From positions 62,001 to 126,000 of the forward strand of contig NZ_CP011930.1 in assembly GCF_001040945.1 (NCBI RefSeq): DNA of 64,000 bases. Reading direction: 5' to 3'. The notes beneath the pieces were generated by a model. The model did no database searches and was not told the DNA's origin. It saw only the letters and a list, made by a program, of their open reading frames with translations. Each line of letters opens with the position of its first letter. The stretch's first letter is position 1. Source of the DNA: Herbaspirillum seropedicae (GTDB taxonomy: Bacteria; Pseudomonadota; Gammaproteobacteria; Burkholderiales; Burkholderiaceae_D). This document shows positions 1 to 64,000 of this stretch, piece by piece. Made by a program: the position numbers and the translations under genes.

Positions 1-94
1 TGGAGGATTCCTTGCGACGGCGGGCACGGGGCCGGGCCTGCCGTCACTGTAGAGTGGATGAGTGGGTGAGCAGCCAGTCTGGAAGAAATCCCTT

Positions 95-108
95 ATATTG
101 TCCAATAT
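95..108. promoter_or_regulatory. Perfect inverted repeat upstream of the LysR gene
   Basis: ATATTG-TC-CAATAT is a perfect 6+2+6 palindrome lying about 80 bp before the LysR-type start codon. A weaker outer pair GTCC (100-103) and GGAC (112-115) overlaps it. LysR regulators commonly bind AT-rich dyads of the T-N11-A type in front of their own or a divergent gene, so this may be the autoregulatory site; that role is inferred from position and symmetry. The rest of 1-188 shows no convincing gene. Confidence 0.35.
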
Positions 109-188
109 ATGGGACAGGGGTAGTCCATCTGCAAAACAGATGGCCAGGCATCAGAAGCCCTGTCACGGACCACTCATCAGGACTGCTC

Positions 189-1079
189 ATGGAACTCCGC
201 CATCTTCGCTATTTCCTCGCCGTTGCCGAGCAACGCAGCTTCACGCGTGCCGCGGAAAAAGTGGGCATCGGCCAGCCGCCGCTGTCGATGCAGATCAAGG
301 CGCTGGAAGAGGAAGTCGGCGGGGCGCTGTTCCTGCGCAGTTCGCAAGGAGTGGAATTGTCGGAGGTCGGACGCGTCCTGCTGCCGCATGCGCAGCGCGC
401 CGTGGACCAGGCCGAACAGGCCCTGCGGGCCGCGCGCCAGGCGGCCAGCGGTGAGACTGGATTACTGCGTATGGGCTTTACTTCTTCGGCGGTATTCCAT
501 CCCCTGGTCTCGCATGCCCTGCAGCAGTTCCGCGAACGGCATCGCAAGCTGGAGATCTCGCTGAGCGAAGGCATCACCGAACAGTTGCTGGCCGATATCG
601 CGGCCTCGCAGCTGGACGCCGCGTTCGTGCGCATCGTCACCACGCCCTCGGCGGCGCTGGGGGTGGTGGAACTGCCGGCGGAAAAATTGAAGGTGGCGCT
701 GCCGCGTTCGCATCCCCTGGCGCGACGCAAGTCGCTGCGCTTGCAGGATCTGGCCAGCGAGAATTTCATCATGGTGCCGCGTGGCAAAGGTTCGGCCTTG
801 TACGACAGCATCTTCAGCGCCTGCCAGGCTGCCGGCTTCGATCCACAGGTGATCCAGCTGGCCCCGCAACTGACCTCGGCCATCAACCTGGTGGCCTCAG
901 GCCTGGGCATTTCCATCGTGCCCGAAGCCATCGAACAGGTGCAGCTGGCGCAGGTGCGTTACGTCGAGATCGTCGAGCCGGCGCCGCGTGCGCAATTGTC
1001 GCTGGCCTATCATCGCCAGTCGATTGCGGCCTCGCGCTTTGCCGCCCATCTGCAGCGTTCGCTGCGGCGGGCGGGCTGA
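189..1079 (+). CDS. LysR-family transcriptional regulator
   Basis: A 296-residue LysR-type regulator. Residues 1-60 form the winged helix-turn-helix (MELRHLRYFLAVAEQRSFTR, then AAEKVGIGQPPLSMQIKALE), and the remainder is the periplasmic-binding-protein-like effector domain. I chose the ATG at 189 because it begins the conserved MELRHLRYF motif; the frame is open upstream to position 12, but that extra part resembles no LysR protein. The sequence is of the BenM/CatM/CbbR-like group, which responds to small metabolites, but the effector cannot be told. Its target is probably divergent and lies left of the window. A GC-rich hairpin spans its stop codon. Confidence 0.9.
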   Translation: MELRHLRYFLAVAEQRSFTRAAEKVGIGQPPLSMQIKALEEEVGGALFLRSSQGVELSEVGRVLLPHAQRAVDQAEQALRAARQAASGETGLLRMGFTSSAVFHPLVSHALQQFRERHRKLEISLSEGITEQLLADIAASQLDAAFVRIVTTPSAALGVVELPAEKLKVALPRSHPLARRKSLRLQDLASENFIMVPRGKGSALYDSIFSACQAAGFDPQVIQLAPQLTSAINLVASGLGISIVPEAIEQVQLAQVRYVEIVEPAPRAQLSLAYHRQSIAASRFAAHLQRSLRRAG

Positions 1080-1090
1080 GCGGCCCGCCG
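1065..1090. terminator. GC-rich hairpin at the end of the LysR gene
   Basis: CGGCGGGC and GCCCGCCG form an 8-bp perfect stem with a 10-nt loop that contains the stop codon. There is no T-tract, so it is at best a weak or factor-assisted terminator between two convergent genes. Confidence 0.3.
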
Positions 1091-1109
1091 TTCAGGCCTG
1101 TCGATGAAA

Positions 1110-1601
1110 TCAGTGCTGGTTGGGTTTGAAGCGTCGCAGCAGCGAGTTGGCCTGTTGCAGGAACGCCCGGGGGTATTGTTCCACCAGCCTTTCCAGCGCG
1201 GGCAGCATGCGCTCCAGGGCGATGGTCAGGGCGATGTCGCTGATCTCTTCGCCCCAGAGCACCTTCTGCACGAAGGCGACCGGGCCGATATCGGCAATGA
1301 GGCTCATGCTCATCTGGCGTTCCAGCGTGTCCGTGCGCGGTCCGAAGGACTCGTCGAAGATGCGCATGATCGCGGCTTCTAGTTCCCTGCGCAGGCTTCT
1401 GCCGGGGGCGTCCGGCGCAGGCGGCGATGGCTGGCGCGGTGCTTTGGCCGGCGCATTCCCGATCAGTGCGCTGGCCTCCCCCGCCATACGACTGAGTTGC
1501 TGCACATGCAGGGTCAGCGCGCTGATCTCGGCGAGCAAGGAGCGCAGTGGCATCTGTTCCGGCATGTCCGATCCGGCTGGGCCGGCTGGTAATGGATTCA
1601 T
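1110..1601 (-). CDS. Conserved hypothetical protein
   Basis: A 163-residue protein that I do not recognise. The start was set at the ATG at 1601 (MNPLPAGPAGSDMPEQ) because the open frame upstream of it is compositionally random. After a Pro/Gly-rich N-terminus come a helical segment, a Pro/Ala-rich linker (about residues 50-70) and a predicted all-helical C-terminal half that ends in basic residues. No signal peptide, membrane segment or metal motif is visible. It is convergent with the LysR gene and not in an operon with anything. The Shine-Dalgarno sequence is weak. Confidence 0.6.
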   Translation of the reverse strand: MNPLPAGPAGSDMPEQMPLRSLLAEISALTLHVQQLSRMAGEASALIGNAPAKAPRQPSPPAPDAPGRSLRRELEAAIMRIFDESFGPRTDTLERQMSMSLIADIGPVAFVQKVLWGEEISDIALTIALERMLPALERLVEQYPRAFLQQANSLLRRFKPNQH

Positions 1602-2095
1602 GTTGTTCTTGTTGCTCAGGCAATTGGGGAGCTGCCCAAACCGCCTGCGTGAATCGATCGGACCGACGGGACCGCCCCCACGCGGATGAACCGTCGGCTT
1701 GCATGCATGCCCTTGCCTTGCGCACCGATCCTCTGGACGACACAGAGATCGCGGGAAGCAACCGGCATGAGTTTCCCTGTGGAAACAGCGCAAAGTATAG
1801 TGCGGTGCAAAAATTTACGCATGACAATTTCGCCCGCGTTTAGCGTAGACGCCACAGTGTTCTCCGGAAATATTGTTCAGATAATAAAAGAAAACGCCGA
1901 TGTTGCGTTTCATTCATGTCTTATTCATGTCTTTGTATTTTTTTACTTTCCACTCCAGCGTGCTTCGTCCCAAGGCCTGCTTGCGGCAAATCGTCGCAGT
2001 GGGGCCTGGTTGTCAGGAATCGGTCAGCTTTGCGCGAATGTGAAGCAATATAATGAGAATGCTTATCGATTCCCTTATCCTTTCCCAAGAAGCTC
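1602..2095. other. Intergenic region, 494 bp, divergent promoters
   Basis: This spacer separates the unknown minus-strand gene from feoA. It is AT-richer than its surroundings between 1780 and 2070. The only element I can support is the Fur-like box at 2049-2067. Short open frames in both strands have no ribosome-binding site or recognisable protein. Confidence 0.5.
2049..2067 (+). promoter_or_regulatory. Putative Fur box upstream of feoA
   Basis: The 19-mer TATAATGAGAATGCTTATC matches the classical Fur consensus at 15 of 19 positions by hand alignment. It lies 29 bp before the feoA start codon. This would make the feo operon iron-repressed, as is usual for ferrous iron uptake. Confidence 0.7.
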
Positions 2096-2347
2096 ATGCG
2101 CCTGACCGAACTCGCCAAGGGCGTGGCCGCCATCGTCGACCACGTGACTGATCAACATAGCGCCGACGCCGTTGCGGCGCGCCTGCGCGACTTGGGTTTC
2201 GTGCCGGGCGAGCCGGTGCGGGTGGTGGCGGCTGCGCCTTGGGGGGGCGATCCCATCGTCGTGCAGATCGGCTCCACGCGCTTTGCCTTGCGCCGCGCCG
2301 AGGCGCAGCGGGTCACGCTGCAGGTGGCCCAGGGAGGTGTAGCATGA
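2096..2347 (+). CDS. feoA: Ferrous iron transport protein A
   Basis: An 83-residue cytoplasmic FeoA with the family's SH3-like fold: the N-terminal MRLTELAKGV, the central LRDLGFVPGEPVRVVAAAPW and the C-terminal FALRRAEAQRV are typical. FeoA is the small partner of the FeoB iron permease and is needed for full ferrous iron uptake. The gene has a Fur-like site immediately upstream, and its TGA overlaps the feoB start (ATGA at 2344-2347), indicating translational coupling. Confidence 0.92.
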   Translation: MRLTELAKGVAAIVDHVTDQHSADAVAARLRDLGFVPGEPVRVVAAAPWGGDPIVVQIGSTRFALRRAEAQRVTLQVAQGGVA

Positions 2348-4170
2348 GCGCGGCCGGTTTGAACATCGCCCTGGTGGGCAATCCCAATTGCGGCAAGACA
2401 GCGCTGTTCAACCAGCTCACCGGAGCGCGCCAGAAGGTGGCCAACTATGCCGGTGTGACGGTGGAACGCAAGTCCGGCAGCTTCACCGCTCCGTCTGGGC
2501 GCCAGGTGCGTGTGGTCGACCTGCCTGGGGCCTACAGCCTGCAATCGGTCAGCCCCGATGAGCGCGTCACCCAGGCGGTGCTGCAGGGGCGCTATCCGGG
2601 CGAGGCCGTGCCGGACCTGATCGTCTGCGTGGCCGACGCCACCAACCTGCGCCTGCACCTGCGCTTCGTGCTGGAGGTGCGGCGCCTGGGCCGGCCCATG
2701 GTGCTGGCGCTGAACATGATGGATGCGGCCGCCCGCCGCGGCATCCGCATCGATGTGGCGGCCTTGTCGCAGCGCCTGGGCATGCCCGTCATCGAAACCG
2801 TGGCGGTCAAGCGCGGCGGTGCGCGCGCCCTGGTGGCGGCCATCGACGGCGGCGAGCCGGTGGCGGCGCCCGCCGTGCCGGATATCGATGACCTGCACGT
2901 CGAAGTGCGCGCCCTGCTGGCCGTGACCGTGGTCATGCCCGCCCCCACCGATGGCCGCGATGACGCGATCGATCGCATCGCCCTGCATCCGGTGCTGGGC
3001 GTGCTCTTGCTGGCGCTGACCATGTTCCTGGTATTCCAGGCGGTCTACGCCATCGGCAAGCCCATGACCGATGCCATCGCCGATGGCTTCGGGACGCTGG
3101 GCGGCGTGGTCGGCGAGTGGCTGCCGGAGGGACCGCTGCGCGGGCTGGTCACCGACGGCCTGGTGGCCGGACTGGGGACGGTGCTGGGCTTCCTGCCGCA
3201 GATCCTGGTGCTGTTCTTCTTCATCCTCCTGCTGGAGGAATCGGGCTACCTGCCGCGTGCAGCCTTCGTGCTGGACAAGCTGATGGTCTCGGTGGGGCTG
3301 TCGGGGCGCTCCTTCATTCCCCTGCTCTCCAGCTTCGCCTGCGCCATTCCGGGCATCATGGGCACGCGCAGCATCACCGATCCGCGTGACCGGCTCGCTA
3401 CCATCCTGGTAGCACCGCTGATGACTTGTTCGGCCCGCCTGCCGGTCTATGCGCTGCTGATCGGCGCTTTCATTCCGCACCGGCCGGTGCTGGGCGTGTT
3501 CAACCTGCAGGGACTGGCGCTGTTCTGCCTGTACGTGGCCGGCATCGCGGCGGCCATGCTGGTGGCCTGGGTCGCCAAGCGCATCGGCAATGCGCGCCAG
3601 GAACGCGCGCTGTTGATGGAGCTGCCCTCCTACCGCTGGCCGCACTGGCGCGATATCGCCCTGGGCCTGTGGGAGCGCGGCGCGATCTTCCTCAAGCGGC
3701 TCACCGGCGTGATGCTGGCGCTGACCGTGCTGATGTGGGCCATCTGCACCTTCCCTGCCCCGCCAGCGCAGGCCACGCGCGCGGCCATCGACTATTCCAT
3801 CGCCGGCTATATCGGCCACAGCCTGCAATACCTGTTCGCGCCGCTGGGCTTCAACTGGCAGATCAGCCTGTCGCTGATCCCCGCCTTTGCCGCGCGCGAG
3901 ACGGCGGTGGCGACGCTGGCCACGGTCTATGCGGTCGGCGGCGAAGAAGGCGCGGCCTTGCAGAGCGCGCTGGCCTCGCATATCTCGCTGGCCAGCGCCT
4001 TGTCCTTGATGGTGTGGTTCGCCTTCGCGCCGCAGTGCATGTCGACGCTGGCCATCATCCGCCGCGAGACGCAATCCTGGCGCATGGTAGCGCTGTCCTT
4101 CGGCTACATGTTCGTGCTGGCCTATGCGGCGTCCTTCCTGACCTATAACGTCGCAAGGTGGCTGGCATGA
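2344..4170 (+). CDS. feoB: Ferrous iron transporter B
   Basis: A 608-residue inner-membrane ferrous iron transporter. The N-terminal GTPase domain shows G1 (GNPNCGKT, residues 12-19), G3 (DLPG, 59-62) and G4 (NMMD, 124-127). Two Gate domains with the membrane helices follow; SGRSFIPLLSSFACAIPGIM is the conserved Gate motif with its Cys. It is shorter than the roughly 770-residue E. coli protein, with a reduced region after the G domain. The start at 2344 was chosen for the ATGA overlap with feoA and the conserved N-terminus. Its stop overlaps the next start in the same way. Confidence 0.95.
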   Translation: MSAAGLNIALVGNPNCGKTALFNQLTGARQKVANYAGVTVERKSGSFTAPSGRQVRVVDLPGAYSLQSVSPDERVTQAVLQGRYPGEAVPDLIVCVADATNLRLHLRFVLEVRRLGRPMVLALNMMDAAARRGIRIDVAALSQRLGMPVIETVAVKRGGARALVAAIDGGEPVAAPAVPDIDDLHVEVRALLAVTVVMPAPTDGRDDAIDRIALHPVLGVLLLALTMFLVFQAVYAIGKPMTDAIADGFGTLGGVVGEWLPEGPLRGLVTDGLVAGLGTVLGFLPQILVLFFFILLLEESGYLPRAAFVLDKLMVSVGLSGRSFIPLLSSFACAIPGIMGTRSITDPRDRLATILVAPLMTCSARLPVYALLIGAFIPHRPVLGVFNLQGLALFCLYVAGIAAAMLVAWVAKRIGNARQERALLMELPSYRWPHWRDIALGLWERGAIFLKRLTGVMLALTVLMWAICTFPAPPAQATRAAIDYSIAGYIGHSLQYLFAPLGFNWQISLSLIPAFAARETAVATLATVYAVGGEEGAALQSALASHISLASALSLMVWFAFAPQCMSTLAIIRRETQSWRMVALSFGYMFVLAYAASFLTYNVARWLA

Positions 4171-4454
4171 ATCACGCGCTGTGGTGGCAATACGCGGTCA
4201 TTGCCGCGCTGGTGACGGTGAGCACCCTCTACATGCTGCGCAAGCTGGCGCCCACGGTGAGCTGGCGCTGGCAGGCCCGCATGGCCAGCTGGCTGCTGCG
4301 GCGTCGTGGGGGAATGTGGCGGGCGCTGGGCCGGCGCTGGTTGCCGCCCGCCAAGGGCGGGGGCTGTGGCGGCGGCGCCTGTGATGGTTGCGGCGACAGC
4401 GGCGACGCCCTGCCGCCGCTGGAACAGAAGATCCAGTTCCACCGCCGCCGCTGA
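4167..4454 (+). CDS. Small Cys-rich membrane protein of the feo operon
   Basis: A 95-residue protein with one N-terminal transmembrane helix (about residues 8-25), a basic stretch and a C-terminal Gly/Cys cluster (CGGGACDGC; Cys67, Cys72, Cys75). The start overlaps the feoB stop as ATGA. It resembles the DUF6587 / FeoB-associated Cys-rich membrane protein type and may replace FeoC, which is absent here. The cysteines could bind iron or sense redox state; that is inference. The basic segment next to the helix predicts a cytoplasmic tail. Confidence 0.75.
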   Translation: MNHALWWQYAVIAALVTVSTLYMLRKLAPTVSWRWQARMASWLLRRRGGMWRALGRRWLPPAKGGGCGGGACDGCGDSGDALPPLEQKIQFHRRR

Positions 4455-4473
4455 TCTGCAGCGGCGCGGCGGA

Positions 4474-5679
4474 TCAGTGCAGCTCTTCGGCCTCGAAGCC
4501 TGCCGCCCGCAGGGCTTGCAGCACCTGCGCCAGATGCGGACGCCCACGGGTCTGCAGCACCAGTTCGATATCCACGTTCTGCGCCGCCAGCAGCGTAAAG
4601 GCGCGCTGGTGATGCACCTCATCGACGTTGGCGCCGGCCTCGGCAACGATGCCGGTGATGCGCGCCAGCGTGCCCGGCACATCGCGCGAGCTGACCTTGA
4701 CCCGCGCCAGCCGTCCGGCGCGCACCATGCCGCGTTCGATGATGGCCGTCAGCAGCAGCGGATCGATGTTGCCGCCTGAGAGCACCAGCCCCACCCGCTT
4801 GCCGCGGAAGCGGTCCGGATAGCGCACCAGCGCCGCCAGTCCGGCTGCGCCCGCGCCTTCCACCAGGGTCTTTTCGATTTCCAGCAGCATCAGCACGGCC
4901 TGTTCGATATCGCCTTCATCGACCAGCAACAGCTCATCGGCTTCGCGGGCGATGATGGCGCGGGTCAGCGTGCCGGGCGTGCCTACCGCGATACCTTCGG
5001 CGATGGTGCTCGCGCCCACCGGGTGCTCGGTGCCCTTGACCGCATTGACCATGGTCGGGAAGCGCCGCGTCTGCACGCCCACGATCTCGATCTCCGGCTT
5101 GATCGCGCGCGCAGCCACGGCCATGCCGGCCAAGAGGCCGCCGCCGCCGATGGAGACCACCAGGCAATCGAGGTCCGGCACCGCCTTCATCATCTCCAGC
5201 GCGACCGTGCCCTGGCCGGCGATGATGGCTTCGTCGTCGTAGGGGTGGACGAAGGTCAGTCCTTCCTTTTCGGCCAGTTCGTAGGCATGGGTGCGCGCAG
5301 CTTCCAGGGTGTCGCCATGCAGCACGACATTGGCGCCGAAACCGCGTGTGCGTTCGATCTTCACGCCGGGCGTGAAGCGCGGCATGACGATGGTGGCCGG
5401 CAAGCCCAGCCGTTGCGCGTGATAGGCCACGCCTTGCGCATGGTTGCCGGCCGACATGGCCACCACGCCACGCGCCCCGCCCCCGCTGGCAGCCACGTCC
5501 ACCAGCTTGTTGCAGGCGCCGCGCTCCTTGAAGGAGGCGGTGAATTGCAGGTTCTCGAACTTGAGGAAGACCTGGGCGCCGACGATCTGGGACAGCGTGC
5601 GTGATTCCACGCAGGGCGTCTCCAGGATCTGGCCTTGCAGCCGGCGGGCGGCTGCTTCGATATCGTTGAGCGTTGTCAT
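4474..5679 (-). CDS. ilvA: Threonine ammonia-lyase with ACT domain
   Basis: A 401-residue PLP-dependent threonine dehydratase (threonine to 2-oxobutyrate and ammonia). The PLP lysine lies in FTASFKERGACNK (Lys51), and the glycine-rich phosphate loop is SIGGGGLLAG. The last 75 or so residues form a single ACT domain (VSSRDVPGTLARITGIVAEA), a plan shared by shorter IlvA/TdcB-like enzymes rather than the 514-residue E. coli IlvA with two regulatory domains. The start was set at the ATG at 5679 (MTTLNDIEAAARRL). It is convergent with the feo operon. Biosynthetic versus catabolic use cannot be decided from sequence. Confidence 0.88.
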   Translation of the reverse strand: MTTLNDIEAAARRLQGQILETPCVESRTLSQIVGAQVFLKFENLQFTASFKERGACNKLVDVAASGGGARGVVAMSAGNHAQGVAYHAQRLGLPATIVMPRFTPGVKIERTRGFGANVVLHGDTLEAARTHAYELAEKEGLTFVHPYDDEAIIAGQGTVALEMMKAVPDLDCLVVSIGGGGLLAGMAVAARAIKPEIEIVGVQTRRFPTMVNAVKGTEHPVGASTIAEGIAVGTPGTLTRAIIAREADELLLVDEGDIEQAVLMLLEIEKTLVEGAGAAGLAALVRYPDRFRGKRVGLVLSGGNIDPLLLTAIIERGMVRAGRLARVKVSSRDVPGTLARITGIVAEAGANVDEVHHQRAFTLLAAQNVDIELVLQTRGRPHLAQVLQALRAAGFEAEELH

Positions 5680-6024
5680 GTTGCGATTGTAGAGCGAATG
5701 CACCGCTTTGTAGCACTTCATGCAAGCGCGGCGCGAGGATGGCGATAAATCGAATGTGGATGCTTGCAAACTTGGAAAAATGAAAAAATCGGGGCCACCG
5801 ATGTCGTTGCAGCGCTTGGCAGAGCGGCCTGGATTGCCAGGTCATCAACATCAAATTTCTTTTGTTTCCACCATTGAACTCGGTGGATGTGGCGACTAGA
5901 GTGAAGACTCGTCGCGCCACCGCCTGAAACGCTTGCCCCAGTGGAAGCGACACCTGCAAGGGCCATGCGCCCTCGCCCCTCGCGCAGCTACCTCAGCCTC
6001 AGCCGTTCTCATCAAGGAGACACC
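5680..6024. other. Divergent intergenic region, 345 bp
   Basis: Spacer between ilvA (minus) and the small zinc-ribbon gene (plus). It holds the promoter-like element at 5874-5902 and a strong ribosome-binding site (AAGGAG) just before 6025. I see no riboswitch, leader peptide or repeat. Confidence 0.5.
5874..5902 (+). promoter_or_regulatory. Sigma-70-like promoter
   Basis: TTGAAC and TAGAGT are separated by 17 bp, 120 bp upstream of the zinc-ribbon gene and pointing at it. The spacing is ideal, and each hexamer keeps four of six consensus bases. Confidence 0.45.
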
Positions 6025-6381
6025 ATGAGCATCGCCACCCGGCCCCCGGATGTCAGGCCATCCCCGTTACCGCCCCTGAGCCCTTCCCCGCGTCTGCCCG
6101 AACGCCCGCGCTACGAGCAGCGCACCACCCCCTTGCTGTTGAAGCTGGTCGAACTGGACCCGCGTGAAGTGATCGACGGCATCATGACGCCGGGCGGATA
6201 TCTCACCGCCGACGTGATTCCCGTCGGTCCCATGCGCGAGGCCTGCCCGCACTGCGAAGGCGTGGCGCTGCAACTGGTGTTGCGGCACCGGCATGTCAGG
6301 CGCAGCCATCTGTTCTGCCGGGTGTGCACCCGGGTCTACGATGCGCTCAATGACAGTGGGTATTCGGTGTTGACGGTGTGA
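6025..6381 (+). CDS. Small protein with a putative zinc ribbon
   Basis: A 118-residue protein without a recognised name. A Pro/Arg-rich N-terminus is followed by a core of about 80 residues carrying two CXXC pairs (CPHC, Cys74/77; CRVC, Cys98/101) 20 residues apart, as expected for a zinc ribbon. The start at 6025 is supported by an AAGGAG ribosome-binding site. No transmembrane segment is seen. It stands alone between ilvA and ogt with its own likely promoter. Confidence 0.7.
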   Translation: MSIATRPPDVRPSPLPPLSPSPRLPERPRYEQRTTPLLLKLVELDPREVIDGIMTPGGYLTADVIPVGPMREACPHCEGVALQLVLRHRHVRRSHLFCRVCTRVYDALNDSGYSVLTV

Positions 6382-6507
6382 CGCGACCGCGCTTTACCTG
6401 CAGGGCGCTGCGCGAAAGCGGCGCCCTGTTTTCATTTGGAGGATGCCTCCCATTGTTGCTGGCAACAAAGTAGAATCAGCCCCCTCAACGCAACAAAAGA
6501 GAAGCCA

Positions 6508-7080
6508 ATGGAATATGCCTACAAGCGGATGGCCTCCCCGGCCGGTGTGCTCAAGCTGGTGGCCAAGGGGGATCATCTGGCTGCGATCCTGTGGGAAGAC
6601 GATGACGCCCTGCGCGTGCGCCTGGGTGAGATGGTGGAAGATGAAGACCGTGCGGTCCTGATCGAGACCGAACATCAGCTGCGCGAATACTTTGCCGGTG
6701 AACGCGAGAGCTTCGACCTCCCCTTGCATTTCGAAGGCACCGAATTCCAGCGCCAGGTGTGGTCGGCGTTGCTCGATATTCCCTATGGACAGACCCGCAC
6801 GTATCTCGACATCGCCCGCCAGCTCGGCAACGAGAAAGCAGTGCGCGCCGTGGGTGCGGCCAATGGGCGCAATCCCATTTGCATCATCGCGCCCTGCCAT
6901 CGCGTCATCGGCGCCGGCGGCGAACTGACCGGCTTTGCCGGCGGGCTGCACGTCAAGAAGCTGCTGCTGGCCATCGAGGGCATCTCTACCGAAGGCCGCG
7001 ATATCGGCCAGGTCATCGATCCGCGCCGCAAGGCGCAGTCGCGGCGGCGGGAAGATCCCAATCAGCTGTCGCTGCTGTAA
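6508..7080 (+). CDS. ogt: Methylated-DNA--protein-cysteine methyltransferase
   Basis: A 190-residue O6-alkylguanine-DNA alkyltransferase that removes methyl groups from guanine to its own cysteine. The active-site motif PCHRV is present (Cys130), preceded by the recognition helix GAANGRNP and the helix-turn-helix YGQTRTYLDIARQLG. The C-terminal extension is basic. The start at 6508 (MEYAYKRM) fits Ogt proteins; the frame is open upstream but unconserved. It lacks the AraC-type half of Ada, so it is the constitutive Ogt type. It is monocistronic and convergent with the ABC transporter downstream. Confidence 0.93.
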   Translation: MEYAYKRMASPAGVLKLVAKGDHLAAILWEDDDALRVRLGEMVEDEDRAVLIETEHQLREYFAGERESFDLPLHFEGTEFQRQVWSALLDIPYGQTRTYLDIARQLGNEKAVRAVGAANGRNPICIIAPCHRVIGAGGELTGFAGGLHVKKLLLAIEGISTEGRDIGQVIDPRRKAQSRRREDPNQLSLL

Positions 7081-7097
7081 ATGATATAAATCATTTT
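7079..7097. terminator. AT-rich hairpin between convergent genes
   Basis: AAATGAT and ATCATTT form a 7-bp stem with a 4-nt loop, followed by T residues. It overlaps the ogt stop codon and abuts the permease stop, so it could serve both strands. Confidence 0.45.
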
Positions 7098-7098
7098 C

Positions 7099-7965
7099 TC
7101 AGCGCTGCATGCCCCACTTCTTCACGGTCACGCGTTCCAGCGTATTGAAGACCAGGTTTTCCACCAGCAGTCCGATCAGGATCACCATGGCCAGGCCGGC
7201 AAATACCTTGTCGGTATAGAGTTCGTTGCGATTCTGGAAGATGTACCAGCCCAGTCCACCCTTGCCGCTGGTGGCGCCGAAGACCAGCTCGGCGGCAATC
7301 AGCGTGCGCCACGCAAACGCCCAGCCGATGCGCAGTCCCGCCAGGATGGAGGGCAGGGCGGCCGGCACCAGCACCTGCAGCACGAAACCCAGCCCGCGCA
7401 GACCATAGTTGCGGCCGGCCATGCGCAGGGTGTCCGATACTCCCAGGAAGCCCGCATAAGTATTGACCGCCAGCGCCCACAGCACCGAATGCACCAGCAC
7501 GAAGATCAGGCTACCCTGGCCCAGGCCGAACCAGAGCAGGGCGATGGGCAAGAGTGCAATGGCCGGCAGCGGATTGAACATCGAAGTCAGCGTGCCCAGC
7601 AGGTCGCGCCCGAATTGCGTGGACACTGCCAGCGTGGTCAGTGCGAAGGCGGCCACGATGCCTAGCACATAAGCCTTCAGCAGCACCTGCAGCGACAGCC
7701 AGGTCTTGCCGAACAGCTCGCCGCTGCGGAGGCCGTCGATAAAGGCCTGCGCGGTCTGCAGGAAGCTTGGCAGCAGCAGGTCATTGTTCTGCCAGCGCGC
7801 GACGCCTTCCCACACCAGCGCCAGCAACAGCAGGATGGCGCCCTTGCGCACCCAGCCCTGTTGCCAGAGGCGCTGGGGCAGCGAGAACTGGCGTTGCAGC
7901 ACCAGGCCGGGCAGGGGTGTCAGCGGGATTTCGTATTCGTCGCGGATCGGCGGGGTCTGGGCCAT
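7099..7965 (-). CDS. ABC transporter permease, nitrate/sulfonate/taurine type
   Basis: A 288-residue inner-membrane permease with about six helices and the binding-protein-dependent transport signature near residues 200-220 (AALPSILAGLRIGWAFAWRT). It is like SsuC/TauC/NrtB. It is the last gene of a minus-strand operon: binding protein, ATPase, permease. Only eight bases separate it from the ATPase stop. No sulfonatase, taurine dioxygenase or nitrate reductase is adjacent, so the substrate stays open. Confidence 0.88.
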   Translation of the reverse strand: MAQTPPIRDEYEIPLTPLPGLVLQRQFSLPQRLWQQGWVRKGAILLLLALVWEGVARWQNNDLLLPSFLQTAQAFIDGLRSGELFGKTWLSLQVLLKAYVLGIVAAFALTTLAVSTQFGRDLLGTLTSMFNPLPAIALLPIALLWFGLGQGSLIFVLVHSVLWALAVNTYAGFLGVSDTLRMAGRNYGLRGLGFVLQVLVPAALPSILAGLRIGWAFAWRTLIAAELVFGATSGKGGLGWYIFQNRNELYTDKVFAGLAMVILIGLLVENLVFNTLERVTVKKWGMQR

Positions 7966-7973
7966 GGCGGGAT

Positions 7974-8846
7974 TCAGTAGGAAAAACGGACATCGCTGAA
8001 ATTGAGGGTCGGCGCCGCTGCGCTGGCCGCATCGGACGGGCCGCCTTCATCGAAGAGCAGGCGGTGGATGCGCTGCGCGGTCTGCTGGAAACCCACACCC
8101 CCCAGGCTGGAGAGGTCGTACTGGTGGCTGTTGATCTCGGCGCGCACGCGACCTGGATGCGGGGAGAGCAGCAGGATGCGGTTGCCCACCACCAGCGCCT
8201 CTTCGATGGAGTGCGTCACGAACAGCAGGGTGAAGCGCACCTCGTCCCACAGCGCCAGCAATTCTTCCTGCATCTTGCGGCGGGTCAGCGCATCGAGGGC
8301 GGCGAAGGGCTCGTCCATCAGCAGCATCTTGGGTTGCATGGCCAGGGCGCGGGCAATGGCCACGCGCGCCTTCATGCCGCCGGACAGCGTATGCGGATAG
8401 GCATCGGCAAAGCGCGCCAGGCCGACCTTGTCCAGGTAGTGGCGGGCGCGCTCGGCGGCGTCACGCTTGCCCAGCGTGCGTGAGGCCAGCAGCGGGAACA
8501 TCACGTTCTGCAGCACCGTCTTCCAGGGCGGCAGCTGGTCGAATTCCTGGAACACCACGATGCGGTCCGGCCCCGGCTGATGCAGCACCTGGCCGTCGAG
8601 CCGGATCTCGCCCGCAGCGGGCGGCAAGAAGCCGGCCACGGACTTCAGCAGGCTGGACTTGCCACAGCCCGAGGGACCCAGCAGCACGAAGCGGTCGGCC
8701 GGGTAGACGTCGAAGCTCACTTCGTGGGTGGCCTGGACGACCGCCGTGGCGCTGCGGTATTGCAGGCTCACGCGATCTACCTGCAGCAGCGGCGCTGGCA
8801 GGTCCTGCGCGGCCAGGCTGGTGATTTCATGGGTGCTGACATGCAT
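7974..8846 (-). CDS. ABC transporter ATP-binding protein, nitrate/sulfonate/taurine type
   Basis: A 290-residue ATPase of the SsuB/TauB/NrtD group. Walker A is GPSGCGKSS, the signature is LSGGMKARV and Walker B is LLMDEPFAALD. A C-terminal extension of about 35 residues beyond the usual SsuB end is Ala/Ser-rich and ends in NFSDVRFSY. It couples ATP hydrolysis to the adjacent permease. The gene lies between the permease (8 bp away) and the binding protein (35 bp away). Confidence 0.9.
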   Translation of the reverse strand: MHVSTHEITSLAAQDLPAPLLQVDRVSLQYRSATAVVQATHEVSFDVYPADRFVLLGPSGCGKSSLLKSVAGFLPPAAGEIRLDGQVLHQPGPDRIVVFQEFDQLPPWKTVLQNVMFPLLASRTLGKRDAAERARHYLDKVGLARFADAYPHTLSGGMKARVAIARALAMQPKMLLMDEPFAALDALTRRKMQEELLALWDEVRFTLLFVTHSIEEALVVGNRILLLSPHPGRVRAEINSHQYDLSSLGGVGFQQTAQRIHRLLFDEGGPSDAASAAAPTLNFSDVRFSY

Positions 8847-8881
8847 GGCGGGTCTGCTTCCGAAGGTGAGGGACGGGCGTC

Positions 8882-9910
8882 TCAGCTGCCGCCCTGGACA
8901 TGGGGATCGTCGAAGAAGTAGTCCTTCACCGAGGCCGGCTTGTTCTTGATGGCGCCCACGCGATGCATGAACTCGGCCAGGCCATAGGTGTTCTGCGGGG
9001 CGATCTTGAATTGCACTTCCGGGTTCTTGATGATCTGCAGCAGCAGCTTGCGGTCGGTGTTGCCCTTGTTGACCTTGAGGTAGATGTCGGCAGCCTTGTC
9101 CGGGTTGGCGCGGATGAAGCTGGCGGTTTCCTCCAGCGCATCCAGGAAAGCGCGGTAGGTCTTGGGATTGTCCTTGCGGAATTTCTCGGTGGCGTAGAGC
9201 ACGGTGGCCGAGGACGGGCCGCCCAGCACGTCATAGGACTTCAGCACGATGTGCGCATTAGGATTGCCCGCCAGTTCCTGCTCCTGGAAGGGAGGATTGC
9301 CGAAGTGGCCGGTGATCTCGGTGCCGCCGCTGATGATGGCCGCGGTCGCATCCGGATGCGGTACGGCGATGCTGATCTTGTCCAGGCGGTTGTACTGGGC
9401 GTCGCCCCACAGCTTGGCCGAGGCCAGCTGCAACACGCGCGACTGCACCGACACCCCCACGGCGGGCAGGGCGATGCGGTCCTTGTCGCTGAAGTCGGCG
9501 ATGGTCTTGACCTTGGGATTGTTGCTCACCAGGTAGTAGGGGAAGTTGCCCAGCGAGGCCGCGCCGCGCACGTTCTGCCGGCCATAGGTGCGGTCCCAGA
9601 TGGTCAGCAGCGGCCCCACGCCGGCCCCGGCGATGTCGACCGAGCCCGACAGCAGGGCGTCGTTGATGGCCGAGCCGCCGGAGAGCTTGAGCCACTCCAC
9701 CTTGATGTCCACGCCAGCGGCCTTGCCGTGCTTTTCGATCAGCTGCTGGTCCTGCGCCACGTTCAACAGCAGATAGACGATGCCGAACTGTTCGGCAATG
9801 CGCAGTTGCCCTTCGGCGCGCGCCATCAGCGGTGCGCCCAGCAGCGACAGGGCCAGGGTGGCGGTGAGCAGACGCCGCAGGCGTTCCTTGAAAGAGGGGA
9901 AGAGGGTCAT
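8882..9910 (-). CDS. ABC transporter substrate-binding protein, SsuA/TauA-like
   Basis: A 342-residue periplasmic binding protein with an N-terminal signal peptide (hydrophobic LLTATLALSLLGAPLMARAE, cleavage probably after ARA). The body shows the NMT1/SsuA-like pattern, including EWLKLSGGSAINDALLSGSVD and IAGAGVGPLL. It is the first gene of the operon and captures the ligand for the downstream ATPase and permease. Aliphatic sulfonates, taurine, nitrate or an aromatic sulfonate are all possible; sequence alone does not decide. Confidence 0.88.
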   Translation of the reverse strand: MTLFPSFKERLRRLLTATLALSLLGAPLMARAEGQLRIAEQFGIVYLLLNVAQDQQLIEKHGKAAGVDIKVEWLKLSGGSAINDALLSGSVDIAGAGVGPLLTIWDRTYGRQNVRGAASLGNFPYYLVSNNPKVKTIADFSDKDRIALPAVGVSVQSRVLQLASAKLWGDAQYNRLDKISIAVPHPDATAAIISGGTEITGHFGNPPFQEQELAGNPNAHIVLKSYDVLGGPSSATVLYATEKFRKDNPKTYRAFLDALEETASFIRANPDKAADIYLKVNKGNTDRKLLLQIIKNPEVQFKIAPQNTYGLAEFMHRVGAIKNKPASVKDYFFDDPHVQGGS

Positions 9911-10338
9911 GATGTCCTGTAGGGTAGGGCCGGCCGGGAATGGCTTAGAACCAGCTTGCGTGGTAACTGCAGTTCTTTATTCGTTCGGAGTATATAAAGG
10001 GCAGGGCGGAAAGAAAAACTCGATTACCGCATAACCATATGCGCCCGCCGTATAGCCGTGAAATCCAGTCTGGGTAAGGGTTTGCGGGGGAAATCGCGGT
10101 CTTCTGCGAGGGCGCGTCCGTAACCGTGACATTGCCCGGCTGTCAAGTTCGGCGAGGTGAGGAAGAGGCAGCGGCGCAACGTCAGGGGTGCGTCAGCGGC
10201 AATTTGAGCGCACTGCGGGTAGAGTGCGATAAAGTACGCCTCCTGCCCGGACAGACGGCTGATCACCCCCCTTGGTGATCTCTTCTGCTGCCAGAGCCCT
10301 GTCCGCCGGCACTCATTTGAAGAAGCAAAGGGAGCAAG
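9911..10338. other. Divergent intergenic region, 428 bp
   Basis: Spacer between the ABC operon (minus) and kup (plus). It holds a possible kup promoter (10204-10233) and an A-rich purine tract at about 10000-10020. An 80-codon minus-strand frame at 10024-10266 has no recognisable product or ribosome-binding site and is not called. Confidence 0.45.
10204..10233 (+). promoter_or_regulatory. Possible kup promoter
   Basis: TTGAGC and GATAAA are separated by 18 bp, about 105 bp upstream of kup. It is a reasonable sigma-70 candidate but not a strong one. Confidence 0.35.
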
Positions 10339-12240
10339 ATGAGTTCATCTCACACCAATCCAAGCCTTTCCCTCCGGTCGAGCAAATTCCACCTGATTAC
10401 CCTGGCGGCGCTGGGCGTGGTGTTCGGCGATATCGGAACCAGCCCGCTGTACGCATTGAAGGAATGTTTCAGTCCCGACCACGGCATTGCCTTTTCCCCG
10501 GGCGCGGTGCTGGGCATCATCTCGATGCTGTTCTGGTCCATCTCCATCGTGGTGACCATCAAGTATGTGATGTTCGTGCTGCGCGCCGACAACAATGGCG
10601 AAGGCGGCGTGCTGGCGCTGATGGCGCTGTCGCTGCGCTCGGCGCTATCGGGCTCGCCGCGCGCCAAGCTGCTGATGATGCTGGGCGTCTTCGGCGCCTG
10701 CATGTTCTATGGCGACGTGGTGATCACGCCGGCCATCTCGGTGCTCTCGGCGGTGGAAGGGCTGGAGATCGCTGCCCCCCAGACGGCCCATGCGGTCATT
10801 CCGCTCACGCTGGTGATCGTGGTGATCCTGTTCCTGATCCAGCGGCATGGCACCAGCGTGGTGGGCCGTTTCTTCGGGCCGGTGATGTTCCTGTGGTTCT
10901 TCTCGCTGGCCTTGCTGGGGCTGTACAACATCGTCAAGGCTCCCGAAGTGCTGGTGGCCATCAATCCCTACTACGCCGTGCACTTCATGGCCGAGCATTC
11001 GCTGCAGGCCTTTATCGTCCTGGGCTCGGTGGTGCTGGTGCTGACCGGGGCCGAGGCCCTGTATGCCGACATGGGCCACTTCGGCATCAAGCCGATCCGT
11101 TATGCCTGGCTCTTCACGGTCATGCCTTCGCTGCTGATCAACTACTTCGGCCAGGGCGCCAACCTGATCGCCAATCCGGATGCGATCAAGAACCCCTTCT
11201 ACCTGATGATCCCCGATCCGCTGGTGCTGCCCATGGTGGTGCTGGCCACCTGCGCCACGGTGATCGCGTCGCAGGCGGTGATCTCGGGCGCCTTCTCGCT
11301 GACCAGCCAGGCCATCCTGCTGGGCTTCGTGCCGCGCATGCGCATCCTGCACACCTCGGAGGATGAGCAGGGTCAGATCTACATCCCGCTGATCAACTGG
11401 ATGCTGCTGGTGGTGGTGGTGGCCGTGGTGCTGGCCTTCAAGAAATCCGACAACCTGGCAGCAGCCTATGGCGTGGCCGTGACCACCACCATGGTGATCA
11501 CCACCATGCTGCTGGGCGTGGTGATGCGGCATATCTGGAAGTGGCGCATGCCGGCCGTGGTGGCCGCCATCAGCTGCTTCCTGGTGGTGGATGTGGCCTT
11601 CTTCGCGGCCAACCTGTTGAAGCTGACCGAGGGCGGCTGGTTCCCGCTGGTCATCGGTGGTGCGGCCTTCTTCCTGCTGATGACCTGGTACTCGGGCCGC
11701 ATGCTGCTGCGCATGCGCATCAAGGATGACGGTATCCCCATCGAGCCCTTCATCGAAGGCCTGCTGGCCCATCCCCCGCATCGCGTGGGCGGCACCGCCG
11801 TCTTCATGACCGGCAATATCGCTACCGTGCCGGTGGCGCTGCTGCACAACCTGAAGCACAACCGCATCCTGCATGAGCGTGTGTTCTTCCTCAAGATCAG
11901 CATCTGGGACGTGCCTTACGTGGCCGACAGCGAGCGCCTCACCATGAAGGAGCTGGGCGGCGACGTCTACCTGCTGCGTGCGGCCTTCGGCTTCAAGGAA
12001 GCGCCGGAAGTGCAGAAGGTCATGACCTTGACCGAGCAACAGTTCGGCCATCACTTCGACCTGATGGATACGTCCTTCTTCCTGGCGCGCGACACCGTGG
12101 TGCCGAGCAAGCTGCTGGGCATGTCGCTGTGGCGCGAGCGCCTGTTTGCGTGGATGTACCAGAACGGCGCCAAGCCTTCGGACTTCTTCCACATCCCCGC
12201 CAACCGGGTGGTGGAGCTGGGGACCAAGGTCGAGATCTGA
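10339..12240 (+). CDS. kup: Low-affinity potassium transport protein
   Basis: A 633-residue KUP/HAK/KT potassium-proton symporter. About twelve membrane helices occupy residues 1-460, opening with the signature [20 protein letters not shown] cytoplasmic C-terminal domain of about 170 residues follows. The length matches E. coli Kup (622 residues). The ATG at 10339 has an AGGGAG-type ribosome-binding site. It is transcribed alone and ends in a strong intrinsic terminator. Confidence 0.94.
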
Positions 12241-12274
12241 TCGCGACGAGGCCCTCTGCCAGTCCCGCATGAGG

Positions 12275-12307
12275 ATGCCGTCCAGCCGCGCGCTGGACGG
12301 CATTTTT
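12275..12307 (+). terminator. Intrinsic terminator after kup
   Basis: ATGCCGTCCAGC (12275-12286) pairs perfectly with 12292-12303 around a 5-nt loop and runs into TTTTT. A clear Rho-independent terminator. Confidence 0.92.
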
Positions 12308-12416
12308 CTTTTCCGCCACGATGTGCGGCAGTGCGGCGGGCATTCTGCCGGGCTTGGGGATAAGATAGCCCCATCCACATTGACAGCAGAGGCAGCCTCA
12401 CGAGGGCTGGCACATC

Positions 12417-13460
12417 ATGGTCAAGTACATCGGTACCCGCGATCTGCAGGCCTATCTGGCCACCCATCCCTTGCCCCAGGTCATCGGCGGCATGCTTGCC
12501 TACCTGCATCACGATTACCTGCGCTGGCGCGAGTTCGACAAGACCGCCCGTGTGGCCAGCCACTCGGCGCAGGGAGTGATCGAGCTCATGCCCATTTCCG
12601 ATGGGCGCCTGTATTGCTTCAAGTATGTCAATGGACATCCCGCCAACACCGCCCAGGGTTTGCTGACGGTGACGGCCTTCGGCGTGCTGGCCGATGTGGC
12701 CAGCGGCTATCCGCGCCTGCTCTCGGAACTGACGCTGACGACGGCCTTGCGCACGGCGGCCACCTCGGTGCTGGCGGCGCGGCAGATGGCGCGCTCCGAC
12801 AGCCGGGTCATGGCCGTCATCGGCAACGGTGCGCAGTCCGAATTCCAGATACTGGCCTTCCATCACCAGATGGGCATCGAGGTAGTGCGCCTGTACGATA
12901 CCGACCCCGCCGCCACCGCCAGGCTCATGCGCAATCTGCGCGCCTGCAGCGGCCTGCAGCTGATCCCTTGCGCCAGTGCTGCCGAGGCCGTGCGCGGCGC
13001 CGATATCGTCACCACCCTTACCGCCGACAAGCGGCGCGCCTGCATCATCAGCCCGGCCATGCTGGAAGCGGGCATGCATCTCAATGCGGTGGGCGGGGAT
13101 TGTCCCGGCAAGACCGAGCTGCATGCCGATGTGCTCAAGGCAGCGCGGGTGGTGGTGGAATTCGCGCCGCAATCACGCATCGAAGGGGAGGTGCAGCAGA
13201 TGCCCGCGGATTTTCCCGTGACCGAACTGTGGCAGGTACTGGCGGGACACGCGCCCGGTCGCAGCAGTGCTGCGGAGGTGACGGTCTTTGATTCGGTCGG
13301 CTTTGCGCTGGAGGATTTCGCGGCGCTGCGCTATCTCGACGAGCAGGTCGATGCCCGCTTCACGCGGCAGCTCGACCTGATCCCCGCCATGGACGATCCC
13401 AAGGACCTCTACGGTCTGGCCGTCCCGGCCACCCTCTGGAAGGAGCAGGCGAACGCATGA
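12417..13460 (+). CDS. ocd: Ornithine cyclodeaminase
   Basis: A 347-residue enzyme of the ornithine cyclodeaminase/mu-crystallin family, which converts L-ornithine to L-proline and ammonia using bound NAD+. The Rossmann motif is VIGNGAQSEFQ, and the family motifs AVGGDCPGKTELHADVL and EFAPQSRIEGEVQ are present. The ATGA overlap with the following arginase gene strongly suggests an arginine to ornithine to proline route. Relatives can act on other amino acids or be ketimine reductases, but the arginase partner favours ornithine. Confidence 0.9.
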   Translation: MVKYIGTRDLQAYLATHPLPQVIGGMLAYLHHDYLRWREFDKTARVASHSAQGVIELMPISDGRLYCFKYVNGHPANTAQGLLTVTAFGVLADVASGYPRLLSELTLTTALRTAATSVLAARQMARSDSRVMAVIGNGAQSEFQILAFHHQMGIEVVRLYDTDPAATARLMRNLRACSGLQLIPCASAAEAVRGADIVTTLTADKRRACIISPAMLEAGMHLNAVGGDCPGKTELHADVLKAARVVVEFAPQSRIEGEVQQMPADFPVTELWQVLAGHAPGRSSAAEVTVFDSVGFALEDFAALRYLDEQVDARFTRQLDLIPAMDDPKDLYGLAVPATLWKEQANA

Positions 13461-14380
13461 ACAAGCAAGCGATGAACAGGATCAGGATGATGGGCGCGCC
13501 CACCGACGTGGGCGCCAGCCGGCGCGGGGCATCGATGGCCCCGGCGGCCTTGCGCGTGGCCGAATTGCAGCGCGGTCTGCAGCAGCACGGGCTGGATGTC
13601 ATCGATGGCGGCGACCTGGCCGGACCGGCCAATCCGCAGCAGCCGCCGGTGCAGGGATTGCGCCACCTGGAACAGGTGGTGCAATGGAACCAGACGGTCC
13701 ATGAGGCCGTGGCGCAATGCCTGGCGGACGGCGAGCTGCCGCTGCTCATGGGCGGCGACCATGCGCTGGCGGTCGGTTCGATTGCCGCCGTGGCGGCGCA
13801 TTGCCGCAGCCAGGGCAAGGAGCTGCGCGTCCTGTGGCTGGACGCCCACGCCGACGCCAACACCAGCCAGTCCACCCCGACCGGCAATATCCACGGCATG
13901 CCGGTGGCCTGCCTGCTGGGGGTAGGACCGGCGGCGCTGACGGCCATCGGCGGCCAGACGCCGGCCTTGCAGCCGCAGCAGATCTGCCAGGTCGGCATTC
14001 GCAGCGTCGACCGCGAAGAGAAGCGCCATCTGCGCGAACTGGGTGTGCGGGTGTTCGACATGCGCCACATCGACGAATACGGCATGCGCCAGACCATGGA
14101 AGAGGCGCTGGCCGGCGTGGGGCCGCAGACCCATCTGCATGTGAGTTTCGATGTGGATTTCCTGGACGCCGCGCTGGCCCCGGGTGTGGGTACTGCGGTG
14201 CCGGGTGGTCCCACCTACCGGGAAGCGCAGCTGTGCATGGAAATGATCGCCGACACCGGCGCGCTGGCCTCGCTGGACGTGATGGAACTCAATCCCGCCT
14301 GCGATGTGCGCAACCAGACTGCCGAACTGGTGGTGGACCTGGTGGAAAGCCTGTTCGGGAAATCCACACTGATTCGCTGA
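13457..14380 (+). CDS. rocF: Arginase
   Basis: A 307-residue ureohydrolase that hydrolyses arginine to ornithine and urea at a dinuclear manganese centre. The metal-binding motifs GGDHALAVG, WLDAHADANT and SFDVDFLDAALAPG are all present, and the length fits arginase rather than the longer agmatinases. The start overlaps the ocd stop (ATGA). With the binding-protein, permease and ATPase genes directly downstream, this locus probably imports and degrades arginine. Confidence 0.92.
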   Translation: MNKQAMNRIRMMGAPTDVGASRRGASMAPAALRVAELQRGLQQHGLDVIDGGDLAGPANPQQPPVQGLRHLEQVVQWNQTVHEAVAQCLADGELPLLMGGDHALAVGSIAAVAAHCRSQGKELRVLWLDAHADANTSQSTPTGNIHGMPVACLLGVGPAALTAIGGQTPALQPQQICQVGIRSVDREEKRHLRELGVRVFDMRHIDEYGMRQTMEEALAGVGPQTHLHVSFDVDFLDAALAPGVGTAVPGGPTYREAQLCMEMIADTGALASLDVMELNPACDVRNQTAELVVDLVESLFGKSTLIR

Positions 14381-14570
14381 AGCCTGCAATTCGAGGTTGA
14401 AGGATTGCGGACAATGCCGGATCATTCAGGGTTTTTCCGCGTGCGGCGGGAGGGGCCAGGGCAAGCGCCGGCCATTCTCGCCAGCCAGGAACGGGTTCCC
14501 TGCGGGACCGCAGCGAAGGTGCGCACGCATCTTGCTCTCCTGCTTCATCCTCCATCAGAAAGAAGACATC

Positions 14571-15350
14571 ATGTCCCTCAAGAAATTGTTGACCACCGCC
14601 GCCAGCGCGCTGGCCCTGTCCTGCGCCGCCGGTACTGCCCTGGCGGCTGACCAGACCTATGTGGTGGGCGCCGGCGGCACCTACCGTCCCTTCGAATTCG
14701 AAACCCCGAAGAAGGAACTGGTGGGCTTCGACATCGACCTCATCAAGGCCATCTCGCAGGCCTCCAACTTCAAGATCCAGCTGGTGAGCACCCCCTGGGA
14801 AGGCATCTTCGCTACCCTCGGCCAGGGTGATCGCGACATCATCATCTCCGGCATCACCATCACCGACAAGCGCGCCCAGATGGTGGACTTCTCGCTGCCT
14901 TACTTCCCGGCCGAGCAGGTCATCATCACCAACGCCGACGCCAAGATCACGTCGCTGTCGGACCTGAAGAAGACCCAGGTGGCCGTGGTCAATTCCACCG
15001 CCGGTGACATCGTTGTCTCCGAAGAACTGGGCAAGGCCAGCACCGCCATCCACCGCTTCGACAATACCGTGCTGATGCTGGAAGAACTGTATCGCGGCGG
15101 CGTCGATGCGGCCGTGGGGGATGTGGGCGTGATCAAGTTCTACATCAAGAGTCATCCCGAGAAGAAGTTCAAGGTGGTGGGTGACAGCAAGTTCGTGCGC
15201 CAGTACTTCGGCATCGCCGTCAAGAAGGGCAACAAGGAACTGCTGGACAAGATCAACGCCGGCCTGAAGAAGATCGTGGCCGATGGCACTTATGCCAAGA
15301 TCTACAAGACCTGGTTCGACGGCGACGTGCCGACCCTGCCGCTGAAGTAA
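14571..15350 (+). CDS. Polar amino-acid ABC transporter substrate-binding protein
   Basis: A 259-residue periplasmic protein of the SBP_bac_3 family with a clear signal peptide (MSLKKLLTTAASALALS, then CAAGTALAAD). FDIDLIKAI and VSTPWEGIFATLGQGDRDII are the characteristic ligand-pocket motifs. The start at 14571 was chosen as the signal-peptide ATG; the frame is open upstream but not protein-like. The neighbouring arginase and ocd suggest a basic amino acid (arginine, ornithine, lysine) as ligand. A hairpin in the 146-bp gap before the permease may set its level apart. Confidence 0.9.
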   Translation: MSLKKLLTTAASALALSCAAGTALAADQTYVVGAGGTYRPFEFETPKKELVGFDIDLIKAISQASNFKIQLVSTPWEGIFATLGQGDRDIIISGITITDKRAQMVDFSLPYFPAEQVIITNADAKITSLSDLKKTQVAVVNSTAGDIVVSEELGKASTAIHRFDNTVLMLEELYRGGVDAAVGDVGVIKFYIKSHPEKKFKVVGDSKFVRQYFGIAVKKGNKELLDKINAGLKKIVADGTYAKIYKTWFDGDVPTLPLK

Positions 15351-15395
15351 GCATGACACGCGCCACGCCGCAGCCGGCATGGCGTACTCCTGATG

Positions 15396-15435
15396 ACGGC
15401 TGCTGGCGTATGTTGACGTATGCGGCAGCCGTTTT
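15396..15435 (+). terminator. Intergenic hairpin between binding protein and permease genes
   Basis: ACGGCTGC (15396-15403) pairs with GCAGCCGT (15425-15432) across a 21-nt loop, followed by TTTT. It is probably an attenuator or mRNA stabiliser that leaves more binding-protein mRNA than permease mRNA, as is common in such operons. Confidence 0.45.
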
Positions 15436-15496
15436 CCCTCCGCTGCTCTGCTCACCCCCTGACAGACTACACAATCCGTTTGAACGGACTCTCATC

Positions 15497-16249
15497 ATGA
15501 ATTCCTTCTTCCAATGGGAAATCATCGGCGAATACCTGCCCCTGTTCGTCGAAGGCACCTGGATGACCCTCAAGGCCGCGATCATCTGCGTCATCGCCGG
15601 CACCTGCTGGGGCCTGGTGCTGGGCGTCGGCCGCCTGGCCGAAGCGCGCCATGGTTTCTGGAAATATTTCCTCTGCTACTGCGTGCAGTGGCCGATCCGC
15701 TTCTATGTCAGCTTCTTGCGCGGCACGCCCTTGTTCGTGCAGATCCTGCTGATCCACTTCGCCCTCATGCCCATGCTGATCAATCCCAGCGGCGGCCTGA
15801 TCCTGTCGGGCGACCTGGCGCGCGAGATCCGCTCGCACTACGGCGCGTTCGCCTCGGCGGTGCTGGCCATCACGCTCAATTCGGGCGCCTATGTGTCGGA
15901 AATCTTCCGCGCCGGCATCCAGTCCATCGATCGCGGCCAGAGCGAGGCTTCGCGTTCGCTGGGCATGAGCTACCTGGCCACCCTGCGCCGCGTGGTGTTG
16001 CCGCAGGCCTTCCGCCGCATGCTGCCGCCGCTGGGCAACAATGCGATTGCCATCGTCAAGGATTCCTCGCTGGCCTCGGCCATCGGGCTGGCCGAACTGG
16101 CCTATGCGGCGCGCACGGTCTCTGGCGCCTATGCGCGCTACTGGGAACCTTACCTCACCATCTCGGTGATCTATTGGCTCATCACGCTGGCGCTGTCGGC
16201 GCTGGTGCGCCATCTGGAAGCGCGTTACGGCAAGGGAGATGCACGATGA
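15497..16249 (+). CDS. Polar amino-acid ABC transporter permease
   Basis: A 250-residue inner-membrane permease of the HisM/GlnP type with about five helices. The conserved loop [21 protein letters not shown], which contacts the ATPase, ends in [20 protein letters not shown]. The start at 15497 ([16 protein letters not shown]) was preferred over the upstream open frame. A single permease gene suggests a homodimeric channel. It overlaps the ATPase start by four bases. Confidence 0.9.
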
Positions 16250-16977
16250 GCACGATGATCAAGGTCAACCAACTCCAGAAACGCTTCGGCCAGGCCCACA
16301 TCCTGCGCGGCATCGATTGCGAGATCCGCGCCCGCGAAGTGGTGTGCGTGATCGGCCCCTCGGGCTCGGGCAAGAGCACGTTCCTGCGTTGTCTCAATGG
16401 CCTGGAAGAAGTCAGCGACGGCGACATCTTCATCGAAGGCGTCAAGCTCAATGACCCCAAGGTCAACCTCAATGCCTTGCGCGCCGAGCTGGGCATGGTG
16501 TTCCAGCGCTTCAACCTGTTCCCGCACATGACGGTGCTGGAAAACCTGATCATGGCGCCCATGCAGGTCAAGAAGCTGTCCCGCCGCGAGGCCGTGCTGG
16601 TGGCCGAGAAGCTGTTGCAGAAGGTGGGCCTGCTGGACAAGATCGACGCCTTCCCCAACCAGCTCTCGGGCGGCCAGCAGCAGCGTGTGGCCATTGCGCG
16701 GGCGCTGGCGATGGAACCCAAGGTGATGCTGTTCGATGAACCGACCTCGGCGCTGGATCCGGAACTGGTCGGTGAGGTGCTCACCGTCATGAAGCAGTTG
16801 GCTGAAGAAGGCATGACCATGGTGGTGGTCACGCACGAGATGGGCTTTGCCCGCGAGGTGTCGGACCGCGTCTTGTTCATCGACCAGGGCGTCATCATGG
16901 AAGAAGGGCCGCCGCAGCAGGTGCTGGGGGACCCGCATCATGAACGCACGCGCGATTTCCTGCGCAAGGTGCTGTAA
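16246..16977 (+). CDS. Polar amino-acid ABC transporter ATP-binding protein
   Basis: A 243-residue ATPase of the GlnQ/HisP group. Walker A is GPSGSGKST, the signature is [15 protein letters not shown] and Walker B is [14 protein letters not shown]. It starts with ATGA overlapping the permease stop; a second in-frame ATG three codons later is possible. It energises the importer encoded just upstream and closes the arginine-related cluster before a bidirectional terminator. Confidence 0.93.
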
Positions 16978-16994
16978 GCGTCAGCGCCGATGAG

Positions 16995-17022
16995 AAACGC
17001 CGGGATCACTCCCGGCGTTTTT
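16995..17022. terminator. Bidirectional intrinsic terminator
   Basis: AAACGCCGGGA and TCCCGGCGTTT form an 11-bp perfect stem with a TCAC loop, flanked by T-runs on both strands. It sits between the convergent ABC ATPase and DMT permease genes. Confidence 0.9.
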
Positions 17023-17037
17023 CATGGTGCTTGCGGC

Positions 17038-17883
17038 TCAGTGGTGCGTACCCAGCACGATGGTCCCGGCCACGATCACCACGCCCGACAGTACGCGCCG
17101 CAGCGTGAGCCGTTCTCCCAGGAACAGCGCGCCGATCAGCAGGGCAAACAGCACCGAGGTTTCCCGCAGGGCCGAGACCATGCCCATGGGCGCCAGCGTC
17201 ACGGCCCAGATCACGATCCCGTAGGCCAGCAGCGACATCACGCCCCCGCCCAGTCCGGTCCAGGTCTCGCGCCTTCCCAGCGCGATCGGCCAGCGGCCAT
17301 GCCGGCGCTGGTAGATCACGGCCAGCGCAATGCTGTCCAGCACGAACAGCCAGCCGGCATAGCTCATGGCGTCGCCCGCCAGGCGCGCTCCGATGCCATC
17401 GGTGATGGTGTAGGCGGCTATGAAGGCGCCGGTGGCGAAGGCGGCCAGCGGCCCGGCAAGATGTTCACGACTGCGCATGGCGCGCAGGTCGGCCAGGCTG
17501 ACGATGCCCAGCGAGACCAGCAGGATGCCGATGACCGTGTACAGTCCCAGCTGCTCGCCGGCGAACACGGCCGCACCCAGCGCCACCAGCAGCGGCGAGG
17601 AACCGCGCGCAATCGGATAGGACTGGCCGAAGTCGCCAATCCGGTAGGCACGGATCAGGAACAGGTTGTAGCCGGTGTGCAGCAGGCCGGAGAGGATGAT
17701 GTAGAACCAGCTGGCCGGTTCCGGCCAGGGCCGCCACAGGATCAGCGGGATCGCGCCGATGCCCGCACCCAGGGTCATCAGCGCCAGCGAGGCCAGGCGG
17801 TCATGGCTGCTCTTGAGCAGTGCATTCCAGGACGCGTGCAGCAGGGCTGCCGCCAGCACCAGGGCGATGACAGCGATGTTCAT
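17038..17883 (-). CDS. DMT-superfamily permease (EamA type)
   Basis: A 281-residue membrane protein with about ten helices arranged as two EamA repeats, like drug/metabolite exporters of the RhaT/YdcZ/EamA class. The start is the ATG at 17883 (MNIAVIALVLAAALLHASWN), which overlaps the stop of the methyltransferase gene upstream (ATGA). The substrate is unknown. The start context indicates that it is the second gene of a two-gene operon. Confidence 0.85.
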   Translation of the reverse strand: MNIAVIALVLAAALLHASWNALLKSSHDRLASLALMTLGAGIGAIPLILWRPWPEPASWFYIILSGLLHTGYNLFLIRAYRIGDFGQSYPIARGSSPLLVALGAAVFAGEQLGLYTVIGILLVSLGIVSLADLRAMRSREHLAGPLAAFATGAFIAAYTITDGIGARLAGDAMSYAGWLFVLDSIALAVIYQRRHGRWPIALGRRETWTGLGGGVMSLLAYGIVIWAVTLAPMGMVSALRETSVLFALLIGALFLGERLTLRRVLSGVVIVAGTIVLGTHH

Positions 17884-18578
17884 GCGGTGCGCACCGCATC
17901 CAGATCGGCCTGGCAACGCCAGAGCGCGTGACCGGAGGCCAGGTACTTGCGTTCGAACGGAGTGATGGGGCGCTCGGGCCTCCACGCTTCGGCCTGGATG
18001 CGCTGTCCGCTCAGCTGGCTCAGGGCGGCAGCGAATTCCTCGACATAGATGCGCCAGTTGCTGCGGCACTCGATCTGGCCGCCCAGCGCGACGATGGCGG
18101 GAAAGACCGCGTGACCCTGCCAGCGCCGCGCCAGGTGGCCGATCTTGGGCCAGGGATTGGGATAGAGCAGGTAATGCCGGGCTGGACGTACGCCCGCCTG
18201 CAAGGCCAGCCGCCAGTAATCGACCAGGTCGGCGCGCACGAAGCAGAGGTTCGCTGGTTCCGGGCCATCCCAATGGGTATGGCGCGCCAGCCGGTCGGCG
18301 GACTGGTCGATACCGATGACGAAGTGATCCGGATGCTGGCTCGCCAGGTGCAAGGTGGACAATCCGACGCCGCAGCCGGTGTCCAGGATCAGCGGCGCCT
18401 GGCCGGCCACGCGCCAGGCGTCCATGCTGGCCTCGAAGGCGCGCAGGTTGTAGTCAGCGACGGGCTTCCTGAAAGGATGGGCGGCGTGGCGCGCTACCAG
18501 GCTGGCCAGCTGTTCATGCACGCCGGTCTGGGCGCTGCTGATGGGAGACGAATTCACGGAGCGGAGAATGGACGGCAA
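17880..18578 (-). CDS. trmB: TrmB-like tRNA (guanine-N7) methyltransferase
   Basis: A 232-residue SAM-dependent methyltransferase. Motif I is LILDTGCGVGLSTLHLA, followed by the TrmB-type motif LLYPNPWPK with HLARRW and the C-terminal TPFERKYL. It resembles the enzyme forming m7G46 in tRNA, but the usual DPWPKKRH is altered to NPWPKIGH and the sequence is divergent overall. It may therefore be a second TrmB-type enzyme rather than the housekeeping copy. It is co-transcribed with the DMT permease. Confidence 0.7.
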   Translation of the reverse strand: MPSILRSVNSSPISSAQTGVHEQLASLVARHAAHPFRKPVADYNLRAFEASMDAWRVAGQAPLILDTGCGVGLSTLHLASQHPDHFVIGIDQSADRLARHTHWDGPEPANLCFVRADLVDYWRLALQAGVRPARHYLLYPNPWPKIGHLARRWQGHAVFPAIVALGGQIECRSNWRIYVEEFAAALSQLSGQRIQAEAWRPERPITPFERKYLASGHALWRCQADLDAVRTA

Positions 18579-18630
18579 ACCGCCATTTTAACGGACGATG
18601 CCGACAGTTCGCCGTCCTGCTGCTGATGCC

Positions 18631-18661
18631 AAAAAAAAACGCCGCGCTGGGTGCGCGGCGT
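18631..18661 (-). terminator. Intrinsic terminator after the DUF3567 gene
   Basis: CGCCGCGC and GCGCGGCG form an 8-bp stem. On the minus strand it is followed by nine T residues, so it ends transcription of the DUF3567 gene before trmB. Confidence 0.88.
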
Positions 18662-18685
18662 GTCTGACGAAGACGTGCAGGCATG

Positions 18686-18943
18686 TCAATGCAGCGTCAT
18701 CGGATGGCGCATCATCACATCGTAGCGGCTCAGGAAGTTGTCGATGTCTTCCATGGTGGGCTCGGAGGCAATCAGTTCCTGGACATCCTTGCGGAACAGC
18801 TCGGCGGCCGGGCCGTCGATGTAGATCTCGCGCTGACCGGACTTGTCCATGATCTCGTAGCCACCGAAACGCAGGGCTTCGTGATCGGTATCGGCACCGA
18901 ATTCGACGACGCTATACTGCTCGCTGTTGTAGATCAGGTTCAT
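18686..18943 (-). CDS. DUF3567 domain-containing protein
   Basis: An 85-residue protein of the DUF3567 family, found mainly in Burkholderiales. Recognisable features are the N-terminal MNLIYNSEQYSVVEF, the central FGGYEIMDKSGQREIYIDG and the C-terminal FLSRYDVMMRHPMTLH. It is acidic and soluble, without cysteines, membrane segments or signal peptide. The function is unknown. A good ribosome-binding site (AAGGAG) precedes the ATG, and the gene is monocistronic with its own terminator. Confidence 0.85.
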   Translation of the reverse strand: MNLIYNSEQYSVVEFGADTDHEALRFGGYEIMDKSGQREIYIDGPAAELFRKDVQELIASEPTMEDIDNFLSRYDVMMRHPMTLH

Positions 18944-19374
18944 AGTGACTCCTTATGCTGGAATACTGCTTCGAAAAGGAAGTGGCGCCTTCACCAAGAA
19001 TTTCAAGACCCTGAAGGGCCGCGCCGCATGTGCATCTCTGCTACCTCGATACAGCTCCCGCTTTGAACGCCCACGTGGCGGGCGCCCCTGATACTGGTTA
19101 CGGCAGGGCCGGACGGAACTTTTGGGCGGCCTGCCATTTCCTTTGCTGCCATGTCACCTGCCAAGAGTAGATGAAATCCTTTCCTGGAAGTTCATCGACC
19201 CGCGCCGGCCAGGCTGCGCATTGCAGCAGGGCAAGCCGGTATGTGTCCAGAATGCCGCGATGGGCGGCGGATGACTATCAGGAAATTTCTGACGGATGAC
19301 GTGCAGGCCAAAAACAAACGGGACCGTGAAGGTCCCGTTTGTTTTTGTGAGCTTGCTGTCGCGCTCAGTGGCGC
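18944..19374. other. Intergenic region, 431 bp
   Basis: Spacer between the ntrX-like gene and the DUF3567 gene, both on the minus strand. It contains the ntrX terminator (19311-19346) and presumably the DUF3567 promoter near 18990-19060. No ORF with a credible start or product and no repeat was seen. Confidence 0.45.
19311..19346. terminator. Intrinsic terminator after ntrY-ntrX
   Basis: AAACGGGACC pairs with GGTCCCGTTT around GTGAA, flanked by A-rich and T-rich arms, so it can work on both strands. It lies 29 bp beyond the stop of the ntrX-like gene. Confidence 0.88.
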
Positions 19375-20124
19375 TCAGTGATTCTTGCGCGCCAGCTTGC
19401 CCGGTTCCACGCCGAGCTGCTTGAGCTTGCGGTAGAGGTGGGTGCGTTCCAGGCCGGTACGTTCGGCCACGCGGGTCATGCTGCCGTTTTCGCGCACCAG
19501 GTGGTACTCGAAATAGGCGCGCTCGAAGGCGTCGCGCGCTTCCCGCAGCGGCAGGTCGAAGGAGATGTTGGCGGCATTGTCGGCGACCTGGCCGAAGGGC
19601 GTGCTGGCCGTCGTCCCATGGTGTAACGGTTCGCCGCCCAGGGCCGGCGCATAGGCCGCCACCGGGGCCGCGTGTTCAGGGGTATGCAGACCGTCGGCGG
19701 CGCCGTTGACCACGGCGGCCACGGGCGCCGGCCGGTAGCCGGCCGGGCGCACCGCTTCGCGGCTGTGCGACAGGCCTTGCTGCACGGCCTTGAGCAGCTT
19801 CTGCAGGGCGATCGGCTTTTCCAGGAAATTGAGTGCGCCGATGCGGGTGGCTTCGACGGCGGTGTCGATGGTGGCGTGGCCGGACATCATGATGACCGGC
19901 ATGGTCAACAGGCCATCGCGCTGCCACTCCTTCAACAGCGTCACGCCGTCGGTGTCGGGCATCCAGATATCGAGCAGCACGAGGTCGGGGACGCCGGCCT
20001 GGCGAAGCTCACGTGCCTGCTGCGCGTTTTCCGCAGTGGTCACGACATGTCCCTCATCGCCCAGAATTTCTGAGAGCAATTCGCGGATACCCATTTCGTC
20101 ATCGACGACCAGGATGTTAGCCAT
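19375..20124 (-). CDS. ntrX: NtrX-like response regulator without AAA+ domain
   Basis: A 249-residue response regulator. The receiver domain (residues 1-120) has the acidic pocket VVDDE, phosphoacceptor Asp52 in LLDIWMPDTDG and the Lys of FLEKPI. A linker of about 80 residues, rich in Ala and Pro, leads to a Fis-type DNA-binding domain (RVAERTGLERTHLYRKLKQL). The sigma-54-contacting AAA+ domain of ordinary NtrX proteins, with its GAFTGA loop, is missing. It should therefore bind DNA without activating sigma-54 directly. It follows ntrY, its probable kinase. Confidence 0.85.
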   Translation of the reverse strand: MANILVVDDEMGIRELLSEILGDEGHVVTTAENAQQARELRQAGVPDLVLLDIWMPDTDGVTLLKEWQRDGLLTMPVIMMSGHATIDTAVEATRIGALNFLEKPIALQKLLKAVQQGLSHSREAVRPAGYRPAPVAAVVNGAADGLHTPEHAAPVAAYAPALGGEPLHHGTTASTPFGQVADNAANISFDLPLREARDAFERAYFEYHLVRENGSMTRVAERTGLERTHLYRKLKQLGVEPGKLARKNH

Positions 20125-20258
20125 GTGCTGCTTTCCTCGCTGCTAGTTCATTGTCCAAGTGTTCGATCCCTTCCGGCCGGTCTGCCCGATGCTGTGAGCG
20201 CCTGGATGAACTGCCGGTTCCCCCGCCTAGTGCCTTCGAATCTTGAGTCGTGTCGCAT

Positions 20259-22541
20259 TTATTCAACAGATGCTAACTTTACCAGCAAAATTACAATTTT
20301 TGCGCCTCTCCCATCGGTACGGTTCTGGATATCGATGCGGCCACCATGTTCTTCGACGATTTTCTTCACCATCGCCAGTCCCAGACCGGTCCCTTTGCTC
20401 TTGGACGTGACATAGGGTTCGAAGGCGCGCGCCAGGATCTTGGCCGAAAAACCAGGGCCATTGTCCATGATCGACAGGCGCACCGCCGGCTGGCGCTGGC
20501 CATCGGCGCCGGCAATGTCGATCTGTTCGGTCAGCACGTCGATGCGCGGCGCCACCTCGCCTTCGTCGGCGACGGCGTCCTGGGCATTCTGCAGCAGGTT
20601 GTGGATGACCTGGCGCAACTGGGTGGCGTCGCCCATGACCTTGGCCATGGAGGGCGCCAGGCGGGCGTGGATGGCGTCGCGGCCGTCGCCGGCCAGGTAG
20701 AGGTTGAGGATTTCCTCGATCAGTGCATTGAGGTCCAGCGCGACCGGCTTGGCCGGCGGCGTGCGGGCGTAGTCGCGGAAATCGTCCACCATGCGCTTCA
20801 TGGCCGTGACCTGGTTGACGATGGTGGTGGTGCCTTTGTCCAGGATGGCGGCGTCGGCCGGCATGAGCTTGTCCGACAGGCGATGCTGCAGGCGTTCGGC
20901 CGAGAGCTGGATGGGCGTGAGCGGGTTCTTGATCTCGTGCGCCAGGCGGCGCGCCACTTCGCCCCAGGCAATGGAGCGCTGGGCCGAGATGACGTTGCTG
21001 ATGTCATCGAACACCACCACATAGCCCACGCCGTTTTCCACCGGCAGGTGCGAGCCGCGCGCCAGCAGGGTCAGCTTGTCGTGGTCAGGCTTGCCGCCTT
21101 GCTCGTCGTCGCTGTCGAGCATCGCGCCGGGCTGGCGCGAGAGTTCGAACTGGCGCTGCCAGTGCAGCCCGTCCGGGGTGGAATCGCTGCTGTGCTGGGC
21201 CAGTTGTTCGGAGAAGGCGCGGATGACCGCCTGGGCGAACGGCGCCTGCGCCTCGATGGTCTGCAGCGGCGTGCCGATATCGGCCGAGAAGTCGTGGCCC
21301 AGGATGCGGCGCACCGAGTCGTTGGCGCTGAGGATGTTGAATTGGCCATCCAGCACCATCACCCCGGCTGACATATTGGCCAGCACGGACTCCAGGTAGG
21401 CCTTGGCGTTTTCCAGCTCGGCCCGGTTCTTTTCCACCGAGGTGCGCGCCTCCAGCAGCTGGCGCGTCATGATGTTGAAGGACTGGGTCAGCGTGCCCAG
21501 TTCATCGGAGGTGCTCACGATGGGCCGGGGCGAGAGATTGCCTTCGGCCACCGCCTTGGTCCCTTCGGCCAGCAGCAGCAGCGGCTTGGCCAGGTCGCTG
21601 GCGATCAGGAAGGCGCTGGCGATGGCCGCGAAGATGGCCAGCAGCAGCGTGAGCGTCAGCGTGACCAGGTAGATCTTGCGCAGGCCCGAGCGCGACACCG
21701 AACGTTGCTGGTATTCGTTGTAGGCCAGGCGCAGGGTCTCGGCGTTGCTGGCCAGGTAGTCCGGCACCGGTTGCAGGATCTGCAGGTAGCGCGTCTCGCC
21801 TTGCAGCGCCAGCGCCCGGCTGGGGGCCGGCACCAGCACCACCACATGCAGGCGCAGGTTGCCGTCGGAGTCGGACTGGCCGCTGGCCGGCCGGCTGTCA
21901 TCGCTTTCCACCGCCGAGAAGGCGCGCGAGACCCGTGCCTGGCGCATCGCCTGGGTGCTCGGCAGGATGGGCGTGAGCGAGCCGATGGAGCCGCCCACCG
22001 TGCTCATGACCTGGCCGCTGCCGTTGACGATGGTGATTTCCATGTTCTGGTCGCGCTGGCGCGACAGATAGGTCACCTGTTCGGAGTCGCTCATGTCGGA
22101 GAGCTCCTGGGCCATGCCGCGCGCCCGCGAGACCAGGTCTGAGAGCGAGGAGTCGAGGGCGTTGCGGCCCAGGTTCAGGCCCGATTCCAGCGCCGCCTCC
22201 ATGCGCACGTCGAACCACGACTCGATGGAGCGGGAGACGAACTGCACCGACATCAGGTAGATCACCGCTCCCGGCAGGATTCCCACCAGCGCAAACATGA
22301 GCACCAGCCGCGCCAGCAGCCGCGAGCCGAACTTGCCGCGGCGGTAGCGCTTGTAGAGCCGGCCCAGCAGCAGCAGCACCAGCCCCAGCAGCGAGATGGC
22401 GGCCAGGCCATTCAAGAACAGCAGCCAGGGGTAGTGCTGCTCGAAGAGGGCGGAATTTTCGGAGGCCGAGGCCAGCAGGAACAGCAGGATGCTGATGACG
22501 CCCCCGCCGACCACCAGCAGATAGCGTAAGGTGCGGCTCAT
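20259..22541 (-). CDS. ntrY: Nitrogen regulation sensor histidine kinase
   Basis: A 760-residue membrane sensor kinase. Three helices near residues 8-26, 38-60 and 77-101 are followed by a sensor region (about 102-288), a fourth helix (290-315), a HAMP domain (318-370), a PAS domain (about 380-510) and the HisKA domain with the phospho-accepting His535 in RRLAHEIKNPLTP. The C-terminal ATPase domain carries DNGPGFS and GTGLGLAMVKKIVEEHGG. It phosphorylates the NtrX-like regulator encoded downstream. The start overlaps the DUF4390 stop (ATGA). The order rsmB, DUF4390, ntrY, ntrX is conserved in betaproteobacteria. Confidence 0.92.
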   Translation of the reverse strand: MSRTLRYLLVVGGGVISILLFLLASASENSALFEQHYPWLLFLNGLAAISLLGLVLLLLGRLYKRYRRGKFGSRLLARLVLMFALVGILPGAVIYLMSVQFVSRSIESWFDVRMEAALESGLNLGRNALDSSLSDLVSRARGMAQELSDMSDSEQVTYLSRQRDQNMEITIVNGSGQVMSTVGGSIGSLTPILPSTQAMRQARVSRAFSAVESDDSRPASGQSDSDGNLRLHVVVLVPAPSRALALQGETRYLQILQPVPDYLASNAETLRLAYNEYQQRSVSRSGLRKIYLVTLTLTLLLAIFAAIASAFLIASDLAKPLLLLAEGTKAVAEGNLSPRPIVSTSDELGTLTQSFNIMTRQLLEARTSVEKNRAELENAKAYLESVLANMSAGVMVLDGQFNILSANDSVRRILGHDFSADIGTPLQTIEAQAPFAQAVIRAFSEQLAQHSSDSTPDGLHWQRQFELSRQPGAMLDSDDEQGGKPDHDKLTLLARGSHLPVENGVGYVVVFDDISNVISAQRSIAWGEVARRLAHEIKNPLTPIQLSAERLQHRLSDKLMPADAAILDKGTTTIVNQVTAMKRMVDDFRDYARTPPAKPVALDLNALIEEILNLYLAGDGRDAIHARLAPSMAKVMGDATQLRQVIHNLLQNAQDAVADEGEVAPRIDVLTEQIDIAGADGQRQPAVRLSIMDNGPGFSAKILARAFEPYVTSKSKGTGLGLAMVKKIVEEHGGRIDIQNRTDGRGAKIVILLVKLASVE

Positions 22542-23188
22542 TCGGGTTTGTAGGTGAATTCGATCCAGTCGGAGGAGAGCCGCCAGTCGCTGTTGTTGAG
22601 CGCGTTGACCTGGAAGGGCTTGGGCAGTTGCGCCACGTCCAGCCGCATGCGCAGGCCGACGTTGTAGTTGTCGCCGCTCTTGAGGGTATTGTTGTCGGCA
22701 ATGAGCCAGCGCGGCGGACGGCGGATCAGCGTAAGGGCGTCGTCCAGGTTGGTGAAGCTCTGCTGCAGCTGGCCGCTGATGGCGGTATGGTACTGGCGCG
22801 TGAGCACGTTATAGGACAGGCGCACCGTGCGCGTGGCCGAGACGCTGCTTTCGTCGAACCAGTACCAGCGGCGCCGGGTCAGCTGCACGTCGGTGGTGAA
22901 ATAGAGCGGCACCCCGCGCGAGAGGGCGTCTTCCAGGCCACGGTTCAGATCGAAGTCATAGGAGACCGAGAGCCGGTAGCCCTCGTCGCTATGCTCGATG
23001 CTGGCCTGGCTGACCGTGATTTCGGCAGCCCGGGCAGGATGCCAGGCCAGCGCCAGCAGCAGCGCCAGCAGCAGCGCCAGCAGCGGCAGCAGCCACGCCA
23101 GCAGCCGTGATGGAGGGCGGCCCCAGGCCGCCAGGGGCCGAGGGCTTTGCCGGTGGGAAGGGGCGAAGTCCGATTGCGTCAAATTCAT
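22538..23188 (-). CDS. DUF4390 domain-containing protein
   Basis: A 216-residue protein with an N-terminal membrane or signal segment rich in Leu (about residues 28-50, ending ARAAE) and a periplasmic beta-rich domain of DUF4390 type (SYDFDLNRGLEDALSRGVPL, VRLSYNVLTRQYHTAISGQL). The function is unknown. It overlaps rsmB and ntrY by four bases on each side. Its fixed place before ntrY suggests it may assist the sensor's periplasmic region, but this is only context. Confidence 0.85.
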   Translation of the reverse strand: MNLTQSDFAPSHRQSPRPLAAWGRPPSRLLAWLLPLLALLLALLLALAWHPARAAEITVSQASIEHSDEGYRLSVSYDFDLNRGLEDALSRGVPLYFTTDVQLTRRRWYWFDESSVSATRTVRLSYNVLTRQYHTAISGQLQQSFTNLDDALTLIRRPPRWLIADNNTLKSGDNYNVGLRMRLDVAQLPKPFQVNALNNSDWRLSSDWIEFTYKPE

Positions 23189-24504
23189 GCACCAGGTTTT
23201 TGGAACAGCGCATAGAACAGACCATCATGGTCGGCCGTCTCGCTGGCGGTGGGCAGGAGTTGGCCGGGTGCGGGCAACCGGATGGCGTTGTGCTTCTGCG
23301 CGAAGGCGACTGCCTGCTGCTCCGATTCCTGGGGCCACAGCGAGCAGGTTACCAGCAGCAATTTACCATCGGGTCGCAGCATCTGCCAAAGCTTGTCCAG
23401 AATTTGCGTGGAAAGTGTTGCAAGCTGCGCGGTGTCGGTCTTGCGGCGCAGCCAGCGGATATCCGGGTGGCGGCGCACGATGCCCGAGGCGGTGCAGGGC
23501 ACGTCGGCCAGGATGCGATCGAAGGGCTGGCCATCCCACCAGTCGTCGGCGCGGGCGTCGCCGGTGGTCAGGCGGGCCTTGAGCTGGAGCCGATCAAGGT
23601 TCTCGGCGATGCGTTGCAGGCGGCGGGTGTCGTGGTCCAGGGCTTGCAGGTCGAGATCGGCCAGTTCCAGCAGATGGCCGGTCTTGCCGCCCGGGGCGGC
23701 GCAGGCGTCCAGCACCCGCATGCCATCGGCCACGTCCAGCAGCGGCGCGGCCAGCTGGGCGGCGGCGTCCTGCACCGACACCACGCCTTCGGCAAAACCG
23801 GGAAGCTGCTGCACCGGCACCGGCCGGTGCAGCCGCACCGCCGCCGGGCCGACCTGGCGCGCGGCCATGCCAGCCTGTTGCAGGGTGTCGAGGTATTGCG
23901 CCACCGTGGTGCGACGGCGATTCACCCGCAGGGTCAGCGGCGGGGCCTGGTTGCCGGCGTGCAGGATGGCTTGCCATTGTTCGGGATAGGCCGCCTTGAG
24001 GCGGTCGATCCACCAGGTCGGGTAGTTCCAGGTGCCGGGCGGGGTCTTGGTCGCCTGCGGCATCAGGGTGGCGCGTTCGCGCAGCAAGCGGCGCAGGATG
24101 GCATTGACCACCCCCTTGGCGAAACTCATCTCGGGGCTGATGGCGGCGGCCTGCACGGCCTGGTCCACCACGGTGAAGCTGTCGTAGCCGGACTCTTCTT
24201 CGTTGACCAGCAGCGCCAGCGCCGTCACCAGCAGCCCATGCAGCACCTCCGGCTGGGGCGGCTTGTTGGCCAGCAGGCCCAGTAGGCTCTCGGTCAGGCC
24301 CAGGCTGCGCATGGCGCGGTAGCTGAGATCCTGGATGGCGCCGCGCGCCGGCGCTGGCGCATCGCTGCGGCTGAAGATCTGCGCCAGCGCCTGCGGCAGC
24401 GCGTGGCCGGCCCGCACGGCGGCCACCGCCTGGGCGGCGTAGGCCAACTGGTAGGCCAGGGAATCGGCCTTGGCGCCGGGAGGAAGAAGGGAAATCTGGA
24501 TCAC
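23185..24504 (-). CDS. rsmB: 16S rRNA (cytosine967-C5)-methyltransferase
   Basis: A 439-residue RsmB (Sun/Fmu). An N-terminal NusB-like RNA-binding domain (about residues 1-150, ending AKGVVNAILRRLLRER) precedes the SAM-binding domain with LDACAAPGGKTGHLLEL. The cysteine of LADVPCTASG and the catalytic TCSLWPQE motif are both present, as expected for an m5C RNA methyltransferase. It modifies C967 of 16S rRNA. It heads the rsmB-DUF4390-ntrY-ntrX operon, although fmt, which often precedes it, is not here. Confidence 0.93.
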   Translation of the reverse strand: MIQISLLPPGAKADSLAYQLAYAAQAVAAVRAGHALPQALAQIFSRSDAPAPARGAIQDLSYRAMRSLGLTESLLGLLANKPPQPEVLHGLLVTALALLVNEEESGYDSFTVVDQAVQAAAISPEMSFAKGVVNAILRRLLRERATLMPQATKTPPGTWNYPTWWIDRLKAAYPEQWQAILHAGNQAPPLTLRVNRRRTTVAQYLDTLQQAGMAARQVGPAAVRLHRPVPVQQLPGFAEGVVSVQDAAAQLAAPLLDVADGMRVLDACAAPGGKTGHLLELADLDLQALDHDTRRLQRIAENLDRLQLKARLTTGDARADDWWDGQPFDRILADVPCTASGIVRRHPDIRWLRRKTDTAQLATLSTQILDKLWQMLRPDGKLLLVTCSLWPQESEQQAVAFAQKHNAIRLPAPGQLLPTASETADHDGLFYALFQKPGA

Positions 24505-24615
24505 GTCGTTTGCTTGCTCAAGAGGGGGCGCGGGCGGCGTTTCGCTGGGGAAACTTCTGTGGCCACAGGCGCGGGCCGTCAGTGTAACAGCCCGTCCGGG
24601 GAGCGCGCCCAGGAA

Positions 24616-24652
24616 AAACGGCTGTCGCGGTGGATGATCGCGACAGCCGTTT
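24616..24652 (-). terminator. Intrinsic terminator between the DUF1840 gene and rsmB
   Basis: AAACGGCTGTCGCG and CGCGACAGCCGTTT form a 14-bp perfect stem with a 9-nt loop. On the minus strand a T-run follows. It isolates rsmB from the upstream gene. Confidence 0.9.
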
Positions 24653-24691
24653 CAGGTGATGCGTGATGCGGGGATGGCCTTGGCGGCGATA

Positions 24692-25036
24692 TCAGACGCC
24701 CCAGAGGATGTCGTAACCGCCCTTCTTGGCTTCGCGCAGCATGTCCAGCAGCGGATAGGCGCGCGCCGAGAAGCTGACGGCCTCGATCTTTTCGTGGTTG
24801 TGGTCGTCCACGTCGGCGTTGTGGTGGGCATTGACATCACGGGCCAGGGCTTCGGCGGCTTCGTGGGCCTTGCTGGCGTTGATCTGCTGTTCCAGCGCGG
24901 CGATGGCTTCGCCGGCTTCGGCAGCGGTGATCACCCCGCGCGCGGGGTCCTTGTGCAACAGGTCCAGGATGGGTTTGGCGTGCGATTCATACATCACCAC
25001 ATCGGCAGCCGCTTTTGATTTGAATGTGATCAGCAT
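24692..25036 (-). CDS. DUF1840 domain-containing protein
   Basis: A 114-residue cytoplasmic protein of the DUF1840 family (MLITFKSKAAADVVMYESHA at the N-terminus, ARAYPLLDMLREAKKGGYDI near the C-terminus). A His/Asp-rich stretch in the middle (HHNADVDDHNHEKIE) could bind a metal. The start at 25036 was chosen because MLITFK is the family's conserved start. No function is known. It is monocistronic. Confidence 0.85.
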   Translation of the reverse strand: MLITFKSKAAADVVMYESHAKPILDLLHKDPARGVITAAEAGEAIAALEQQINASKAHEAAEALARDVNAHHNADVDDHNHEKIEAVSFSARAYPLLDMLREAKKGGYDILWGV

Positions 25037-25206
25037 ATTTCCTCTGGGTCTTTGATTGAAAATGTTCTGGGCGCAGCCGGACGGGCCTGGCCTGGTGGAA
25101 ATGCGCTGCAAAGCATCCGCATTCCTGCGGGACGCCCGTCTGGAGTCACGGGCGAGCCCAAGAATACCCCGGTCACGCCGCCTTTGTCATCTTGCAGCGG
25201 GACCGT

Positions 25207-25752
25207 TCACGTTGGTTTGAATGAGCTGAAAAAGGTTTCCAGATTCTCATCAGTGAAGGATTTTTCTTCACCTACCATCAGGATCTGGTAGACCCGCCGG
25301 TCCCGGCTGGCCAGCCGCGCAGCCAGTCGCAGGGGCCGACCGCGCGCCACGCCACGGGCCTCGAGGTCCATGCTGTGGTCCAGGCCCGCCGTCTTGCCCG
25401 GCCAGGCCGGCGCACCCTGGGCCTGCCCGGCGATATTGTTGAGCAGGGCGGTACGCATGGCCGCCAGCGCCCGCTCGGCGGCGGCGGCGTCAGGCAGTTC
25501 GGCGGTGCCCACGGCGAAGGTGACGCCGTCGACTTCGGCCGCGGTCATGCTCATCTCCACGCGCGGACCGTCCAGGTCGATCTCGCGGGTGACGCTGCTG
25601 GGCTTGGCCGGCAGCAGCACCACGAAATGCGCGCCATTGTCGCTGCTTTCGCGCCAGTTGTAGCGCGGTGAACAGGCTTGCAAGGCCATCGCGGCGATAG
25701 CGGTTAGCGCGGCCAGGCGGAGGGAAGCGGACAGGGCGGGTAAGCGGCGCAT
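25207..25752 (-). CDS. Putative lipoprotein
   Basis: A 181-residue protein with a basic N-terminus, a hydrophobic stretch and the lipobox LQAC (lipid-bearing Cys27), so it is probably anchored to a membrane on the periplasmic side. The mature part holds a mixed beta/alpha domain of about 150 residues ending in TDENLETFFSSFKPT. No known family was recognised. The start at 25752 gives the best signal peptide; two further upstream in-frame ATGs are possible. It is divergent from the OPT transporter. Confidence 0.7.
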   Translation of the reverse strand: MRRLPALSASLRLAALTAIAAMALQACSPRYNWRESSDNGAHFVVLLPAKPSSVTREIDLDGPRVEMSMTAAEVDGVTFAVGTAELPDAAAAERALAAMRTALLNNIAGQAQGAPAWPGKTAGLDHSMDLEARGVARGRPLRLAARLASRDRRVYQILMVGEEKSFTDENLETFFSSFKPT

Positions 25753-25886
25753 GGGATAAAGGCGTGGCCAGGGAGGAGCCATCATAACAAAGCCGCAGCA
25801 AGGCATAAAAAGCGCTGTTGTCTGATGGCTCTCCGGCAATTCTTGCGGTATAAGAAGCCATTCCAACGCCTTCCCTGGACTGATCT

Positions 25887-27893
25887 ATGCAAAACGACAA
25901 CCAAGCCGGCCTGCCGGAACTGACCCTGCGCGGCATGCTGCTGGGAGCCCTGATCACGGTGGTCTTCACGGCCTCCAACGTCTATCTCGGGCTCAAGGTC
26001 GGCCTGACCTTTTCCTCGGCCATTCCGGCGGCGGTGATCTCGATGGCGGTCTTGCGCCTCTTCGCCAACGCCAACATCCTCGAAAACAACATGGTGCAGA
26101 CCCAGGCCTCGGCGGCCGGGACGCTGTCCTCGGTGATCTTCATCCTGCCGGGCCTCTTGATGATGGGCCACTGGCAAGGCTTCCCCTTCCTGCAGACCCT
26201 GGGCATCTGCGCCGCGGGCGGCATGCTGGGGGTGATGTTCTCCATCCCGCTGCGCCGGGTGATGGTGGTGCAGGGCGAGCTGCCCTATCCGGAAGGGGTG
26301 GCGGCTGCCGAGATCCTGCGTGTGGGCAGCGCCGACGCCGACGGCGGTGAAGAGAGCCGCCGTGGCCTGCGCGACATCCTCTTCGGCGGCGCCCTGGCGG
26401 CAGGCTTCAGCGTGGCCGCCAGCGGCCTGAAGGTGTTTGCCGAGAGCATGAGCCTGTGGTTCGCCGCAGGCGCCTCGGCGGTGCGCCTGACCATGGGATT
26501 TTCGCTGGCGCTGGTGGGCGCGGGCTACATGATCGGCATCGTCTCCGGCATCGCCATCCTGATCGGGCTGGTGCTGGCCTGGGGCGTGGCCGTGCCTTAC
26601 CTGACCGCGGTCACGCCCCATGCGGCCGACGTCAGCCTGGCCGATTTCGCCAACGGTCTGTGGAAAAGCCAGGTGCGCTTCATCGGCGCGGGCATGATCG
26701 GCGTGGCCGCGATCTGGACCCTGGCCACGCTGTTCGGCCCCATGGTGCAGGGCGTGAAGGCTTCGCTGTCCACGCTGGCGCGCCGCCAGCAGGGCAGCAC
26801 CGAGCGCACCGACCAGGACATGTCGCCGCGCTGGATCGTGATCATCAGCCTGGCCATGATCGGCCTCTTGGCAGTGGTGTTCGCCTCCTTCCTGGCGGGA
26901 GCGCCGGTGTCGCCGGCGCTCTTTGCCGGGCTGGTGGTCTATGCGGTGGTGTTTGCCTTCGTGTTCGGCTTCCTGGTGGCGGCCGCCTGCGGCTACATGG
27001 CCGGCCTGATCGGCTCGTCCTCCAGCCCGATCTCGGGCATCGGCATCGTCGCGGTGATCCTGGTGTCGTTGCTGCTGCTGGCCTCGGGCATGGTCGATAC
27101 GCTGCTGGCCACGCCCGAGGGCGGCAAGCTGGCCATCGCCATCGCCCTGTTCGTGACCGCCGCCATCATCGCCGTGGCCGCCATCGCCAACGACAACCTG
27201 CAAGACCTCAAGACCGGCCAACTGGTCGGCGCCACGCCCTGGCGTCAGCAGGTCGCCTTGCTGGTGGGTTGCGTGGTGGGCGCGCTGGTGATCCCGCCGG
27301 TGCTGACCCTGTTGTATAACGCCTATGGCTTCACCGGTGCGCTGCCGCGCGCCGGCATGGACGCGGCCCAGGCCCTGGCCGCGCCGCAGGCCACCCTGAT
27401 GACGGCCATCGCCACCGGCATCTTCACCCGCGAACTGAACTGGACCATGCTCACCGTGGGCGTGGGGCTGGGCATCTTGCTGATCGTCATCGACTGGCTG
27501 CTGGCGCGGCGCGGCGGGGTGGCGCGCCTGCCGGTGCTGGCGGTGGGGATCGGCATCTATCTGCCGCCGGTGGTCAGTAGCGCGCTGTTTGTGGGGGCGC
27601 TGCTGGGCTGGTTCATCGAGCGTGCGCTGCGTCGCCGCGCGCTGGCCGCCGGCGCCAATGTCGAAGCCTATGCCGACAAGCCGCGCCAGCGCGGCATCCT
27701 GGTGGCGTCGGGCCTGATCGTGGGCGAGAGCCTGGTGGGCGTGGTGCTGGCCGGGGTGATCGGCTTTACCGGCAAGGATGCGCCGCTGGCGCTGGTGTCG
27801 GGCAGCTTCGAGTCCATCGGTCAGTGGCTGGGGCTGGCCGCCTTTGCACTGATCCTGCTGGCGTTTGCGCGCCGGATCATGCCGGCGCGCTGA
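25887..27893 (+). CDS. OPT-family oligopeptide transporter
   Basis: A 668-residue inner-membrane protein with about sixteen helices. The N-terminal LTLRGMLLGALITVVFTASN and the loop GSSSSPISGIGI are typical of bacterial OPT proteins. The family imports peptides or metal chelates; bacterial members are poorly characterised, so the substrate is unknown. The ATG at 25887 has only a weak ribosome-binding site. It stands alone, convergent with the phospholipid cluster. Confidence 0.88.
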   Translation: MQNDNQAGLPELTLRGMLLGALITVVFTASNVYLGLKVGLTFSSAIPAAVISMAVLRLFANANILENNMVQTQASAAGTLSSVIFILPGLLMMGHWQGFPFLQTLGICAAGGMLGVMFSIPLRRVMVVQGELPYPEGVAAAEILRVGSADADGGEESRRGLRDILFGGALAAGFSVAASGLKVFAESMSLWFAAGASAVRLTMGFSLALVGAGYMIGIVSGIAILIGLVLAWGVAVPYLTAVTPHAADVSLADFANGLWKSQVRFIGAGMIGVAAIWTLATLFGPMVQGVKASLSTLARRQQGSTERTDQDMSPRWIVIISLAMIGLLAVVFASFLAGAPVSPALFAGLVVYAVVFAFVFGFLVAAACGYMAGLIGSSSSPISGIGIVAVILVSLLLLASGMVDTLLATPEGGKLAIAIALFVTAAIIAVAAIANDNLQDLKTGQLVGATPWRQQVALLVGCVVGALVIPPVLTLLYNAYGFTGALPRAGMDAAQALAAPQATLMTAIATGIFTRELNWTMLTVGVGLGILLIVIDWLLARRGGVARLPVLAVGIGIYLPPVVSSALFVGALLGWFIERALRRRALAAGANVEAYADKPRQRGILVASGLIVGESLVGVVLAGVIGFTGKDAPLALVSGSFESIGQWLGLAAFALILLAFARRIMPAR

Positions 27894-27910
27894 GATTGCG
27901 CCTGCAACTG

Positions 27911-27933
27911 AGCCTGGCCCGCCGGGCCGGGCT
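27911..27933. terminator. Hairpin between convergent genes
   Basis: AGCCTGGCCC and GGGCCGGGCT form a 10-bp stem, with one G-U pair on the plus-strand RNA, around a GCC loop. No T-tract follows, so termination efficiency is uncertain. Confidence 0.4.
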
Positions 27934-28895
27934 CAGGGGACCCACCAATAGCGCAGGATGTGGAAGAAGATGGGCGCGGAAAAGCTGATCGAGTCGACCC
28001 GGTCCAGCATGCCGCCGTGGCCTTCGATCATCGCGCCCCAGTCCTTGAGCCCGCGATCACGCTTGATCGCGGACAGCACGAATCCCCCGAAGAATCCCAG
28101 GATGTTGATGGTCAACGCCACCAGCGCCGCCTGCCAGACATTGAAGGGAGTGATCCAGTAGAGCGCCGCGCCTACCGCGGTAGAGGTCAGCACGCCCCCC
28201 ACCAGCCCCTCCAGCGTCTTGGACGGGGAGATCTGCGGCGCCAGCTTGCGCTTGCCGAACAGCTTGCCCCAGACATACTGGAACACGTCGCTGGACTGCA
28301 CCGTGAGCACCAGGAACACGATCAATTGCAGGTTGCGCCCCTCGAAGCCGGGGATGGCCAGGGTCAGCAGGGCCGGCACATGCGAGATGCAGTACACGCA
28401 GATCATCAAGCCCCATTGCACCTTGGCCGCGCGCTCCAGGAAGTGCTTGGTATCGGCCGATAGCGAGGCCGAGATCGGCAGCAACAGGAAGGCATAGACC
28501 GGGATGAGGATGGAGAAGAGGCCATACCAGTCCATCCCGATGAGCACATATTGCAGCGGCAGGAAGACGAAGAAGCACCAGAGCAGCGCGCGATGGTCGC
28601 CCACGCGGGTATAGGTCACCGAGATGAACTCGCGCAGCGCCTGCAGCGAAATGAAGGCGAACAGCACCACCACGCCGGTCTTGCCCATCCAGAACGCCAG
28701 CGCCAGCGCGCCTATCATCCACCACCAGGCCTTGATGCGGGCATTGAGGTTGTCGACGACGCTGCTGTTGCGTCCGGCCAGACGCCAGCGCAGCAGGCCG
28801 CCGACCGAGCTGGCCAGCGCGAGGACGGCGAACACGCCGGCAAAGAGGGCGATGAGGGTATCTTGGGCAGTCATGGTCGATCCGTGCGGGTTCAT
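27933..28895 (-). CDS. cdsA: Phosphatidate cytidylyltransferase (CdsA family)
   Basis: A 320-residue inner-membrane enzyme with about eight helices. The C-terminal CdsA signature AIKRDRGLKDWGAMIEGHGG followed by MLDRVDS is intact, so it should convert phosphatidate and CTP to CDP-diacylglycerol. The ATG at 28895 overlaps the acyltransferase stop (ATGA); an internal ATG at 28874 (MTAQDTLIALF) is an alternative. It is the last gene of a five-gene lipid cluster and is probably an additional copy, because the housekeeping cdsA normally sits beside dxr and uppS. Confidence 0.9.
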   Translation of the reverse strand: MNPHGSTMTAQDTLIALFAGVFAVLALASSVGGLLRWRLAGRNSSVVDNLNARIKAWWWMIGALALAFWMGKTGVVVLFAFISLQALREFISVTYTRVGDHRALLWCFFVFLPLQYVLIGMDWYGLFSILIPVYAFLLLPISASLSADTKHFLERAAKVQWGLMICVYCISHVPALLTLAIPGFEGRNLQLIVFLVLTVQSSDVFQYVWGKLFGKRKLAPQISPSKTLEGLVGGVLTSTAVGAALYWITPFNVWQAALVALTINILGFFGGFVLSAIKRDRGLKDWGAMIEGHGGMLDRVDSISFSAPIFFHILRYWWVP

Positions 28896-29512
28896 TCGGC
28901 GATGGGCGCCAGCTCGAGCAGCGCCTGGCGGGTGCGCGCCAGGAATTGCTCCTTGCTTTCGCCGGCTTGCAGCATCAGGGGTTCGCCGAAGCTCAAGGTA
29001 CACAGCAGGGGCAGCGGCACCAGATGGCCCTTGGGCATGGCGCGGCCCAGGTTTTCTATCCACACCGGCACCAGCTCCACCTCGGGATGGGCGCAGGCCA
29101 GGTGATACAGGCCGCTCTTGAACGGCAGCAGGCCATCGTCTAGGTTGCGGGTGCCTTCGGGAAAGAGGATCAGCGACTCTCCCCCCGCCAGCACCTGGCC
29201 CATCACGCCGATGGGGTCGGCGCTGCGCCCGGCCTGGCGGTCCACCAGCACGCCCCGGAACACCCGGTTGATGACATAGCGACGCAGCGCGCCCTTGAGC
29301 CAGTAGTCGGCGCCGGCCACCGGCCGGGTGCGCTTGCGCATGGCCCGTGGCAGCATGCTCCAGACCAGCACGAAATCGCCGTGGCTGCGGTGGTTGGGGT
29401 AGTACACGCGCAGCTTGTCCGGATCCGGTGCGGCAAACCAGCGGGCGCGCACGCCGGTGAGGACACGGGCGAACGTGCAGATGGCGGAAGCGAAGAGACG
29501 GTCGATCAGCAT
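28892..29512 (-). CDS. 1-acyl-glycerol-3-phosphate acyltransferase (PlsC family)
   Basis: A 206-residue acyltransferase. The catalytic HX4D motif is NHRSHGDFVL and the substrate-binding motif is ILFPEGTRNL. It should transfer an acyl chain to lysophosphatidate or a related lysolipid at the cytoplasmic face of the inner membrane. The start at 29512 (MLIDRLFASAI) gives a normal N-terminus with one amphipathic segment. It overlaps cdsA by four bases and follows the phosphatase fusion by 19 bp, supplying phosphatidate for the next step. Confidence 0.88.
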   Translation of the reverse strand: MLIDRLFASAICTFARVLTGVRARWFAAPDPDKLRVYYPNHRSHGDFVLVWSMLPRAMRKRTRPVAGADYWLKGALRRYVINRVFRGVLVDRQAGRSADPIGVMGQVLAGGESLILFPEGTRNLDDGLLPFKSGLYHLACAHPEVELVPVWIENLGRAMPKGHLVPLPLLCTLSFGEPLMLQAGESKEQFLARTRQALLELAPIAE

Positions 29513-29531
29513 AGAAGTCGGCAATCCAGGA

Positions 29532-31448
29532 TCAGAAGATAAACAGCACGCCCAATGCACCCAGCCAGCCGCCGATCTGTCCTGCCAGGCAGCGGCATTG
29601 GTACCTCAACAGCCGGCGCGCCCCTGCGGTACGGTCAGCCAGGGGGCGGGTAGGCGTGGGTTGGTGGCCCAGGCCGCTCTCTCTGATAGCCACGTCAAAG
29701 GCGGCCAGATCGTCCGGCGGCAGGATGCCCTGCTCCCAGCGGCGCGCCCAGGAGGCGAAAAGCGGAGCATCGAAGGCGCAGCGCAGGGCAAAGACGTATT
29801 CGGCGATGCCGAACACGATGGATAGCGTCAGTGGTATCCAGAGCGATGGCGCTTCTGGCTGCACAGCCAGCAGGATCAGCACCACCAGGGCGGCGATGGT
29901 GAGCATCCGGCTGGTGGCGTCCAGGGGACGGCTCAGACCCAGCAGCGCGGCGGTGATCTCAGCCTGATGGGCAGCCTGGTAGGCGGCTTTCCGTGCGGCT
30001 TGTGGGTCTTCATGGGGGATATCGTGACCGGCGGCGTCATTGGCAGCATCGCCACCGGGGCCCTGGCGCAGCTCGGGCATGGGATTCTCCTTGAGCAGGC
30101 GTTGCTCCACCTCCAGCAGGCGTTCGCGCAGCGCATCGTTGATGACCACGGCGGGCCGGCGCTCAGCCAGCAGGGCCAGGGCGCCAGCCATGTCGGGGCA
30201 GCGTCGGCTCAGGCACAGCCAGGCGGCCACCGCCCCGGCGCTGCGCGAATAGCCCAGGGCGCAGGCCACCAGCACCGGTCCATGGCCGCGCAGGGATTCG
30301 ATGCTGCGCGCAGCGGCCAGCAATTGATCGGCCTCGGGGGCGACCAGGTCCAGCCAGGGATGGCTGGCGTAGCGCCAGTGGCCGCGCGGGGCGGGCAATT
30401 CAGCGCTGAGGTCGCACAGGGCGGCAAAGCGGCCCGCGCTCATCCCGGCCTTGCCCGGCAGCGGGCCCAGCCAGACGTCATCCGTGATGGCGTCGGGTTG
30501 CGGATGGCGGCGCGTCCACAAGCGGGCATTGATCCAGGCACCCAATGCATGCGGCGCCAGCAGCCAGGCGGCGGCCAGCGAGCGACGGCCGTCGCGCTTC
30601 TGGAAACCGGCGGTGCCGGCATAGGCATAGTTCCACGCCACGATGGCCAGCGCCAGGGCCGACCAGCCCAGCAGCGCGGCCAGCGGGCGTACACCGTAGG
30701 CCAGTCCCAGCGCCACTGCCGCGCCCAGGCCATAGGCCAGCGCCAGGCGCGTGCGGCGCGAGCTGCCTTGGCCGTCGCGTTGCAGCGGCGTGCGGCCTTC
30801 GTCCGGCCACAGCCACAGGCAGAACAGGCCCAGCATGGCGCCGGTGGGAATGTCGATGAAGTGATGTTGCCAGGTGGTCAGCACCGACAGGCCGATCAGC
30901 AGCGCCCAGCCATGGATCAGCCAGCGCCAGGGCCAGCTTGCGCGCAACCGGGCGAACTGGACCCAGATTAGCACCAGCAGCGCGATATGCAGAGAAGGGG
31001 CCTGGTTGTACGGCAGGTCGAAGGCCGTCAGTGAGGCGAAGAGCGCGCCGAAGAGACCGTCGGTGGCCGGGCGCTCGAAGGCAAAGCGCAGCGGGAACGC
31101 CAAAAAGCAGGCCACCGCGATCACCTGCGTGGTCAGCAGCCGCAGCGCGTGACGATCGGTCTCGCGGGCCGTGCGGCAGCACAGGAAGGAAAAACCGTAG
31201 AGCAGGTCGATGGACCAGTAGGGCAGGATGGTCCAGGGCAGGAAGGGGATGTGGCGCTCCCAGCCATAGAAGAAGCTGGGCACGCTGGCGCGCGCGGCTG
31301 CGGCATGGTTGGCAAAGCCATAGCTGAGGAAGAACAGTGGCCCCAGCAGCAGGAGCCAGGCCACGCCCCGCTTCCAGGGCAGCGGCGTGGAGGGTGCGGC
31401 TGGTGCGGCCGGTGCGACGGTCGCCGACAGGTGCTCGGCCTGGCTCAT
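29532..31448 (-). CDS. PAP2 / dual-specificity phosphatase fusion protein
   Basis: A 638-residue membrane protein with two catalytic modules. Residues about 30-280 form a PAP2-like multi-helix domain with PSLH (151-154) and HHFID (195-199), closer to the AUR1/inositolphosphotransferase branch than to classical PgpB. Residues about 320-440 form a dual-specificity phosphatase domain with general acid Asp367, catalytic Cys396 and Arg402 (CX5R in CALGYSRSAG). Two or more further helices follow after residue 525. The start at 31448 overlaps the preceding stop (ATGA). A phosphatidylglycerophosphate-type dephosphorylation like that of PTPMT1 is plausible; the substrate is unproven. Confidence 0.82.
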   Translation of the reverse strand: MSQAEHLSATVAPAAPAAPSTPLPWKRGVAWLLLLGPLFFLSYGFANHAAAARASVPSFFYGWERHIPFLPWTILPYWSIDLLYGFSFLCCRTARETDRHALRLLTTQVIAVACFLAFPLRFAFERPATDGLFGALFASLTAFDLPYNQAPSLHIALLVLIWVQFARLRASWPWRWLIHGWALLIGLSVLTTWQHHFIDIPTGAMLGLFCLWLWPDEGRTPLQRDGQGSSRRTRLALAYGLGAAVALGLAYGVRPLAALLGWSALALAIVAWNYAYAGTAGFQKRDGRRSLAAAWLLAPHALGAWINARLWTRRHPQPDAITDDVWLGPLPGKAGMSAGRFAALCDLSAELPAPRGHWRYASHPWLDLVAPEADQLLAAARSIESLRGHGPVLVACALGYSRSAGAVAAWLCLSRRCPDMAGALALLAERRPAVVINDALRERLLEVEQRLLKENPMPELRQGPGGDAANDAAGHDIPHEDPQAARKAAYQAAHQAEITAALLGLSRPLDATSRMLTIAALVVLILLAVQPEAPSLWIPLTLSIVFGIAEYVFALRCAFDAPLFASWARRWEQGILPPDDLAAFDVAIRESGLGHQPTPTRPLADRTAGARRLLRYQCRCLAGQIGGWLGALGVLFIF

Positions 31449-33196
31449 GAGACCTTGCGCCGGGCCAGCGAGACCGTGAAGATGCCCCACTGGTCGATGC
31501 GCTGTTCGATCTTCTCGAAGCCGGCCTCGGCCACCAGCTGGTCCATCTCGGCCTGGGTGCGGCGGCGCATGACCCAGGCCTGGCCGCCGCGATGGCTGGT
31601 GAGGGCGCGGGCGATCATTTCCAGCTGCGGATGCCAGGGCTGGCCGGTGTAGATCAGGTAGCCGCCCGGCGCAATCGCATCGGCCATGCCGGCCAGCGAG
31701 GTGGCCACGGCGTCGTTGTCGGGGAAGAGTTCATACAGGCCCGAGACGATGCCCACCGTCGGGCGCGGCGTCACAGCCGCCAGGCTGGCGCGGTCGAAGG
31801 CGTCGCCCTGGACGAAGCGGGCGATCTCGCCCAGCCCCTTTTCGGCGATCAGGGCGCTGCCCTGGCGCACGTTGAGCTCGCTGTAGTCGCGCAGCAGGAT
31901 GGACTCGGGCCGGGGGCCGCTCTCCAGGGCTTCGAGCACGTAGCGGCCGTGGCCGGCCGCGATGTCGAGCACCCGCAGCGGCTGGCCTTCGGCTTGCAGG
32001 CGCGCCAGCGCCAGGCGCAGCAATTGCTCGATATGCAGCTTGCGCTGGCGGATCCCCTTCCAGCCGATGGCGTCGAGATATTGGCGATCGATGGCGCGCC
32101 CCAGCGGCCCTGCGCCTTCGGGACGATTGCGGTAGACATAGTCCAGCGTGCTGCCCGAGTCGAAGCCGGTACGGTGTCCCAGCGCCACCCCCGCCGAGAG
32201 CAGGCCGCCCAGCTTGAGGTTGGCGCGATAGCCGGCCCAGTACAAGCCCTTGGGGCTCAAGGCCGGCAGCGGTGCGGCCAGCGCCTGGGCTTCATCGAAG
32301 GTAGGGCCGTGGCGGTGCGCCTGGCGCAGGTCCGGGCGCGACCAGGGCTGGGCGAACTGGCGCAGGATGAATTCGCGAGCGAGGTCGGTGGCGATCTGGC
32401 GGTCTTTTTCGCCGAAGGTGTCATGGTAGAAGCCGGGCAGCACGTGCTTTTCCTTGGTCGTCGTTCCCAGGCGGTCGAAGAAGTCGTGCTGGGGACCGTG
32501 ATGCACCACCCAGTCCGCGCCGGAAATGAGCAACTGGGTCGGGATGGTGATGGCCTGGGCATCGGCCACCACCCGCTCGGCCGCCTCATACAGCGCCAGC
32601 AGGATGTTCACCGAGATCGGCCGGCTGATCAGCGGGTCGCTGTCGTAGGACGCCTGGCGCGCCGGATCGTGGGTGAGGTACTTGGCCTTGACGTAGCTGT
32701 TGACGAAGAAATTGCCGCGCAGCTTCTGTTGCAGGGCCAGGCCGGGTCGGGCGAAGGGGACGTAGAGCTTGACCTTGAAGGCCGGCGAGGCCAGCACCAG
32801 GCAGCGTACGCGCGGCGCGTAGTCATGCGCCCAGGTCGACACCAGCACCGCGCCCACGCTTTGCGCCAGCACCGCCAGGTCTTCCTCGGCCAGTTGCCAT
32901 TGCTGGCGCAGGTGGCCGATGAAGGTCTGCACGTCGCGCACGGAATCGGCAAAGCTGGGCGAATACCCGCGTGGCCCCGGTGAGCGGCCGTGGCCGCGCG
33001 CATCCCAGGCGTAGAAATCGAAGTCGGGCAGATCGAGTTCATCGACCAGATGGGCCATGCGGCCCCCATGCTCGTGGCCGCGATGGAACATCACGACGGC
33101 GCCGCGCCGCTCGGTGGCGGTGGCGGGCCAGCGGCGATAGAACAGGGTCTGGTCGTCGTGGGTGGTGAACTGGTGTTCCTGGACAGGTCGGTTCAT
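31445..33196 (-). CDS. Alpha/beta hydrolase fused to SAM-dependent methyltransferase
   Basis: A 583-residue two-domain protein. Residues about 1-285 form a lysophospholipase/monoacylglycerol-lipase-like hydrolase: nucleophile Ser113 in the elbow AQSVG, Asp228 in ISGADWVV and His258 in GFYHDTFG make a complete triad. Residues about 385-583 form a class I methyltransferase with motif I DIAAGHGRY (411-419). No signal peptide is present, so it acts in the cytoplasm. It overlaps both neighbours by four bases. It could deacylate and methylate a lipid or its headgroup; substrate unknown. Confidence 0.82.
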   Translation of the reverse strand: MNRPVQEHQFTTHDDQTLFYRRWPATATERRGAVVMFHRGHEHGGRMAHLVDELDLPDFDFYAWDARGHGRSPGPRGYSPSFADSVRDVQTFIGHLRQQWQLAEEDLAVLAQSVGAVLVSTWAHDYAPRVRCLVLASPAFKVKLYVPFARPGLALQQKLRGNFFVNSYVKAKYLTHDPARQASYDSDPLISRPISVNILLALYEAAERVVADAQAITIPTQLLISGADWVVHHGPQHDFFDRLGTTTKEKHVLPGFYHDTFGEKDRQIATDLAREFILRQFAQPWSRPDLRQAHRHGPTFDEAQALAAPLPALSPKGLYWAGYRANLKLGGLLSAGVALGHRTGFDSGSTLDYVYRNRPEGAGPLGRAIDRQYLDAIGWKGIRQRKLHIEQLLRLALARLQAEGQPLRVLDIAAGHGRYVLEALESGPRPESILLRDYSELNVRQGSALIAEKGLGEIARFVQGDAFDRASLAAVTPRPTVGIVSGLYELFPDNDAVATSLAGMADAIAPGGYLIYTGQPWHPQLEMIARALTSHRGGQAWVMRRRTQAEMDQLVAEAGFEKIEQRIDQWGIFTVSLARRKVS

Positions 33197-33807
33197 GGGC
33201 GAGGGAGCGCGGCCAGGCCGCTGCGGATACGGTTGACGATATTGAGGAGGATGGCCACTGCCGCCAGCGGCAGCGCCCAGAAGATCCAGTCCGGCAGCGC
33301 ACCGGCCAGGCCCAGCCAGAGGCCCAGCGCGCCGAACAGGAAGGCGCGGTCACTCTTGCCCATGGGGCCGTCGTACTGGCGCGGCGCGCCTACCATCGGG
33401 CCGAGCGCGCCGGTCATCTCGGAGACGGCCGACAGGAAGATCAGCGCGCCCACGCTGCCCCAGCCGAACGGAGCCACCAGGGCAAAGGGCAGGTACAGCG
33501 CAGCGTCGGAGAAGACATCGGTCAGTTCATTGAGGTAGGCCCCCAGCGCCGATTGCTGGCCGAATTCGCGCGCCAGCATGCCATCCACGGCATTGAAGGC
33601 CATGCGCAGGAACATCCACAGCGGCAGCAGCAGGAACAGCGCCGGCCGCGACGCCCCTTCCAGCCACAACAGCGCGCCCAGCCCCAGCGAGACCAGCATG
33701 GTCAGCACGGTGACGGCATTGGCGGTCACGCCCGCGCCGGCCAGGGCGGCCACCATGGGCCGCAGCAGCGCCTGGAAGCGCGGTTTGAGTTGATAGATGC
33801 TGATCAT
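33193..33807 (-). CDS. Divergent CDP-alcohol phosphatidyltransferase
   Basis: A 204-residue membrane protein with about six helices. The CDP-alcohol phosphotransferase signature is recognisable (DGMLAREF, Gly89, Asp97), but two of its four Asp positions are Asn: Asn72 replaces the first and Asn93 the third. Asp75 and the proposed catalytic base Asp97 are kept, and another Asp follows at 101. It should join CDP-diacylglycerol to an alcohol headgroup. The start at 33807 (MISIYQLKPRFQ) was chosen as the conserved N-terminus; the frame upstream is noise. It is the first gene of the lipid cluster. Confidence 0.85.
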   Translation of the reverse strand: MISIYQLKPRFQALLRPMVAALAGAGVTANAVTVLTMLVSLGLGALLWLEGASRPALFLLLPLWMFLRMAFNAVDGMLAREFGQQSALGAYLNELTDVFSDAALYLPFALVAPFGWGSVGALIFLSAVSEMTGALGPMVGAPRQYDGPMGKSDRAFLFGALGLWLGLAGALPDWIFWALPLAAVAILLNIVNRIRSGLAALPRP

Positions 33808-33980
33808 GCAGCACCTATCGCAAGGCAAAGGGAGTGAGGGTGTGGGAAAGGCATGCAGTCGTCCGTTGTTATAGGTTTTGGTTTGGTTCTTGTTGTGCGC
33901 GGGCGCTCTGCCTTTGTCCACGTCAGCAGCTCTTCTGTTCCCGTTTGGGGTCAAGGTAACATGAAATAACCTGCACATTG

Positions 33981-35504
33981 TTACTCCATGGATAGACCGC
34001 GGCGGTACTGGATGGCTTCGGCCACGTGCTGCCGGTCGATCTGTTCGGCGGCGGCCAGGTCGGCCATGGTGCGCGCCAGCTTGAGCACGCGGTGATAGGC
34101 GCGCGCCGACCAGCCCAGCCTGAGCATGGCGGTCTGCAGCAGTTGCGCAGCATCGGGGCCGGGCTGGCAATGACGGTCGATTTCCGCGCCGGCAAGGGCG
34201 CTGTTGGGTTTGCCCTGGCGGCTGATCTGGCGCTCGAAGGCCACGGCCACGCGGGCGGCGATGCGGGCGGTGGATTCGCCGCTGGCCTGGACGGCCAGTT
34301 CGCCGGGGCTCAGGGCGGCGACCTGCAATTGCATGTCGATGCGGTCCAGCAGGGGCCCTGACAGGCGCTGCTGATAGCGCCGCACCATCTCGGGTGAACA
34401 ACGGCACTGCCCGCTGGCTTGGCCATGGTAGCCGCAGGGGCAGGGATTCATCGCCGCCAGCAGCTGGAAGCGCGCCGGGAAATCCGCCTGGCGGGCCGCC
34501 CGCGAGATGGTGATCTGTCCGGATTCCATGGGCTGGCGCAGCACCTCCAGCACGCTGCGCCGGTATTCGGCGATTTCATCGAGGAACAGCACCCCATGAT
34601 GGGCCAGCGAGATCTCGCCGGGCCGGGGCGGGCTGCCACCGCCCACCAGTGCGACCGCCGAGGCGGTGTGGTGGGGCGCGCGGAAGGGGCGTTGTCGCCA
34701 GCGCGCGGGGTCGAAGCCGCCGGTGAGGGAGCGCACCGCCGCCGATTCCAGCGCTTCCGCCTCGGTCATCGGCGGCAGGATGCCCGGAAAGCGCGTGGCC
34801 AGCATTGACTTGCCCGCTCCGGGCGGCCCCACCAGCAGCATGCTGTGCCGTCCCGCCGCCGCCACTTCCATGGCGCGGCGCGCCAGCAATTGCCCCTTGA
34901 TCTCGCTGAAATCGGGATACACCGGTGCGAGGGCGTCCTGTTGCGGCCGGTGGCGCGCCAACCGGGTGCTCTCGTCGCGGCTGGTGAAGTGGGCGCAGAC
35001 CTCCAGCAGCGAACGGGCCGGGACGATCTCGGCTTGCGTCACCAGCGCGGCCTCGTCGGCATTGGCGGCGGGCAGGATGAAGGCGCGCCGCCGTTCGTCG
35101 GCGCTGGCGCCGTGCTGCATGGCGCAGGTCATCGCCAGGGCGCCGCGGATGGGCAACAACTGGCCGGAGAGGGATAGCTCGCCGGCGTATTCGTAGTCGT
35201 CCAGCCGGTCGCCGGGGATCTGCTGGGAGGCGGCCAGGATGCCCAGGGCGATGGCCAGGTCGAAGCGGCCGGATTCCTTGGGGAGGTCGGCAGGCGCGAG
35301 GTTGACGGTGATGCGCCGCGCCGGGAATTCAAAGCGGGCGTTCTGCAATGCCGCCCGGACGCGGTCACGGGCTTCCTTCACCTCGGCCTCGGGCAGGCCG
35401 ACGATGGCGAAGGAGGGCAGGCCATTGGCCAGATGCACCTCCACCGTGACCGGTGGGGCGTTCATGCCGGCCAGGGCGCGGCTGCGCAGGACCGCCAGGC
35501 TCAT
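33981..35504 (-). CDS. comM: YifB/ComM-family Mg-chelatase-like AAA+ ATPase
   Basis: A 507-residue ComM homologue. The N-terminal Lon-protease-like fold (NGLPSFAIVGLPEAEVKEAR) precedes the AAA+ core with Walker A GPPGAGKSM and the C-terminal Mg_chelatase_C region (GWSARAYHRVLKLARTMADL). A cysteine cluster (MNPCPCGYHG...CRC) is typical. In naturally competent bacteria ComM is a hexameric helicase that helps branch migration during transformation, but it is conserved in non-competent species too. It is separate from the lipid cluster, 173 bp upstream of it. Confidence 0.92.
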   Translation of the reverse strand: MSLAVLRSRALAGMNAPPVTVEVHLANGLPSFAIVGLPEAEVKEARDRVRAALQNARFEFPARRITVNLAPADLPKESGRFDLAIALGILAASQQIPGDRLDDYEYAGELSLSGQLLPIRGALAMTCAMQHGASADERRRAFILPAANADEAALVTQAEIVPARSLLEVCAHFTSRDESTRLARHRPQQDALAPVYPDFSEIKGQLLARRAMEVAAAGRHSMLLVGPPGAGKSMLATRFPGILPPMTEAEALESAAVRSLTGGFDPARWRQRPFRAPHHTASAVALVGGGSPPRPGEISLAHHGVLFLDEIAEYRRSVLEVLRQPMESGQITISRAARQADFPARFQLLAAMNPCPCGYHGQASGQCRCSPEMVRRYQQRLSGPLLDRIDMQLQVAALSPGELAVQASGESTARIAARVAVAFERQISRQGKPNSALAGAEIDRHCQPGPDAAQLLQTAMLRLGWSARAYHRVLKLARTMADLAAAEQIDRQHVAEAIQYRRGLSME

Positions 35505-35577
35505 CGCGATGGGCCTGGCTGCCTGTTACCTATATAGAGAAGAGAGTGTGATCGAAGTGAAAGTAGGTGCGCCAGGA

Positions 35578-35823
35578 TCATGGAGTCTGTTTTTGCTGGG
35601 CTTCCAGCTCGGCCACACGGGCCTCCAGGGCTTCCAGGCGGGCGCGGGTCTTGGCCAGCACCTGAGCCTGGATGTCGAATTCCTCGCGCGTGACCAGGTC
35701 GAGCTTGGCAAAGCCCTGGCTGAGCATGGCCTTGACGTTCTTTTCGATGTCCTTGGCCGGGGAGTTTTCGATTGCCTTGTTGATCTTGGATTGCAGGTCT
35801 TCAAAAAACGGGGGCTTGTCCAT
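35578..35823 (-). CDS. ubiK: Ubiquinone biosynthesis accessory factor UbiK
   Basis: An 81-residue protein of the UbiK/BMFP (YqiC) family: an N-terminal amphipathic helix (PPFFEDLQSKINKAI) and a C-terminal coiled coil (about residues 50-76) that trimerises. It partners UbiJ to support the soluble Ubi complex making ubiquinone, and it binds membranes. The ATG at 35823 has an AAGGAG ribosome-binding site. It is divergent from the nlmA operon. Confidence 0.9.
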   Translation of the reverse strand: MDKPPFFEDLQSKINKAIENSPAKDIEKNVKAMLSQGFAKLDLVTREEFDIQAQVLAKTRARLEALEARVAELEAQQKQTP

Positions 35824-35862
35824 GTCGGATCTCCTTGGCAGATAAGCTGTAGCTGGAATGCA

Positions 35863-35890
35863 AGTTTAGCGGTTTCCTGCCCATCCTCAA
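35863..35890 (-). promoter_or_regulatory. Possible ubiK promoter
   Basis: On the minus strand TTGAGG and TAAACT are separated by 16 bp, about 40 bp upstream of the ubiK start codon. Confidence 0.42.
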
Positions 35891-36054
35891 ACCGCCTTGC
35901 CTGGATGAGACCGCATTTTTACCGCCAAGTGCGGCCTGTGAAGTTTTTTCCTTCAGGAAATGCGCCGTCTTGGTGATCCGGAACGCCCCTGCTGGCCGCG
36001 CACCAAAATGTGATTGCCGGAATGGAAGCAGGGTTAACAAAAAACAAGCAATAT

Positions 36055-36071
36055 CGCACCAATCACGTGCA
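36055..36071 (+). promoter_or_regulatory. NtrC-binding site
   Basis: CGCACC-N5-CGTGCA matches the NtrC consensus TGCACC-N5-GGTGCA at 10 of 12 defined positions. It is centred about 120-130 bp upstream of the predicted sigma-54 start point, a normal enhancer distance. Confidence 0.75.
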
Positions 36072-36171
36072 TTTTCCCTTGGTCTGCACTATTTTGAACT
36101 GAAGTTAGAAAAAAAACGTGACCAATCTCCGGTTTCACCTAAAAACACAAGCCTGCCTTGCCGAAAGAACA

Positions 36172-36187
36172 TGGCACGGCTCCTGCT
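36172..36187 (+). promoter_or_regulatory. Sigma-54 promoter of nlmA-glnK-amtB
   Basis: TGGCACGGCTCCTGCT fits the -24/-12 consensus TGGCACG-N4-TTGCT with one mismatch and keeps the essential GG and GC. It lies 63 bp before the nlmA ATG. With the NtrC site it predicts activation under nitrogen limitation. Confidence 0.85.
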
Positions 36188-36250
36188 ACAGGGTTTGAGC
36201 AAACACAAAAAACGACTTTTATTGTTCAAACACAAACCAGAGGGAAAGTC

Positions 36251-37039
36251 ATGAAGAAACTGATTCTTGCAACAGCCATCGCCGCATCCTTCGTTTCTAC
36301 CGTGGCCCGTGCAGAAGACGCCAAACCAGATAATGAGTTCAGCTTCAACGCCGCTGTCGTGAGCGACTACCGCTACCGCGGCCTGACCCAGACCCGCTTC
36401 GACCCGGCCCTGCAAGTCGGTGCTGACTACACCCACAACCCCACCGGCCTGTACGCCGGCACCTGGCTGACCAACATCAAGTGGATCAAGGACGCTGGCG
36501 CCGTGGCCAGCCCGCCGGTCAACACCAAGGGCGACATCGAGTGGGACATCTATGGCGGCAAGCGCGGCGACATCGGCGGCGGCTTCACCTATGACGTCGG
36601 CGGCCTGTACTACTACTACCCGGGCAACACCCTGGCCGACAGCGGCGCCAAGAACGCCAACACCTTCGAACTGTACGGCCAGGTCGGCTACGGTCCGGGC
36701 TACTTCAAGTATTCGCAATCGCTGACCAACCTGTTCGGCGCAGCCAACAGCAAGTACAGCCAGTACTTCGACCTGGGCGCCAACATCGAGACCTACTACG
36801 GCGTCATCCTGGGCCTGCACGTGGGTCACCAGAACGTGCGCGGCAACCCCAACCAGTTCAGCTACACCGACTGGAAGATCGGCGTGTCCAAGACCTTCGA
36901 CGATCTGGCCGGCATCACCCTGGGCCTGGCCTATGTCGGCACCGACCTCAAGGATGGCGTGACCACCACGCCGGCTTCGGATGGCCTGAAGAACGTCGGC
37001 AAGAACGGCTTCGTTTTCTCCCTCAGCAAAACTTTCTAA
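36251..37039 (+). CDS. nlmA: TorF-type putative porin, nitrogen-limitation membrane protein
   Basis: A 262-residue outer-membrane protein of the TorF/TIGR02001 family. A signal peptide (MKKLILATAIAASFVSTVARA) is followed by beta-barrel-like sequence beginning AVVSDYRYRGLTQT and ending with the aromatic SLSKTF terminus of barrel proteins. In Herbaspirillum seropedicae the gene before glnK-amtB is called nlmA; I assign the symbol by synteny. It lies 12 bp before glnK and is probably an ammonium-stress porin, though its permeant is not known. Confidence 0.82.
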   Translation: MKKLILATAIAASFVSTVARAEDAKPDNEFSFNAAVVSDYRYRGLTQTRFDPALQVGADYTHNPTGLYAGTWLTNIKWIKDAGAVASPPVNTKGDIEWDIYGGKRGDIGGGFTYDVGGLYYYYPGNTLADSGAKNANTFELYGQVGYGPGYFKYSQSLTNLFGAANSKYSQYFDLGANIETYYGVILGLHVGHQNVRGNPNQFSYTDWKIGVSKTFDDLAGITLGLAYVGTDLKDGVTTTPASDGLKNVGKNGFVFSLSKTF

Positions 37040-37390
<351 letters not shown>

Positions 37391-37405
37391 AAAAGGGGAA
37401 CTCTA

Positions 37406-38938
37406 ATGAGCATGAAGAAAATGTTTTCCGGCGCGCTCGCCATTGGCGCGCTGCTGTTTGCAGTCAGTTTTACTGCTCCGGCCCAGGCGCAGGATGCGCC
37501 CAAGCCTGAAGCTGCAGCGGCTGCCGCAGCGGCCCCGGCTGCTGCTCCCGCTGCACCCAAGGCGGAAGCTGCCGCTCCTGCGGCCGCTGCCCCGGCCGCA
37601 CCGGCTGCCGCTGCCGCCGCTCCCGCACCGGTCCCCAACAAGGGCGATACCGCCTGGATGCTGGTCTGCACCGCCTTCGTCATCCTCATGACCTTGCCGG
37701 GCCTGGGCCTGTTCTACGGCGGCCTGGTGCGCAGCAAGAACATGCTGTCGGTGCTGATGCAGTGCTTCATGATCTTCTCGCTGATCTACATCCTGTGGTT
37801 CGTCTACGGCTACAGCATCGCGTTCACCGAGGGCAATGCCTTCTTCGGTGGCTTCGATCGCCTGTTCCTGCACGGTCTGACGGGTGACTCCAACACCGGC
37901 ACCTTCAGCAAGGGCGTGGTCATTCCGGAGCTGGTCTTCGTCGCCTTCCAGGGTGCGTTCGCGGCCATCACTGTGGCGCTGATCATTGGCGCCTTCGCCG
38001 AACGCGTGAAGTTCTCGGCCGTGATCCTGTTCTCCATCCTGTGGTTCACCTTCTCCTACCTGCCGATGGCCCACATGGTCTGGTTCTGGCCGGGTCCGGA
38101 CGCCTTCACCGACGCTGCCGCTGGTGAAAAGGCCACCGCCATCTCGGGCTGGCTGTTCCAGAAGGGCGCGCTGGACTACGCAGGCGGCACGGTGGTGCAC
38201 ATCAACGCCGCTATCGCCGGCCTGGTCGGTTCCTATGTGATCGGCAAGCGTATCGGTTTCGGCAAGGAAGCCTTCAAGCCGCATAGCCTGACCCTGACCA
38301 TGGTCGGCGCCTCGCTGCTGTGGTTCGGCTGGTTCGGCTTCAACGCCGGCTCGGGTCTGGAAGCCAACGGCACTGCTGCCCTGGCCTTCGTCAACACCAT
38401 CCTGGCAACGGCGGCTGCTGTGCTGTCCTGGAGCTTCGGCGAATGGATCGGCAAGGGCAAGCCCTCGATGCTGGGCGCCGCTTCCGGCGCGGTGGCTGGT
38501 CTGGTGGCGATCACCCCGGCGGCTGGTTTCGTGGGCGTCATCGGCGCCGTGGTCATGGGCCTGATCGCTGGCCTGCTGTGCCTGTGGGGCGTGAGCGGCC
38601 TGAAGAAGATCCTGGGTTCCGACGATGCGCTGGACGTGTTCGGCGTGCACGGCGTGGGCGGCATCCTGGGCGCCATCCTGACCGGCGTGTTCGCAGCCCC
38701 CAGCCTGGGCGGCACCGGCATCTACGACTACGTGGCCAACGCTGTTGCGCCTGACTACTCCATCGGCGGCCAGGTCTGGATCCAGTTCCAGGGCGTGCTG
38801 ACCACCGTGGTCCTGTCGGGTGTGGTCTCCTTCATCGCCTACAAGATCGTTGACGTCGTCATCGGCCTGCGTGTGACCGAGGAAGAAGAACGCGAAGGCC
38901 TGGATATCTCCAGCCACGGCGAATCGGCTTACCACTAA
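37406..38938 (+). CDS. amtB: Ammonium transporter with Ala/Pro-rich N-terminal extension
   Basis: A 510-residue ammonium channel. A signal peptide (residues 1-28, ending APAQA|Q) is followed by an almost purely Ala/Pro/Lys/Glu segment (29-77) and then the eleven-helix Amt core starting DTAWMLVCTAFVILMTLPGL. Core motifs such as DYAGGTVVHINAAIAGLVGS and GVHGVGG are intact. The extension would lie in the periplasm and is much longer than in E. coli AmtB. The C-terminal tail ends in a Glu/Arg-rich region. It is cotranscribed with glnK, its regulator. Confidence 0.95.
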   Translation: MSMKKMFSGALAIGALLFAVSFTAPAQAQDAPKPEAAAAAAAAPAAAPAAPKAEAAAPAAAAPAAPAAAAAAPAPVPNKGDTAWMLVCTAFVILMTLPGLGLFYGGLVRSKNMLSVLMQCFMIFSLIYILWFVYGYSIAFTEGNAFFGGFDRLFLHGLTGDSNTGTFSKGVVIPELVFVAFQGAFAAITVALIIGAFAERVKFSAVILFSILWFTFSYLPMAHMVWFWPGPDAFTDAAAGEKATAISGWLFQKGALDYAGGTVVHINAAIAGLVGSYVIGKRIGFGKEAFKPHSLTLTMVGASLLWFGWFGFNAGSGLEANGTAALAFVNTILATAAAVLSWSFGEWIGKGKPSMLGAASGAVAGLVAITPAAGFVGVIGAVVMGLIAGLLCLWGVSGLKKILGSDDALDVFGVHGVGGILGAILTGVFAAPSLGGTGIYDYVANAVAPDYSIGGQVWIQFQGVLTTVVLSGVVSFIAYKIVDVVIGLRVTEEEEREGLDISSHGESAYH

Positions 38939-39285
38939 GCCTCTGCCGTACTGATCGACTGAGTCTGCAGTATTCCTTCGGGGCCGGCGACGGCCTCTTT
39001 CAAAGGCGCCTTCGGGCGCCTTTTTTCATTGCCTGGATGCAAGCTGCTTTTTTCTGTGGCATTCGCGCGTCGCCCCGGATAATTCCCGACTATTTGAGTC
39101 GGACTCTTTAAAATCCCTCCATCATCGCCATCTGAACACTCCCAGCGACGCTTTCGCAGCGGGCATCGCCAGGGCCGGCCTTTGCCGGAATGGCAACAGT
39201 GGCTTGTGTCGCGTCGCAACACGATGTCAGGAATCCGCTAAAATCGATCCTCGCTGCCGGCATTTACATATCGTTAAGGTCTCTT
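38939..39285. other. Intergenic region amtB-gshA, 347 bp
   Basis: It contains the amtB terminator (39003-39026) and two overlapping inverted repeats (39087-39101 and 39096-39106) beside a -10-like TAAAAT (39109-39114). A GTTAAGG ribosome-binding site precedes the gshA ATG. No ORF is credible. Confidence 0.5.
39003..39026 (+). terminator. Intrinsic terminator after amtB
   Basis: AAGGCGCC and GGCGCCTT form a perfect 8-bp stem with a TTCG loop, running into six T residues. Confidence 0.93.
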
Positions 39286-40587
39286 ATGGTCCCGCATCTC
39301 GTCACCGCTCTGAATGGTCCTCTGCTGGAGCTGGAGAAGAAAATCCTGGGCGCCACGCCGGCCATCGAACGCTGGTTCCGCATGGAATGGCAGGAGCACA
39401 CGCCGCCCTTCTATTGCTCGGTCGACCTGCGCAACGCCGGCTTCAAGCTGGCGCCGGTCGACACCAACCTGTTCCCGGGCGGCTTCAACAACCTTTCTCC
39501 CGAGATGCTGCCGCTGGCGGTGCAGGCGGCCATGGCCGCCATCGAGAAATACTGTCCCGATGCCCGCAACCTGCTGCTGATCCCGGAAAACCACACCGGC
39601 AACACCTTCTACCTGCAGAACATCGCCCGGCTGATGCAGATCTTCCGCCAGACCGGGCTGAACGTGCGCCTGGGCAGCCTGGCGCCGGGCGTGAACAAGC
39701 CCAAGCCGATCGAACTGCCCGATGGCACCACCATCACCCTGGAGCCGCTGGAGCGCTCGGCCAACGGCCGCCGCCTGGGACTGAAGAACTTCGATCCCTG
39801 TACGGTGCTGCTCAACAATGACCTGTCCATCGGCATCCCGTCGGTGCTGGAAGGCTTGCATGAGCAGAGCGTGCTGCCGCCGTTGCACGCCGGCTGGGCG
39901 ATGCGCCGCAAGAGCAACCATTTCGCCGCCTATGATGAGGTGGTCAAGAAGTTTGCCAAGATGGTCGAGGTCGATCCCTGGATGCTCAATCCGCTCTTTG
40001 CCAAGGTCAGCGACATCGACTTCCAGGAAAGCACCGGCACCGATGCGCTGGCCGACAGCGTTTCTTCGCTGTTGTCCAAGATCCGCAAGAAGTACAAGGA
40101 ATACGGTATCAAGGAGCAGCCCTTCGTCTTCGTCAAGGCCAACGCCGGCACCTATGGCATGGGCATCATGACGGTCAAGGACGCCAGCGAGATCAAGGAC
40201 CTGAACCGCAAGCAGCGCACCGGCATGCTGGCGGCCGGCAAGGAAGGGCTGGAGGTGTCGGAGGTGATCGTGCAGGAAGGCGTGCATTCCTTCGAGCGCA
40301 TCAACCAGGCCGTGGCCGAGCCGGTGGTCTACATGATCGACCGCTATGTGGTGGGCGGCTTCTATCGCGTCCACGCCGACCGTGACGTCAACGAGAACCT
40401 CAACGCACCCGGCGCGCATTTCGTGCCGCTGGCCTTCGCCCAGCAGCACGCCCTGCCGGACATGCATGCCAAGCCGGGCACGGCGGCGCCCAACCGTTTC
40501 TACATGTATGGCGTGGTGGCGCGATTGGCGCTGCTGGCGGCCTCGGTGGAAATGGAAAAGACCGATCCCAACCCGGAAGTTTATTAA
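39286..40587 (+). CDS. gshA: Glutamate--cysteine ligase, proteobacterial type
   Basis: A 433-residue enzyme for the first step of glutathione synthesis (glutamate + cysteine + ATP to gamma-glutamylcysteine). It belongs to the betaproteobacterial/Acidithiobacillus family (TIGR02049), unrelated in sequence to E. coli GshA: PPFYCSVDLRNAGFKLAPVD, LFPGGFNNL and VKANAGTYGMGIMTV are characteristic, the last resembling an ATP-grasp loop. The start at 39286 has TTAAGG upstream. It is followed after 38 bp by gshB, so the two form an operon. Confidence 0.92.
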   Translation: MVPHLVTALNGPLLELEKKILGATPAIERWFRMEWQEHTPPFYCSVDLRNAGFKLAPVDTNLFPGGFNNLSPEMLPLAVQAAMAAIEKYCPDARNLLLIPENHTGNTFYLQNIARLMQIFRQTGLNVRLGSLAPGVNKPKPIELPDGTTITLEPLERSANGRRLGLKNFDPCTVLLNNDLSIGIPSVLEGLHEQSVLPPLHAGWAMRRKSNHFAAYDEVVKKFAKMVEVDPWMLNPLFAKVSDIDFQESTGTDALADSVSSLLSKIRKKYKEYGIKEQPFVFVKANAGTYGMGIMTVKDASEIKDLNRKQRTGMLAAGKEGLEVSEVIVQEGVHSFERINQAVAEPVVYMIDRYVVGGFYRVHADRDVNENLNAPGAHFVPLAFAQQHALPDMHAKPGTAAPNRFYMYGVVARLALLAASVEMEKTDPNPEVY

Positions 40588-40625
40588 TATCGGGCCTTCG
40601 CCAGGCTCAACAGGACCCTAGCCTC

Positions 40626-41576
40626 ATGAAAATCGCTTTCCTCGCCGATCCACTGGATACGTTCAAGACGTACAAGGATTCCACCTTCGCCATGATGCGC
40701 GAAGCCGCGCGCCGTGGCCACGTCCTCTACGCCTTCGAACAGGCCGACCTGGTGCTGGAAAGCGGGCTGGTGACGGCCAACGCCTGCAAGCTCACGCTCA
40801 CGGGCGATGCCGATGACTGGTATCGGACCGACAAGCCGGTCTCTTCTTTCCTGTCCGAATTCGATGCGGTCATCGTGCGCAAGGACCCGCCCTTCGACAT
40901 GGAGTACATCTACACGACCTACCTGCTGGAGCTGGCCGAGAAGCAGGGGGCGCGGGTGTTCAACAAGCCGGCGGCGATCCGCAGCCACAACGAGAAGCTG
41001 GCCATCGCCCAGTTCCCGCAATACACCGCGCCGACCCTGGTCACGCGCGACGCCAAGCGCCTGCGCGCCTTCCACGCCGAGCACCAGGACGTGATCCTCA
41101 AGCCCCTCGACGGCATGGGCGGCATGGGCATCTTCCGCGTCAAGGCCGATGGCATGAACCTGGGTTCCATCATCGAGACCCTGACCGACAACGGTCAACG
41201 CACGATCATGGCGCAGCGTTTCATTCCTCAGATCAGCGCGGGCGACAAGCGTATCCTGCTCATCGGCGGCAAGGTGGTGCCCAATGTGCTGGCACGCATT
41301 CCGCAGGGCAATGAAGTGCGCGGCAACCTGGCGGCCGGCGGCCTGGGCCGTGCCCAGCCGGCCTCGGCCCGCGATATCGAGATCGGTGAAGCACTGGGGC
41401 CGGTGTTGCATGAGCGCGGCCTGTTGCTGGTAGGATTGGACGCCATCGGCGACTATCTCACCGAGATCAACGTGACCAGCCCGACCTGCTTCCAGGAAAT
41501 CACCCAGCAGACCGGCTTTGATGTGGCCGCGATGTTCGTGGACGCGCTGGAGGCAGAGGTGGGATCGATCGGTTGA
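40626..41576 (+). CDS. gshB: Glutathione synthetase
   Basis: A 316-residue ATP-grasp ligase joining glycine to gamma-glutamylcysteine. The ATP-grasp motifs VILKPLDGMGGMGIFRV, MAQRFIPQIS and ITEINVTSPTCFQEI (written here from about residue 275) mark the family. The length equals that of E. coli GshB (316 residues). It lies between gshA and the EIIA gene; a possible EIIA start overlaps its stop. Confidence 0.95.
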   Translation: MKIAFLADPLDTFKTYKDSTFAMMREAARRGHVLYAFEQADLVLESGLVTANACKLTLTGDADDWYRTDKPVSSFLSEFDAVIVRKDPPFDMEYIYTTYLLELAEKQGARVFNKPAAIRSHNEKLAIAQFPQYTAPTLVTRDAKRLRAFHAEHQDVILKPLDGMGGMGIFRVKADGMNLGSIIETLTDNGQRTIMAQRFIPQISAGDKRILLIGGKVVPNVLARIPQGNEVRGNLAAGGLGRAQPASARDIEIGEALGPVLHERGLLLVGLDAIGDYLTEINVTSPTCFQEITQQTGFDVAAMFVDALEAEVGSIG

Positions 41577-41668
41577 TGGGTGCACCAGGAGCAATAGGTA
41601 CAATGGGTTCGACAGAGCATGACGGGCTGCTCGGGGAAAAGCGCGTCGCATCAGATGGCAACAATTCC

Positions 41669-42079
41669 ATGGTTGGTATTCTTCTCTTGACGCACGCCCC
41701 GCTGGGGCAAGCTTTTCTGGCGGCGGCCACCCACGTGTTCCGGGGCAAACCGGAGCAGATCGAGGCCATCGACGTGATCGCCGACCAGAACCCGGCCGAG
41801 GTGCAAAAGCTGGCCATCGAGGCGGTCGGTCGCCTCGATGACGGCAGCGGCGTGCTGGTCATCACCGATGTGATGGGCGGCACCCCCTCCAACTGTACGG
41901 GCTTCCTGTGCGGCCTGGGCAATGTCCAGGTGATCGCCGGCATCAGCCTGCCCATGTTGCTGAGGGCGCTGACCTATCGCAACGATACGCTGGATGTGGT
42001 GGTTGAAATGGCGCTGGCAGGGGGCCAGAATGGTGCAGTGCGGATCGACAATCGCATCCGCGTGGCGGCCTCGGCCTGA
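41669..42079 (+). CDS. PTS EIIA component, mannose/fructose family
   Basis: A 136-residue EIIA-Man-type phosphotransfer protein. The active-site histidine is His9 (GILLLTHAPLGQAF), and DVMGGTPSNC is the second family motif. The ATG at 41669 begins the conserved domain but has a weak ribosome-binding site; starts at 41576 or 41573 would add about 31 unconserved residues and overlap gshB. No EIIB, EIIC or EIID is near, so it is probably a regulatory phosphate acceptor. Confidence 0.85.
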   Translation: MVGILLLTHAPLGQAFLAAATHVFRGKPEQIEAIDVIADQNPAEVQKLAIEAVGRLDDGSGVLVITDVMGGTPSNCTGFLCGLGNVQVIAGISLPMLLRALTYRNDTLDVVVEMALAGGQNGAVRIDNRIRVAASA

Positions 42080-42132
42080 TGAGGCGTTGTCATTACGTCC
42101 GCGCCTGACAAGATAAAAACGAAAGCTGAAAA

Positions 42133-42402
42133 ATGATTCAAAAAGAACTCGAGATCGTCAACAAGCTCGGCCTGCATGCGCGCGCCTCCGCCAAGCTCAC
42201 GCAACTGGCCGGCAAATTCAAGAGCGAAGTCTGGATGACCTTCAACAAGCGCCGCGTCAACGCCAAGTCCATCATGGGCGTGATGATGCTGGCCGCCGGC
42301 AAGGGCAGCATCGTCACCCTGGAAACCAACGGCGCCGACGAGCAGGAATGCTTCAGCGCGCTCGAAGCGCTGATTGCCGACAAGTTCGGCGAAGGCCAGT
42401 AA
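42133..42402 (+). CDS. ptsH: Phosphocarrier protein HPr
   Basis: An 89-residue HPr. His15 (NKLGLHARAS) receives phosphate from EI, and Ser46 lies in the KSIMGV motif that HPr kinase recognises, so both control sites are present. It passes phosphate on to EIIA components. It sits 53 bp after the EIIA gene and 254 bp before ptsI. Confidence 0.95.
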   Translation: MIQKELEIVNKLGLHARASAKLTQLAGKFKSEVWMTFNKRRVNAKSIMGVMMLAAGKGSIVTLETNGADEQECFSALEALIADKFGEGQ

Positions 42403-42564
42403 GCCCGTCTCCTGACCGCAATGCGGTATTGCGCCGCAACATGGCGGCGCGGCTGGAATGCTTCTTGCCAAGCGGTGATGGCTGCGCAGCAGGTGCGCGG
42501 CACGAAACTATGTTCACCCAGGCTGCCTGTCTTGTCCGTCCTGCTTCCCCGCGCGTCATTGCGA

Positions 42565-42593
42565 TTGCCAAACTGCCATTTGTTCGGTAACTT
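42565..42593 (+). promoter_or_regulatory. Possible ptsI promoter
   Basis: TTGCCA and TAACTT are separated by 17 bp, 63 bp upstream of ptsI within the 254-bp ptsH-ptsI gap. It would let EI be expressed separately from HPr. Confidence 0.45.
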
Positions 42594-42656
42594 GCTCGCA
42601 GCTACCGCGACCGGGAAACACGGCGGAACATAAGAACACAGGCAGGAGATCACGCG

Positions 42657-44444
42657 ATGGCTTCTTTCAGCTTACATGGAATCGCGGTGTCGCAAGGCAT
42701 CGCCATCGGCCGCGCCCACTTGATGGCGCCGGCTGCACTGGACGTCAAACACTACCTGATCGCCGCCGACCAGGTCGAGGCCGAGATCGAGCGCCTCAAG
42801 AGCGCCGTCAAGGCGGTGCATCAGGAACTGCATACGATCCGTTCCGAATTGCCCAGGGAGGCCCCGCCCGAGCTGGGCGCCTTCATCGACGTCCATTCGC
42901 TGATCCTGTCGGACCCGATGCTGGCCGAGGTGCCGCAAGACATCATCCGCCACCGTTACTACAACGCGGAATGGGCGCTGGTGACGCAGATTGAGGAGTT
43001 GTCGGCGCAGTTCGACGAGATCGAAGACCCGTATCTGCGCGAGCGCAAGGCCGACATCCAGCAGGTCGGCGAACGCATCCTCAAGGTGCTCACCGGCAGC
43101 GCCACCCACCTTCCCCCCAGCGGCGAAGCCGCCGCCAACATCATCATCGTCGCCCACGACATCTCGCCGGCCGACATGCTGCAGTTCCGCGAGAGCACCT
43201 TCGCCGGCTTCGTCACCGACCTGGGCGGCCCCAACTCCCACACCGCCATCGTCGCCCGCAGCCTGGCCATTCCGGCTGCCGTGGGCATGCATAACGCCTC
43301 GGTGCTGGTCAAGCACGACGATGTGCTGATCATTGACGGCGATGCCGGCGTGGTCATCGTCGATCCCTCGCCGCTGGTGCTGGCGCAGTATCGCGCCCGC
43401 CAGGAGCGTCTGCTGCGCGAGCGCAAGAAGCTCTCGCGCCTGAAGAAGACGCCCGCCATCACCCAGGATGGCGAACCCATCACGCTGCTGGCCAACATCG
43501 AATTGCCGGGCGACGCGGTTACCGCCTTCGAAGCGGGCGCGATGGGCATCGGCCTGTTCCGGTCGGAGTTTCTTTTCATGGGCCGCGCTGGCCATCTGGA
43601 AAAATTTCCTTCCGAAGATGAGCAGTTCGAGCACTACAAGCAGGCGGTCATTGCCATGAAGGGACGGTCGGTGACCATCCGCACGCTGGATGTGGGCGCC
43701 GACAAGCCGCTGGACGAGGATGAAGAAACCGCCCTGAACCCGGCCCTGGGCTTGCGCGCGATCCGCTACTGCCTGTCCGAGCCGCAGATGTTCCTCACGC
43801 AGTTGCGCGCCATCCTGCGGGCCTCGGCCTTCGGTCCGATCAAGCTGCTGGTGCCGATGATGGCGCATGCCTTCGAAATCGACCAGACGCTGGCCATGAT
43901 CGACCAGGCCAAGCAGCAACTGCGCGAGCGCAAGCAGAAGTTCGATGAAGAGATTCCGGTAGGTGCGATGATCGAGATCCCGGCTGCCGCGCTGGCGCTG
44001 CCGCTGTTCGTCAAGCGGCTCGACTTCCTCTCCATCGGTACCAACGACCTCATCCAGTACACCCTGGCCATCGACCGCGTCGATCACGAGGTGGCCCATC
44101 TCTACGATCCCTTGCATCCGGCTGTGCTGTTCCTGCTCTCGACGGTCATCTCGCAGGGGCGCAAGGCCGGCATTCCGGTCTCGGTCTGCGGCGAAATGGC
44201 CGGCGACCTGAAGTGGACGCGTCTGCTGCTGGGCATGGGCCTGCTGGAGTTCTCCATGCATCCTTCGCAGATCCTGTCGGTGAAGAACGAGATCCTCAAC
44301 AGCGACCTGCGTCTGCTGGAGCCGCAGGTGAAGAAGGTGCTGCGCGCCACCGAGCCCGCCGCCATCACTGCGGCCATGACGCAATTGCAGGCACTGCAGG
44401 CCGAGCCCGTGGTGACCGAGGCCAAGGTGGCGCGGCGCCGCTGA
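42657..44444 (+). CDS. ptsI: PTS enzyme I (phosphoenolpyruvate-protein phosphotransferase)
   Basis: A 595-residue enzyme I, slightly longer than E. coli EI (575). The N-terminal HPr-binding domain leads to the phosphohistidine loop LGGPNSHTAIVAR (His195), and the PEP-binding barrel contains GIGLFRSEFLFMGR, GAMIEIPAAALA and SVCGEMAGD. It takes phosphate from PEP and gives it to HPr. It closes the EIIA-HPr-EI group. A GCAGGAG-type ribosome-binding site precedes the ATG. Confidence 0.95.
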   Translation: MASFSLHGIAVSQGIAIGRAHLMAPAALDVKHYLIAADQVEAEIERLKSAVKAVHQELHTIRSELPREAPPELGAFIDVHSLILSDPMLAEVPQDIIRHRYYNAEWALVTQIEELSAQFDEIEDPYLRERKADIQQVGERILKVLTGSATHLPPSGEAAANIIIVAHDISPADMLQFRESTFAGFVTDLGGPNSHTAIVARSLAIPAAVGMHNASVLVKHDDVLIIDGDAGVVIVDPSPLVLAQYRARQERLLRERKKLSRLKKTPAITQDGEPITLLANIELPGDAVTAFEAGAMGIGLFRSEFLFMGRAGHLEKFPSEDEQFEHYKQAVIAMKGRSVTIRTLDVGADKPLDEDEETALNPALGLRAIRYCLSEPQMFLTQLRAILRASAFGPIKLLVPMMAHAFEIDQTLAMIDQAKQQLRERKQKFDEEIPVGAMIEIPAAALALPLFVKRLDFLSIGTNDLIQYTLAIDRVDHEVAHLYDPLHPAVLFLLSTVISQGRKAGIPVSVCGEMAGDLKWTRLLLGMGLLEFSMHPSQILSVKNEILNSDLRLLEPQVKKVLRATEPAAITAAMTQLQALQAEPVVTEAKVARRR

Positions 44445-44475
44445 GGGTGGGCGCCGGCGAGGGCGGCAAGGTGGT

Positions 44476-44504
44476 TTGACGGGTCTGCCCGAGTTGGGTA
44501 TTCT
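44476..44504 (+). promoter_or_regulatory. metX promoter
   Basis: TTGACG and TATTCT at 17-bp spacing. The predicted start point at about 44511 is just before the first paired base of the SAM-II aptamer, which supports both calls. Confidence 0.75.
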
Positions 44505-44513
44505 TACGCCACT

Positions 44514-44592
44514 GCGCCGATTTGAACGGTTTGACCAACTTCAGCTTGCGGGCGCCGGGATACTGATCCCATCTAAATGCGGCTAAAGCGAG
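44514..44592 (+). promoter_or_regulatory. SAM-II (SAM-alpha) riboswitch
   Basis: The P1 stem is GCGCC (44514-44518) with GGCGC (44551-44555). Its loop opens with the conserved GATTTGAACGG and ends GCTTGCG. After an insert hairpin (GGGAT, ATCCC) comes the diagnostic 3' pseudoknot strand AAATGCGGCTAAAG (44575-44588). It senses S-adenosylmethionine and should lower metX expression when SAM is high. It has a longer loop insert than the compact structure known from metX of environmental DNA. Confidence 0.82.
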
Positions 44593-44641
44593 CTTGGATC
44601 AGCTGTTCCTCCCAAGACTGCCCCAGCCCCATCGATGAGTG

Positions 44642-44671
44642 AGCCCGCAAGCACTGCTTCCGGGCTTTTTT
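44642..44671 (+). terminator. Intrinsic terminator in the metX leader
   Basis: AGCCCG and CGGGCT pair across a 13-nt loop that can itself fold (AAGC, GCTT), followed by six T residues. Lying about 50 nt after the aptamer and 85 nt before metX, it is the likely expression platform of the riboswitch. Confidence 0.75.
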
Positions 44672-44755
44672 CTTGCCTGCGGCATTGAAGCTCCCAGCCG
44701 GTTTGCGGCCAGGCCACCGCTGTACGCGGCCCCGAGTCACTTACGCAGGACTATC

Positions 44756-45895
44756 ATGTCGATCGGAATCGTATCGCCCCAGGTCATGCATTTCGCCGAG
44801 CCCTTGCCGCTGCAGGGCGGCTCTGCGCTGGCGGACTATTCGCTGACCTATGAAACCTACGGCACCTTGAATGCCGACAAATCCAATGCCGTGCTGGTCT
44901 GCCATGCACTCAATGCTTCGCATCACGTCGCCGGCGTCTATGCCGACGATCCCGACAATGTGGGCTGGTGGGACAACATGGTCGGCCCCGGCAAGTCGCT
45001 GGACACCGACCGCTTCTTCGTCATCGGTGTCAACAACCTGGGCTCCTGTTTCGGCTCGACCGGGCCGATGCATGCCAATCCGGCCACTGGCAAGCCCTAC
45101 GGCGCCGATTTCCCGGTGGTGACGGTGGAAGACTGGGTCAATGCCCAGGCCCGCCTGGCGGACCGCCTGGGCATCACCTGCTTCGCCGCCGTCATGGGCG
45201 GCTCGCTGGGCGGCATGCAGGCGCTGGCCTGGAGCATGATGTATCCGGACCGCCTGCGCCATTGTCTGGTGATCGCTTCCACGCCCAAGCTGTCGGCGCA
45301 GAACATCGCCTTCAACGACGTGGCGCGGCAGGCCATCCTGACCGATCCGCAGTATCACGGCGGCGACTTCTATGCGCATGGCGTGGTGCCCAAGAATGGC
45401 TTGCGGGTGGCGCGCATGGTCGGGCACATCACCTATCTGTCGGATGACGACATGGCCGAGAAATTCGGTCGAGACCTGCGTTCCGGGCAATATCAGTTCG
45501 GCTACGGAGTGGATTTCGAGATCGAATCCTATCTGCGTTACCAGGGCGACAAGTTCTCGACCTACTTCGACGCCAATACCTATCTGCTCATCACCAAGGC
45601 ACTGGACTACTTCGACCCGGCGCGCGAATTCGGCGGTGACCTGGCCAAGGCCTTGGCCTGCACCAAGGCCAAGTTCCTGCTGGTCTCCTTCACCACCGAC
45701 TGGCGCTTCTCGCCCGAACGCAGCCGCGAGATGGTGCAGGCGCTGGTGGCCAACAAGCGCCGCGTGAGCTATGCCGAGATCGACGCCCCGCACGGGCACG
45801 ACGCTTTCCTGCTGGACGATGCGCGTTACATGAAGGTGGTGCGTGAATACTATGGAAGCATCTGGACTGAACTGCAGCAGGAGGGCCGCGCATGA
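44756..45895 (+). CDS. metX: Homoserine O-acetyltransferase
   Basis: A 379-residue alpha/beta-hydrolase-fold acyltransferase activating homoserine for methionine synthesis. The nucleophile motif is [12 protein letters not shown], and the late [12 protein letters not shown] supplies the catalytic His. Acetyl or succinyl donor preference cannot be read with certainty, since MetX proteins include both. The start at 44756 ([13 protein letters not shown]) gives the usual N-terminus. It overlaps metW by four bases and is controlled by the SAM-II leader. Confidence 0.94.
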
Positions 45896-46494
45896 CTTTC
45901 GAACAATTGAGCGCGCTGCGCCCTGACCTGGCCTTCATCGCCCACTGGGTGCGCGAGAAGTCGCAGGTGCTGGACCTGGGTTGCGGCGATGGGGTGATGC
46001 TGGATTACCTGCAGAGCGACAAGGGCTGCACCGGCTATGGTGTGGAAATCGACGATGCGCAGATCCCCAAGTGCGTGGCGCGCAATGTGTCGGTGATCCA
46101 GCAGGACTTGAATGGCGGGCTGGCCATGTTCGAGGACAATGCCTTCGATACCGTGCTGTGCCTGTCGGCGCTGCAGATGGTCAAGGATGTCGAAGGAACG
46201 CTGCGCGAGATCGCCCGGGTCGGGCGCGAGGTGACGGTGTCCTTCCCCAACTTCGCCTACTGGCCGCACCGCGTGGCGCTGCTGCGGGGGCGTATGCCCG
46301 TGTCCAGGAGCCTGCCGTACCAGTGGTATGATACGCCCAACCTGCGCTGCGCCACGATCAGGGACTTCGAGGCGCTGGCCAACGAGCTGGGGCTGGAAGT
46401 GCTGGAATGCGTGGCCTTGAAGGACGGCAAGCCGGTGCGCTACCTGCCCAACTGGCGCGGGAGCCTGGCCGTGTTCAGGTTGCGCAAGAAGTAG
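45892..46494 (+). CDS. metW: Methionine biosynthesis protein MetW
   Basis: A 200-residue protein with a class I SAM-methyltransferase-like fold ([15 protein letters not shown]) and the MetW-typical [20 protein letters not shown]. MetW is nearly always paired with MetX in proteobacteria and appears to be needed for its activity or stability. ATGA overlap with metX shows translational coupling. An intrinsic terminator follows. Confidence 0.92.
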
Positions 46495-46519
46495 GGCGCC
46501 ACTGCCTTTGCCTCTGTCT

Positions 46520-46562
46520 ACGCCGGTCGGGCCGCGTCTCATCGCTGGCCGCCGGCGTTTTT
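46520..46562 (+). terminator. Intrinsic terminator after metXW
   Basis: ACGCCGG (46520-46526) pairs with CCGGCGT (46552-46558), with an inner GGCC pair, followed by TTTTT. Confidence 0.8.
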
Positions 46563-46595
46563 CATTTCTCTCTCTGTTTTCGATTCGGCCTGCCC

Positions 46596-47858
46596 ATGAC
46601 CGCACCTGCCGCTTCCTGGCATCAATACCTGAACCGGCGCATGCTCATCTGCGTCTTCCTCGGCTTCACTTCCGGTCTCCCCTTGTTCATCCTGCTGAGC
46701 CTGTTGCAGGCGTGGCTGGCCAAATCGGGCCTGAACGTGAAGACGCTGGGGCTGTTTGCGCTGGTGATGTTCCCCTACACCTGGAAGTTCGTCTGGTCGC
46801 CCCTGATGGATCGCTTCCACTTCGGCGGTATGGGGCGGCGGCGCGGATGGATGGTGTTCACCCAGTTGCTGCTGTTCCTTTCCATCGGCGGCATGGGCAT
46901 GCTCGATCCGCTCACCGATGTGAGCACGATTGCCTTCATGGCCTCGGTGGTGGCCTTCCTCTCGGCCAGCCAGGATATCGCCATCGACGCCTACCGGCGC
47001 GAAATCCTGCCCGAAGCCGAGCTGGGCCTGGGCAGCGCCATCCACGTCAATGCCTACAAGCTCTCCGGCATGGTGCCGGGCGCCTTGTCGCTGGTGCTGG
47101 CCGACCAGATGCCGTGGCCGACCGTGTTCTGGATCACCGCCGCCTTCATGCTGCCGGGACTGCTGTGCTCGCTGCTGGTCAAGGAGCCCAAGGTCTACGG
47201 TACGCCCCCCAAGAGCCTGACCGAAGCGGTGGTGCTGCCCTTCCGGGAATTCATCGCCCGTGGCGGCTGGGGCAATGCGCTGTGGGTGCTGGGCTTCATC
47301 TTCCTCTACAAGCTGGGAGACAGCATGGCCACCGCCCTGGCCACCAAGTTCTACATCGACCTGGGCTTCTCCATGACCGAGATCGGCGTGGTCTCCAAGA
47401 CCACCAGCCTGTGGGCCAGCGTGGCCGGCGGCATCATCGGCGGCATCTGGATGGTGCGGCTGGGGATCAATCGCGGCTTGTGGGTGTTCGGGGTGCTGCA
47501 GGCGGTGCCCATCCTCGGGTTTGCCTGGCTGGCCCATGTCGGCGCCAACCTGCCGGTGCTGGCGGTGGTGATCGGGCTGGAAGCCTTTGGCGTGGGACTG
47601 GGAACGACGGCCTTCGTGGCTTACATCATGCGCGAGACCGATCCGCGCTATACCGCCACCCAGTTTGCCCTGTTCACCAGTTTGATGGCCGTGCCTCGTA
47701 CTTTTGTGAATTCTTCGGTGGGATATATCGTCGCCGATACCGGCTGGCTAAATTTTTTTCTGATTTGTTTCGTTCTGGCCTTGCCTGGAATGCTGATGTT
47801 GCCTAGAATTGCGCCCTGGAATGAAAAGCCGGTTGAGTCGCAGACACAAAAAGCCTGA
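46596..47858 (+). CDS. AmpG-like MFS permease
   Basis: A 420-residue major-facilitator permease with twelve predicted helices. FLGFTSGLPLFILLSLLQAWL near the N-terminus and SASQDIAIDAYRREIL are typical of AmpG, which imports GlcNAc-anhydromuramyl peptides for cell-wall recycling. The ATG at 46596 (MTAPAASWHQYLNRRM) was preferred over the much longer open frame beginning inside metW. It lies behind the metXW terminator and must have its own promoter. Confidence 0.85.
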   Translation: MTAPAASWHQYLNRRMLICVFLGFTSGLPLFILLSLLQAWLAKSGLNVKTLGLFALVMFPYTWKFVWSPLMDRFHFGGMGRRRGWMVFTQLLLFLSIGGMGMLDPLTDVSTIAFMASVVAFLSASQDIAIDAYRREILPEAELGLGSAIHVNAYKLSGMVPGALSLVLADQMPWPTVFWITAAFMLPGLLCSLLVKEPKVYGTPPKSLTEAVVLPFREFIARGGWGNALWVLGFIFLYKLGDSMATALATKFYIDLGFSMTEIGVVSKTTSLWASVAGGIIGGIWMVRLGINRGLWVFGVLQAVPILGFAWLAHVGANLPVLAVVIGLEAFGVGLGTTAFVAYIMRETDPRYTATQFALFTSLMAVPRTFVNSSVGYIVADTGWLNFFLICFVLALPGMLMLPRIAPWNEKPVESQTQKA

Positions 47859-47941
47859 AGATTCGAAAAAACGTCGCGGGTCGTTCCTCTGAGCAATATC
47901 CGGCAGTCAGTAAAATATTTTGCCTCGAAGCGAAAAATTGG

Positions 47942-47970
47942 TTGACAGTCTAGAGATGTTCCTCTATAGT
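47942..47970 (+). promoter_or_regulatory. Strong promoter of the tRNA-tuf operon
   Basis: A perfect TTGACA and a TATAGT -10 at 17-bp spacing, 17 bp before tRNA-Tyr. It is the best sigma-70 promoter in the window and presumably drives the tRNAs and tuf. Confidence 0.88.
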
Positions 47971-47986
47971 TTTGAGTTCCCTGCAC

Positions 47987-48072
47987 GGAGAGGTGGCCGA
48001 GTGGTTAATGGCAGCAGACTGTAAATCTGCCCTCTTACGAGTACGCTGGTTCGAATCCAGCCCTCTCCACCA
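47987..48072 (+). tRNA. tRNA-Tyr (GTA)
   Basis: 86 nt with acceptor pair GGAGAGG/CCTCTCC, anticodon GTA in loop CTGTAAA, a long class II variable arm and an encoded CCA end. Confidence 0.96.
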
Positions 48073-48151
48073 TTAGGCCGGGAGTCAAAGCAGTCTGCAG
48101 TACATACGCGATCGAAAGACGCGGCGGTTGTGAAGTGAAGGTTGTTTCCTC

Positions 48152-48225
48152 GCGGGTGTAGCTCAATGGTAGAGCTGAAGCCTTCCAAGCTTAAGACGAG
48201 GGTTCGATTCCCTTCACCCGCTCCA
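48152..48225 (+). tRNA. tRNA-Gly (TCC)
   Basis: 74 nt with acceptor pair GCGGGTG/CACCCGC, anticodon TCC in loop CTTCCAA, T-loop GGTTCGATTCC and an encoded CCA end. Confidence 0.96.
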
Positions 48226-48271
48226 AGTTTTGGTCCGGTTGCATGTTTGGTTGTTGTGCAGTCGGAAAAAT

Positions 48272-48346
<75 letters not shown>

Positions 48347-48426
48347 GTTTCTCGTCGTATCGCTGACAAGTCAGTAATCAGTCGGGCGTGTTGCCTGGAC
48401 ATTCTCATCAAATCTAGGAGTCTAAG

Positions 48427-49617
<1,191 letters not shown>

Positions 49618-49690
49618 GATCAAGCTGTAAAACACTTTGCCGCGGTGCGTAATGTATCGCGGCATTCGTGTCTCAATCGCGAGTTTTTGT

Positions 49691-49766
49691 AGGGGCGTAG
49701 CTCAATTGGCAGAGCGTCGGTCTCCAAAACCGAAGGTTGGGGGTTCGATGCCCTCCGCCCCTGCCA
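49691..49766 (+). tRNA. tRNA-Trp (CCA)
   Basis: 76 nt with acceptor pair AGGGGCG/CGCCCCT, anticodon CCA in loop CTCCAAA, T-arm GGGGGTTCGATGCCCTC and an encoded CCA end. It lies between tuf and secE. Confidence 0.96.
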
Positions 49767-49797
49767 CCGAATCTGGTGCAGGGTACTGAAAGTAAAT

Positions 49798-50178
49798 ATG
49801 TCTAGCCAGCCAGTTCAAACCGTCAACACCTCCAACGACAAGATCAAGATCGCCCTGGCGATCGTGGCTGTGGTTGCAGGCGTGGTCGGTTTTTTTGTGT
49901 TGTCTGATCAGTCGACTCCGGTGCGCGCTGTCGCCCTGGTCGCCGGTCTGCTGGTGGCTGTGGCGTTTGCCTGGACCTCTGCACAAGGCCGCGGCTTCGT
50001 CGGTTTCGCCAAGGAGTCCGTGCGCGAAACCAAGAAAGTCGTCTGGCCCACCCGCAAGGAAGCCATGCAGATCACTGCGGTGGTCTTCGCCTTCGTGCTG
50101 ATCATGGCGATCTTCCTGTGGGGTACGGACAAGCTGCTCGAGTTCCTGTTGTACGACGTAATTTTGGGCTGGAAATAA
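49798..50178 (+). CDS. secE: Preprotein translocase subunit SecE
   Basis: A 126-residue SecE with three predicted membrane helices (about residues 17-35, 43-60 and 92-115), like the three-helix E. coli form. The conserved cytoplasmic segment [20 protein letters not shown] precedes the last helix. It holds SecY together in the protein-export channel. It is linked to nusG (1-bp gap). Confidence 0.94.
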
Positions 50179-50179
50179 C

Positions 50180-50770
50180 ATGAGCGATAGCACGCAAGAC
50201 AGCGCACCGATTGGTGCGCAAAGCGTTTCAGGCGCAGGAAAAAAGCGCTGGTACGTGGTGCATGCGTATTCCGGCATGGAAAAGAGCGTGCAGCGCGCGC
50301 TGACCGAGCGCATCAACCGCGCCGGCATGCAAGAACAGTTCGGCCAGATCCTGGTGCCGACTGAAGAAGTCGTTGATATGAAGAATGGTCACAAGTCCGT
50401 GACCGAACGTCGTTTCTTCCCGGGCTACGTCCTGGTCGAGATGGAAATGACGGATGAGACCTGGCACCTGGTGAAGAATACCGCCAAAGTGACCGGTTTC
50501 ATCGGTGGCAAGTCGAACCGCCCGACCCCGCTGCCGCCGCACGAAGTCGATTCGCTGCTGCGCCAGATGCAGGAAGGCGTCGAGAAGCCCCGCCCGAAGG
50601 TGCTCTACGAAGTGGGCGAAATGGTCCGCATCAAGGAAGGCCCGTTCACCGACTTCAACGGCAACGTCGAGGAAGTGAACTACGAGAAATCGCGCGTGCG
50701 CGTCTCGGTCACCATCTTCGGTCGCGCCACCCCGGTCGAACTCGAATTCGGCCAACTGGAAAAAGTCTGA
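50180..50770 (+). CDS. nusG: Transcription termination/antitermination protein NusG
   Basis: A 196-residue NusG. The N-terminal NGN domain ([20 protein letters not shown]) binds RNA polymerase, and the C-terminal KOW domain ([20 protein letters not shown]) contacts Rho or ribosomal S10. An N-terminal extension of about 25 residues rich in Ser/Ala/Gly precedes the NGN domain. It follows secE directly, the usual arrangement. Confidence 0.96.
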
Positions 50771-50863
50771 TCCCGCCCTCCGGAATCCCGCCTTTCCCTG
50801 TCAAGTTTTCAACGCCCGCTGGAGCGTACCGGACAAGTCATCGTCCACCCATCCAGCTATCCG

Positions 50864-50930
50864 AGGAGCCGCAGTAAGGAGCCGCAAGGCGAATGACACG
50901 GCGCTACAACTCAATCAATAAGGAGCCGTC
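50864..50930 (+). repeat. Repeated SD-like element in the rplK leader
   Basis: AGGAGCCGCA occurs at 50864-50873 and again at 50877-50886, and the near-copy AGGAGCCGTC (50921-50930) is the actual ribosome-binding site of rplK. The 160-bp nusG-rplK gap is the place where L1 autoregulation acts in other bacteria. Confidence 0.6.
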
Positions 50931-51362
50931 ATGGCAAAGAAGATTATTGGTTTTATCAAGCTGCAAGTGCCAGCTGGTAAAGCGAACCCGTCCCCCCCGA
51001 TCGGCCCGGCCCTGGGTCAGCGCGGTCTGAACATCATGGAGTTCTGCAAGGCCTTCAACGCCCAGACTCAAGGTGTCGAACCCGGTCTGCCGATTCCGGT
51101 CGTGATCACCGCCTTCGCGGACAAGTCCTTCACCTTCGTGATGAAGACCCCGCCGGCGACCATCCTGATCAAGAAGGCTGCTGGTATCCAGAAGGGTTCC
51201 TCCAAGCCGCATACCGACAAGGTCGGCAAGATCACCCGCAAGCAAGCGGAAGAGATCGCAACCCAGAAGAAGCCGGACCTGACCGCTGCTGATCTGGAAG
51301 CTGCCGTGCGTACCATCGCTGGTTCCGCACGTTCGATGGGCATCACGGTGGAGGGTCTGTAA
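50931..51362 (+). CDS. rplK: 50S ribosomal protein L11
   Basis: A 143-residue L11, canonical over its full length ([20 protein letters not shown] at the N-terminus, ITVEGL at the end). It forms the GTPase-associated centre with 23S rRNA and is the target of thiopeptide antibiotics. The TAA and the rplA ATG share one base (TAATG at 51360-51364), so L11 and L1 are translationally coupled. Confidence 0.98.
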
Positions 51363-52057
51363 TGGCTAAGGTATCCAAGCGCGTCAAGGCAATGAAGGAA
51401 AAGGTCGATCGTACCAAGGCCTATCCGTTCGACAATGCCGTTTCCCTGATCAAGGAATTCGCAACCGCCAAGTTCAACGAATCGATCGACGTGTCCGTCC
51501 AGCTGGGCGTGGACGCGAAGAAGTCGGACCAAGTGGTCCGTGGTTCGGTGGTGCTGCCTGCCGGTACCGGCAAGACCGTTCGCGTGGCCGTGTTCGCCTC
51601 CGGCGACAAGGCTGAAGCTGCCAAGGCAGCCGGCGCTGACGTGGTCGGCATGGAAGATCTGGCAGAGCGCGTGAAGGCCGGCGACATGCCGTTCGACATC
51701 GTCATCGCTTCGCCCGACACCATGCGTATCGTCGGTACCCTGGGTCAGATCCTGGGCCCCCGTGGCCTGATGCCTAACCCGAAGGTTGGCACCGTGACCC
51801 CGGACGTGGCTACTGCCGTCAAGAACGCCAAGGCTGGTCAAGTGCAATACCGTACCGACAAGTCCGGTATCATCCACGCCACCATCGGCCGCAAGTCGTT
51901 CTCCGACGCCGATCTGAAGGCCAACCTGCTGGCCCTGATCGATGCCCTGAACAAGGCCAAGCCGGCCAGCAGCAAGGGTGTGTACCTGCGCAAGATCGCT
52001 CTGTCGTCCACCATGGGCGCTGGCGTTCGCGTGGACCAGGCTTCCCTGGCCGCCTAA
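51362..52057 (+). CDS. rplA: 50S ribosomal protein L1
   Basis: A 231-residue L1 with typical motifs ([35 protein letters not shown]). It builds the L1 stalk and in many bacteria represses translation of its own rplKA message. The start overlaps the rplK stop by one base. Confidence 0.98.
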
Positions 52058-52392
52058 GCAAGCAATACAGTCCCCGTTTCCGTGAGGAAGCGGGGCATCT
52101 CTTTGGGCTGTCGCAGTGCATTGCAATCAGCGATGGATTGCGGCAGGCCTTCAAAGACCGTTGGGCGGAAGCCGGCAGCAACAAGCCGGTCGAAGTTAAA
52201 AACGCTGTACGCAAGTGCGGTGGACCCAACGCAGATGGTGAACCCGAGCAAGTTTCGTAGTCTCAGGCAGCATATTCAGTTTTGCCCTATGCTGCAGTGA
52301 ACTCCTAAACGTCGGACGCCGTGTTCGAACCGGTGCAAGGCAAGCAGGCAATGGCCTGTGTAGTGGCCGAGTACTATTTTTGGAGGTTGATC
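52058..52392 (+). promoter_or_regulatory. rplJ leader with L10-type autoregulatory region
   Basis: A 335-nt leader opening with a 10-bp hairpin (CCCCGTTTCC at 52072-52081 with GGAAGCGGGG at 52086-52095), perhaps a partial terminator or processing site. Further hairpins follow, including CCGGC/GCCGG near 52170-52195. In other bacteria L10(L12)4 binds this leader to repress rplJL. The position and length fit; the exact binding motif was not verified by folding. Confidence 0.55.
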
Positions 52393-52890
52393 TTGAGTCT
52401 CAATCTGAATGACAAGAAGGCCGTCGTCGCCGAAGTTTCCGCAAAGGTTGCATCTGCGCAAACGATCGTCGTGGCCGAATACCGTGGCATCCAGGTTGGT
52501 TCCTTGACGCAACTGCGCGCACAAGCGCGTGCCCAAGGCGTGTACCTGCGCGTGTTGAAAAACACGCTGGCTCGTCGCGCCATCGAAGGCACGAAGTTTG
52601 CCGACCTCGCCCCGCAACTGACCGGTCCGCTGATCTACTCGATCTCGGAAGATGCCGTGGCCGCTGCCAAAGTCGTGTCCGACTTTGCCAAGACCAACGA
52701 CAAGCTGGTTGTGAAGGCAGGTAACTACGAAGGCAAGCAGCTGGACAAGGCTGCTGTGGCTTCGCTGGCAAACATCCCGTCTCGCGAAGTTCTGCTGGCC
52801 CAGGTTCTGGGCATGATGCAGGCTCCGGTGTCGGGCTTTGCGCGCGCTCTGGCTGCCCTGGCAGCCAAGAAGGAAGCCGAAGCCGCATGA
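52393..52890 (+). CDS. rplJ: 50S ribosomal protein L10, TTG start
   Basis: A 165-residue L10 beginning [20 protein letters not shown]. The family's conserved N-terminus begins at a TTG at 52393, which has a strong GGAGG six bases upstream; the nearest in-frame ATG adds 24 unconserved residues without a ribosome-binding site. L10 anchors L7/L12 dimers to the ribosome stalk and autoregulates rplJL. The rare start codon probably helps keep L10 below L7/L12. Confidence 0.93.
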
Positions 52891-52986
52891 GGCAGGGCCG
52901 CTTGAAGCGGCCTCGCTCTGCAGTTTCGACGCTTTCGCGTCACTACCAATCTGATGTTATTACCGAAATAAATTTAGGAGTTTCAA

Positions 52987-53367
52987 ATGGCAATTAGCAA
53001 AGAAGACATCCTGGAAGCCGTTGGCGCGCTGTCCGTGATGGAACTGAATGACCTGGTCAAGGCATTCGAAGAGAAGTTTGGTGTTTCCGCTGCCGCGATG
53101 GCCGCTCCGGCCGCCGGTGGCGCTGCTGGTGGTGGTGCTGCCGCTGCTGAAGAACAGACCGAATTCACCGTTGTGCTGGCTGAAGTCGGCGCCAACAAGG
53201 TCGGCGTCATCAAGGCCGTCCGTGAAATCACCGGCCTGGGTCTGAAGGAAGCCAAGGATCTGGTTGACGGTGCACCGAAGCCGGTCAAGGAAGGCATCGC
53301 CAAGGCTGACGCTGAAGCTGCCAAGAAGAAGCTGGAAGAAGCTGGCGCCAAGGCCGAACTGAAGTAA
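52987..53367 (+). CDS. rplL: 50S ribosomal protein L7/L12
   Basis: A 126-residue L7/L12: N-terminal dimerisation domain, an Ala/Gly-rich hinge (about residues 37-55) and a C-terminal factor-binding domain with [20 protein letters not shown]. It is present in several copies per ribosome, so its initiation signals (TTAGGAG, ATG) are stronger than those of rplJ. Confidence 0.98.
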
Positions 53368-53646
53368 TTCTCTTGCCTACCAAGGCGAGTCATTACTCCG
53401 GAGTCAAAGTGCAGAATCCCTTGAAAAAGGGATTCGGCTTTGGCTCCTTTGTCGTTTCTTATTTTTGCTGGTGACGTTGACGCGCCGCAGTATTCGTTGT
53501 CGGGAATATTAAGCGCGATCTCAGCAAAAAACTAGGGTAGACATTTGAAGATTTGAGTGCCGATGGCCCGGACTGCTTTGCCGGCAAGTCGCGCGGTCTG
53601 ATCGAATCTTGAATTCTCTATCCTTCCTGTCACTCACGGAGTGTCC
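53368..53646 (+). other. Intergenic region rplL-rpoB
   Basis: A 279-bp gap that holds the long hairpin at 53400-53447 and otherwise no gene. A GGAG ribosome-binding site at 53638-53641 precedes the rpoB ATG. Confidence 0.5.
53400..53447 (+). terminator. Two-tier hairpin between rplL and rpoB
   Basis: Outer arms GGAGTCAAAG and CTTTGGCTCC pair with one G-U, and inner arms GAATCCCTT and AAGGGATTC pair around GAAA. The tail is T-rich but interrupted. It corresponds in place to the attenuator and RNase III site of enterobacterial rplL-rpoB, reducing read-through into rpoBC. Confidence 0.65.
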
Positions 53647-57753
<4,107 letters not shown>

Positions 57754-58045
57754 TGTAAAGGGGTGCGCGGCGCAGGCTGCGCACCCCGCCGGTTTTTCCG
57801 GCGAACCAAGAATTCAAGAATTCAGTATTCAGTTTTGACGCATCGCTCCACGGGCGATGTGAACGAATCAAGAGATTCAAGAGATTCAAGCGAAGTACGG
57901 CAGTAAGCTGGGGAGGTCTGTCCCGGTATCGAGCGGCACCACGAAGCAGAGGCTTCGCTGGCTCTCCCGCCGATGCGAACAGGGTTAAGCAGGGTGAACC
58001 GGCCACACGTAAATTTAGTTTTTTCACGCCAACCTGGAGTGATAC
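57754..58045 (+). other. Structured spacer rpoB-rpoC, 292 bp
   Basis: Contains a 9-bp hairpin (GGGGTGCGC at 57760-57768 with 57779-57787), a small GCCGG-TTTTT-CCGGC hairpin (57788-57802), a tandem octamer AAGAATTC (57808-57823) and a tandem nonamer AAGAGATTC (57870-57887). No gene is visible. The gap is unusually long for rpoB-rpoC. Confidence 0.7.
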
Positions 58046-62287
<4,242 letters not shown>

Positions 62288-62359
62288 GCCTCGCATCGCC
62301 CGGGTGGTCCGCTTGTATCGGCCACCCGACACGGCAGAAGCTAACAGCTGCAAGAGAAG

Positions 62360-62393
62360 CGGCGTCGGAAGTCATTCCGGCGCCGTTTTTTTT
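62360..62393 (+). terminator. Intrinsic terminator after rpoC
   Basis: CGGCGTCGGAA and TTCCGGCGCCG form an 11-bp stem (one G-U) around GTCA, followed by eight T residues. Confidence 0.95.
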
Positions 62394-62480
62394 CGTCCCG
62401 CAAGTCCCTTGTCCTTGCTGGGCGTAGGGGGAGCGCAGCGCAGGCATTGCCAACGAAGAGCGAATCTCCTATCATCTTCA

Positions 62481-62499
62481 AATAATAACGATTCTCATC
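62481..62499 (+). promoter_or_regulatory. Putative Fur box
   Basis: AATAATAACGATTCTCATC matches the Fur consensus at 12 of 19 positions and resembles Fur sites known from Bordetella and Burkholderia. It lies 120 bp upstream of the TonB-receptor start, suggesting iron repression. Confidence 0.55.
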
Positions 62500-62618
62500 T
62501 GTGCGCGGCATGGGTGAGTGAAAGACAGCATTCATGGCGGCCTGCGTATGCAGGTCGTTTCTTTTCCAAGAGGTAGCCAGCAGTCGCTAGTAACCGATCC
62601 AACCAAGGGGTGGTTACA

Positions 62619-64000
62619 GTGTCTCCATGCAAATCGAGGTGTGCGGCAGCCGTGTTCCTGGCGCTGCAGCAGTGGCTATGCGTCGGCGCCTATGCGCAAG
62701 CGGATCAGCCGCAATCCGTTCAATCCAGTTCATCAGATCCTTCCGTCGTGCTGGCGCAGGCCAGCGGCAAGAAGCTGCAGGAGGTGGTCGTCACGGCCAA
62801 TCGTTCTGGCAGCAGCGATAGCGATCACGCGGCAGCGACCGTCTCGGTCATCAGCGCGGAAGAAATCGAGCAACACAACGCGCGCGACATCAAGGACGCG
62901 CTGCGCTACGAGCCAGGCGTGGAAGTGAAGCGCTCGGTCTACCGCATGTCCGGCATTACCGGGCCGGGCGCCACCACCGGACGGGGCGGCAACGAGGGCA
63001 TCAGCATCCGCGGGCTCGATGGCAATCGTGTGTTGATGCTGGAAGACGGCATCAGCATGCCGCGTTCCTTCAGCTACGGTACGTCCAGCGTCGGGCGCGG
63101 AGCCACTACCGATACCGAGCTGTATCGCCGCATCGAGGTGCTGCGCGGACCGGCTTCCTCGCTGTATGGCAGCGATGGTCTGACGGGCGCGGTCAACTTC
63201 ATCACCAAGGATCCTGCCGACCTGCTGGAGGTGTTCGGCAAGAGCAGCTATTTTTCCTTCAAGCCTTCCTATGACTCCGGTGACCACAGCAGTGGCGCCA
63301 GCGCCAGCGCGGCCTGGGGCGGCCAGCAGTGGCAGGGGATGCTCATCCTCAATACGCGTCACGGCAGCCAAGCCGACAACAAGGGCAGCAACGACGTACT
63401 CGGCACGGCGCGCACCACACCGGACCCGATGCACTACAACACCCGTTCAGCGCTGGGTAAGCTGGTCTTCCGGCCCAATGGCGTGGACCTGTTCAAGCTG
63501 ACCCTGCAGGCCACCGAGCAGCGCGACAGTGGCGACAGCCTGTCGGCGCTCACCAATGGCGTGACCCAATATCACACCAGCAGCAAGTCCACCGGCCAGC
63601 GCGCCACCTTGGCCTATGAACATGTGGACGCCGAACATCCCTGGGTGCAGAAGATCAAGGCCAGCCTCACCTATCGCAATGCCGACACCGACCAATACAC
63701 CTATGAGGCCGGGGCCAGCGCCGGCAGCATCGTGCGCCCGCGCTTCCGGGCGGTGGCGTACCAGGACCGCATGAGCGCCGGCAGCCTGCTGGCCGAGAGC
63801 AATTTCGGCCCCGACTCTTGGCGGCACAAGCTGGTCTATGGGCTGGACCTGAGCTTGTCGACCCTGCAGGTCAACGCCAACGGTACTGGCTGGAATACGT
63901 GCACCGGCACCCAGTATTGCCAGTATTTCCCCAAGACCGAATCGAACCTGCTGGGCGTGTATCTGCAGGATGAGATGCGTACCGGCGCCCTGACCACCAT
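62619..64000 (+). CDS. TonB-dependent heme/hemoglobin-type receptor, partial
   Basis: The first 460 residues of an outer-membrane TonB-dependent receptor, cut by the window end. The frame starts at a GTG (62619) that yields a signal peptide (CAAAVFLALQQWLCVGAYAQ) and has AAGGGG upstream. A TonB-box-like LQEVVVTA is followed by the plug domain with ISIRGLDGNRVLMLEDGISM and LRGPASSLYGSDGLTGAVNF, the pattern of the hemoglobin/heme receptor family (TIGR01786). Barrel strands follow. It would import heme or a related iron source using TonB-ExbB-ExbD energy. Confidence 0.85.
   Translation, partial: MSPCKSRCAAAVFLALQQWLCVGAYAQADQPQSVQSSSSDPSVVLAQASGKKLQEVVVTANRSGSSDSDHAAATVSVISAEEIEQHNARDIKDALRYEPGVEVKRSVYRMSGITGPGATTGRGGNEGISIRGLDGNRVLMLEDGISMPRSFSYGTSSVGRGATTDTELYRRIEVLRGPASSLYGSDGLTGAVNFITKDPADLLEVFGKSSYFSFKPSYDSGDHSSGASASAAWGGQQWQGMLILNTRHGSQADNKGSNDVLGTARTTPDPMHYNTRSALGKLVFRPNGVDLFKLTLQATEQRDSGDSLSALTNGVTQYHTSSKSTGQRATLAYEHVDAEHPWVQKIKASLTYRNADTDQYTYEAGASAGSIVRPRFRAVAYQDRMSAGSLLAESNFGPDSWRHKLVYGLDLSLSTLQVNANGTGWNTCTGTQYCQYFPKTESNLLGVYLQDEMRTGALTT

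What the first reader, a model, noticed from the sequence alone, without database searches (positions are those of the whole stretch)
27933..33807. Compact five-gene phospholipid synthesis/remodelling unit with unknown product
Seen: five minus-strand genes whose starts and stops overlap by ATGA at three of four junctions (the fourth gap is 19 bp). They encode a CDP-alcohol phosphatidyltransferase, a hydrolase-methyltransferase fusion, a PAP2-phosphatase fusion, a PlsC acyltransferase and a CdsA. Known: PlsC makes phosphatidate, CdsA makes CDP-diacylglycerol, CDP-alcohol transferases attach a headgroup, and PTPMT1-type phosphatases remove a headgroup phosphate. Inference: the cluster is a complete second headgroup pathway, perhaps making a methylated or stress-specific lipid, with a deacylating hydrolase for turnover. 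The product cannot be named from sequence.
Basis: partly seen in the sequence, partly recalled or inferred. Interest (0 to 1): 0.72.

Follow-up and report, generated by a model that had tools for sequence, protein, structure and literature searches.

The report
ynbABCD-type lipid operon, six parts
This is a Herbaspirillum version of the uncharacterised E. coli ynbABCD membrane-lipid gene cluster, with two extra parts, and its central enzyme carries asparagine at two of the four positions where its enzyme family normally has aspartates, so it may make a lipid nobody has yet identified.

Summary
In detail: five minus-strand genes, three ATGA overlaps and one 19-bp gap. It is not a new cluster: E. 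coli K-12 ynbA, B, C and D are 41-60% identical homologues. The order A-C-D-F-E-B holds in 83 of 102 loci. In a 398-genome phylum sample, C is in 27 genomes, all with A; F is in 26, all among those 27. The genome has another CdsA, two further CDP-alcohol transferases and five further PlsC-type genes, so this is not the sole housekeeping set. The transferase is closest to phosphatidylinositol-phosphate synthases and keeps their two phosphate-binding arginines, but metal ligands D1 and D3 are Asn in 95 of 96 loci. No inositol-1-phosphate synthase was found, and E. coli YnbD is published not to replace PGP phosphatases. Best reading: a dedicated phosphatidyl-X-phosphate pathway (E, B, A) with a tailoring module (C, D, F). 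Product, methylation and stress role are unproven.

The parts
33193..33807 (-). A (YnbA-like): CDP-alcohol phosphatidyltransferase of PIP-synthase type
33517..33594 (-). variant active-site motif N72-x2-D75-G-x2-A-R...G-x3-N93-x3-D97 (D1 and D3 are Asn)
   Evidence: 95 of 96 loci for each Asn, 0 of 96 canonical; aligned to PIPS D1/D3
33346..33348 (-). R154 codon, aligned to M. tuberculosis PIPS R155 (acceptor phosphate)
   Evidence: HMM alignment; GKSDR in 96 of 96 loci; role from PMC4634129 passages
33229..33231 (-). R193 codon, aligned to M. tuberculosis PIPS R195
   Evidence: R193 in 97 of 97 rows, (E. coli counted twice there)
31445..33196 (-). C (YnbC-like): alpha/beta hydrolase (about 32402-33112) fused to Methyltransf_20 (about 31457-32377)
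   Evidence: Pfam PF12146, PF12147; 60% identical to E. coli YnbC; nucleophile motif 102 of 102 loci; His motif 35 and SAM motif I 97 of 102 with strict patterns, 100 and 101 of 102 with looser ones
30810..31376 (-). D, first part: PAP2-type membrane domain with PSLH and QHHxxD motifs
   Evidence: both motifs 94 of 94 loci; at E<=0.1 PAP2_3 matched by 25 of 25 members, PAP2 by 23 of 25; for the window itself PAP2 scores higher
30084..30503 (-). D, second part: dual-specificity/PTPMT1-like Cys phosphatase domain (CALGYSRS)
29532..30080 (-). F: conserved putative membrane protein of ~147 aa in relatives, fused to D here
   Evidence: profile hits in 90 of 102 loci; 2-3 hydrophobic segments in 80 of 81 sequences; no Pfam family shared by members; fusion by one base less than in L007/L008; also fused in H. 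seropedicae
28892..29512 (-). E: PlsC-type acyltransferase
   Evidence: Pfam PF01553; H-x4-D-type and PEGTR motifs in 87 of 87 loci
27933..28895 (-). B (YnbB-like): CdsA paralogue
   Evidence: Pfam PF01148; 41% identical to E. coli YnbB; CDS signature 90 of 90 loci

Best explanation
A dedicated phospholipid pathway of the ynbABCD kind. E acylates a lysophosphatidate-like acceptor; B activates the resulting phosphatidate as CDP-diacylglycerol; A transfers the phosphatidyl group to a phosphorylated alcohol X-P held by R154 and R193, giving phosphatidyl-X-phosphate; the Cys-phosphatase domain of D removes the headgroup phosphate. C (hydrolase plus methyltransferase), the PAP2 domain of D and F are a tailoring module that remodels the lipid. 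X is probably neither inositol nor simply glycerol. Because E. coli YnbB supplies bulk synthesis poorly, B probably hands CDP-DAG directly to A. Shown here: gene content, order, co-occurrence, active-site residues, predicted fold of A and of the phosphatase part of D. Inferred: every substrate, the order of steps, the hand-over from B to A.
Confidence: 0.5

Rival explanations
1. The cluster serves MPIase-type glycolipid synthesis: B makes GlcNAc-PP-diacylglycerol, and the other genes support or recycle it.
For: E. coli YnbB overproduction raises MPIase (PMC6362211 passages) and restores it in CdsA-depleted cells without restoring phospholipid (PMC7018664 passages). B-E pairs occur without A.
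Against: ynbB deletion leaves MPIase unchanged. It gives no role to A, C, D, E or F, which are tied to each other. It does not explain why 47 of 48 A genomes carry B.
Confidence: 0.15
2. It is an auxiliary phosphatidylglycerol route: A uses glycerol-3-phosphate, D is a PGP phosphatase.
For: A has weak similarity to pgsA models (14 of 34 members) and keeps phosphate-binding Arg. PTPMT1, a mitochondrial PGP phosphatase (recalled), is among D's structural neighbours.
Confidence: 0.12
3. A is a catalytically impaired transferase that senses or holds CDP-DAG or regulates B, not a synthase.
For: Two of four signature Asp are Asn, and these positions coordinate the metals in M. tuberculosis PgsA1 (PMC6506517 passages).
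Against: D2, D4, A and R of AR, R154 and R193 are each conserved in 96 or 97 of 97 rows. E-B-A trios exist without C, D or F. Asn can ligate metals (recalled).
Confidence: 0.1
4. The pathway makes phosphatidylinositol from inositol phosphate.
For: Best sequence, profile and fold matches are PIP and archaetidylinositol-phosphate synthases.
Against: No inositol-1-phosphate synthase domain in the genome, nor in the E. coli control, while 6 of 14 control genomes show one. S132 and K135 of PIPS are not kept (my reading). The window scores far below the NCBIfam cut-offs (59.5 against 180, 39.3 against 170).
Confidence: 0.06
5. A is a Kennedy-type enzyme that moves a phospho-alcohol from a CDP-alcohol to diacylglycerol.
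Against: PIP synthases match better in both searches. The cluster encodes a CDP-DAG synthase paralogue. EcoCyc removed the reaction because E. coli has no phosphatidylcholine.
Confidence: 0.05

Closest known systems
E. coli K-12 ynbABCD (b1408-b1411)
   Same: All four proteins are homologues: A 46%, B 41%, C 60%, D 41% identity. Same domain fusions in C and D.
   Different: Order A-B-C-D instead of A-C-D-F-E-B. No PlsC-type gene and no F in the 13-kb region read. Function of YnbD 'yet to be established' in 2020 (PMC7413402 passage).
Bacterial phosphatidylinositol-phosphate synthases (PIPS; M. tuberculosis PgsA1, R. salmoninarum PIPS)
   Different: D1 and D3 are Asn; S132 and K135 align with Gly; no inositol-1-phosphate synthase in the genome.
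PTPMT1 and DSP-type Cys phosphatases
   Same: Fold and CX5R motif in the C-terminal part of D.
   Different: Fused behind a PAP2-type membrane domain; the usual HCX5R (recalled) is ACX5R in the window.
Housekeeping CdsA
   Same: C-terminal half and CDS signature.
   Different: The N-terminal halves of YnbB and CdsA are not homologous, and E. coli YnbB does not complement a cdsA deletion (passages). The other CdsA-type gene of the genome (L002) matched B only at 36% over about 114 residues.

Membership tests
ynbABCD-type operon | homologues of YnbA, YnbB, YnbC and YnbD encoded together | tested here: met
   order differs from E. coli
CDP-alcohol phosphotransferase family | signature D1xxD2G1xxAR...G2xxxD3xxxD4, described as absolutely conserved (PMC4634129 passage) | tested here: not met
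   D1 and D3 are Asn in 95 of 96 loci, canonical in 0 of 96
CDP-alcohol phosphotransferase family | fold and Pfam PF01066 | tested here: met
Phosphatidylinositol-phosphate synthase | two acceptor-phosphate Arg (RsPIPS R153, R191) | tested here: met
   aligned R154 and R193
Phosphatidylinositol-phosphate synthase | inositol-side residues S132 and K135 | tested here: not met
   both align with Gly (my reading of the alignment)
Phosphatidylinositol-phosphate synthase | NCBIfam equivalog cut-off | tested here: not met
   window 39.3 against 170 bits; cut-off comparison of the other members not shown by the call
Phosphatidylinositol-phosphate synthase | makes PIP from CDP-DAG and inositol phosphate | not testable with these tools
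   needs an enzyme assay
Dual-specificity / PTPMT1-like phosphatase | CX5R loop and DSP fold | tested here: met
PAP2 superfamily | Pfam gathering cut-off 27.2 bits | tested here: inconclusive
   24.1, 26.9 and 28.8 bits in three searches; fold of this part not tested by structure
CDP-diacylglycerol synthase | CDS signature KRxxxxKD...HGGxxDR | tested here: met
   90 of 90 loci
PGP phosphatase | replaces PgpA/B/C in vivo | not tested
   published for E. coli YnbD only: does not complement (PMC7413402 passages)

The most novel reading that the evidence does not exclude
E-B plus a CDP-alcohol transferase with an Asn-modified metal site (N-x2-DG...G-x3-N-x3-D) is a separate branch of phospholipid synthesis. 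It has two transferase subfamilies, A (with the Arg of AR) and A' (a hydrophobic residue instead of that Arg). Both carry Asn at D1 and D3, and both usually sit beside the same CdsA-paralogue/PlsC pair. B passes CDP-DAG directly to A in a complex, and C, D and F turn the product into a lipid class not yet described in proteobacteria, E. coli included.
Probability: 0.3. Interest if true: 0.75.

Novelty: new variant of a known kind. Interest (0 to 1): 0.5.

Why it matters
E. coli K-12 itself carries four genes of this pathway, and none of the passages I opened names a demonstrated product (searches; 13 papers opened, passages only, not all of them from those searches). A conserved branch with its own acyltransferase, CDP-DAG synthase and transferase would mean that the textbook phospholipid list of proteobacteria is incomplete. 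The double Asn, in a family whose Asp signature is called absolutely conserved, gives a specific mechanistic question. The E-B-A trio and the C-D-F module say which genes to express together, so the question is directly testable.

Tried and rejected
PI synthesis was considered from the PIPS similarity and set aside for lack of an inositol-1-phosphate synthase and of the inositol-side residues. A sole-copy housekeeping role was rejected because paralogues exist. Spread on plasmids: no hit for a 1-kb D/F stretch, not followed. The viral fold library gave no match at E<=0.001 for A; its best rows were giant-virus CDP-alcohol transferases. A PDB search for the PAP2 part gave only weak phospholipid-phosphatase matches, E 0.04. 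The 50 VIA-align rows shown for D cover almost only the phosphatase part, so the PAP2 fold was not tested by structure. Literature on a Herbaspirillum lipid or a similar operon: one search found no paper; the listings gave nothing on this operon.

Corrections: my D translation was out of frame, so its D column is void; redone. One search listed some spurious ORFs as F; replaced by the profile search. One search counted E. coli twice; one search does not. An attempt to align D and F rows together misplaced F and was dropped. One search leaves out 3 of 99 A, 3 of 97 D and 3 of 90 E predictions outside length limits. In one search, two chance motif matches in other frames (L175, L185) were set aside.

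Full report
WHAT IS THERE. The window lies at 62001-126000 of a 5.51-Mb single-contig genome. The nearest named relatives of this cluster are Herbaspirillum: loci L006-L008 at 91% identity for C, and H. seropedicae for the fused D-F protein at 99% over residues 440-638.

IT IS THE YNB OPERON. E. coli K-12 MG1655 has ynbA, ynbB, ynbC and ynbD in a row. The window proteins match them: A 46% over 201 aa, C 60% over 576, D 41% over 437, B 41% over 302. E. coli has no PlsC-type gene there. In one probably enterobacterial genome (L164), ynbA and ynbB homologues are followed by E at the same place beside azoR and hrpA homologues (89% and 96% identical), with no ynbC or ynbD match. So parts are exchanged at one site.

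A SIXTH PART. The third gene is 638 aa here. In most relatives the D frame ends about 60 residues after the phosphatase Cys, and a separate gene of ~147 aa follows. I call it F. A profile finds F in 90 of 102 loci. The set is the window, 80 loci chosen as the closest relatives of C out of 486 confirmed, E. coli, and 20 of the 27 genomes with Methyltransf_20 in a 398-genome sample of the phylum. Many of the 80 are Variovorax, so the counts are not independent. The order A-C-D-F-E-B occurs in 83 of 102 loci; 19 differ or are cut by contig ends. Among 35 F members, 16 Pfam families were each hit by one member only (best E 0.0022). F has 2-3 hydrophobic segments in 80 of 81 sequences. Compared with L007 and L008, the window has one base less at the D/F junction, which puts D and F in one frame. 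The fusion is also in H. seropedicae (cluster of 18 member sequences) and in one other 625-aa protein, so it is probably real.

CO-OCCURRENCE. In 398 genomes, Methyltransf_20 (C) is in 27, from 10 families. All 27 have strong A (E below 1e-45); 10 more have strong A without C. F is in 26, all among the 27; G296 has C without F. Fisher tests give 6e-40 for C-F and 6e-34 for C-A, without correction for kinship. In G204, D and F lie together about 41 kb from A-C-E-B, so they persist even when dispersed. B (CdsA paralogue, E<=1e-50) is in 69 genomes; 47 of the 48 genomes with any A hit have it, and 22 B genomes show no A hit. I fetched B loci of 18 of those 22: 8 have a divergent CDP-OH-P gene nearby, 10 show none within 12 kb. 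E lies beside B in all 20 B loci fetched, which include two genomes with A. Exceptions elsewhere: E. coli has B without E, and in G110 A and B are both cut short with no E found. Eight loci (L162-L169) hold E, B and A without C, D or F. The cluster is therefore modular: E-B pair; E-B-A trio; and the trio plus C-D-F.

THE CDS PARALOGUE. E. coli YnbB makes CDP-DAG in vitro but does not support bulk phospholipid synthesis. Its overproduction raises MPIase; its deletion has no such defect (PMC6362211 passages; PMC7018664 passages; Sato 2019, cited there with 'dedicated to' MPIase in its title, was not read). Its genetic neighbourhood suggests another reading: its CDP-DAG is handed to A. The stand-alone E-B pairs are evidence against making this its only role.

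REGULATION AND PHENOTYPES IN PRINT. All from passages: ynbA is reported to be activated by BglJ-RcsB (PMC12871917), appears in a c-di-GMP transposon screen (PMC13031359) and in a radionuclide response (PMC10134817); ynbB came up in an ECA-PG transposon screen but was not needed for ECA-PG synthesis (PMC8609368); ynbC carries a substitution and is up in an E. coli persistence study (PMC13313352). None names a demonstrated product.

VERDICT. What is new here, as far as my searches show, is the sixth part with its close co-occurrence, the modular build, and the conserved double Asn of the transferase.

Noticed in passing
L176-L182, L185, L194; L173-L175: A divergent CDP-alcohol transferase subfamily, mostly near E-B pairs (L174 has none nearby), has Asn at D1 and D3 and a hydrophobic residue instead of the Arg of AR.
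   Followed up: partly
L166:10036-10719, L167:858-1397, L182:6310-6942: A small VTT/DedA-like membrane protein lies next to the E-B-A genes (VTT E 1.6e-6 in L167, below cut-off; no Pfam hit in L166; L166 and L182 judged by eye).
   Followed up: partly
window 30080-30110: The D/F fusion arises from one base less than in two Herbaspirillum relatives; also fused in H. seropedicae.
   Followed up: yes
L164 (unnamed, probably enterobacterial genome): At the azoR/hrpA site of E. coli ynbABCD, this genome has ynbA, ynbB and a PlsC-type gene but no ynbC or ynbD match.
   Followed up: partly
L170:7743-8333: A lone A-like gene with Ala at D1 and no E or B nearby: perhaps a decaying or repurposed copy.
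   Followed up: no
L132: About 2.2 kb of extra sequence lies between C and D in an otherwise six-part cluster.
   Followed up: no
L183, L187 and L189, E genes: In some stand-alone E-B pairs the acyltransferase motif reads PEGGR or PEGNR instead of PEGTR (by eye).
   Followed up: no
window 25887-27893 and 33981-35504: The operon is flanked by an oligopeptide-transporter-like gene (convergent) and a ComM-like gene upstream on the same strand; names by eye.
   Followed up: no
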